36,169 nt of DNA from an uncultured Ectothiorhodospiraceae bacterium (GTDB taxonomy: Bacteria; Pseudomonadota; Gammaproteobacteria; XJ16; Halofilaceae): positions 1-36,169 of the forward strand of contig CAJXKK010000025.1 of the NCBI GenBank assembly GCA_913055615.1, given 5' to 3'. Shown here in pieces: positions 1 through 36,169 of the stretch; the first letter of the stretch is position 1, and each line of letters starts with the position of its first letter. The notes under the pieces are model-generated. The model was not told the origin of the DNA, did not search any database, and was given only the letters and a program-made list of their open reading frames with translations. A program made the translations under genes and the position numbers.

Positions 1-719
<719 letters not shown>

Positions 720-862
720 GAAGTCGGGCCGGATGTCGCTGTCGGGCCTTCCATGGTAGCAGCACACGCGGGTCGCCCGGCAGGCACCACCCGGTTCATC
801 CTGCCGGGCCCGCTCGCCTGCGGGCACTTCCGCGGGGCGCATCGGTCACAGCGAAGGGACAG

Positions 863-895
863 AAAAAAGCGGGGTCACACGCTATGCGACCCCGC
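863..895 (-). terminator. Rho-independent terminator, minus strand
   Basis: Read on the minus strand, a perfect 8-bp stem (GCGGGGTC / GACCCCGC, bases 888-895 and 869-876) closes an 11-base loop and is followed at once by six T (868-863). It would stop leftward transcripts coming from the nirK remnant or lipoprotein region before they enter trmFO. Confidence 0.8.
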
Positions 896-1062
896 CGGCA
901 AACGACGCGGATCCCCGATACACTGGCACTGGCGCGGGGTCGCGCGTCCCGTTGCGTCGGCGCCCACACCGCCGACACCCGTGAAGCGAGCAAAGAGCTT
1001 GCCAGGTGCCGACAACGGCGACGTGAAGCGCTCGGGGTCAAGGTCGTGGCGCCACCCAACGA

Positions 1063-1094
1063 CCCTGGCGGTACCCGCACGGGTGCCGCCAGGG
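1063..1094. repeat. Long near-perfect hairpin, no T-tract
   Basis: Arms 1063-1077 (CCCTGGCGGTACCCG) and 1080-1094 are inverted copies with one mismatch in 15, separated by two bases. Neither side carries a T-run, so this is not a standard intrinsic terminator. It could be a REP-like palindrome or an mRNA-stabilising structure. Confidence 0.6.
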
Positions 1095-1175
1095 CCGTTA
1101 TCCGGTCAATCACCCGGGGCATGGTGTCGACGGCCCGACACGAGGTGACGACCGCTCGCCCATCCCCCCGGCCGA

Positions 1176-1787
1176 TCAACGATCTTCGCGGAAGATCTCC
1201 GGGTTCTGTTCACCTTCGGCATGGAGAAAACCGGCGAGCCCTTTCTCCGCGCGCGACAGGGAATGGTCGACAAGGATGTAGCGGCCGGGCACGTCGAGAC
1301 CGAACTCGACCATGGTCGCACCGCCAGGGGCAACCGTCAGCGTCTGCACGTCACGCAGCGGTTCACTGGTGATGGCCCCCTGGTCATAGACCCGGTCGAA
1401 GATCTCGCCGATCACGCGGAACGAACTCGTGGCATTGGGCTCACCGACGCCGAAGAATATCCGGACATCCTCGCCCACCTCGGCTTCCAGCGGATGCTCG
1501 GCGGTCAACGCCCCGACGGCGCCATTGAAAGTGAAGTATTCCGCGCGTTCGTCCAGCAGTTTGTCGACACTGAAGCCAAGGTCCCCGCGCGTGCCGTGGT
1601 CCTCGACCGTGTACAGATCGCCCTGCATCACATAGAACTCACGATCGACATCTTCGAGACCACCCTCGGGCTCGATCACGGCCAGGCCATACATGCCGTT
1701 GGTGATGTGATGGGCGACCATGGGCGTGGCGCAGTTGTAGACGTAAATGCCCGGCTGCAGCGCCTTGAACTGGCATCCCTCTACGCA
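1176..1787 (-). pseudogene. 3' remnant of a copper-containing nitrite reductase (NirK/AniA type)
   Basis: The intact family is a periplasmic trimer of two-cupredoxin subunits that reduces nitrite to NO. Only the end of cupredoxin domain 1 and domain 2 remain. Similarity begins near FKALQPGIYVYNCATP (base about 1770) and continues through HHITNGMYGLAVIEPEGGL, REFYVMQGDLYT, SSFRVIGEIFDRVYD and GRYILVDHS to a stop at 1176. The type 1 copper ligands Cys, His (+8) and Met (+13) are visible. The type 2 copper His normally next to that Cys is Asn (YNC instead of YHC), and the expected SSFHVIGEIFD His is Arg. Upstream, codons 1788-1832 do not resemble the family and an in-frame TGA follows; a MITE-like element starts at 1860. 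The first ATG, at 1721, would drop the type 1 Cys. A broken gene is the best reading. Confidence 0.75.
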
Positions 1788-1859
1788 GGACGCTATGCCG
1801 CTACGCCGCCGCTGCCCTTGACCGGCATCAAGTGGCCGTCAGTCGCTCAACCGGGCCCA

Positions 1860-2025
1860 CTAGTGTCCTTTAACGCAAGTTCGTCGATCTTTCTCGGCGA
1901 GGCATCGTGGCGACTGGCAAGGCGCGCCGACGAGTCATAGCACCTCCTATGGCGAGGAGGCGCAACGCCGCCAGGCGCTTCGAGGCCCGGCGAAAAGACG
2001 ACGAACTTGCGTTAAAGGGCACTAG
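1860..2025. mobile_element. MITE-like palindromic element flanked by CTAG
   Basis: Terminal inverted repeats of 23 bp lie at 1864-1886 (beginning TGTCCTTTAACGCAAG) and 1999-2021, with one mismatch. Both ends are bounded by CTAG (1860-1863 and 2022-2025), which could be a 4-bp target duplication or part of a palindromic terminus. The 112-bp interior is itself loosely palindromic around 1936-1952 (CATAG...CTATG). There is no transposase. A 4-bp CTAG duplication would fit a non-autonomous derivative of an IS5-like element, but that is inference. The right end overlaps the stop codon of the neighbouring lipoprotein gene. Confidence 0.75.
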
Positions 2026-2717
2026 AGGGTCCGCGCACAACCACGCAGCTGACGCTCATCCAGGGTCAGCGTGGCGGTCAACGGATACGATTCCCCGCTC
2101 ATTGAATCGGTGCAGCCCGATTCCGTCAGGCGCAGGCGCAGGCGCTGACCGGCGGCCCGCCCCGTATAGACCGTCGCGCCGGAGCCCGTCCGTTCCCGCA
2201 CCGGATCGCGCGCAACCAGCATGTCGGCCTCTCCCGCCTGGACGATTCGCAGCCACTCACCCTCGACGACCTCGACCGACCAGCCCGGTTCCTGACCGAG
2301 CGCACGCAGATCGACACCACGCAGTGCCGCCGCCTGCCACGGGTCGGCGGCGTCGCGGCCCCGACAACCGCTGCGGATGCTGGCATCGACCGCGATCGTC
2401 GCCTGATTGCCCTGCACCTGGAGCAGGGTCTCATCATCGGCGTAGCGGGTACCCGTTTCCGCCGGTTCCCGCGCCAGCGTCAGCCGCCGGGTCCCGAGGT
2501 CGACCCGCGCCTCGTCACCATCCGTCCGGGCGCTGAAACGGAACCCGCCGGGGCAGGTATAGACCCGCGCGAATGGCTCGTCCCCGTTCGCGGCCGTCGA
2601 CGCGTTGCCGCCGCTGGTGGTGACGGTGCTGGTCGGCAGCAGCGCGGCGCAGCCGGCGAGGAATCCGGGCAGCACGACGGCGAGGACCGCCGTTCGGGGG
2701 AACCACGAGCATTGCAT
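2022..2717 (-). CDS. Lipoprotein with MliC-like and COG3650-like domains
   Basis: This is a 231-residue protein. It has a lipoprotein signal peptide (about 1-22: hydrophobic run VLAVVLPGFLAGC, with the Cys as lipidation site), so it probably sits in the outer or inner membrane facing the periplasm. Residues about 50-115 resemble the MliC/PliC C-type lysozyme inhibitor fold (YTCPGGFRFSAR, then DDETLLQVQGN). Residues about 125-231 resemble COG3650-type domains (LRALGQEPGWSVEV, then MSGESYPLTATLTLDERQLRGCA). A role in shielding peptidoglycan from lysozyme is inferred from the first domain only. The ATG at 2717 is preceded by AAAAGG. The TAG stop (2024-2022) lies inside the CTAG end of the MITE-like element, so the element may have trimmed the native end by a few residues. 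The upstream region is divergent with the DUF2062 gene. Confidence 0.75.
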   Translation of the reverse strand: MQCSWFPRTAVLAVVLPGFLAGCAALLPTSTVTTSGGNASTAANGDEPFARVYTCPGGFRFSARTDGDEARVDLGTRRLTLAREPAETGTRYADDETLLQVQGNQATIAVDASIRSGCRGRDAADPWQAAALRGVDLRALGQEPGWSVEVVEGEWLRIVQAGEADMLVARDPVRERTGSGATVYTGRAAGQRLRLRLTESGCTDSMSGESYPLTATLTLDERQLRGCARTL

Positions 2718-2895
2718 ATCAATTCGCCTTTTGTCGCTTCGCGCCGGGCGACTGAAAACGCTTGCGGCAGCGGGGGGTGGCACGCTGCGTGATGATACCG
2801 CGGTCCATCGCCAATTGTCGGCGCGCAGCGCCACACGGCTCGCTCCCGGGCGACAGGGAACGCCCCGTCGGCGTACGCAGACCACCGACAACAGG

Positions 2896-2901
2896 TATAA
2901 T
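2896..2901 (+). promoter_or_regulatory. Candidate -10 box (TATAAT) for the DUF2062 gene
   Basis: A perfect TATAAT lies 50 bases upstream of the start codon at 2952. I see no good -35 hexamer at the usual spacing, so the promoter is tentative. Confidence 0.45.
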
Positions 2902-2951
2902 CCCCGGCCTTTCCGTCCGCGGCGGCCACCCAACATTCACGCGGGTACCCC

Positions 2952-3491
2952 ATGTTTCGCTACCTCCAGTCCTGGCTGCCGTCGCGCAAACAGGCGCACG
3001 GGTGGCTTGAACGCCACCCCTGGATCTCCGGAGCGCTGGAGCGGACCGGTTGCCTGCACGTCCACCGCCGCACGCTGGCGCGCGGCGTCGCCGTGGGCGT
3101 GTTCGTCGGCCTCACACCGACGGTGGGCATGCAGACACTGTTGATGCTCATCGGCTGTATCGCCATCCGTGGAAATTTTCCCGCCGCGTTTGTCGTGTCC
3201 TGGGTCAGCAATCCGATCACGCTCGGGCCACTGTATTTCGCGTTCAACGGACTCGGGGAGGCGGTCTTCGGGGGGATCATCGGCCCGGAGATCAGCATCT
3301 CCGATCGCGCGGACGAGGCCGCCGTAGGCCTGATCTATCTGATTCTCGGCAGCCTGTTGATCGCCGGCCCACTGGCGGTTGCCGCCTACGTGATCTCCAT
3401 CTGGGTCGGGCGGCTGCTCGTAATCCGCCGTCGCCGTCATGCGTTGCGTGGACGCAGGGAACGGAACCAGGGTGGGGGTGGTCATACGTGA
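2952..3491 (+). CDS. DUF2062 family membrane protein
   Basis: This 179-residue protein belongs to the DUF2062 family, whose function is not established. The N-terminal half carries the family signature HRRTLARGVAVGVFVGLTPTVGMQTLL (about residues 38-64) followed by a hydrophobic helix. VVSWVSNPITLGPLYF (about 82-97) is the conserved middle motif. A second hydrophobic pair lies at about 124-158, and the protein ends in a basic, Arg-rich cytoplasmic tail. It is probably an inner-membrane protein with two to four helices. The start at 2952 begins at the conserved N terminus; the upstream Shine-Dalgarno is weak. A hairpin follows directly after the stop. Neighbours give no functional clue. Confidence 0.85.
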   Translation: MFRYLQSWLPSRKQAHGWLERHPWISGALERTGCLHVHRRTLARGVAVGVFVGLTPTVGMQTLLMLIGCIAIRGNFPAAFVVSWVSNPITLGPLYFAFNGLGEAVFGGIIGPEISISDRADEAAVGLIYLILGSLLIAGPLAVAAYVISIWVGRLLVIRRRRHALRGRRERNQGGGGHT

Positions 3492-3494
3492 GCC

Positions 3495-3516
3495 GATCCG
3501 CCCGGACCGGCGGATC
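3495..3516 (+). terminator. Hairpin after the DUF2062 gene
   Basis: A perfect 8-bp stem GATCCGCC / GGCGGATC with a 6-base loop starts 4 bases after the stop codon. There is no T-run, so it may be only an RNA-processing or attenuating structure. Confidence 0.4.
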
Positions 3517-3610
3517 ACGTAACAGGCCCAGGCGCCTGATCGGACCGCGATGCGACACCCGTTGGTCCCCGGCACCGCCATACCACCGTGCACCGGGCCG
3601 CGCTGCGGAT

Positions 3611-3639
3611 TTCCCACTGGACACGGAGCGGGACATAAT
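3611..3639 (+). promoter_or_regulatory. Candidate sigma-70 promoter of the GGDEF-EAL gene
   Basis: TTCCCA (3611-3616) and CATAAT (3634-3639) are separated by 17 bases. Transcription would begin near 3646, which is downstream of the longest possible ORF start (3550) and therefore supports the ATG at 3715 as the real start. Confidence 0.4.
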
Positions 3640-3714
3640 GGCCTTCATCGTCATGAGCTGCCCGGACTGCGGTTCACGACCCGCACGCTCGCCTCCAGCC
3701 GACAGGTTCAGCGG

Positions 3715-6700
3715 ATGACCCGACCGATACGGTCCCACGATGCCCCGCCCCAGGCGCAGCAGTGCCGGGGACCCGACCCGGTGCTGGACCGGGTCGGTCG
3801 CGTCCATGCCGACGGTACACTGCACGACACGAGCGGTTACTGGCCCATGATCGCGAGTGGCATGCACCTCGCGGAGGTCGTCGCTGACCAGGGCCGCGCC
3901 GCGGTCGAGGCCGGGCTAAGCGCGGCGCTCGCCGGGGGTGAAGGCGAGGTCCGTGCGTGCCCGCGCGATCGCCCCGTCGACCTCGTCTGGTGCTTCAGCC
4001 GGATCGATGCGGCATCCGCCAGCCTGTCGCTGTTCCCGCCGCCGGCTCCATCAGTGATGGCGGCCGCCGTCGCCGACGCGGTCGATGCCGGCATCACCCT
4101 CAGCGACCGCGATGGCCGCCTGCGCTACGTCAACGAGGCCTACGCACGGATCCATGGGCGCCCGCGGGGGACCCTGATCGGGCGTATCTTCGCGGACGTA
4201 CTGCAGCCCGCCGATCGCGACCGGGCACTCGCACACCACCACGATGTGCTCAAGCATGGCCCTGGCCCGGATCCGGTCGAGCACGCAATCCAGCGCAGTG
4301 ATGGTGCATGGCGCATTGTCGACACGCGCGAGACGCTGGTGGAACTGCCTGACGGGCTGTATCGGCTGGCGACCGTCGTCGATGTCACCGGGCAGCGGAT
4401 GAACGAGCGCCACCAGGCCGATACGGAGGCCCGGCTGCGCGATCTCATGGACACGATCCCAGGCGCGATCTACCAGTTCCGGCAGACCGCTTACGGGCAC
4501 TATGTCATCGATCACCTCAGCGAGGGGTTGCGGGCAATCGCCGGTTTCGATGACGCCGTGGACATGCACGACTTCGATACCTGGCTGAGCTGGATCCCGA
4601 GGGAGGCAGTCCGGCCATTCATCGAAAGCATCGAGCAGTCGCGTGATCAGCTGACGTCATGGACCCACGAGTGGCCGATCGATGTACCGACCGGACGCGT
4701 CTGGCTTCATGGCGCTTCACGCCCGCATCGGCGGGCGGATGGGGCAACCGTGTGGAACGGCCTGCTGTTCGATATCACGCCCCGCAAGATTGCCGAGCAG
4801 CGGCTGGGCCAGGCGAAGACCGATTACCGGCATGTGTTCGAACACACCCGCGAGGGCATTTACCGCTCGACCCCCGAGGGGCGCCTGCTCGATGTCAACT
4901 GGCCGCTCGTGCGTATGCACCGGTGCGAAGACAAACAGGATCTGCTGGCCCGCGTGCACGACATCGCCACCGACTGGTACGTAGATCCCGGCGCGCGCGC
5001 CCGCATCCGGCAGGCGCTTGAGCAGCAGGATCACGTGGAAGATTTCCAGGCCGAGGTCCGGCAGGTCGGCACCGGGGAACGCTTCTGGACCAGCGAGAAC
5101 GGCCGCGCCGTGCGCGATCCCGAGGGGAATATCCTCTATTACCAGGGCACGGTACGGGATATCACGGAGCAGCGCCGCGCGGAGCGCTTCGCCGCGCACC
5201 GTGGCGAGATCCTGGAGATGGTGGCGCGGGGTGAACCGCTCACCCGGATCGTCTACGAGGTCGTGGGCACGCTCGAGGAGTACCAGCCGCGGCTGACCGC
5301 CGCCGTGTGCCAGCTCCACGATGGCGTCATGGACGTGGAGGCCGCACCCGCGCTGTCGAACGACTGCATCGCCGCGATCCACGACATCGCGCCGAGCGAG
5401 ATCGGCGGTGCGATCGCGGCCGCCATGCGCGGCTCCGATGCGCGCCTGGACAGCGAACAGACGCCGACTCCCGGCGCCAGTGAGCGGCTGCACGAGGCCA
5501 TGGCGACGGCGGGGTACGGCGACGTCATGGCCTTCCCGGTGCTGGACCAGGAAAGCGCCGTGCTCGGCGTCCTGATCGTCTTCGTGGCCAGGCGCGGCGA
5601 CATCGATGACGACGTGCGCAACCTGCTGCATGAGCTGGCCCAGATCACCTCGATCGCGTTCGACCAGCATCGCCTGATGCAGAAGCTGGTGGAACAGGCC
5701 CAGTACGACCCGCTCACCCAGTTGCCGAACCGGAGCCTGCTCGATGACCGCCTGCGCCAGACGATGCTCGACGCCGGCCGCAAGGGTCGCTTCGTCACCG
5801 TGATCCTGCTCGACCTGGACGAGTTCAAACTGGTCAACGATACGCTCGGACACAAGGCCGGCGACCAGTTGCTGACCGAGGTCGCCGTCCGGCTGCAGGA
5901 CTGCCTGCGGGCGGGCGATACGGTCGCGCGGTTCGGCGGCGACGAGTTCGTCGCCGTGGTCCCGATCGCGCATGCGGAGGACGCGACCGAGGTCGCGGAA
6001 CGCATACTCAATCGGCTCCAGCCCCGATTCCGCATCCAGGACCGCGAGATCGCGGCCCAACCGAGTATCGGCATCAGCCTGTTCCCGCAGGACGGCCTGA
6101 GCGCCGACAACCTCATCCAGGCGGCGGATACCGCCATGTATACGGCGAAACACGCGGGCAAGAACCAGTATCGCTACTTCGCGGAGTCGATGAACGATCA
6201 GGTCACCGAGCGCCTGCAGATCGAGGCGCAGCTGCGCGATGCCCTGGAGCAGGGGCAGCTGGTCCTGCACTACCAGCCGCGGGTGAGGCTGACTGACGGC
6301 CATTACTACGGCGCCGAGGCGCTGCTGCGCTGGGAGCACCCCCAACGCGGTCTACTGCGACCCGGCGAATTCCTGCAGATCGCCGAACAGAGCGCGCTGA
6401 TCGGCGAGATCGACCGCTACGTGCTGGCCTACGCGATCCGCCAGGTAGCCGAATGGCAGGCTGCCGGCCATGACATCGTGGTTTCGATCAATCTCTCGGC
6501 GCAGCTGCTCAACCGGGAGGGCTTCGGCGCGTACGTCGCGCGCCTGATCGACGAGGCCGGCGCCGGGCCGGCGGGCATCGAACTGGAGATCACCGAGAGC
6601 ATGGTCATGCAGGACTTCGCACACGCCACGCGCCAGCTGCGTGACCTCCGGGAACGCTGTCCGGGCCTGCGGATCGCTCTTGATGATTTCGGTTCCGGCT

Positions 6701-7008
6701 ACTCCTCGCTGCAGTACCTGCGCGAACTGCCGATCGACACCCTCAAGATCGACCGTTCATTCGTAGCCGATCTGGACACCTGCGACGCGGCCGATACCGG
6801 CCGGGCGATCGCCAAGACGATCGTCGAACTCGGCCAGAACCTCGGCATGTATGTCATCGCCGAGGGCGTGGAGACACCGACCCAGGTCGAGGCGCTGCTG
6901 TCGATCGACTGCCATGAGGCACAGGGCTTCTGGTTCGCGCGGGCGATGCCCGTCAGCCAATTCGCGGACACCATCGGCGAAGCCGGCGATCCCCGCACCG
7001 GGCGATAG
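3715..7008 (+). CDS. PAS-PAS-PAS-GAF-GGDEF-EAL bifunctional c-di-GMP enzyme
   Basis: This 1097-residue cytoplasmic sensor/turnover protein has the following order: a short unrecognised N-terminal region; PAS about 120-225 (GITLSDRDGRLRYVNEAY); PAS about 241-355; PAS about 372-490 (ending TVRDITEQRRAE); a GAF-like segment about 500-655; GGDEF about 660-825; EAL about 840-1090. The cyclase site is intact (RFGGDEF, 741-745), with a product-inhibition RxxD (RAGD) five residues upstream. The phosphodiesterase signatures are also intact: AEALLRW (868-870 = EAL), ELEITES, LDDFGSGYSS, LKIDRSF, IAEGVET. Both activities are therefore chemically possible; which one dominates cannot be read from sequence. 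No transmembrane segment is seen, so the signals are probably internal (redox, gas or small ligand). The start at 3715 has a weak ribosome site; 3550 would extend into a region with no conserved sequence and upstream of the candidate promoter. Confidence 0.93.
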   Translation: MTRPIRSHDAPPQAQQCRGPDPVLDRVGRVHADGTLHDTSGYWPMIASGMHLAEVVADQGRAAVEAGLSAALAGGEGEVRACPRDRPVDLVWCFSRIDAASASLSLFPPPAPSVMAAAVADAVDAGITLSDRDGRLRYVNEAYARIHGRPRGTLIGRIFADVLQPADRDRALAHHHDVLKHGPGPDPVEHAIQRSDGAWRIVDTRETLVELPDGLYRLATVVDVTGQRMNERHQADTEARLRDLMDTIPGAIYQFRQTAYGHYVIDHLSEGLRAIAGFDDAVDMHDFDTWLSWIPREAVRPFIESIEQSRDQLTSWTHEWPIDVPTGRVWLHGASRPHRRADGATVWNGLLFDITPRKIAEQRLGQAKTDYRHVFEHTREGIYRSTPEGRLLDVNWPLVRMHRCEDKQDLLARVHDIATDWYVDPGARARIRQALEQQDHVEDFQAEVRQVGTGERFWTSENGRAVRDPEGNILYYQGTVRDITEQRRAERFAAHRGEILEMVARGEPLTRIVYEVVGTLEEYQPRLTAAVCQLHDGVMDVEAAPALSNDCIAAIHDIAPSEIGGAIAAAMRGSDARLDSEQTPTPGASERLHEAMATAGYGDVMAFPVLDQESAVLGVLIVFVARRGDIDDDVRNLLHELAQITSIAFDQHRLMQKLVEQAQYDPLTQLPNRSLLDDRLRQTMLDAGRKGRFVTVILLDLDEFKLVNDTLGHKAGDQLLTEVAVRLQDCLRAGDTVARFGGDEFVAVVPIAHAEDATEVAERILNRLQPRFRIQDREIAAQPSIGISLFPQDGLSADNLIQAADTAMYTAKHAGKNQYRYFAESMNDQVTERLQIEAQLRDALEQGQLVLHYQPRVRLTDGHYYGAEALLRWEHPQRGLLRPGEFLQIAEQSALIGEIDRYVLAYAIRQVAEWQAAGHDIVVSINLSAQLLNREGFGAYVARLIDEAGAGPAGIELEITESMVMQDFAHATRQLRDLRERCPGLRIALDDFGSGYSSLQYLRELPIDTLKIDRSFVADLDTCDAADTGRAIAKTIVELGQNLGMYVIAEGVETPTQVEALLSIDCHEAQGFWFARAMPVSQFADTIGEAGDPRTGR

Positions 7009-7020
7009 AAACGACCGCCT

Positions 7021-7040
7021 GAAGGACGTCTGATTATCGA
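7021..7040 (+). repeat. Copy of a short dispersed repeat (AAGGACGTCTGATTATCG)
   Basis: This segment, 13 bases after the GGDEF-EAL stop, closely matches the repeat arm at 18449-18466 (AAGGAACGTCTGATTGTCG) upstream of dcm. It appears here as a single arm without the inverted partner. Confidence 0.4.
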
Positions 7041-7113
7041 AAGTTCTGCAACCGGGGAGCCGAAGACCCGGATCACCGCACCCCGCGCAGGCGCACCCGC
7101 ATGCACGACAGGG

Positions 7114-7986
7114 TCAGCCGCCTCCGGCCAGCCCCGCACGCGGGTCTTCGCTCGCCGTCTCCTGCGATTGCCACAGGATCCAGCTGATCGCCACACCCGC
7201 GCTGAGCGCGTGATCCGTCTCCATCAGCGGACTGTCATCGAAAGTGGCCCCATCGAGATAGTCGTAACGCAGGAATGAACCGACCCAGAAACGATCGAAA
7301 CGACGCCTCGCGCTCACCAGCATCGACAGGCCACTGTAGCCCGCCGAGGCGCGGTACGCGGGACGCTGCGGTGTCACATCGTCCGCGCCGACATCGTAGT
7401 AGTAGGCGTGGAAATCGCGGCTGGCGAACTTGGGTCCGATATTGAAGCCGAGATCCCAGTCGCCGATCAGCCGGGGGGCGTCGTAATGCAGCATCGGATG
7501 GACCTTCCAGCCTTCCTGGCGGGTCGAGCCATCGTCGATGGCGATGGCCGCGCGCACGGGCAGCCTGAACTCCAGCTGCCCACTGTCCGTCTCCATGAGG
7601 CGCACCTTGAGCGAAGGCCCGAGTTCGAGCAGCGGATCGAGTTCTTCCATGCCGGCACGCGGACCGTCATCGCTGCTCTCGACCGGGATGGCCCCGTCGA
7701 AGCTCAGATCAAGCTCGACATTATCCGCATCCCAGAGCATGCCGCGGGCGCCGCCCCGATCCACGCGCAGGCGCTCGCCGCGGTAGACCACAAACGGGAT
7801 CGGGAGCGTGAAACCGCGCTGCTCATCGGCACCGCGGTACGCCGGGAAGGTAACCGGCGCGACGCCGACCCCCAGCTCCCATAGCGGTTTCTCGGCGGCC
7901 TGAATAGCAGTCGCGCCGGTCGCCAGCACGATGCCCGCGAGCGACGCGACGAGCGGGCGTACGGGTAGCCCGCGGCCGGCGTTCAC
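7114..7986 (-). CDS. MipA/OmpV family outer-membrane protein
   Basis: This 290-residue predicted outer-membrane beta-barrel belongs to the MipA/OmpV family. Residues 1-30 form a Sec signal peptide (VASLAGIVLATGATAIQAAE). The family start motif WELGVGVAPVTFPAYRGADEQRG follows, with conserved LPIPFVVYRGERLRVDRGGARG, then alternating hydrophobic strands with many aromatic residues, and the end TDHALSAGVAISWILW. Family members are structural or scaffold-like porins; E. coli MipA links a murein hydrolase to a synthase, but that role cannot be assumed here. The start codon is GTG at 7986, with GGGCGAG 4 bases upstream. It lies 14 bases downstream of the DUF3617 gene on the same strand and is probably co-transcribed with it. 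Confidence 0.85.
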   Translation of the reverse strand: MNAGRGLPVRPLVASLAGIVLATGATAIQAAEKPLWELGVGVAPVTFPAYRGADEQRGFTLPIPFVVYRGERLRVDRGGARGMLWDADNVELDLSFDGAIPVESSDDGPRAGMEELDPLLELGPSLKVRLMETDSGQLEFRLPVRAAIAIDDGSTRQEGWKVHPMLHYDAPRLIGDWDLGFNIGPKFASRDFHAYYYDVGADDVTPQRPAYRASAGYSGLSMLVSARRRFDRFWVGSFLRYDYLDGATFDDSPLMETDHALSAGVAISWILWQSQETASEDPRAGLAGGG

Positions 7987-8000
7987 GGGGCTCGCCCGGA

Positions 8001-8426
8001 TCAGCAGTCACCGACGCGTCGGCCCTCGACGCGCGAGCGCATCTCCATGGACTGCCCACTCATCGACATCTTTGCGACGGACTCGCCCTCGACCCGGTCG
8101 CCGAGCAGGCGCATGTCCATCGTCATGCGCACCTCGACGCCCTGCTGCCCGGGGCAGACGAGCGTGAAACCGGCCTTGTCGGCGCTGACTTCACGGCGCT
8201 CGACCTCACACTCCTCGACATCCTCCATGAACGCATCCGCTTCATCGAGCTCGCCCTCAGTGACGCACTGGCTATGGGTCGATGTCTGCTCGGGGATGTC
8301 CATGGGACCGCTGATCCGGGTCGTGGTCGTATATTCCCACTGCCCGGGCTCCATGTTCGGCTGCACGGCGATGGCGAGCCCGGGCACACAGACGAGGGCC
8401 AGGGCGGTCAGGGTCTTGTGGCACAT
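8001..8426 (-). CDS. DUF3617 family exported protein
   Basis: This 141-residue protein has a Sec signal peptide (about 1-20, ending GLAIAV) and then the DUF3617 signature: PNMEPGQWEYTTTTRISGPMDIP (about 22-44), a central Cys-containing QCVTEGELD, and SMSGQSMEMRSRVEGRRVGDC at the C terminus. Conserved Cys residues suggest disulphides in the periplasm. The family has no established function. The ATG at 8426 follows GGAGATTCCCCA, a good Shine-Dalgarno site. It is probably the first gene of a two-gene unit with the MipA/OmpV gene. Confidence 0.82.
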   Translation of the reverse strand: MCHKTLTALALVCVPGLAIAVQPNMEPGQWEYTTTTRISGPMDIPEQTSTHSQCVTEGELDEADAFMEDVEECEVERREVSADKAGFTLVCPGQQGVEVRMTMDMRLLGDRVEGESVAKMSMSGQSMEMRSRVEGRRVGDC

Positions 8427-8554
8427 TGGGGAATCTCCGTTTCGCGGACGCCATGCGTCCGGGCTATCAGCGGCATGCCGCGCACGCGGATGCGTGCGGG
8501 ATGCGCATGCCATCATGCGACAATAGCGCGCGTGCGCCACGGGGAAAAGACATC

Positions 8555-9820
8555 ATGGGACCCGCCCGCCTCGCCCGTCTGATCGAATACCTCCGGGAAG
8601 CGGAGGCCCCGGTGCAGATCCTGCGCTACCTGGCGTGGCCGGCCTCCGTGCGCGAGACCTTCCTGGCCGGCGGGGCCGACGCGCCGCCCCGCGTGGAGTA
8701 TCCACCGTTCGATCCCGGGCCCAGCCTCAAGGCCATACGCCGGTTTCGCCGTGAGCTGGGGACACCCGATGAGCCGATCTCCGGCTGGCTGGCGCGCCAG
8801 GCCGACGCCATCGAAAGCGGCGCCCGACTGCTCGCGAGTGCCGGCACCGCTGAATTCCTGACCCACTCGCGCGCGCTGTACGGGGCCCCCGACGACATCC
8901 AGCCGGACGAGGCCACGAACACGCTCGGCCTTGCTCAGCAATTCGACGGGATCATCGAATCGCTCAGTCACGCCGACCTCGGCGCGCCGCCGCCCGCCTG
9001 CCACCTCGCGCACGGGCTTGCCGAATCGATGCGCGCGGCGGTGAACCCGCGTTTCGGCACAGCGGCACCCGAGGTGATCGTGGTCGACGAGCTCTCGGCC
9101 AACGTGCTGGCGGGCCCCGAAAATATCCGGATCCGGCGCAATGCCTGCTTCACGGACCGCGACGTGGACCAATTGATCCAGCACGAGGCCTTCGTCCACG
9201 TTCTGACCTCCCTGAACGGGCGCGCCCAGCGGGAACTGCCGATCCTCGGTCTCAGCCATCCCGGCACGACCCGCACCCAGGAAGGCCTCGCGGTATTCGC
9301 CGAGTTCATCACGGGTAGCATGGAGATCGACCGCCTGCGCCGCCTTGCCGACCGGGTGATCGCGATCCAGATGGCGCTCGAGGGCGCAGACTTCATCGAG
9401 GTCTATCGCTGGTTCGTGGAGCGCACCGGGCATCGCGAACAGTCGTTCGAGAACACGCGACGCATCTTCCGCGGTGGCCGGGTCGATGGCGGTGTCCCGT
9501 TCACCAAGGACGGCGTTTATCTCGACGGCCTCCTGCGCGTGCACAATTTCATGCGCACGGCGGTCGCGCTGGGGCGGTCGGATCTGTTGCAGTTGCTGTT
9601 CGTCGGCAAGCTGGACATCGAAGACATCCCGGCGCTGGCGGAACTCCGTGCCGGCGGGTTATGCCGGGCGCCCCGGCACCTGCCGCCGTGGGCGGAAGAT
9701 CCCCGTTTCCTGATCAGCTGCCTGGCGTATTCCTCGTTCCTGAACACGATCGACCTGACGCGGCTTCGCAGCCATTATTCGGCGCTGGCCGATGCCGCGC
9801 CCGCGACTCCGCCCGTCTGA
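8555..9820 (+). CDS. QEGLA-motif (DUF1704/MATCAP-like) putative metalloprotease
   Basis: This 421-residue protein of the DUF1704 family is often annotated as flavohemoglobin expression-modulating QEGLA motif protein. It carries HEAFVH (His210, Glu211, His215), the HExxxH zinc signature, and TQEGLAVFAE (242-246 plus a downstream acidic residue). Animal members (MATCAP/KIAA0895 type) are tubulin carboxypeptidases, so the bacterial proteins are probably peptidases trimming an unknown C-terminal substrate; that is inference from the family. No signal peptide is seen, so it is probably cytoplasmic. The ATG at 8555 follows GGGGAAAAG and begins a conserved stretch; an upstream in-frame ATG at 8426 would run back through the divergent promoter region. 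It is convergent with the coiled-coil gene, 24 bases apart. Confidence 0.87.
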   Translation: MGPARLARLIEYLREAEAPVQILRYLAWPASVRETFLAGGADAPPRVEYPPFDPGPSLKAIRRFRRELGTPDEPISGWLARQADAIESGARLLASAGTAEFLTHSRALYGAPDDIQPDEATNTLGLAQQFDGIIESLSHADLGAPPPACHLAHGLAESMRAAVNPRFGTAAPEVIVVDELSANVLAGPENIRIRRNACFTDRDVDQLIQHEAFVHVLTSLNGRAQRELPILGLSHPGTTRTQEGLAVFAEFITGSMEIDRLRRLADRVIAIQMALEGADFIEVYRWFVERTGHREQSFENTRRIFRGGRVDGGVPFTKDGVYLDGLLRVHNFMRTAVALGRSDLLQLLFVGKLDIEDIPALAELRAGGLCRAPRHLPPWAEDPRFLISCLAYSSFLNTIDLTRLRSHYSALADAAPATPPV

Positions 9821-9844
9821 AACACGGAGGCGGCACGCACGCAC

Positions 9845-11116
9845 TCAGCGCGCCCCCGCGCGCCCAGCGTCGGGAGCACCGGTGTCGGCGTCGAGGCCAT
9901 CTTCCGCGGTCGGCACCGCCTTGGAGCGCGTCGACGCGTCACGGCGGGTGCGCTGCGAATTGCGCCGGTAGTCTGCCAGAATCGCGTCGCGCACCTGGTC
10001 CAGCCGGTTGAGTTTTTCGTCGGCCGCGCCCGAGAGCCACAGCGTGACCTCCTGACGCTTGCGCGCGAAGTAGCTCAGGATAAAACGCTCGCTCTTGAGG
10101 TAATAGCCGATCGCCTGCTCGGCGTTCACGCCCGGCGTGGCCCGCATGGCCACCTGGTGGGCCGCCATTTCCTGCTGCAGGCAATAGACGTTCATCAGCC
10201 GGTACAGCAGCAGGCGCGTGCGCTGGGCGCGCTGGCGCCACTGATCCCGGGGTACATGCAGGCTGGCGTTCACCAGCACATCCAGCCAGTGCATCAGGTC
10301 GTCTTCACTTACGAAGCTCTCGATGCTGTCGCGCCGGCGGGTGAGCGTATCGAGGCGCTGCAGCAGATACTCACGCTCGCGCCGCGCCACCCGCGGGCTG
10401 ATCAACCGGCGAATCATCTGGCGCGGACGGCGGAGTTTTTCCTCCACGATCCCGATTTTCTCGTCCAGTTCGCGGAATTGGCTCAGCTCAATATCGCACT
10501 GCGCCTTGCGCGCACGCATGTGGCCCTGGGTGATATCGACTTCCAGCAACTCGTAACGGCCGAGACCGCCCTCCAGCGAGTGCAGGACGGCCCGCGCGTG
10601 CGCACGCGCCGCGCTGATGCGATCGAGCAACGGGCCCTCGGCCACCCATGGCCGGTCGAGCACGGCCAGCGCCCGGTGCAGACGCCCCACCTGCTCCGCG
10701 ATCTCGCCCGCGCGGGTACGCCCGCGCTCCAGCGTCTGACTGGCGTCCGACAGCGAATCGCCCAGCGAATCGCCGTCGGACCAGACCCGGCTCACGTGCT
10801 CGGTCATCCGATCGAGGTCCGCCACCGGGCGCGCCGTGGCGGCCTCGGCCGTCTCCAGCGCCTCGCGGCTCTCCGCATCGAGCCGGTCGGCGGCCTCGCA
10901 GCGGCGCTCGAGCTCACGCGCCCCGACCGCCCAGGCGAACTCGTTGAGGACCGCGTACTTCGCCGGATCGGTCTGCGGATCGACCACATCGAGCGGGATC
11001 GACGTCGGCAGGCGATCCACGGGCAGTTCCCGCAGCTGCTGGGCCGTCAGCTGCACCGCGAGTCGGCGGAACAGATTCTCGGAAATCGGTTTTCCATTCT
11101 TGTCCGGATATTTCAT
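9845..11116 (-). CDS. Unrecognised coiled-coil protein
   Basis: This 423-residue protein has no family I recognise. It has no signal peptide or membrane helix. Residues about 75-290 are rich in Glu, Arg, Ala and Leu with heptad-like spacing (ELERRCEAADRL, EEKLRRPRQMIRRL, REREYLLQRLDTLTRRRDSIE), typical of long coiled coils. Residues about 295-390 look globular and helical (LLLYRLMNVYCLQQEM, YYLKSERFILSYFARKRQEV). The last 35 residues are a polar low-complexity tail. The ATG at 11116 has GAGAGAAAAG upstream and removes a non-conserved 102-codon extension. Codon use is typical GC-rich coding. It converges on the QEGLA gene; no functional link can be claimed beyond position. Confidence 0.75.
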   Translation of the reverse strand: MKYPDKNGKPISENLFRRLAVQLTAQQLRELPVDRLPTSIPLDVVDPQTDPAKYAVLNEFAWAVGARELERRCEAADRLDAESREALETAEAATARPVADLDRMTEHVSRVWSDGDSLGDSLSDASQTLERGRTRAGEIAEQVGRLHRALAVLDRPWVAEGPLLDRISAARAHARAVLHSLEGGLGRYELLEVDITQGHMRARKAQCDIELSQFRELDEKIGIVEEKLRRPRQMIRRLISPRVARREREYLLQRLDTLTRRRDSIESFVSEDDLMHWLDVLVNASLHVPRDQWRQRAQRTRLLLYRLMNVYCLQQEMAAHQVAMRATPGVNAEQAIGYYLKSERFILSYFARKRQEVTLWLSGAADEKLNRLDQVRDAILADYRRNSQRTRRDASTRSKAVPTAEDGLDADTGAPDAGRAGAR

Positions 11117-11463
11117 GGCAACTTTTCTCTCACGCGCCGGCCCCCTTCGAGAAACGCCCGGGCTGCGCCTGCCCGGATACGCAACAGATAGTTTATTGCA
11201 AACTACGTGCCAAGTATATGTGCCAAGCGTAAGCCGTTGTCGAGGCGATCTGACGGCGTGGCGCGCGCGATCACTCGCGGTCATGGCTACACTGCCCCGT
11301 GGCGTACAGGCAGACATCGCCGGGGCACGGGAAGTACAGTGGAAAGGTCGAACAGCGGCCGGCGATGGCGCTGTGTCACGCCCTGATTCCCGATCCGGCC
11401 ACCGTGACCGCACGCCACGCAATACGATGGCGGGGCCCCTATGCCCCGGAGGAGAACGGCAGC
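11117..11463. other. Divergent intergenic region
   Basis: These 347 bases lie between the coiled-coil gene (minus) and the YdcH-like gene (plus). They are locally AT-richer around 11190-11235 (GTTTATTGCAAACTACG) and hold a short direct repeat GTGCCAAG(T/C) at about 11210 and 11220. They probably contain both promoters, but I cannot assign hexamers with confidence. Confidence 0.4.
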
Positions 11464-11706
11464 ATGTATGGTGAACACCATGTACTCATCGAGGACTTTC
11501 CGGACTATCGTGAGACCATCCACGACCTGAAGGTCAAAGATGCCGAATTCGCGCGCCTGATGGAGGAATACAACCGCCTGACCAAGGAGGTCGAGGGCCT
11601 CGAGTCACGGGATGAACCGGTTGCGGACGAGCATATGGAGGCACTGAAACGCGAGCGCGTCCACCTCAAGGACCGCCTCTACGGCATGCTTGTGGCCAAG
11701 AGGTAG
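11464..11706 (+). CDS. YdcH-like DUF465 small protein
   Basis: This 80-residue helical protein is of the DUF465/YdcH type: EHHVLIEDFPDYRETIHDLKVKD at the N terminus, then FARLMEEYNRLTKEVEGLES, and a C-terminal helix LKRERVHLKDRLYGMLVAKR. Length and motif order match the family. Function is unknown; such proteins are small antiparallel helical hairpins in the cytoplasm. The ATG at 11464 is preceded by GGAGGAGAACGGCAGC, a strong Shine-Dalgarno site. Confidence 0.87.
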   Translation: MYGEHHVLIEDFPDYRETIHDLKVKDAEFARLMEEYNRLTKEVEGLESRDEPVADEHMEALKRERVHLKDRLYGMLVAKR

Positions 11707-11763
11707 GAATCCGTGGCGGTCCGGGATCGATTACGCGCTGGATCTGATGGCAGGCAAACCGCG

Positions 11764-11783
11764 GCGGCCACGGCGGTGGCCGC
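11764..11783 (+). terminator. Hairpin after the YdcH-like gene
   Basis: A perfect 8-bp stem GCGGCCAC / GTGGCCGC with loop GGCG lies about 57 bases after the stop. There is no T-run, so its function as a terminator is uncertain. Confidence 0.35.
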
Positions 11784-11798
11784 TGGCGTCACTATCCA

Positions 11799-11825
11799 TT
11801 GACCGGGGCGAACGTCGTCTATAGC
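11799..11825 (+). promoter_or_regulatory. Candidate promoter of bfr
   Basis: TTGACC (11799-11804) and TATAGC (11820-11825) are 15 bases apart, slightly short for sigma-70, about 65 bases upstream of the bfr start codon. I do not see a clear Fur box. Confidence 0.4.
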
Positions 11826-11889
11826 TTCACCCTGTCAGGCAACAGGTTGGCGCATGGGGCCAACCGGCACGCGAATCCCGGGAGCAGGC

Positions 11890-12372
11890 ATGAAAGGCGA
11901 CGCGAAGGTCATCGAATATCTCAACCGCGGGCTGCGCAGCGAGCTCACGGCCATTAACCAGTACATGCTGCACTCGCGCAAACTCGAACACTGGGGCCTG
12001 AACGGGCTCGCGCAGAAGGAGATGCAGGAGGCAACCGAGGAAATGGGTCACGCCGACCGCTTCATCCGGCGCATCATCTTCCTCGAGGGCGAGCCGGGGA
12101 TGCAGGAGCTCGACCCGCTGCGCATCGGTAACGACGTCCGCGAGGTACTGGAAAACGACCTCGCGGCCGAGAAGGAGGCGCTTGCCCTCTACCGCGAGGC
12201 GGCTGGCTGCTGCGAGAAGGCGCGCGACTACGCGAGCCGCGACCTGTTCACGGCGTTGCTGGCCGACGAAGAGGGGCATCACGACTATCTCGACACCCAG
12301 CTCCAGCTCATCGACTCGATGGGCGTCGAGAACTACCGGCAATACCAGACCGGCGCGTCGGCCGCCGAGTGA
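11890..12372 (+). CDS. bfr: Bacterioferritin
   Basis: This 160-residue haem-containing ferritin stores iron as a 24-subunit cytoplasmic shell by oxidising Fe(II) at a di-iron centre. All expected ligands are present at the classical numbers: Glu18, Tyr25, Glu51, His54, Glu94, Glu127, His130. Met52, the haem axial ligand, is also present (EEMGHADRFIRR). The N terminus MKGDAKVIEYLNRGLRSELTAINQYMLHSR is typical. The ATG at 11890 follows GGGAGCAGGC; an upstream in-frame ATG at 11854 would add 12 non-conserved residues. It stands alone, without an adjacent bfd ferredoxin gene. A GC-rich hairpin follows the stop. Confidence 0.96.
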   Translation: MKGDAKVIEYLNRGLRSELTAINQYMLHSRKLEHWGLNGLAQKEMQEATEEMGHADRFIRRIIFLEGEPGMQELDPLRIGNDVREVLENDLAAEKEALALYREAAGCCEKARDYASRDLFTALLADEEGHHDYLDTQLQLIDSMGVENYRQYQTGASAAE

Positions 12373-12381
12373 ATCCCGCCC

Positions 12382-12412
12382 GCGGCGGTGGCGCCTGCGG
12401 GCGCCCCGCCGC
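12382..12412 (+). terminator. GC-rich hairpin after bfr
   Basis: Arms 12382-12395 and 12400-12412 pair with one bulged base around loop TGCG, 9 bases after the bfr stop. There is no T-tract, so termination is possible but unproven. Confidence 0.4.
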
Positions 12413-12572
12413 TACAGCCCGGCGCGCCCGCGATCGAGCCACGTACCGCTCTCCCTGGTCGCCTGCACGCGCTTGTCTTCCGGAGACGGACAAAAACGGA
12501 AAACCACCCGGCGCATCTGACCAACAATGAGCATGGGTTGTCGGTATACGCACACCCGGCAACCGGGCGGGT

Positions 12573-12580
12573 GCTATACT
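12573..12580 (+). promoter_or_regulatory. Candidate extended -10 for cphB-cphA
   Basis: GTGCTATACT gives an extended -10 (TGC plus TATACT at 12575-12580), 89 bases upstream of cphB. There is no convincing -35, which an extended -10 can tolerate. The rest of the 296-base gap between bfr and cphB holds no gene that I can support. Confidence 0.4.
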
Positions 12581-12668
12581 GGGTTCAATACCGACCCTCT
12601 CCGCAGCACCACTCCACTGCTATTCCACATCCGAACCGGGACATCGCTGATGCGGCGAGCGAAACCAT

Positions 12669-13517
12669 ATGACAGCTGATCCAGGCGACCGGTGCGGCAC
12701 CCTGATCGCCATCGGCGGCGCAGAGGATCGCGAGCAGGAACTCGAGGTCCTGTCGAGGGTATTCAGTTACACCCCCGACGCCAGCGAAGAGGTAACGGTC
12801 ATCGCCACGGCGAGCGGCGTACCGGAGGAGATCCTGCCGGTCTACGAAGAGGCGTTCCAGCGCATCGGGGCCAGCAAGGTCCATTGCCTGCCCCTGCGCG
12901 AACGCCAGGACGCCGCGGACCCGACGAATATCGAACTGGTCCAGCGCTCCGGCGTGGTCTTCTTCACCGGCGGCGATCAGCTCCGGCTGACCAGTGTCCT
13001 CGGCGGCTCGGAGATGCTCAAGGCGATCCGCAGCCACTACGCGCGCGGCGGCGTGATCGCCGGCACGAGTGCCGGTGCCGTAGCCCAGTCAACGACCATG
13101 ATCTACAACGGCGGGGCCGCCGATGCGCTGCACAAGGGCGCCGTCAAGATGAGCTCCGGCCTTGGCTTCGTCGAGGGCATCATCATCGACAGCCATTTCC
13201 TCGAGCGCGGCCGGTTCACCCGGCTGATGGAGGTCGGCGCGACCAACCCGGAGTATCTTGGCGTCGGTCTCGGTGAGGACGCGGCGGTGATCATCCACCG
13301 CAACCGCGTGCTCGAGGCGATCGGCACCGGGCACGTCATCATCGTCGACACGCGCGATCTGGCCAGTTCGAATATCGCCGATCTGGCGATGGGCGAAGCG
13401 GTCGCCATCGAGAATGTCGTCATGCACGCCCTGATCAGCGGCCACGGATTCGATATCGATGCGCGCCGCTACCTCGTGCCCGACGCACTGCAGACGAAGA
13501 TGCAGGGATACGAATGA
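12669..13517 (+). CDS. cphB: Cyanophycinase
   Basis: This 282-residue exopeptidase of the S51 peptidase family cuts cyanophycin (multi-L-arginyl-poly-L-aspartate) into beta-Asp-Arg dipeptides in the cytoplasm. Family landmarks: GTLIAIGGAEDRE at the N terminus, FFTGGDQLRLT (98-108), and the nucleophile elbow GGVIAGTSAGAVAQS with Ser134 as catalytic serine. Then come SSGLGFVEGIIIDSHFLERGRFTRL and the C-terminal YLVPD segment. Length matches the family. The lack of a signal peptide fits an intracellular enzyme acting on the cell's own polymer. The stop overlaps the cphA start (ATGA, 13514-13517), so translation is probably coupled. Confidence 0.96.
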   Translation: MTADPGDRCGTLIAIGGAEDREQELEVLSRVFSYTPDASEEVTVIATASGVPEEILPVYEEAFQRIGASKVHCLPLRERQDAADPTNIELVQRSGVVFFTGGDQLRLTSVLGGSEMLKAIRSHYARGGVIAGTSAGAVAQSTTMIYNGGAADALHKGAVKMSSGLGFVEGIIIDSHFLERGRFTRLMEVGATNPEYLGVGLGEDAAVIIHRNRVLEAIGTGHVIIVDTRDLASSNIADLAMGEAVAIENVVMHALISGHGFDIDARRYLVPDALQTKMQGYE

Positions 13518-16132
13518 AAATTCTTGAACATCGGGCCCTGCGCGGGCCCAACTATTACAGCCGCTACCTGACCATCTACATGCGCCTCGACATCGAGGAC
13601 CTTGAAGAGCGGCCCAGCGATACCGTCCCCGGCATCGTCGAGCGCCTGCAGGAATTGATCCCGACCATATACGATCACCGCTGCTCCGTGGGCCGCCCGG
13701 GCGGTTTCCTGGAACGCGTCCGTCGCGGCACCTGGGCCGGCCACGTGGTCGAGCACGTGTCGATCGAATTCCAGAACATGATCGGCTTCTCCGTGGGCTA
13801 CGGCAAAACCGTCGATTCCTATGAGCCCGGCATCTATAACGTCTGTTACCGCTACCGCGACGAGGCCTGCGGCCTGGCGGCCGGGCGTGAGGCGGTCGAT
13901 TGCGTGCGCCGCCTGTTCGATGGCGACGAGATCGACGTGGAATCGATCATCACGCGCCTCAAGGAGGTCCGCGACGCCCACATGCTGGGCCCGTCGACGG
14001 CCGCGATCGTAAACGCCGCCAAGGCGCGCGACATCCCGTATCAGCGCCTGAGTGATGAGAGCAGCTACATCCAGCTCGGGCACGGCCATCTCCAGCAGCG
14101 CTTCCAGGCGACCGTGACCTGGCGTTCCAGCCTGATCGGTTACGGCATCGCCGATGACAAGAACTGGACCAAGCAGATCCTGGGTGATGCCGGCATCCCC
14201 GTGCCGCGGGGCCAGATCTGCTACTCCTTCGAAGAGGCCCTGGAAGCGGCGTACTGGATCGGTTACCCCGTGGCGACGAAGCCGCTCGTGGGCAACCACG
14301 GGCGCGGCGTGAGCACCGACATCAACGACGACGCCGCCCTGCGCGAGGGCTACGACGCCGCCTACCACCGCCACGAGACGGTGGTCGTCGAGAAATACGT
14401 AAAGGGTGAGGATCACCGCCTGCTGGTCGTTGACGGCAAGCTCATCGCCGCCGCACGGCGCCGCCCGGCTCACGTAACCGGCGATGGCGAATCGAGCCTG
14501 CAGACACTGATCGACACGGAGAACCAGGATCCGCGGCGCGGGGTCGGCCATGAGAATCTGCTGACGCAGATCCACGTCGAAGCGCAGACCCATCGGCTGA
14601 TCGCGCAACAGGACCTGACGCTCAACAGCGTCGTCCCGGCTGGCCAGATCGTATGGCTGAAGTCGACCGCCAACCTCAGCACCGGCGGCACCGCGACCGA
14701 TGTAACCCATGACGTGCACCCGGAAGTCCACTACGCCGCCGAGCGCATCGCACGCCTGATCGGCCTGGATATCATCGGCATTGATCTGCTCGCCGAGACC
14801 ATGAGCAAACCGCTCGAGGAGCAGTCAGCGGGCGTGGTCGAGGTGAACGCCGGTCCCGGTTTCCGCATGCACACGTCGCCGACCCACGGCCAGGGCCGCG
14901 ACGTCGGCAAGCACGTGGTCGATATGCTGTTCCCCGACCCGGCCAACAACGGCCGCATCCCGATCACCGCGATCACGGGCACCAACGGCAAAACCACAAC
15001 CGCACGCCTGATATCGCACATCCTGCGCCAGTCCGGGCGCAAGACCGGGCTCGCGTGCACCGGCACGATCGAGATCGACAACCACGTGGTTATGCGGGGC
15101 GACTACAGCGGACCGCACGCGGCCAGCACCGTGCTCAAGGAGCCCACCGTCGAGCACGCCGTGCTCGAAGTGGCCCGCGGGGGCATCATGCGCCGCGGCC
15201 TCGGCTTCGACGAGTGCGAGGTCGGTGTCCTGCTCAACATCGCCAGCGACCACCTCGGCGAGCGCGACATCCATACGCTGGACGAACTCGCGCGCTGCAA
15301 GACGGTCGTCATCGACGCCGTGCGCCAGGGCGGTACCGCCGTCATCAACGCGGATGACGAGCGCTGCCTCGAAGGCGCGTACTGGGCCCGCGGCGATATC
15401 ATCTACTTCACGATGGACCCGGACTCGCGCCCCGTGCGCCAGCACGTGCGTGAGCACGGCGTCGCCTACACCGTGAAGGACGATCACATCGTCATGCGCC
15501 AGGGCCACGTCGAGGCGCAGATCCTCCACGTCGCCGACGCGCCGATCACGTTCGAGGGCCACGCCCGCTTCAACGTCGCCAACGCGCTCGCCGCCGCGGC
15601 CGCCGCCCACGGCCTCGGTCTGACCGCCGCGGACATCCAGATGGGCCTGCAGACCTTCCATCCGACGCCGGGCCAGAACCCGGGCCGGACCAATCTGATC
15701 GACGCCGACGGCGTGAAGGTCCTGATCGACTACGGCCACAATGTCCCCGCGCTGGAGGCGCTCGACTCGCTGATCAGCAACCTGAGCGCGCATCGGCGGA
15801 TCTGTGTCGCCAGCGCCCCCGGCAATCGCCGCGACGAGGATATCTACGCCCTCGGCACGCAGATCGCGAAGATGCACGACGCGCTGTTCGTCTGCGAGAC
15901 GCACCCGCGCGGGCGCGAAATCGGCGAGGCGGCCGGCCTGGTCAAGACCGGGGCCGATGCCGAGGGCTCCTGTAGTACCCGGATCGTGATGAGCGAAGAG
16001 GATGCCGTCGAACGCGCCCTGGACGAGGCGAAGGAAGGCGACCTGCTGGTGCTTCTGGTCGACGATCTCGAAGGCGCGACCCAGAAGGTCAAGAGCCGCA
16101 GCTTCCGCACGGCGACGCTGTCCGGCGGCTGA
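13514..16132 (+). CDS. cphA: Cyanophycin synthetase
   Basis: This 872-residue enzyme uses ATP to add Asp to the polymer backbone and Arg to each Asp side chain, in the cytoplasm. The N-terminal domain (about 1-160) has MKILEHRALRGPNYYSRYLTIYMRLDIEDL and GGFLERVRRGTWAGHVVEHVSIEFQ. The ATP-grasp domain (about 220-480) has YPVATKPLVGNHGRGVSTDI near 250 and GVVEVNAGPGFRMHTSPT. The Mur-ligase-like domain has the P-loop ITAITGTNGKTTTARL near 488-500, SDHLGERDIHTLDEL, and HARFNVANALAAAAAAHGL. Both catalytic domains look intact, and the length fits CphA1 (primer-extending) rather than the dipeptide-polymerising CphA2. The ATG overlaps the cphB stop by 4 bases. A REP pair follows. Confidence 0.97.
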   Translation: MKILEHRALRGPNYYSRYLTIYMRLDIEDLEERPSDTVPGIVERLQELIPTIYDHRCSVGRPGGFLERVRRGTWAGHVVEHVSIEFQNMIGFSVGYGKTVDSYEPGIYNVCYRYRDEACGLAAGREAVDCVRRLFDGDEIDVESIITRLKEVRDAHMLGPSTAAIVNAAKARDIPYQRLSDESSYIQLGHGHLQQRFQATVTWRSSLIGYGIADDKNWTKQILGDAGIPVPRGQICYSFEEALEAAYWIGYPVATKPLVGNHGRGVSTDINDDAALREGYDAAYHRHETVVVEKYVKGEDHRLLVVDGKLIAAARRRPAHVTGDGESSLQTLIDTENQDPRRGVGHENLLTQIHVEAQTHRLIAQQDLTLNSVVPAGQIVWLKSTANLSTGGTATDVTHDVHPEVHYAAERIARLIGLDIIGIDLLAETMSKPLEEQSAGVVEVNAGPGFRMHTSPTHGQGRDVGKHVVDMLFPDPANNGRIPITAITGTNGKTTTARLISHILRQSGRKTGLACTGTIEIDNHVVMRGDYSGPHAASTVLKEPTVEHAVLEVARGGIMRRGLGFDECEVGVLLNIASDHLGERDIHTLDELARCKTVVIDAVRQGGTAVINADDERCLEGAYWARGDIIYFTMDPDSRPVRQHVREHGVAYTVKDDHIVMRQGHVEAQILHVADAPITFEGHARFNVANALAAAAAAHGLGLTAADIQMGLQTFHPTPGQNPGRTNLIDADGVKVLIDYGHNVPALEALDSLISNLSAHRRICVASAPGNRRDEDIYALGTQIAKMHDALFVCETHPRGREIGEAAGLVKTGADAEGSCSTRIVMSEEDAVERALDEAKEGDLLVLLVDDLEGATQKVKSRSFRTATLSGG

Positions 16133-16143
16133 CAAGGGTAATG

Positions 16144-16219
16144 ATCGCGAGCAGGCTCGCTCCTACAGTGCATTTCCACACGGTGTTCGCATGGCTGAAG
16201 GAGCGAGCTTGCTCGCGAT
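16144..16219. repeat. Inverted pair of REP elements (BIME-like)
   Basis: Arms 16144-16163 (ATCGCGAGCAGGCTCGCTCC) and 16200-16219 match in inverted orientation at 19 of 20 bases. Each arm is itself a small palindrome. The sequence is the well-known Pseudomonas-type REP motif (TCGCGAGCAAGCTCGCTCC). It sits 11 bases after the cphA stop and could stabilise the cphBA mRNA 3' end or attenuate read-through into iadA. Confidence 0.8.
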
Positions 16220-16291
16220 AACATCCAGGGGCACGAACAGGCTCCGCCACCACGGGGAGGACGCGCACCCCCAGATCAACCGGAACCGCCG

Positions 16292-17458
16292 ATGCCCACC
16301 AGGGCCAAACCTCCACTGATTACCCTCCTGCGCGCAGGCGCCGTCCACACACCGGACGCCACCGACGCCACGGAGATCCTGATTGCCGACGGCCGCATCG
16401 CGGCACTCGGGCGCGGCCTCACGGTCCCCGACGGCTGGCCGGTCGAGATCATCGACGCCACGAACCTGACCGCCGTGCCGGCCTTCATCGACCAGCACGC
16501 CCATGTCACGGGCGGCGGCGGCGAGGGCGGTTGCGGCACGCGCTGCCCCGCGATGACGGCCGACGAGATCGCCTGCATGGGTATCGCGACCGTGGTCGGC
16601 GTCCTCGGGACCGACAGCGTCAGCCGCTTACCCGCGGACCTGCTCGCCGCCGTCCGCGGACTGCGCGCGGACGGCATCGACGCGTACATGTACACCGGCG
16701 CCTATCGCGTGCCGGCGCCCACGCTCACTGGCGACGTCCAGCGCGACCTCGCCTGGATCCCCGAGGTCATCGGCGTCGGCGAGATCGCGATCTCCGACCA
16801 CCGCTCCAGCCAGCCCAGCCAGGAAGAGATCGCGCGCCTGGTCAGCGAGGCCCGCGTCGGTGGCATGCTCGCCGGCAAGCGAGGCATCTGCCACTTCCAC
16901 GTGGGCGACGGCCACCGCGGCCTCGAGCCCCTGCGCCGGCTGCTGTCGGAAACGGAGATCCCGCCCGACCAGGTCATCCCGACCCATGTGAACCGGCGCC
17001 ACGAACTGCTCGAAGAGGCCGCCGAGTACGCGAAGATGCACGGCGCGACCGTCGACGTCACCGCCTTCGATGACTGCCCCGGCGACAGCGAATTCTCCGC
17101 CTACAACGCGGTGGTCGAACTGCTCGGCCGGGGTGTCCCGGCCGATCGCATCACTCTGAGCTCCGACTGCAACGGCAGCCTGCCCGAGTTCGACGCCAAC
17201 GGCGACTACGCCGGCATGCGCGTCGCCCGCAATACGGAACTGCTGGGCGCATGGCAGAAGCTCGTGCGCGACGGCGTCCTGGGGCTCGGGGACGCGCTCG
17301 GACTGGTCGCCGGCAACGTCGCCCGCGTGCTCGGGCTGCAGCGGCACAAGGGCCGTCTGGCCACCGGTTTCGCCGCCGATATCGCGTTGATCGACGCGGA
17401 CCTGCAGCCGCGCCAGACGTTCGCCGCCGGGCGCCGGATCTTCCTGGACGCCGGCTGA
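16292..17458 (+). CDS. iadA: Isoaspartyl dipeptidase, probable last step of cyanophycin breakdown
   Basis: This 388-residue amidohydrolase hydrolyses beta-aspartyl dipeptides. Motifs: DQHAHVTGGGGEGG (metal His69 and His71, catalytic Glu78), MYTGAYR with Tyr138, GEIAISDHRSS (162-172), HFHVGDG, THVNRRHE (metal His232 and Arg235), and LSSDCNGSLPEFD with the catalytic Asp. These match the IadA family throughout. The position of the carboxylated lysine known from E. coli (Lys162) is apparently occupied by Gly163-Glu164 here. Following cphB-cphA, it would split beta-Asp-Arg into Asp and Arg. The ATG at 16292 has only a weak Shine-Dalgarno (GGAA). It may be transcribed with cphBA through the REP pair, or separately. 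Confidence 0.92.
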   Translation: MPTRAKPPLITLLRAGAVHTPDATDATEILIADGRIAALGRGLTVPDGWPVEIIDATNLTAVPAFIDQHAHVTGGGGEGGCGTRCPAMTADEIACMGIATVVGVLGTDSVSRLPADLLAAVRGLRADGIDAYMYTGAYRVPAPTLTGDVQRDLAWIPEVIGVGEIAISDHRSSQPSQEEIARLVSEARVGGMLAGKRGICHFHVGDGHRGLEPLRRLLSETEIPPDQVIPTHVNRRHELLEEAAEYAKMHGATVDVTAFDDCPGDSEFSAYNAVVELLGRGVPADRITLSSDCNGSLPEFDANGDYAGMRVARNTELLGAWQKLVRDGVLGLGDALGLVAGNVARVLGLQRHKGRLATGFAADIALIDADLQPRQTFAAGRRIFLDAG

Positions 17459-17498
17459 CGGTCGGCGGCCTGTTCGCCCCCGGTACGGATCCGACCGC

Positions 17499-18368
17499 AT
17501 GAACCACGACGCCGAGGAAATCGAGCTCCCGGTCGGCCAGTTACGGCTCACGGCGCGCGTGCACGGTCCGGCCGATGGCATCCCGGTACTCGCCCTCCAC
17601 GGCTGGCTCGACAACGCCGCGAGCTTCGAGCCGCTGGCGCCGCTGCTGGAAGGTGTCCGCCTCGTCGCACTCGATCTGCCCGGGCACGGGCATTCCGACC
17701 ACCGGCCCGCCGGCGCGCACTACCACTTCATCGATTACGTGGAAGACGTCCTCGGCGCCGCCGACGCGCTCGGCTGGGAACGTTTCGCCCTGCTCGGACA
17801 CTCGCTCGGCGGCGCCGTGGCGACCTTCGTCGCCGGTGCCTGCCCTGAGCGCATTGCCCGCCTCGCCCTGATCGAGGCGCTCGGCCCGCTCACCGAACAC
17901 CCGGACGAGACCCCGCGGCGGCTGGCGCATGCGCTTGACCGTATGCGCGCGCGCAGCGACCGCCCGGCGTGGACGTATCCCACGATCGAGCAGGCGATCG
18001 AGGCGCGGCAGGCGGCCGGCGGCCTGGATGAAGCCGCCGCGCGTCTGCTGGTCGAGCGCGCCACGGTCGCGGTCGAGGGCGGCGGGGTGCAGTGGCGCAG
18101 CGACCGCCGCCTGCGCCTGCCGGCGCCGTATCGATTCACGGAGGATCAGGTGCTCGCCCTACTGCGGGCCATCCGCGCCCCGACCCGCCTCGCGGTCGGC
18201 GACCGCGGCCTGCCGCCGATGGCGCGCCCGGCGCTGGAACAGCGCGTCGCGGCCATCGGCGACCTCACGATCGACCACCTCGAGGGGCATCATCACCTCC
18301 ACATGGAGACGCCACGGCCCGTGGCCGACGCGCTCGGCCCCTTCCTCGCCGCTCCGCTGCGCTCGTAA
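17499..18368 (+). CDS. Alpha/beta hydrolase (serine hydrolase-like)
   Basis: This 289-residue alpha/beta-fold hydrolase has an oxyanion-hole region ALHGWLDNAASF (32-43), DLPGHGHSDHRP (59-70), the nucleophile elbow LLGHSLGGAVA with Ser102, and a late His in LEGHHHLHMETP (about residue 270). It resembles the SERHL/MEST-like branch of soluble hydrolases. The substrate is unknown. It lies 40 bases after iadA on the same strand and could be co-transcribed, but nothing in the sequence ties it to cyanophycin. The ATG at 17499 begins just before the first beta strand; the ribosome site is weak. Confidence 0.85.
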   Translation: MNHDAEEIELPVGQLRLTARVHGPADGIPVLALHGWLDNAASFEPLAPLLEGVRLVALDLPGHGHSDHRPAGAHYHFIDYVEDVLGAADALGWERFALLGHSLGGAVATFVAGACPERIARLALIEALGPLTEHPDETPRRLAHALDRMRARSDRPAWTYPTIEQAIEARQAAGGLDEAAARLLVERATVAVEGGGVQWRSDRRLRLPAPYRFTEDQVLALLRAIRAPTRLAVGDRGLPPMARPALEQRVAAIGDLTIDHLEGHHHLHMETPRPVADALGPFLAAPLRS

Positions 18369-18754
18369 GGTCGGATTTCGATCGGAGGGAGCTAGTGGGC
18401 CATCAGGAGAAAGTCAAAATCACCGCACGCCAGGGCGCGGAGCCCGCTAAGGAACGTCTGATTGTCGGGAGTACTGTAGGTCGGCCGGTTGTAATCAGAG
18501 CTTCCCTAAGGAAAGGCAAACCCGGGGCGGCTGACGAGCAGACGGTGCATGCCGGCAGTTGCCTTACGGCATGCGCCTTTACAGGACCGTGACCTCGACC
18601 ACCGGGAGGCTACCTTCGGTCTCAAGCCGGTATACGGGGTATCCCTCCAGATTTTCCTTACTCTGTTTTGCCTTCTCTTGGCGAGCTCCGCGTCCTGGCG
18701 TGAGGCGATTTTGACTTTCTCGAGTATGCCCCGCCTGTACGGCGGGAACGATCA
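18369..18754. repeat. Composite nested inverted-repeat region upstream of dcm
   Basis: No gene is evident in these 386 bases. Outer arms: 18407-18451 and 18677-18721 are inverted copies, 40 of 45 bases identical (GAGAAAGTCAAAATC...). Inner arms: 18448-18464 and 18492-18508 are inverted, 13 of 17. A further hairpin has arms GCATGCCG/CGGCATGC at about 18547-18574, and CCCGCC-TGTAC-GGCGGG lies at 18730-18746. The pattern (CACGCCAGGACGCGGAGC) resembles degenerate dispersed repeats seen in many proteobacteria. Adjacent frames read through the repeats only by chance. Confidence 0.7.
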
Positions 18755-18769
18755 CGGACATAATGTCCG
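18755..18769. promoter_or_regulatory. Probable operator for Dcm autorepression, over the -10 box
   Basis: CGGACATAATGTCCG is a perfect 15-bp palindrome with a central A. Half-sites GGACA/TGTCC are those of the operator that the related methyltransferase M.SsoII binds through its N-terminal HTH to repress its own gene. The centre contains CATAAT (18759-18764), a candidate -10 box that would start transcription near 18771, 25 bases before the ATG at 18796. No good -35 is seen. Confidence 0.65.
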
Positions 18770-18795
18770 CACTCCTTCCCACCGGTAATCCGATC

Positions 18796-20106
18796 ATGAC
18801 GGACGCCCCTGACGCCGACCGCGCCCTGCGTTCCGCGCTGCAACTGTTCACGCCGACGGAACTGGCCCGCGGACTCGGTGTCTGCGATCGCACCGTGCGC
18901 CGCTGGATCCGCGGGCAACCGGCGGTCCCGGCCCACTGGTCCGCGGCGATCGGCGGGCTGATGCGCGACTGGACCGCGAACGCGCCGGCCGGCACCGGCG
19001 CGTTCCGCTTCATCGACCTGTTCGCCGGCATCGGCGGCATCCGCCGCGGCTTCGAGGACGCCGGTGGCCACTGCGTGTTCTCGAGCGAATGGGACCGCTT
19101 CGCCCTGCAGACCTACCGCGCGAACTTCGGCAATGAGGACGAGGAGATCCACGCGGATCTGCGGGCAATAACGGCCGCCTCGGACGAGACCGCCGCGAAC
19201 AGCCGCAACATCCGCACACGGATCCCCGATCACGACGTGCTGCTGGCCGGTTTCCCCTGCCAGCCTTTCTCGCTCGCCGGGGTATCCAAGAAGAACAGCC
19301 TCGGACGCCGCCACGGTTTCATGTGCGAGGCACAGGGCACACTCTTTTTCGATGTCGCCCGGATCCTGGAGGTCAAGCGCCCGCGCGCCTTTGTGCTCGA
19401 GAACGTCAAGAACCTCCGCGGCCACGACGGCGGCCGGACGTATGCCGTCATCCGCCGGGTACTCGAGGAGGACCTCGGTTACCGCGTATACGATCGGGTC
19501 ATCGACGCAAAGGGCTTCGTCCCGCAGCACCGCGAGCGCATCTACATGGTCGGCTTCCGCGAGGACGTCCCGTTCGGCTGGGACCAGTTGGCGTTCCCCG
19601 AACCCGACGCGCGGACGCTCGGCGACGTCCTGCACCCGGAGGATGGCAGCGAGGTGCCGGAACGCCATTACACCGTCGGCGATCAGGCCGAAGTGGCGGA
19701 ACGTTACACCCTGAGTGCCCACCTGTGGCAGTACCTGCAGGATTACCGCAAGAAACACGAGGCGGCCGGCAACGGCTTCGGTTTCAGCCGGGTCGGACCG
19801 GGTGACACCGCCCGTACGCTGTCCGCGCGTTACCACAAGGATGGCTCCGAGATCCTGATCGACCGCGGCGAGGGGCAGCGCCCGCGCCGCCTGACGCCGC
19901 GCGAATGCGCCCGTCTGATGGGCTTCGGCGATGACTTCGCGATCCCCGTCTCCGACACCCAGGCGTATCGCCAGTTCGGCAATTCGGTCGCCGTGCCGGT
20001 CATCCGCGAGATCGCACGCACCATGATCCCGCAGCTGCTGGCTCAGATGCAGGCCGATCGCAATGCACCACAGCTGAAACTGGCGATGGAGACCGCCACG
20101 GCATGA
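18796..20106 (+). CDS. dcm: Dcm-type DNA (cytosine-5) methyltransferase with N-terminal HTH
   Basis: This 436-residue C5-methyltransferase is very similar in motif order to E. coli Dcm and M.EcoRII/M.SsoII, which methylate the inner cytosine of CCWGG or CCNGG. Residues 1-65 form a helix-turn-helix-like region (FTPTELARGLGVCDRTVRRWIRG). Motif I is FIDLFAGIGGIRRGF (72-86). Motif IV is GFPCQPFSLAGVSKKNS with catalytic Cys155. Then ENVKNL, QHRERIYMVGF, the target-recognition stretch, LSARYHKDGSEILIDRG, PRRLTPRECARLMGF and QAYRQFGNSVAVPV. The near-identity to Dcm over the target region suggests CCWGG, but that needs testing. The start 18796 is preferred: the earlier ATG at 18763 lies inside the palindrome and the candidate -10. 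The gene overlaps vsr by 4 bases (ATGA). No cognate restriction enzyme gene is visible. Confidence 0.95.
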   Translation: MTDAPDADRALRSALQLFTPTELARGLGVCDRTVRRWIRGQPAVPAHWSAAIGGLMRDWTANAPAGTGAFRFIDLFAGIGGIRRGFEDAGGHCVFSSEWDRFALQTYRANFGNEDEEIHADLRAITAASDETAANSRNIRTRIPDHDVLLAGFPCQPFSLAGVSKKNSLGRRHGFMCEAQGTLFFDVARILEVKRPRAFVLENVKNLRGHDGGRTYAVIRRVLEEDLGYRVYDRVIDAKGFVPQHRERIYMVGFREDVPFGWDQLAFPEPDARTLGDVLHPEDGSEVPERHYTVGDQAEVAERYTLSAHLWQYLQDYRKKHEAAGNGFGFSRVGPGDTARTLSARYHKDGSEILIDRGEGQRPRRLTPRECARLMGFGDDFAIPVSDTQAYRQFGNSVAVPVIREIARTMIPQLLAQMQADRNAPQLKLAMETATA

Positions 20107-20558
20107 CGGACATCATGGACGCGGCGACCCGCAGTCGCCTCATGGCCCGCGTCCGCGCCACCGATACCAAACCCGAGGTCGCCCTGCGCCGGGCCCTGTT
20201 CGCGCTCGGTTTCCGCTATCGCCTGTACCGCAAAGACCTGCCCGGCAAGCCCGATATCGTGTTGCCGAAGTACCACGCCGTCATCTTCATCCACGGCTGC
20301 TTCTGGCACGGCCATGACTGCGAACTGTTCCGGCTGCCGAAGACACGGCCGGAGTTCTGGCAAGCGAAGATCGATGCCAACCGCGAACGCGACGCCCGCA
20401 ACCGGACACGTCTTGAAGAGGCCGGCTGGCGCTCGCTGGAGATCTGGGAATGCGCCATGCGCGGCCGCGGGCGCTGGGATTTCGAACAGCTCGTACGGGC
20501 CGTCAGCGACTGGATCGTCTCCAACCACGACAGCACCGAGGTCCACGGTCGGACCTGA
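20103..20558 (+). CDS. vsr: Very short patch repair endonuclease
   Basis: This 151-residue endonuclease nicks beside T:G mismatches produced when 5-methylcytosine in Dcm sites deaminates, starting very short patch repair. Motifs: RSRLMARVRATDTKPEVALRRALFALGFRYRLY (about 11-43), PGKPDIVLPKYHAVIFIHGCFWHGHDC (48-74, with the catalytic Asp in KPDIV and the zinc-binding Cys/His cluster), RPEFWQAKIDANRERD, and WECAMRGR. Order and length match E. coli Vsr. The ATG at 20103 overlaps the dcm stop, as in E. coli; a second Met at 20115 is possible. It is co-transcribed and translationally coupled with dcm. Confidence 0.95.
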   Translation: MTDIMDAATRSRLMARVRATDTKPEVALRRALFALGFRYRLYRKDLPGKPDIVLPKYHAVIFIHGCFWHGHDCELFRLPKTRPEFWQAKIDANRERDARNRTRLEEAGWRSLEIWECAMRGRGRWDFEQLVRAVSDWIVSNHDSTEVHGRT

Positions 20559-20565
20559 GCCCTGC

Positions 20566-20595
20566 GGAAGCACTCACCATAGTGACAGTGCTTCC
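20566..20595 (+). terminator. Hairpin after vsr
   Basis: A perfect 9-bp stem GGAAGCACT / AGTGCTTCC with a 12-base loop starts 8 bases after the vsr stop. No T-run follows; it overlaps the left arm of the dispersed repeat that begins at 20594. Confidence 0.45.
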
Positions 20596-20685
20596 CGGAT
20601 TCCGGCTGGCGCCTTCATCCGGGCTACGCGGCTGCCGGGCCCGGTACACCCGTAGCCCGGATGCAGCCGCAGGCGGAATCCGGGG
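20594..20685. repeat. Inverted pair of a dispersed palindromic repeat
   Basis: Arms 20594-20628 (CCCGGATTCCGGCTGGCGCC...) and 20651-20685 are inverted copies of the common gammaproteobacterial repeat GTAGCCCGGATG-AAGGC-GGAATCCGGG. A third unit lies at 27003-27031. It sits between convergent vsr and the mscS-type gene. Confidence 0.75.
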
Positions 20686-20697
20686 CGCCCGTCCGGT

Positions 20698-22992
20698 TCA
20701 GGCCTTGTCGCCCGCCGATCCATCCTCATCGCCGGGCGGATCTTCCGACGTCCGCTGATCCAGCAGCCGCAGGTTTGCGGCAGGGGCCGATCCGTCCTTG
20801 TCGTGGCCGAAGTACACGGTCGTGTGCGGGAACGGGATTTCGATACCCGCGGCATCGAAGTGCTGTTTGACCAGCCGATTGTAAGCACGCCCCACACGCC
20901 ATTGCTCGCCCGGTGTGGTCTTGATGCGTATCCGGATATTCACCGAACTGGTATCGAAGGCGGTCACGCCGCTGATCTCGAGGTCGCCCAGGATTTCGGG
21001 GCCCATCTCGGGATCTTCGCGCAGTTCCTCGAAGGCGGCGATCAGGTGCTTGATGACCTCGTCGGTATTCTCGCGGTAGGCGACGCCGTAGACCCCGACG
21101 TGATACGCGAAGTCGCGCATGTAGTTGGAGACCGTATCGACCGAGGAGAACGGCACGATGTGGAACGTCCCGGCCAGGTCGCGGATACCGACGGAGCGGA
21201 TGCTCAGTCGCTCGGCCGTACCGCTGATGCCGCCGGCATCGATCCAGTCGCCGGTATTGATCGCATTCTCCAGCTGGATGAACACGCCACCGATGATGTC
21301 CTGCACGAGCTTCTGGGCGCCGAAACCGATCGCCAGGCCCAACACGCCGGCGCCGGCGAGCAGCGGCCCGATATTGATGCCCAGTTCGGACAGCAGGATC
21401 ATCCCGGCCATCGTAACGATCACCACCGCTACCGCGTTGCGGAACAGCGCCAGCAGCGTGCGCTGGCGTGCACTCGGGCCACCTCTGCCGGTGTGGTCGG
21501 TGAGCCAGTAATCGACCCAGCTCGCGATCGCGATCCACGCGACCACGGCTACCACGATGATCGCCAAAATCGAGGCGAGCGAGGTCACCACGGCGAGTCC
21601 GGATTCGGACGCCAGCCAGGTGGCGAGGTCGAATATCTGCCAGCCGTCCAGTACCAGCGCCAGCACCAGCACCACGATCACGATCCGGATGGCCTGGAGC
21701 CCGCGCGGCACGAACGCGTTCAGGCGCGGCTCCAGCAGCGGGAATTTCTCACGCGTGGCCTCAGGGAGGCGGATGCCGCGGCTGATGGCCCGGCGGATCA
21801 CGCTGGCGATGAGGATGCCGAAACCGATCGCGAGCAGGCTCTGCAGCGTCGCCCGTGCCATGAACGGCAACGCCTCTTCCGGGCGCACCAGCAGCACGGC
21901 GGTCAATCCAAGCAGATAGCCGATCGCCGCCAGGTGCCACATCCGCGCGAGCACCGCCGCGCTCACCCGGGTCGAGCCGAGCGCCGCATGCTGCGACCAT
22001 CCCTCCAGCAGGCGGCGCACGCGCGCCCGGTTCTGCAGGATGATCGACAGCGCGTAGACGAAACCGATCGCCACCACGAGCACGTAGAGCACCTGCGCCA
22101 ACGCCGGCGACAGCACGGTGCGCACGAGCGGCACGGCCACCAGCGCGCCGTAGCCGACGAAACTCGTCAGATGGGCGAGCCAGGTGTTCCAGTAGGCCGC
22201 CTCCTCGCTTGTGATCCGCAGCAGCCGCAGGCCATCGTCGCGCGCGGCGAACACGACCCGCACGAGCAGCTTGATCCCCTCGATCAGGACAAAGGCATTC
22301 AGGAACAGCAGCAGGCGCGTATCGGCGACCCCGCTCTCGCCGAGGGCGAACAGGGCGATCGCCCAGCCAACCAGCCAGGCGAGGGCGATGGCGGCAGCAT
22401 CGATCAGCAATGCCAGCAGCACGCCCCCGGAACGGCGCATGACGCCGGCGACATCGCGACCTACGAGCACCCACCGATTGATCCGGGCAAACGATGTCCG
22501 GGCGGCAAACCGCAGCAGCAGGAAGGCCGCGGCGGTACCGACGATCAGGAGACCGAGCTCCGATGCGTCCTTCCCGAGGACGCCCCAGTCGACGCCGGGG
22601 CCTGAACCGATCGACTGCAATGCGACGAGTGCCCGCTGTAATCGCTCGACGAACTCCCCGGCGATGGCCTGGCTGGTGGCGGCGATCCGCTCCGGCAGGG
22701 AGGCGCCCTTGTTCGCGGCGTCGACGCCGTCCGCCGCGGCGCCCTCCTCCGCGGCGATGCGCCGCAGGTCCTCGATCAGGCGCTGACGCCCGGCCTCATC
22801 CTCAAGCAGGTCGGCCAGCGTGGCCGCGGAGGTTTTTGCGGGCTCCGTCTCCGCCTCCTCCGCCGCCTTCGTCTGCTGCTGGGCCTGCAGTGCCGGGGTC
22901 GCCGCTCCCGCCGCTGCGACGAGTCCCCCGAGCACCACCAGGGCCAGGAACGCGCGGCCACCCGCGCGTGTGCATGTACGGATGAATGACAT
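20698..22992 (-). CDS. MscS-family mechanosensitive channel, YbiO-like
   Basis: This 764-residue inner-membrane channel opens under membrane tension to release solutes on osmotic downshock. It has a signal peptide (about 1-38), a periplasmic helical region to about 155 (rich in Ala, Glu, Gln), and then about ten hydrophobic segments from about 163 to 560. The MscS pore helix and beta domain follow: LGINIGPLLAGAGVLGLAIGFGAQKLVQDIIGGVFIQLENAINTGDWIDAGG, then VGIRDLAGTFHIVPFSSVDTVSNY. The C-terminal cytoplasmic cage ends IEIPFPHTTVYFG. Architecture and length resemble E. coli YbiO. The ATG at 22992 follows GAGGGAATCACG; the 25-residue upstream extension is not conserved-looking. Such channels are expected in an organism facing salt shifts. 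Confidence 0.9.
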   Translation of the reverse strand: MSFIRTCTRAGGRAFLALVVLGGLVAAAGAATPALQAQQQTKAAEEAETEPAKTSAATLADLLEDEAGRQRLIEDLRRIAAEEGAAADGVDAANKGASLPERIAATSQAIAGEFVERLQRALVALQSIGSGPGVDWGVLGKDASELGLLIVGTAAAFLLLRFAARTSFARINRWVLVGRDVAGVMRRSGGVLLALLIDAAAIALAWLVGWAIALFALGESGVADTRLLLFLNAFVLIEGIKLLVRVVFAARDDGLRLLRITSEEAAYWNTWLAHLTSFVGYGALVAVPLVRTVLSPALAQVLYVLVVAIGFVYALSIILQNRARVRRLLEGWSQHAALGSTRVSAAVLARMWHLAAIGYLLGLTAVLLVRPEEALPFMARATLQSLLAIGFGILIASVIRRAISRGIRLPEATREKFPLLEPRLNAFVPRGLQAIRIVIVVLVLALVLDGWQIFDLATWLASESGLAVVTSLASILAIIVVAVVAWIAIASWVDYWLTDHTGRGGPSARQRTLLALFRNAVAVVIVTMAGMILLSELGINIGPLLAGAGVLGLAIGFGAQKLVQDIIGGVFIQLENAINTGDWIDAGGISGTAERLSIRSVGIRDLAGTFHIVPFSSVDTVSNYMRDFAYHVGVYGVAYRENTDEVIKHLIAAFEELREDPEMGPEILGDLEISGVTAFDTSSVNIRIRIKTTPGEQWRVGRAYNRLVKQHFDAAGIEIPFPHTTVYFGHDKDGSAPAANLRLLDQRTSEDPPGDEDGSAGDKA

Positions 22993-23160
22993 CGTGATTC
23001 CCTCGCACCGACGGCAACGCTGACGGACCGGACTCGCCAGAACGGACATTGTAATCGTTCCATGCACCGGTTGCGGGAGCCGAAGCGATCATCGAATCGA
23101 CCTCGTGAGGTACCATCGGCGTGGCCCCATCAGGTGGCCAACAGCGACGGGAGGCGTGCG

Positions 23161-23421
23161 ATGAAAAAGGTGAAAAACGAAGCGGAGCTGGTCAAGGAGG
23201 CACTGCGGCGCGGCATGGAGTACGGCAAGCAGCGCGGGGTGGTCGAGTTCGAGGCGACCGATTCCCAGGACGACAAGCTCACCTTCGTCTACCGCCTGCT
23301 GGTCCACGATGGGCTGATCCAGCCGCTGGCGCGCGGCGATGAGTCGCTGCCGAAGATCAAGCACAAGCTGGCACAGTGGGTACTGAAACAGCTGCCGCAG
23401 GATCACCCGCTGCGGCAATAA
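23161..23421 (+). CDS. DUF5062 family protein
   Basis: This 86-residue protein of the gammaproteobacterial DUF5062 family carries KKVKNEAELVKEALRRGMEYGKQRG at the N terminus, VEFEATDSQDDKLTFVYRLLVHDGLIQPLA in the middle, and KIKHKLAQWVLKQLPQDHPLR at the end. It is all-helical and cytoplasmic, with no known function. The ATG at 23161 follows GGAGGCGTGCG, a good ribosome site. The stop is 5 bases before arfB, so the two are probably one transcript. Confidence 0.85.
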   Translation: MKKVKNEAELVKEALRRGMEYGKQRGVVEFEATDSQDDKLTFVYRLLVHDGLIQPLARGDESLPKIKHKLAQWVLKQLPQDHPLRQ

Positions 23422-23426
23422 CGGTC

Positions 23427-23840
23427 ATGCTGCGGATATCCCGACAGCTCGGCATCCCGGACGACGAGATCGAGATCTCGGCCATCCGCGCGGGTGGCCC
23501 TGGCGGGCAGCACGTCAACAAGAACGCGACGGCCGTACACCTGCGCTTCGATATCCGCGCCTCCTCGCTGCCGGAGGTCTACCAGACCCGCCTGCTGGCG
23601 ATGCAGGACCACCGCATCACGGCCGAAGGCGTGGTGGTGATCAAGGCGCGCAAGCACCGCAGCCGGGAGCTGAACATCCAGAGTGCCCTGCAACGCCTGC
23701 GCGAGCTGATCCAGGCGGCTGGTACCACGCCAAAAACGCGGCGGCCCACGCGGCCGAGCCGGCGCGCGCGACAGCGGCGCACGGACGAGAAGAAACAGCG
23801 CGGGCGCATCAAGGCGTTGCGCAAGGGGCCGGTCGACTGA
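23427..23840 (+). CDS. arfB: ArfB (YaeJ) ribosome-rescue peptidyl-tRNA hydrolase
   Basis: This 137-residue protein rescues ribosomes stalled at the 3' end of mRNA by hydrolysing peptidyl-tRNA. The catalytic GGQ motif is in IRAGGPGGQHVNKNATAVHLRFDI (about 20-43), followed by TAEGVVVIKARKHRSRELN and a long basic C-terminal tail (RRPTRPSRRARQRR...KKQRGRIKALRKG). The tail enters the empty mRNA channel in ArfB. Length and tail distinguish it from the larger release factors. The ATG at 23427 starts directly at the conserved domain, 5 bases after the DUF5062 stop. Confidence 0.94.
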   Translation: MLRISRQLGIPDDEIEISAIRAGGPGGQHVNKNATAVHLRFDIRASSLPEVYQTRLLAMQDHRITAEGVVVIKARKHRSRELNIQSALQRLRELIQAAGTTPKTRRPTRPSRRARQRRTDEKKQRGRIKALRKGPVD

Positions 23841-23855
23841 ACCGCGCCCGCCCAA

Positions 23856-24791
23856 TCAATCAGCGCGGCGATCCAGCACCCGGTCGAGGCGCGCCGGGAA
23901 ATTCGTGAAGATGCCGTCGACGCCGGCATCGATCAGCTCGTTCATGGTCGCCGTGTCATCGACGGTGTAGACATGCACGAGCAGGCCGGCGCGATGGGCC
24001 CGGCGGACGAACGCCGCATCGACGACGCGCTGCTCGCCGTCCTCGACATTGGGCCCGATCCCGGCCGCGTAGTGGGCGATGGCCCGCAAGTCAGCCACCC
24101 CGGACGACGACAGCGGCGGCGTGTTGCCCGACGCCTCGACCCATTCCCCGTCCGCGCTCCGCCCGTACCACAGCAGCTGGATCAGGGGCACGTCCGCGTT
24201 CAGGGCGCGGAGCTCCTTCAGACTGTCCGCGCTGAATGACTGCAGCACGACGCTCCCGCGCTCGATCAGCCCGTGCGCCTGCAGCACCTCGATCAGTTTG
24301 CGCTCGACGCCCGGGTACAGTTCCGGCGATTTGGTCTCGATGTAGTAACGCCGCTCCGGGCCGAAGGCCTCGAGGATCTCGTCCAGCGTCAGCAGGCGCA
24401 CGCCGGCGTAGGCCGGATCGGCCTGCCCCGGGTGGGCCCGGTTGAACCAGGATCCCGCATCCAGCGCCTTGAGTTCCGCCAGGGTGTGCTCGCCGACCCG
24501 GCCGCTGCCATCGGTGGTGCGGTCGAGCTCCGTATCATGGATGGCGACGAGATGCCCGTCCCGGCTCATCTGGATATCCATCTCCAGGTAATCGGCGCCC
24601 GCCGCCACGGCCTGCTCGAAGGCCGGCCGGGTCGCCTCCGGGGCGCAACCGCTGGCCCCGCGGTGGGCGATATTCGCGAACGCCGGGATGCCATTACCGC
24701 CGCGGTCGTACGCGGACTTGCCGACCCACGGCATCGCGGCGACGATGGCGACCAGAAGCGATGCGAGGCTGCGGCCACGGCCTGTCGACAT
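23856..24791 (-). CDS. Exported glycerophosphodiester phosphodiesterase
   Basis: This 311-residue enzyme of the GDPD family hydrolyses glycerophosphodiesters to glycerol-3-phosphate and an alcohol. Residues 1-25 look like a signal peptide (LLVAIVAAMPWVGKSA), suggesting a periplasmic place. The GDPD core follows: IAHRGASGCAPEATRPAFEQA (His43, Arg44, Glu52), YLEMDIQMSRDGHLVAIHDTELDRTTDGSG (Glu70, Asp72, His85), YYIETKSPE, VVLQSFSADSL, and VHVYTVDD near the end with GIFTNFP. All canonical TIM-barrel residues are present. The ATG at 24791 has GGAGATCGGC upstream. It is convergent with arfB, only 15 bases apart. Confidence 0.9.
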   Translation of the reverse strand: MSTGRGRSLASLLVAIVAAMPWVGKSAYDRGGNGIPAFANIAHRGASGCAPEATRPAFEQAVAAGADYLEMDIQMSRDGHLVAIHDTELDRTTDGSGRVGEHTLAELKALDAGSWFNRAHPGQADPAYAGVRLLTLDEILEAFGPERRYYIETKSPELYPGVERKLIEVLQAHGLIERGSVVLQSFSADSLKELRALNADVPLIQLLWYGRSADGEWVEASGNTPPLSSSGVADLRAIAHYAAGIGPNVEDGEQRVVDAAFVRRAHRAGLLVHVYTVDDTATMNELIDAGVDGIFTNFPARLDRVLDRRAD

Positions 24792-24863
24792 GCCGATCTC
24801 CGGAAATGCGACCCGATCTGCCCGTAGACGGTAGCACGCACCCGCTGCGGGCGCCCGACCCGC

Positions 24864-25310
24864 TCACTTTTGCTGGATCAGGATCACGCCCGCGACCAGC
24901 AGGCCGACCCCGAGCACGCGAGTCAGGGTCAGCGGGATCGGTTCGACGCCGAGCCAGCCGCGCGTGTCGATCAGCACGGCGCCGATGAATTGCCCGCAGA
25001 TGATCGCACCGAACGTCGCCACCGTCCCCACCCGCGGGACCGCCAGAATGCTGGTCGTGACGAACAGCGCCCCCAGAAGACCACCGATCCACGCCCACCA
25101 TGGCGCCGCCGCGGCATCGTCGAACGACGGCCTCCCGAACAGCCCGGAAGCGAGCAGCAGCGCCAGCGCGGCCGATCCGAGCAGGAAATTCCACAACGCA
25201 CTCGCGAGCGGTACCTGCAGCACCGCACCGAGCCGGGCATTGGCCGCGGCCTGAACGGCGAGACCGGAACCGACGAGCGCGATCAACACGGTAATCAGGG
25301 TCTGGGGCAT
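24864..25310 (-). CDS. DMT-superfamily membrane protein, YdcZ/DUF606 type
   Basis: This 148-residue inner-membrane protein has about five hydrophobic helices: 3-24, 33-57, 70-90, 96-112 and 126-145. N-terminal VLIALVGSGLAVQAAANARLGAVL and central FVTTSILAVPRVGTVATFGAIICGQFIGAVLID are the DUF606 (YdcZ) signatures. These are half-size relatives of drug/metabolite transporters and probably act as dimers; the substrate is unknown. The ATG at 25310 has GGAG upstream; the longer frame to 25520 is not conserved-looking. Confidence 0.85.
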   Translation of the reverse strand: MPQTLITVLIALVGSGLAVQAAANARLGAVLQVPLASALWNFLLGSAALALLLASGLFGRPSFDDAAAAPWWAWIGGLLGALFVTTSILAVPRVGTVATFGAIICGQFIGAVLIDTRGWLGVEPIPLTLTRVLGVGLLVAGVILIQQK

Positions 25311-25556
25311 AGAGAGGACTCCGGGAATCCGCAGGGATGAACTGCCAACAGGGCCGCCATTATCCGGCCCGGGCACGCCCCCACCAAGCTGCCGTGATGG
25401 CGGACAGCGTGATAGGCTCCCGCGCCGCGTTGGCGCGCGCCCAATCGGGTCACGGCGCGCGGCCGATGTGCTGCGGGACGCCTCGGTTCCCACAACCAGC
25501 CCCGTATACCCCGTACGCAATCGATCCGTTCGACAACAACCTCATGGAGCGACGCA

Positions 25557-26912
25557 ATGCAGGCGATCACTGATGCCCTGAATGCCGTCAGCAGCTTCGT
25601 GTGGGGGCCGGTCATGCTCATCCTGCTGCTCGGGACGGGCCTGTACCTCACTCTCGGACTGCGGGCAATGCCGATCCGTCGGCTCGGCTACGGCTTCCGG
25701 CAACTCTTCCTTGGCCGCCGTGAGCGGCGCGAGGACGCCGGTGAGATCACGCCCTTCCAGGCGCTGTCGACCGCGCTCTCCGCGACCATCGGCACCGGCA
25801 ATATCGCCGGCGTCGCCACCGCCATCGCGCTGGGAGGTCCGGGCGCGGTCTTCTGGATGTGGATCACCGCGCTCGTCGGCATGGCCACCAAGTATGGCGA
25901 GGCCGTGCTCGCCGTGAAGTACCGTGAGGTGGACGCGCGCGGTGCCTATGTCGGCGGTCCCATGTACTACATCCGCAACGGCCTCGGCGACAACTGGCGC
26001 TGGCTCGGCGCCACCTTCGCGCTGTTCGCCATGATCGCCGCTTTCGGCATCGGCAACACGGTGCAGTCGAACTCGGTCGCGGACGTGCTTCAGTCCAACC
26101 TCTCGATCCCGGCCTGGGTTACGGGGCTGGTGCTCGCGGTGCTCGTGCTGATCGTGATTTTGGGCGGCGTGCGGCGCATCGCCCATGTCGCCGAGAAGCT
26201 CGTGCCGGCGATGGCGGTGCTGTACATCGGCGCCGCACTGGTGGTGATCCTCCTGAACGCCGGCCAGGTACCCGGCGCCCTCGGAATGATCGTCACCGAC
26301 GCCTTCACCGGTACCGCCGCGACCGGCGGGTTCGCCGGCGCCGCCGTGCTCGCCGCCATCCGCTTCGGTGTGGCACGCGGCATCTTCTCCAATGAGGCCG
26401 GCCTCGGCTCAGCGCCGATCGCCCACGCGGCCGCGCGCACCTCCGACCCGGTCAAGCAGGGCACGGTGGCGATGCTCGGCACCTTCATCGACACCATCGT
26501 GGTCTGCACCATGACCGCGCTGGTGATCATCATGACCGGTGCATGGACATCCGGCGAGACCGGGGCCGCACTCACGGCGATGTCCTTCGCCGAAGGTGTC
26601 GCCGGCGGCAACTGGGTGGTGACCTTCGGCATGGCGATCTTCGCCTTTACCACGATCATCGCCTGGAGCTACTACGGTGAGCGCTGTGCCGAGTTCCTGT
26701 TCGGCGTGAAGATCATCACGCCGTACCGCTGGGCCTGGGTCGTACTGCTGTTCATCGGCGCGGTCGGCAACCTCGGGATCATCTGGATCATCGCCGATAT
26801 CCTCAACGCGCTGATGGCGATCCCGAACCTGATCGCTCTGCTGGCCCTGTCCAGCACGATCTTCGCCGTCACCAGGCGGTACTTCGCCGACGAGGCCAAC
26901 GCCCGGCAATAA
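25557..26912 (+). CDS. AGCS-family amino acid:cation symporter
   Basis: This 451-residue inner-membrane transporter is of the alanine or glycine:cation symporter family (PF01235), driven by Na+ or H+. Signatures: ALSTALSATIGTGNIAGVATAIALGGPGAVFWMW (about 75-108), GGPMYYIRNGLG, GARGIFSNEAGLGSAPIAHAAA-like VARGIFSNEAGLGSAPIAHAAARTSDPVKQG, and WSYYGERCAEFLFG near the end. About ten to eleven hydrophobic helices are visible. The exact amino acid cannot be told from sequence. The ATG at 25557 follows GGAGCGACGCA. A strong hairpin follows the stop. Confidence 0.93.
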   Translation: MQAITDALNAVSSFVWGPVMLILLLGTGLYLTLGLRAMPIRRLGYGFRQLFLGRRERREDAGEITPFQALSTALSATIGTGNIAGVATAIALGGPGAVFWMWITALVGMATKYGEAVLAVKYREVDARGAYVGGPMYYIRNGLGDNWRWLGATFALFAMIAAFGIGNTVQSNSVADVLQSNLSIPAWVTGLVLAVLVLIVILGGVRRIAHVAEKLVPAMAVLYIGAALVVILLNAGQVPGALGMIVTDAFTGTAATGGFAGAAVLAAIRFGVARGIFSNEAGLGSAPIAHAAARTSDPVKQGTVAMLGTFIDTIVVCTMTALVIIMTGAWTSGETGAALTAMSFAEGVAGGNWVVTFGMAIFAFTTIIAWSYYGERCAEFLFGVKIITPYRWAWVVLLFIGAVGNLGIIWIIADILNALMAIPNLIALLALSSTIFAVTRRYFADEANARQ

Positions 26913-26932
26913 GCCGCGTCCGGCGAACAGCG

Positions 26933-26960
26933 GCGGCCGCCTCCCACAGGAGGCGGCCGC
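26933..26960 (+). terminator. Strong hairpin between convergent genes
   Basis: A perfect 12-bp stem GCGGCCGCCTCC / GGAGGCGGCCGC with a 4-base loop CACA lies 20 bases after the AGCS stop. The T-tract is poor (TCATT), but stem strength and position make it a likely terminator, possibly bidirectional. Confidence 0.6.
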
Positions 26961-27002
26961 TCATTCCAAAGCCACGCCACGCAGGGGCCCCAAGGCCCAT
27001 AC

Positions 27003-27031
27003 CCCGGATGAAACCGAAGGCGGAATCCGGG
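27003..27031. repeat. Single unit of the CCCGGAT...ATCCGGG dispersed repeat
   Basis: CCCGGAT (27003-27009) and ATCCGGG (27025-27031) close a stem around GAAACCGAAGGCGGA. It is related to the inverted pair at 20594-20685. Confidence 0.65.
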
Positions 27032-27069
27032 AAAACTCCGAAGCGTTCGTGAACCGGTTGGTGAACCCA

Positions 27070-27663
27070 TCATGGGCCCTGCTCCGCACTGCGATCACTT
27101 GCCAGCAACAGATACCCGATCGCGACCGCATCGTAGAGGCCATGCACGAGCACCGGCAGCAGCAGGTTGTCGGTGGCCTGGTACAAGGCGCCCAGGTACA
27201 GGCCCATCGCGGTCGCGAGCCAGAAATAGGCCCGCGAAAGCGCATGCATGAGACCGAACGCGACCGAGGCCACGAGCAGCCCCGGCCATGCCCCGACAGA
27301 CGCCGACACCGCCTCCTGGATCACGCCGCGGAACAGCAGCTCTTCGCCGATCCCAGCAAGCACCGAGACTACGACAACGCCGGTGACACCCCGTCCACGG
27401 AACAGCGACTCGATCAGCGGCCGTACCAACGCATCGATCTCCCCGAACCAGACCGCGCCGAGCCGGGCGCATACCGCCAACGCCGCGATCAGCGGTATGG
27501 TGAGCGCCACGGCCAGTAACAGCGTTCCGGGTGAGACCCGGAACGCCTGCCAGGGCTGCAGCCCGAGCGGGATCGCGAGCACGAGTGCCAGCGGAATGAG
27601 GGCGGCCTCGAACACGGCGGCGACAAGGAACGGATCGGCTGCCCGCAGGCGGTTGCCCATCAT
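27070..27663 (-). CDS. CPBP-family intramembrane metalloprotease
   Basis: This 197-residue inner-membrane protein of the CPBP/Abi (CAAX protease, bacteriocin-processing) family has the three motifs: GIGEELLFRGVI (EExxR, about residues 105-116), FGLMHALSRAYFW (FxxxH, about 136-148), and LPVLVHGLYDAVAIG (HxxxD/N type, about 167-182). About six hydrophobic helices are present. Family members process prenylated or membrane-bound proteins or confer bacteriocin immunity; the substrate here is unknown. Start 27663 (ATGATG, with GGAG upstream) is preferred over the 122-codon upstream extension, which crosses the divergent promoter region. Confidence 0.87.
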   Translation of the reverse strand: MMGNRLRAADPFLVAAVFEAALIPLALVLAIPLGLQPWQAFRVSPGTLLLAVALTIPLIAALAVCARLGAVWFGEIDALVRPLIESLFRGRGVTGVVVVSVLAGIGEELLFRGVIQEAVSASVGAWPGLLVASVAFGLMHALSRAYFWLATAMGLYLGALYQATDNLLLPVLVHGLYDAVAIGYLLLASDRSAEQGP

Positions 27664-27873
27664 GGCGGCTCCATGGCGATCGGGGCTCACGGGCCCCATG
27701 GTTAGCCTGCACCCCGAAATGGCGTTGCAGAATGACAAGCGCATCGCACGCAAAATGTGGCGCGCTTGTTGCTTTATGGGCTTCAGACCTTTGCTGGACT
27801 GATGCCCCCATGATCGCACGGCGACCTCGGCCGGACCGCCCATCGGGCCCGTTGCGGTCATGGCGATAGATCC

Positions 27874-29157
27874 ATGAATCCCGACGACGTCAGCCTCTAC
27901 CGTCAGATATTCGAGGGCCGTTCGGTGAGCCAGCTGCTCGTCGATGGACAATCGGGCGATATCCTGCGCGCGAATGAAGCCGCTGTTGAGTTCTTCGGGC
28001 GTACCGGCGGCCGCCTTGTCGATACGCAACTGTCAGAGCTGATCACGGATCTGTCGGAACGGGGGCGCACGGCGATCCAGCACCGGCTCGCGGCGACGCC
28101 GTTACCGCTGAACATATCGCAGCATATCGCCGGCAAGGGCTGGTGCCATATCGAGGTCGAGGGCACACGGGTTTACGACCATGACGCTCGGCCGTTGCTG
28201 CACGTGACCGTGCACGACGTGACCGAGCAGTTACGCACTGAGCGTGCTTTACGCGACTTCGAGGAGATTTACGAAGGCGTGCCGGTGCCGTTTTATCGCG
28301 CGACCCCCGGCGCGAATGGCCGCTTCCTGCGCGTCAACCCGGCCTTTGTCCGATTGCTCGAGGCGGACTCCCCCGAGCAGCTGCTCGGTTATGAGATCGC
28401 CAGACTCTACGTCGATCCGAGTGAGCGTGCGCATTTCTCGAACACCCTCATGCAGGAAGGCGAGGTTTTTCGCTACGAGCTGCACATGCGGACCATCAAA
28501 GGCCGGGAGATCCGGACCGCGGACACCGCGTTCCGGCACTTCGATGGCTCGGCCAACCCGGTTTTCGACGGAGTACTCGAGGACATCACCCAGCGCCGTG
28601 AACTGGAAGTGGAACTGTCTTATCAGGCGCGCCACGACAAACTCACGGATCTGGCGAACCGACGCCATTGTGAGAGCGCGCTGCAGACCGAGACCGAGCG
28701 CAGCGACCGTTACGGGCAACCGCTGTCGGCACTCATGATCGATATCGACCACTTCAAGCGCATCAACGATGAACGTGGCCATGCCGAAGGAGACAGGGTT
28801 CTCGAGTGGATCGCGGACGTGCTGCGCAACCGGGTGCGCGAGACGGACCTGGCCGGGCGCTGGGGCGGGGAAGAATTCGTTGTCCTCCTCCCCTCGACGC
28901 CGGCGACGAAGGCCCATCGGTTGGCGGAGGAATTGCGTCGGTCAGTGGCCGAACAGCGGGATGCCGCCGTTACGCCGGTCACGATCTCCATCGGCTATGC
29001 CGGCTACCGCCACGGCGAGGGGAGTGCGCGCTTCATGCAGCGGCTCGACCGCGCCCTGTATGCGGCGAAAGGCAAGGGACGTAATCGCGTGATTGCCGCC
29101 GAGGCGCCTCACGAAATGCAGGCCGGGTTCGATCAGCGCGGCCAGCCGCAGAAATGA
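27874..29157 (+). CDS. PAS-PAS-GGDEF diguanylate cyclase
   Basis: This 427-residue cytoplasmic protein makes c-di-GMP from GTP. PAS A is about 9-120 (VSQLLVDGQSGDILRANEAAVEFFG, ending HVTVHDVTEQLRTERAL). PAS B is about 127-245 (PVPFYRATPGANGRFLRVNPAFVRLLEA, ending VLEDITQRRELE). GGDEF is about 255-415, with DKLTDLANRRHCESAL, MIDIDHFKRINDERGHAEGD, and the active site RWGGEEF at 331-335. An RxxD inhibition site (RETD) lies five residues before it. All catalytic residues are present. The ATG at 27874 begins just before PAS A. It is divergent from the CPBP gene with a 210-base gap. Confidence 0.93.
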   Translation: MNPDDVSLYRQIFEGRSVSQLLVDGQSGDILRANEAAVEFFGRTGGRLVDTQLSELITDLSERGRTAIQHRLAATPLPLNISQHIAGKGWCHIEVEGTRVYDHDARPLLHVTVHDVTEQLRTERALRDFEEIYEGVPVPFYRATPGANGRFLRVNPAFVRLLEADSPEQLLGYEIARLYVDPSERAHFSNTLMQEGEVFRYELHMRTIKGREIRTADTAFRHFDGSANPVFDGVLEDITQRRELEVELSYQARHDKLTDLANRRHCESALQTETERSDRYGQPLSALMIDIDHFKRINDERGHAEGDRVLEWIADVLRNRVRETDLAGRWGGEEFVVLLPSTPATKAHRLAEELRRSVAEQRDAAVTPVTISIGYAGYRHGEGSARFMQRLDRALYAAKGKGRNRVIAAEAPHEMQAGFDQRGQPQK

Positions 29158-29286
29158 TAAAAGAAAAGACTTGACCCTGGCCATCCGCAACCGCGGAAAG
29201 GAAGCCCAGGGGACCGTATTCGTCCGCCCGAACGCGAACGACAACGGCGATCACGGATGGAGCGGTTCACCGACCGCACAAGGCAA

Positions 29287-29314
29287 CGGTGGGCGACCGG
29301 CCGGCCACCCACCG
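29287..29314 (-). terminator. Hairpin downstream of the DUF4168 gene
   Basis: CGGTGGG / CCCACCG arms with GC-rich inner pairing lie 25 bases past the minus-strand stop, followed on that strand by TTGCCTT. It is a weak terminator candidate. Confidence 0.4.
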
Positions 29315-29339
29315 CTCGAACTGTCCAACCGCGGGCGGG

Positions 29340-29699
29340 TTACTCGGCGGCGCTCTGGATCTTCTCCGCCAGCTCCTGGTCATTCTGCGCGGCCCGCGCG
29401 ATGTTGTTGAACTCCTGCACGTCGAGGCCCGAATCCTCTACGGCGGAGACCATCTTCTGCTGGGCTTCCTGCTTGAGCTCGGCCGCCTCTTCCTGATCCG
29501 CCTGCTGGATCTTCGAGGCGTACTCCTGCTGGAGCTGCTGAACGTCGGCCCGGGCGGAGGTGAAGGATTCGATCTGTTCGTCGCTGAAGTCGGTTTCGCC
29601 GCTGCCGGAACCGCTCTCAGCCGCATGCACGCCCGGCGCGATGGCGACAAGGGCGGCAAAAAGGCCGATTGTCAGGGACTTGCGGTTCATGATCTTCAT
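29340..29699 (-). CDS. DUF4168 exported protein
   Basis: This 119-residue protein has a Sec signal peptide (1-27, ...LFAALVAIAPGVHAAE). The DUF4168 domain follows: DFSDEQIESFTSARADVQQLQQEYASKIQ (about 37-65), a helix rich in Gln and Glu, and the end SGLDVQEFNNIARAAQNDQELAEKIQ. It is a helical periplasmic protein with no known function. The ATG at 29699 follows GGAGCTTCGACA. It is divergent from the BFN-PDZ gene. Confidence 0.88.
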   Translation of the reverse strand: MKIMNRKSLTIGLFAALVAIAPGVHAAESGSGSGETDFSDEQIESFTSARADVQQLQQEYASKIQQADQEEAAELKQEAQQKMVSAVEDSGLDVQEFNNIARAAQNDQELAEKIQSAAE

Positions 29700-29894
29700 T
29701 GTCGAAGCTCCTGTGGTCGTAGGTTCAGGATCGCTGATCGACCGCACGGCCCGTGCGCAAGCCGGTCCAACGATGTGCGGGATACTGAAGGAGGTCGGGT
29801 TGCGAAGAATTTTCACCCGGATTACGGGATCGTAATGTTTTCGGGCGCCGGCTGGGCATGCGCCAGCCACACCCCGGGGCGCCGGCGATTCTCC

Positions 29895-29900
29895 TATACT
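29895..29900 (+). promoter_or_regulatory. Candidate -10 box (TATACT) for the BFN-PDZ gene
   Basis: TATACT lies 29 bases upstream of the start codon, with no clear -35 at normal spacing. Confidence 0.35.
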
Positions 29901-29929
29901 GGGAACGAGGCCCGTTCGGGGGAACCATC

Positions 29930-30781
29930 ATGTCTACGCGCCTGGTGACATGCTGCGTGGCGCTGCTCACGGCGTTTACGCTCATCACGGCCCCGATGGC
30001 GGCGACCGCCGCCGACCGCGACCTTGCCGCGGCGGTCGACGACTTCGTGGAAGTCGAGGTCGCTACGGTCGGCATGGCCACGCCGCACGGGAGCCCCGTC
30101 GTGCTCCTGCGCGAGCCCGATGGCGGCGAGATGATCCCGATCTTCATCGGCCACGATTCCGCCCGCGCCATCCTGCTTGCACTGCGTGACGCGCGGGTCC
30201 CGCGCCCGATGACGCACGATCTGCTCGGCGACGTGATCGGGTCGCTTGATGCGCGCCTCACCCGCATGTACGTGGACGACATCGCCGACCAGACCTTCCT
30301 CGGCATGCTCGAACTGGAGGTCGACGGGCGCGACGAGGCGATCCGGATCGACACGCGCCCCAGCGATGGCATTGCGCTTGCCCTGCGCACGGGGGCCAGC
30401 ATCCACGTCGCCCCGAAGGTCCTCGATGAGGCGCGGCTGATCAATTACCGCGGCCTCGACGAAGACGACCAGGTGGTGAGCGCGGTCGGGATCACCGTCA
30501 TGGCGCCGACTGACAAGCTGCGCGAAGCGCTGGATCTTCCGGATCGCGACGGCGTGGTCGTCACCGAGGCGGCCGGGACCGCCCGGGGCGCCGGCCTTGC
30601 ACCGGGCGCACTGGTACTCGCGGTCAACGGTGAGACGCCGGAATCACCGATGGGGTTCCTGCGGCTGGTCCAGGCCACACCGGAAGACGAACGTGTGCGC
30701 ATCCGCTACTGGCTTGATGGGACCACGGAGGAAGTCCGGCTGCGCACGCGCGTGCCGGACCGGCCGGGCCAGAATCTGTAA
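29930..30781 (+). CDS. Exported BFN (DUF151)-PDZ fusion protein
   Basis: This 283-residue protein starts with a Sec signal peptide (about 1-27, ...ITAPMAATAAD). Residues about 38-175 form a BFN/DUF151 domain: FVEVEVATVGMATPHGSPVVLLREP, MIPIFIGHDSARAILLALRDARVPRPMTHDLLGDVI, IRIDTRPSDGIALALRTGASIHVAPKVLDEA. Residues about 200-275 form a PDZ domain (GVVVTEAAGTARGAGLAPGALVLAVNGETPES, VRIRYWLDG). BFN proteins in plants are bifunctional nucleases and bacterial ones are mostly cytoplasmic; an exported BFN with a PDZ is unusual, and nuclease activity should not be assumed. The ATG at 29930 follows GGGGGAACCATC. The stop is 4 bases before the next gene, so they are probably an operon. Confidence 0.88.
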   Translation: MSTRLVTCCVALLTAFTLITAPMAATAADRDLAAAVDDFVEVEVATVGMATPHGSPVVLLREPDGGEMIPIFIGHDSARAILLALRDARVPRPMTHDLLGDVIGSLDARLTRMYVDDIADQTFLGMLELEVDGRDEAIRIDTRPSDGIALALRTGASIHVAPKVLDEARLINYRGLDEDDQVVSAVGITVMAPTDKLREALDLPDRDGVVVTEAAGTARGAGLAPGALVLAVNGETPESPMGFLRLVQATPEDERVRIRYWLDGTTEEVRLRTRVPDRPGQNL

Positions 30782-30785
30782 CACG

Positions 30786-31415
30786 GTGCGCCCCTTACGC
30801 CCCGCCGCGACCGCCGGGCGCGCATGCACCGCGGCGCTGACGGCCGTACTGACGACCGCGTGCACGAACACCGTCGTACCGCCCCCCGAACCACAACGCC
30901 CCGTCGCCGCGTTCCTGCTCGACCATGGCCGCCACGCGAGCCTGATCCTGGAGCGCGGCGACGGGATGACCCGCTACGCCTGGGGCGACTGGGATTACTA
31001 CGCGCTCAACCGCACCGGCGCCTTGCGGGCCTCCGGTACGCTGTTCGGCGCCAACCGTGCGGGGCTGGGCCGCAAACGGCTGCCGGGCCCGGCCGAGCAG
31101 GCGCGCGTGCACCGCCAGGTCGCGGTGTCGATCGAGGCCATGTGGCGGATCGACGTCCCGTGGAATCGCGCCCGCCGACTGCACGAACGCCTCGACCGGC
31201 ACTTCCTCGACGGGCGCGGGACGCTGACCGCCAATCCGCTGTACGACCTCGAGTTCGTCCAGGATACGAAGCCCTACAACGTGACCAGCAATTCCAACCA
31301 TCGGGTTGGCGACTGGCTGCGGGAACTGGGTTCCGAGGTCCGCATGGGCGGGCCGTTTTCAAGCTGGCGCGTGGCCCCGCCGGCCGATGGATCCACCGGG
31401 GACGGCGCGCGGTGA
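30786..31415 (+). CDS. Putative lipoprotein, DUF2459-like
   Basis: This 209-residue protein starts at GTG 30786, 4 bases after the BFN-PDZ stop. The N terminus has a signal-like run (AALTAVLTTAC, about 18-28) whose Cys could be a lipidation site, although the lipobox is imperfect. The body has PVAAFLLDHGRHASLILERGDGMTRYAWGDWDYYALN (about 40-76) and, near the end, PYNVTSNSNHRVGDWLRELG. The WGDWDYYAL pattern recalls DUF2459-type periplasmic proteins, where conserved His and Asn/His residues suggest an enzyme-like site, but this assignment is weak. The role is unknown; the coupling to the BFN-PDZ protein suggests both work in the envelope. Confidence 0.65.
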   Translation: MRPLRPAATAGRACTAALTAVLTTACTNTVVPPPEPQRPVAAFLLDHGRHASLILERGDGMTRYAWGDWDYYALNRTGALRASGTLFGANRAGLGRKRLPGPAEQARVHRQVAVSIEAMWRIDVPWNRARRLHERLDRHFLDGRGTLTANPLYDLEFVQDTKPYNVTSNSNHRVGDWLRELGSEVRMGGPFSSWRVAPPADGSTGDGAR

Positions 31416-31424
31416 AGCCCGCGG

Positions 31425-32609
31425 TTACGAACCACCACGGCCGCGTTGGCCGCCACCAATCCAGCCCTTGCGGCGGAACCACAGCAGCAGGAGCCCGCCA
31501 ATCACCGCCATGACCGTGAGCGCCACCGGATAACCGTAACGCCAGCCGAGTTCAGGCATATTCCACGGGCCGGCGTCGGGATTGAAGTTCATGCCATAGA
31601 CCCCCGCGATGAACGTCAACGGGATAAAGATCGTCGCGATCATCGTCAGCACCTTCATCACCTCGTTCATGCGGTTGCTGACACTCGCCAGCTGGATGTC
31701 GACGAGCCCGGACGCCACCTCCCGGTAGGTCTCGATCATGTCCATCAGCTGGATCGTGTGATCGTAACAATCACGCAGGAAGATCCGCGTCTCATCCGCG
31801 ATCAGTGGCGAATCTTCGCGCACCAGCGTGTTCAGCATCTCGCGCTGCGGCCAGATCGTGCGGCGCGCGGTCAGCAGGTCGTGCTTGAGATCGTGGATGT
31901 GTGCGATATGACCGGACTCCGGGCGTTCGACGACCTCCTGCTCAAGGTCCTCGACACGCTCGCCGTAGGCCTCCAGCAACGGGAAGAACGAATCGATGGC
32001 CGCATCGATCAGGGCATAAGCGAGATAGTCGGCGCCGCGCGAGCGGATCCGCCCGGACGCCTTGCCGATCCGCGTGCGGACCGGTTCGAACACATCGCCC
32101 GGGCGCTCCTGGAACGTGATGACGAAGCCGGTGCCCACGAAACACGCCACCTGTTCGGTGACGAGTTGGCCCTCGTGATGCGACCAAGCGCCCTGGGTTG
32201 ACCCGGGTGGCCCCGATGACCCGGGATCCGCATCGCCCTCCGGATCATTCATTGGCATGCGGGTGACGATGAACAGATGATCGTCGTAGTCCTCGACCTT
32301 GGGCCGCTGACGGACGTTGAGCGTATCCTCCAGCGCCAGCGGGTGGAGATTGAAGCGCTCGCCGATCTTCCGGATCGTCTCATGATCGCCCAGGCCCGCG
32401 ATGTCGATCCAGCACACGCCATGGCCTTCCGCCACCGCCGGCAGCTCATCCACCGACGCGACCCGTTGCCGGCTCATCCCGGCAGCACTCCGGTCGGGTC
32501 CGTAGCTAATCACCTGGATCTCCGGTGGTGGCGCATCCGGATCGGCGATCAACGTACCCGGCGGCGTCCCGGGCGGCGCGCGACGCGGACGGCTCGTTCT
32601 GGATACCAT
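31425..32609 (-). CDS. CorA-family divalent metal transporter
   Basis: This 394-residue protein is of the CorA magnesium/cobalt transporter family, a pentameric inner-membrane channel. The large N-terminal cytoplasmic domain holds CWIDIAGLGDHETIRKIGERFNLHPLALEDTLNVRQRPKVEDYDDHLFIV (about 66-115). A long stalk helix follows, then TM1 with the selectivity motif VYGMNF (GMN at 339-341) and TM2 (ALTVMAVIGGLLLLWFRR), ending in a basic tail. A low-complexity insert lies at about 123-142. The start at 32609 has AGGGAG 8 bases upstream; longer frames add 24 residues without conservation. It converges on the BFN-PDZ/lipoprotein unit, 9 bases from its stop. Confidence 0.92.
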   Translation of the reverse strand: MVSRTSRPRRAPPGTPPGTLIADPDAPPPEIQVISYGPDRSAAGMSRQRVASVDELPAVAEGHGVCWIDIAGLGDHETIRKIGERFNLHPLALEDTLNVRQRPKVEDYDDHLFIVTRMPMNDPEGDADPGSSGPPGSTQGAWSHHEGQLVTEQVACFVGTGFVITFQERPGDVFEPVRTRIGKASGRIRSRGADYLAYALIDAAIDSFFPLLEAYGERVEDLEQEVVERPESGHIAHIHDLKHDLLTARRTIWPQREMLNTLVREDSPLIADETRIFLRDCYDHTIQLMDMIETYREVASGLVDIQLASVSNRMNEVMKVLTMIATIFIPLTFIAGVYGMNFNPDAGPWNMPELGWRYGYPVALTVMAVIGGLLLLWFRRKGWIGGGQRGRGGS

Positions 32610-32909
32610 CGATCGGACTCCCTGGTGCATGCGGCCATTCTTCCACGGGCCGTGGCTAATACTCCATGGCAGCTTAGTCAATCCGTGCCAGTGGCACCCG
32701 TGTCACTACGGTGCGGCAATGATCTTATGGGACTGCTACGCTGAGCCCCTTGTGAAAACCCGGAATGCCGGAACAGCATAGCCGGGATGGTCGCACTCGG
32801 GCCGATCGATCGCCTGCCGCGACCGATCCCACTGCTCCCGTTCCGTGTTGCGCATGCACAAACCGTTCAGCGCGATACCCAAGTCAGATCCTCTGGAGGA
32901 GATACCGTG
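32610..32909. other. Divergent intergenic region with a 13-bp palindrome
   Basis: This is non-coding between corA-type (minus) and copD-like (plus) genes. It holds a perfect palindrome GTGCCAGTGGCAC (32685-32697), a possible operator, and a loose inverted pair CCCGG...CCGGG at about 32760-32784. On the minus strand, TTGACT (32681-32676) could be a -35 for the corA-type gene. I see no other gene here. Confidence 0.4.
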
Positions 32910-33380
32910 ATGACTCTGCTTCCCTTCGCACTCGCACTGCACGCGCTGGCGGCGGTGGTATGGGTTGGCGGCATGGCCTTCGCGTACTGGTTCGTGCGCC
33001 CGGTAGCCGCCGAGGCGCTTGAGGCGCCCGCGCGGCTGGCGCTGTGGTCCGGGGTATTCGCGCGCTTCTTCCCGGTCGTGTGGATCAGCATCGCAGTACT
33101 GCTGGCGAGCGGTTACTACATGGTCCTCGGCCCGCTCGGCGGATTCGCCGCCGTCGGCCTGCATATCCACGCCATGCACGGTCTGGCGCTGCTGATGACG
33201 GCCCTGTTCCTGCACCTGTTCTTCGCGCCCTGGCGCCGCTTCCGCCACGCCGTCACGCGCATGGAAAACGACCAGGCCGCCACCGAACTGAGCCGCATCC
33301 GGTGGCTGGTCGCGGCCAACCTCACACTCGGCATCCTCGTCGTCCTGGTCGCGACCGCCGGCCGCTATTGGCCCGCATGA
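32910..33380 (+). CDS. CopD-like four-helix membrane protein
   Basis: This 156-residue inner-membrane protein resembles CopD-family integral membrane proteins. It has four helices: 5-29 (ALALHALAAVVWVGGMAFAYWFV), 46-72, 80-105 (HIHAMHGLALLMTALFLHLFF) and 130-150. His residues in helices 1 and 3 (HALAAVVWVGG, HIHAMHG) are typical and could bind haem or copper. No copper-resistance partner genes are nearby, so a copper role is unproven. GGAGGA lies 6 bases before an in-frame GTG (32907) and 9 before this ATG; either start adds or removes one residue. The stop TGA abuts a possible minus-strand stop (TGATCA). Confidence 0.8.
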   Translation: MTLLPFALALHALAAVVWVGGMAFAYWFVRPVAAEALEAPARLALWSGVFARFFPVVWISIAVLLASGYYMVLGPLGGFAAVGLHIHAMHGLALLMTALFLHLFFAPWRRFRHAVTRMENDQAATELSRIRWLVAANLTLGILVVLVATAGRYWPA

Positions 33381-33566
33381 TCACAACGCCCCACCAACGC
33401 GCTCGCGCACAACGACCGTAGGCGCGTGTTCGATCGGCTCCAGATCCGGGTTCGGGCTGATCCGCTGGGCGAACCGCATGATCTCGTAACTGGACCGCTG
33501 GCTCTTGTTGAGCGTAACCCGCGACGATAGCAGCGATGCGGCCGCTGCCGAACGGGTCGACTGGAC
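33381..33566 (-). CDS. Possible short coding remnant downstream of pcm
   Basis: After the pcm stop, one minus-strand frame stays open with strongly GC-biased third positions and reads like protein (RVTLNKSQRSSYEIMRFAQR, then ISPNPDLEPIEHAPTVVVRERV) to a TGA at 33383-33381. That stop directly abuts the opposing copD-like stop. There is no ATG, GTG or TTG at a sensible place except an internal ATG giving 31 residues. It could be the tail of a decayed gene or a tiny peptide; I recognise no family. Confidence 0.25.
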   Translation of the reverse strand, partial: VQSTRSAAAASLLSSRVTLNKSQRSSYEIMRFAQRISPNPDLEPIEHAPTVVVRERVGGAL

Positions 33567-33568
33567 GC

Positions 33569-34219
33569 TCAGTGGCCCTCCAGCGGCACGAATGCAACCG
33601 GGAGCAGGGCCTCTCGTTCGACCTGCCCGTCCGGGGACTTTGTGATCCGCAGCAGGTCCTGACCCATGCGCCCCGTCCCGACCGGGATCACCATAGTTCC
33701 ACCGGGCGCGAGCTGGTCGACCAGTGCCGGCGGGACATCGGTGGACCCGGCGGTGACGATGACGCCATCGAAGGGGGCCGCCTCGGGCCAGCCCTCGCGG
33801 CCGTTGCCCGTGCGCAGCTGGATGTTGTCGTAGCCGAGACGCGTGAGCGTCGCCTCGGCCTGGCGCGCGAGCTCGGGCAGGTATTCGATCGAATAGACGG
33901 CGGTCACCAGCTCGGCGAGCACGGCCGCCTGGTAACCGCAGCCCGTACCGACCTCGAGGATCCGGTCATCGGGCGCGGGAGACAGCAGGTCGGTCATCAG
34001 GGCGACGATGAAGGGCTGGGAGATGGTCTGGCCGCCCCCGATGGGCAGCGGGCGATCATCGTACGCCCGATCCGCCAGGTCATCGGGCACGAATGCATCG
34101 CGCGGCAGGGTTCTCAGGGCCTCGAGCACACGCTGATCCAGGCGGACGCGGCCGGTTTGCCGGCCAGTGGTCCGCGCCTCCGCCACGATCGTCTCGATCA
34201 TCCGCTCACTTGGATCCAT
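33569..34219 (-). CDS. pcm: Protein-L-isoaspartate O-methyltransferase
   Basis: This 216-residue enzyme uses S-adenosylmethionine to methylate isoaspartyl residues in aged proteins, starting their repair, mainly in the cytoplasm. Motifs: FVPDDLADRAYDDRPLPIGGGQTISQPFIVALMTDLL (about 43-79) is the substrate/cap region, ILEVGTGCGYQAAVLAEL (86-103) the SAM-binding loop, YSIEYLPELARQAEATL the acidic loop, and FDGVIVTAGSTDVPPALVDQLAPGGTMVIPVG the post-motif region, ending LLPVAFVPLEGH. The ATG at 34219 has GGAGTGCCACTCG upstream. With iadA, this is a second isoaspartyl-related enzyme in the window, but the two are not linked. Confidence 0.95.
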   Translation of the reverse strand: MDPSERMIETIVAEARTTGRQTGRVRLDQRVLEALRTLPRDAFVPDDLADRAYDDRPLPIGGGQTISQPFIVALMTDLLSPAPDDRILEVGTGCGYQAAVLAELVTAVYSIEYLPELARQAEATLTRLGYDNIQLRTGNGREGWPEAAPFDGVIVTAGSTDVPPALVDQLAPGGTMVIPVGTGRMGQDLLRITKSPDGQVEREALLPVAFVPLEGH

Positions 34220-34521
34220 CGAGTGGCACTCCGGATCGCGGCCATAAGCAGGTCGGCCGACGACCGCGATCGTCTGCATGCGTACCCGGGATGATAGCGC
34301 GCCACCCGTGCGCGTGCAGACCACTGCGGAACTACCGATGCCCCCGGCTGTCGCAGCATTCCGCAATCGGGCAATACCCGACCCTTTCGCACCGACGGCC
34401 GAGTGCCACCTCCCGGGCGGCGGAGGTCCGGTCTTGTGCCCATTGCCTGTGGTGCTCCCGGGCGCGTGGTCCGGGACCGCCCACACAAGCGATTCCCGTA
34501 ATACGGACCGGGGAAACGACA
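34220..34521. other. Divergent intergenic region, pcm / methyltransferase
   Basis: This is 302 bases with no supported gene. A TAATAC near 34499 could be a -10 for the rightward gene, but no -35 fits. I see no repeat or hairpin of note. Confidence 0.35.
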
Positions 34522-35406
34522 ATGCAGGTGCAGACCCGCTTCGATCAGACCCACTTCGCGCCGGATCCACGCGAGTTCTATCGCGTCATGCACGGCCTGG
34601 AGTATCGCAACGCGGCCTGGAGCGTTCCGGTTTTCGCGGCCGCATGGGCCGAGGTGACCCGCCTTCGCGGGCTGGACAGGGCCGGGCTGGTCGACATCGC
34701 CGCCGGCTACGGCGTCGTTTCCGCGCTGTTGCGCCACGACATCGAGCTGCAGGGACTGCTCGAGCGCTACGTCCAGCGGCCGATCGAAGACGCCTCCGCG
34801 GAAGAGGTGCTCACCCTCGACCGGTCATGGTTCCAGAGTCGCGCAACGCACAACCCGTCGATCCGCACGATCGCACTGGATATCTCGCGCGAGGCCCTGG
34901 CGTACGGCCGCGCGGTCGGCCTGTTCGACGAAGCCTTTGCCGAGGACCTCGGCAACGCGCCTCCTTCCCGCGGGCTGCGTGACAGCCTCCAGGACTGCGC
35001 CCTGATGGTCGAGGCCGGCTCGGTCGCGCATATGGAACCGCGGATCCTCCGTGAGCTGCTCGATGCGGCCGGCGACCCGAAGCCATGGGTGCTGACGGCC
35101 CCCGTGCGCGGGAATCACCGACCGGCCGCGTTGCAGGTCATGCGCGATGCCGGGCTCGTCGTCGAGCAGATACCGATCAGACCTTTCCCTATCCGCCGGT
35201 TCGTCGACCGCGCGGAACAGACCCGAGCCTGCCAGGAGATCCGCCGCCAGGGCCTTGATCCCGACGGCGTGGAGACCTCGGGCTGCTACCACGGCTGCCT
35301 CTTCCTCGCCCGCCCCGAACAGGAAACACAACGGCCGGCTGTTGAGCTGCTGCGTCGGGCACACGGTGATGCGGGTGTCGACAGAAGGCGGGAGATCACG
35401 CCATGA
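34522..35406 (+). CDS. Class I SAM methyltransferase-like protein
   Basis: This 294-residue cytoplasmic protein has a Rossmann-like N-terminal region: GLVDIAAGYGVVSALLRHDIE (about 54-74) is a probable SAM-binding loop, and IRTIALDISREALAYGRAVGLFDEAFAEDLG (about 114-144) a second methyltransferase motif with the acidic residue that holds the ribose. CALMVEAGSVAHMEPRILRELL (about 157-178) and the aromatic-poor C terminus do not fit a named subfamily. The substrate is unknown. The ATG at 34522 follows GGGGAAACGACA; the long upstream extension is not coding-like. Its stop overlaps the glycosyltransferase start by 4 bases (ATGA), so the pair probably acts in one pathway, for example methylating or glycosylating a small molecule or lipid. 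Confidence 0.7.
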   Translation: MQVQTRFDQTHFAPDPREFYRVMHGLEYRNAAWSVPVFAAAWAEVTRLRGLDRAGLVDIAAGYGVVSALLRHDIELQGLLERYVQRPIEDASAEEVLTLDRSWFQSRATHNPSIRTIALDISREALAYGRAVGLFDEAFAEDLGNAPPSRGLRDSLQDCALMVEAGSVAHMEPRILRELLDAAGDPKPWVLTAPVRGNHRPAALQVMRDAGLVVEQIPIRPFPIRRFVDRAEQTRACQEIRRQGLDPDGVETSGCYHGCLFLARPEQETQRPAVELLRRAHGDAGVDRRREITP

Positions 35407-36169
35407 GAGCGCCGTTCAGCGTCCTGCTCCCCGTTCGCAACGAGGCGGCGACGGTCGGCGCGATCGTCGAGAGGCTCCGGCACGCGCCAGGCGTCGCCGA
35501 AGTGCTGGTCGTCGACAACGATTCAACGGACGCCAGCGCAGAGATCGCGCGCCGTTCAGGCGCGCGGGTCGTGCATGAGGCGCAGCCCGGCCTGGGCGCA
35601 GTGGTCCGCACCGGCCTGCGCGAAGCCGCTCACGACACGGTGATCAAGGTCGACGCCGACCTGACCGCGTTCGAGGAGGATCTTGTTGAGCGCCTGAGCG
35701 CCGGGGTGACGGCCCCCGATGTGCGCCTGGTCAAGGGCAGCTGGGTCGACCCGAATGACGCCATGCCGATGACCCGGCGCCTGATCCAGCCGGCGCTGCG
35801 CCAGCTGTTCCCGGCACTGGCCGGACTCACCGCCCCGAACTCAGGCATCTACATGGTCGATCGCAGGGTCCTCGCGATGGATGACCTGCCCGATTTCTAC
35901 GCCGTCGACATCGACGTCATGCTGCGGGTGCACACCGGCGGCTGGTTGGTGCGCGAGGTCGATATCGGCACCCTGCGCAACAATCCCCGTGATTCGGGTC
36001 ACTACTCGGCCATGGCCGACACGATCTTCGGCCTGTTCCTCGATCGTGCGCGCCAGGAACCGATGCGGCTGCTGGTGGCGATCGCGCCGGGCAGCGAGTC
36101 GATTGTCGGTGGCTGTTTCGGGACGCTTTGCGGGCATCTGGGTGTCGGTGGATGCGCGTTGATCTGCAT
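35403..36169 (+). CDS. Family 2 glycosyltransferase, C-terminal part with degenerate PIG-L-like start (runs off right edge)
   Basis: At least 255 residues. The GT2/GT-A core starts MRAPFSVLLPVRNEAATVGAIVERL (1-25), with VLVVDNDSTDASAEIARRSGA (35-55), GLGAVVRTGLREA, and VIKVDADLTAFEEDL (metal-binding DxD-type DAD). GLTAPNSGIYMVDRRVL and YAVDIDVMLRVH follow. From about residue 220, RLLVAIAPGSESIVGGCFGTL looks like the first strand and loop of PIG-L/LmbE deacetylases, but the zinc motif HPDDE is replaced by PGSES. The protein continues beyond base 36169. The acceptor is unknown. The ATG overlaps the upstream methyltransferase stop, indicating translational coupling. Confidence 0.78.
   Translation, partial: MRAPFSVLLPVRNEAATVGAIVERLRHAPGVAEVLVVDNDSTDASAEIARRSGARVVHEAQPGLGAVVRTGLREAAHDTVIKVDADLTAFEEDLVERLSAGVTAPDVRLVKGSWVDPNDAMPMTRRLIQPALRQLFPALAGLTAPNSGIYMVDRRVLAMDDLPDFYAVDIDVMLRVHTGGWLVREVDIGTLRNNPRDSGHYSAMADTIFGLFLDRARQEPMRLLVAIAPGSESIVGGCFGTLCGHLGVGGCALIC

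What the first reader, a model, noticed from the sequence alone, without database searches (positions are those of the whole stretch)
18755..18796. SsoII-type autorepression operator over the dcm promoter
CGGACATAATGTCCG (18755-18769) is a perfect 15-bp palindrome with GGACA/TGTCC half-sites, the half-sites I recall for the M.SsoII operator. The Dcm protein here has an N-terminal HTH-like region (LGVCDRTVRRWIRG) in the same place as the M.SsoII repressor domain. A candidate -10 (CATAAT) sits inside the palindrome. Together these suggest that an orphan Dcm-Vsr pair keeps the transcriptional autoregulation known from restriction-modification systems, and they move the start codon to 18796.
Basis: partly seen in the sequence, partly recalled or inferred. 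Interest (0 to 1): 0.68.

Follow-up and report, generated by a model that had tools for sequence, protein, structure and literature searches.

The report
Self-repression switch of a DNA methylase
The promoter of this solitary DNA-methylating gene carries a symmetrical docking site, conserved from proteobacteria to bifidobacteria, where the methylase most likely sits to switch off its own gene, although the cutting enzyme such switches normally accompany is gone.

Summary
The palindrome is real. CGGACAT-A-ATGTCCG (18755-18769) is perfect, and GGACANNNTGTCC occurs only 6 times in the 3.0-Mb genome; this is the only copy with flanking arms. It shares the half-sites and spacing of the published M.SsoII/Ecl18kI regulatory site (AGGACAAATTGTCCT). 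The dcm product begins with a helix-turn-helix, DRTVRRWIRG, nearly identical to Ecl18kI's DRTIRRWERG and keeping both arginines that Ecl18kI needs for operator binding. The conserved unit is a 37-bp nested dyad, 18744-18780: GGGAA and TTCCC arms exactly co-centred on the palindrome. It recurs upstream of HTH-bearing dcm relatives in Gammaproteobacteria, Bifidobacterium, EcoRII plasmids and phages, peaks at this one spacing, and was not found in relatives lacking the HTH. Codon changes against a same-genus species show that 18763-18795 is not coding, so dcm starts at 18796. The nearest relative outside the genus is dcm-vsr-EcoRII endonuclease; here and in the sister species no endonuclease lies next to dcm-vsr, so an orphan methylase kept its operator. 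New variant of a known kind.

The parts
18744..18748 (.). left outer arm GGGAA of the nested operator (offsets -18 to -14 from centre 18762)
   Evidence: sequence; G at -17 and -16 in 96% and 100% of 27 representative aligned loci; spacing test
18755..18769 (.). inner palindrome CGGACAT-A-ATGTCCG: predicted binding site for two HTH domains
   Evidence: sequence; rarity; same half-sites and spacing as the SsoII regulatory site; conserved in relatives
18759..18764 (+). candidate -10 CATAAT inside the palindrome (inferred; no good -35 here)
   Evidence: centre composition across loci is asymmetric, A0 .93, A+1 .81, T+2 1.0; TTGAC boxes upstream in L013, L016, L024, L027, L048; sigma-70 scan of this window negative
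18776..18780 (.). right outer arm TTCCC (offsets +14 to +18)
   Evidence: sequence; C at +16 and +17 in all 27 representative loci
18796..20106 (+). dcm: C5-cytosine methyltransferase of Dcm/EcoRII type with N-terminal HTH, 436 aa, start ATG 18796
   Evidence: Pfam DNA_methylase 1.3e-79; Shigella Dcm structures as best PDB hits; NCBIfam; start from codon substitutions
18853..18909 (+). HTH of Dcm: helix 20-27, recognition helix 31-38 (DRTVRRWI)
   Evidence: AlphaFold2 models; alignment with Ecl18kI R35/R38; structural matches to small HTH regulators incl. C.Kpn2I
20103..20558 (+). vsr: T:G mismatch endonuclease overlapping the end of dcm, presumably the same transcript
   Evidence: Pfam Vsr 1.2e-35; TIGR00632

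Best explanation
The 18744-18780 element is the operator of an autorepressed dcm-vsr operon. Two Dcm molecules dock their N-terminal HTH domains on the inner GGACA/TGTCC half-sites, and further contacts fall on the GGGAA/TTCCC arms one to one-and-a-half turns outside. The bound protein covers the -10 region and excludes RNA polymerase, so Dcm and the co-transcribed Vsr are held at a low level. By analogy with EcoRII, Dcm would be titrated off the operator by unmethylated CCWGG sites and return when the genome is methylated. The gene pair descends from an EcoRII-type dcm-vsr-endonuclease system that lost its endonuclease but kept this control. Shown: the palindrome, outer arms, conservation, HTH, orphan neighbourhood and start codon. 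Inferred: binding, repression, titration and the contacts of the outer arms.
For: GGACA-3-TGTCC matches the regulatory site of M.SsoII (PMC6100179). The N-terminus aligns with Ecl18kI (44% identity overall; DRTVRRWIRG vs DRTIRRWERG) and keeps R35/R38, whose alanine mutants do not bind the operator or regulate (PMC3695355). Upstream DNA of the sister species is diverged except for the operator and its surroundings. Nested dyad in 71 relatives: 17 of 65 usable loci pass the strict test at the observed spacing, 3 and 1 at the neighbouring spacings and 0-2 at all others; 12 of 19 phage loci not used to find the geometry pass a relaxed test. The strict or +-1 dyad occurs in 24 of 32 loci with the HTH and 0 of 33 without a close HTH match. 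Inner half-sites change with the recognition helix: RRW with GGACA; EcoRII-type NRW with GTGA; Bifidobacterium ERW with TCAT. EcoRII plasmid L041, from a system with published autogenous control, carries the same architecture. AlphaFold2 predicts a 4-helix HTH domain, a low-confidence linker at 60-67, then the MTase. Codons 18763-18795: 0 synonymous and 5 nonsynonymous changes, against 122 and 37 downstream, Fisher P=9e-4.
Against: No binding or expression data exist for this protein. There is no recognisable -35, and the transcription start is unknown. Several HTH-bearing relatives lack a clear dyad (e.g. L062, L026). The HTH profile used for the association was built from dyad-positive loci, so that test is partly circular. 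Relatives are not phylogenetically independent. Orphan status rests on the neighbourhood and on searches for two endonuclease families only.
Confidence: 0.87

Rival explanations
1. The element is an RNA hairpin or attenuator in a longer 5' leader rather than a DNA operator.
For: The nested inverted repeat could form a stem with an internal loop if transcription began upstream of 18740.
Against: Across loci the inner pairs are often broken (for example L013, L027, L060, L058), as tolerated in DNA half-sites but not in a stem; the centre keeps an asymmetric -10-like CATAAT; the element goes with the HTH domain.
Confidence: 0.04
2. It is a binding site for another, unlinked regulator of the host.
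For: Any dimeric regulator could use such a dyad; sequence alone does not name the binder.
Against: The five other GGACANNNTGTCC sites in the genome lie in open frames and lack the outer arms; the same architecture precedes dcm in unrelated hosts, plasmids and phages; half-sites vary with the Dcm recognition helix.
Confidence: 0.05
3. The palindrome is inherited sequence without present function, a remnant of the lost restriction-modification system.
For: Nothing shows expression or regulation in this organism; without an endonuclease the need for timing is gone.
Against: The 15-bp core is identical in two species whose dcm proteins are 91% identical and whose DNA further upstream has diverged, and the arms are kept as well.
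Confidence: 0.04

Closest known systems
M.SsoII / M.Ecl18kI regulatory site
   Same: Inner half-sites GGACA/TGTCC with 3-bp spacing, centred on A; HTH at residues 1-55 with the same recognition-helix arginines; site in the methylase promoter region.
   Different: Recognition CCNGG; divergent endonuclease gene that is indirectly activated; no GGG/CCC outer arms in Ecl18kI. SsoII-like phage loci L174 and L175 have GTGTCA/TGACAC outer arms instead.
M.EcoRII autogenous control
   Same: Same MTase branch (about 52% identity) and the same 37-bp nested geometry with GGG/CCC arms upstream of an EcoRII-type plasmid methylase (L041). Published: M.EcoRII represses its own gene and not the endonuclease, and only when substrate sites are methylated.
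   Different: Inner half-site GTGA/TCAC and a different, longer N-terminal HTH; the endonuclease is present. The original EcoRII footprint papers could not be read here.
Thioalkalivibrio sp. ALJ24 dcm-vsr-EcoRII endonuclease (L001)
   Same: 73% identical Dcm and the same operator CGGGCATGATGTCCG with GGGAA arm.
   Different: Complete three-gene system with the endonuclease after vsr.
E. coli-type orphan Dcm-Vsr
   Same: Dcm-Vsr pair without an adjacent endonuclease.
   Different: E. coli Dcm-like loci L068-L070 have a diverged N-terminus and no nested dyad.

Membership tests
SsoII-type dual-function methyltransferase-repressor | palindromic GGACA/TGTCC regulatory site in the methylase promoter region | tested here: met
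   18755-18769, same half-sites and spacing
SsoII-type dual-function methyltransferase-repressor | N-terminal HTH with the operator-contacting arginines R35 and R38 | tested here: met
   own R32 and R35 align with them; HTH fold predicted
SsoII-type dual-function methyltransferase-repressor | divergent cognate endonuclease gene activated by promoter competition | tested here: not met
   no adjacent endonuclease; upstream gene is a co-oriented hydrolase
SsoII-type dual-function methyltransferase-repressor | methyltransferase binds the site and represses its own gene | not testable with these tools
   needs gel shift and reporter assays
EcoRII/Dcm branch with nested autoregulatory operator (defined here) | GGG and CCC arms at -18..-16 and +16..+18 around the inner dyad | tested here: met
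   GGG 18744-18746, CCC 18778-18780
EcoRII/Dcm branch with nested autoregulatory operator (defined here) | C5 methyltransferase of the EcoRII/Dcm type | tested here: met
   Pfam, NCBIfam and PDB hits; CCWGG specificity itself not tested
Orphan (solitary) Dcm-Vsr | no cognate restriction endonuclease in the genome | tested here: inconclusive
   none adjacent; no EcoRII-C hit in G000, and the search detected a remnant in G001; the MvaI/BcnI search had no positive control

The most novel reading that the evidence does not exclude
The operator is read by both domains of one enzyme: the HTH reads the inner half-sites, while the methyltransferase domain reads the GG/CC outer arms as a decoy of its own CCWGG target. 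Repression would then directly report the amount of methylase not engaged on unmethylated genome sites, and orphan dcm genes would keep this methylation-sensing circuit. For: the outer arms stay GGG/CCC while the inner half-site changes with the HTH, and no true CCWGG lies within 25 bp of any operator. Against: phage locus L111 pairs an EcoRII-type methylase with a SsoII-type HTH and a GTGTCA left arm.
Probability: 0.25. Interest if true: 0.65.

Novelty: new variant of a known kind. Interest (0 to 1): 0.47.

Why it matters
Autorepression by methyltransferases was known from a few restriction-modification systems. This locus shows an orphan Dcm-Vsr pair keeping the switch after the endonuclease is gone. 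It also exposes a nested operator shared by EcoRII-type methylases across phyla, plasmids and phages. The outer arms are a concrete, testable lead to how methylase binding, target methylation and repression are coupled, including the published observation that EcoRII represses itself only when its target sites are methylated.

Tried and rejected
A first pattern search used the wrong half-site spacing (5 instead of 3) and is not informative. The sigma-70 and terminator scan found nothing. RNA hairpin reading rejected because inner pairs are not kept in relatives. The other GGACANNNTGTCC sites in the genome were inspected as possible further targets and rejected: in open frames, no arms. Outer arms as a second copy of the HTH half-site: possible in L014-L018 (GGGACA-like left arm), but EcoRII-type loci have different inner and outer motifs, so not favoured. 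Outer arms read by the methyltransferase domain: left open because of L111. G002, a same-genus genome without dcm, was checked for an empty site, but its hydrolase has different neighbours. Original EcoRII and Ecl18kI transcription papers were not held. CP003037 was not held; pECL18 was used as the SsoII-like reference.

Full report
OBSERVATION. Window 18755-18769 is CGGACAT-A-ATGTCCG, a perfect dyad centred on A18762. GGACANNNTGTCC occurs six times in the 3.0-Mb genome and its reversed control never. The other five copies are in open frames and have no outer arms. Beyond the finding's core, GGGAA 18744-18748 and TTCCC 18776-18780 form a second inverted repeat with exactly the same centre. A strict test for this nested geometry finds one place in the whole window, at 18762, and none at any other outer spacing.

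THE GENE. The ORF is a C5-cytosine methyltransferase of Dcm/EcoRII type (Pfam 1.3e-79; best solved relatives are the Shigella Dcm structures), followed by an overlapping vsr. Of the two in-frame ATGs, 18796 is the start. Against the same-genus genome G001 (91% identical protein), the 11 codons 18763-18795 differ by 0 synonymous and 5 nonsynonymous codons, against 122 and 37 in the compared codons downstream (Fisher P=9e-4). The ATG at 18763 is part of the palindrome.

THE HTH. AlphaFold2 predicts four N-terminal helices (5-15, 20-27, 31-38, 48-61), a low-confidence linker around 60-67 and then the MTase domain. The domain resembles small HTH regulators such as Aca proteins, HigA and the controller C.Kpn2I, at Z values (5 to 7.6) that show a common fold only. 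Against the authentic Ecl18kI methylase on pECL18, BLASTP aligns the whole protein at 44% identity including the N-terminus: DRTVRRWIRG against DRTIRRWERG. Ecl18kI R35A and R38A bind the regulatory site poorly (Kd above 4000 nM against 224 nM) and cannot regulate (PMC3695355); both residues are kept (R32, R35 here). The SsoII regulatory site is AGGACAAATTGTCCT (PMC6100179), with the same half-sites and spacing.

CONSERVATION. Dcm relatives were collected from named genomes, genomes of the same order, class and phylum, plasmids, phage records and viral contigs. In the sister species the operator is kept (GGGAATcgttaCGGACATAATGTCCGcagtcTTTCCC) while DNA further upstream has diverged. Scanning all outer spacings, the number of loci with a good inner and outer dyad peaks at the observed geometry. 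With full GGG and CCC and at least 4 of 5 inner pairs, 17 of 65 loci pass at the observed spacing, 3 and 1 at the neighbouring ones, and 0-2 elsewhere. In 19 phage loci not used to find the geometry, 12 pass a relaxed test at this spacing, 7 and 5 at the neighbouring ones and 0-4 elsewhere. In 27 representative, hand-aligned loci, G-17, G-16, C+16 and C+17 are 96-100% conserved, as are inner G-5, A-2, T+2 and C+5. The dyad was found by the strict or +-1 rule in 24 of 32 loci with a clear HTH match and in 0 of 33 without, including loci with no N-terminal domain and E. coli Dcm-like loci. The HTH profile was built from dyad-positive loci, so that contrast is partly circular; the loci with no N-terminal domain at all are not affected by this.

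WHICH PART READS WHAT. The inner half-site changes with the recognition helix: RTVRRW-type with GGACA, EcoRII-type ETLNRW with GTGA/TCAC, Bifidobacterium STVERW with TCAT-type. This is the pattern expected if the methylase's own HTH binds the inner sites. The outer GGG/CCC stays the same through these changes. Ecl18kI lacks it, and SsoII-like phage loci L174 and L175 carry GTGTCA/TGACAC at the same distance. [quoted passage not shown] That the MTase domain reads the arms is attractive, but L111 (EcoRII-type MTase, SsoII-type HTH, GTGTCA left arm) argues the other way, so it stays open.

PROMOTER. CATAAT (18759-18764) lies inside the inner palindrome, and the centre composition across loci is asymmetric in that sense. 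TTGAC boxes precede the left arm in L013, L016, L024, L027 and L048. Here no -35 is recognisable. The positions imply competition between Dcm and RNA polymerase, as shown for Ecl18kI; for this locus that is inference.

CONTEXT. The closest relative outside the genus, Thioalkalivibrio ALJ24 (73%), has dcm-vsr-EcoRII endonuclease, and most other operator-bearing loci have an EcoRII- or MvaI-type endonuclease nearby. In this genome and in G001 the pair sits in the same chromosomal neighbourhood (cyanophycin synthetase-like gene, isoaspartyl dipeptidase-like gene, hydrolase, dcm, vsr, mechanosensitive channel; names of the outer genes are by eye) without an endonuclease. EcoRII-C was not found in G000, while a broken fragment exists elsewhere in G001. 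The MvaI/BcnI search was negative but without a positive control. The simplest history is loss of the endonuclease with retention of methylase, Vsr and operator.

VERDICT. Autorepression of an orphan Dcm-Vsr operon through a nested operator of the EcoRII/Dcm branch is strongly supported by comparison and analogy, and untested by experiment. Similarly regulated methylases are known; the orphan context and the conserved outer arms were not described in the papers I could read. The original EcoRII footprint papers were not available, so novelty of the arms is provisional.

Noticed in passing
window 18407-18721: MITE-like element: 45-bp inverted termini (18407-18451 / 18677-18721, 89% identical) between the hydrolase and dcm, with partial copies at about ten further places in the genome, including a second inverted pair at C48:16659-16939. 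It ends just upstream of the dcm promoter.
   Followed up: partly
L024 664-2730 (-) and L027: Dcm methylases with a long C-terminal extension (689 aa in L024) whose sequence looks like an HNH nuclease, carrying the same HTH and nested operator: apparent methylase-nuclease fusions. The HNH assignment was read by eye, not scanned.
   Followed up: no
L174, L175 upstream of the methylase: SsoII-like phage methylases have a nested dyad of the same geometry but with GTGTCA/TGACAC outer arms and AGGACA/TGACCT inner sites.
   Followed up: partly
L086 (G001 C5:217220-217492): Broken EcoRII-C endonuclease fragment in the sister species, on another contig than its dcm-vsr.
   Followed up: no
L088 1974-4929: Burkholderia phage KL3 carries a complete dcm-vsr-EcoRII cassette with the same operator type.
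   Followed up: partly
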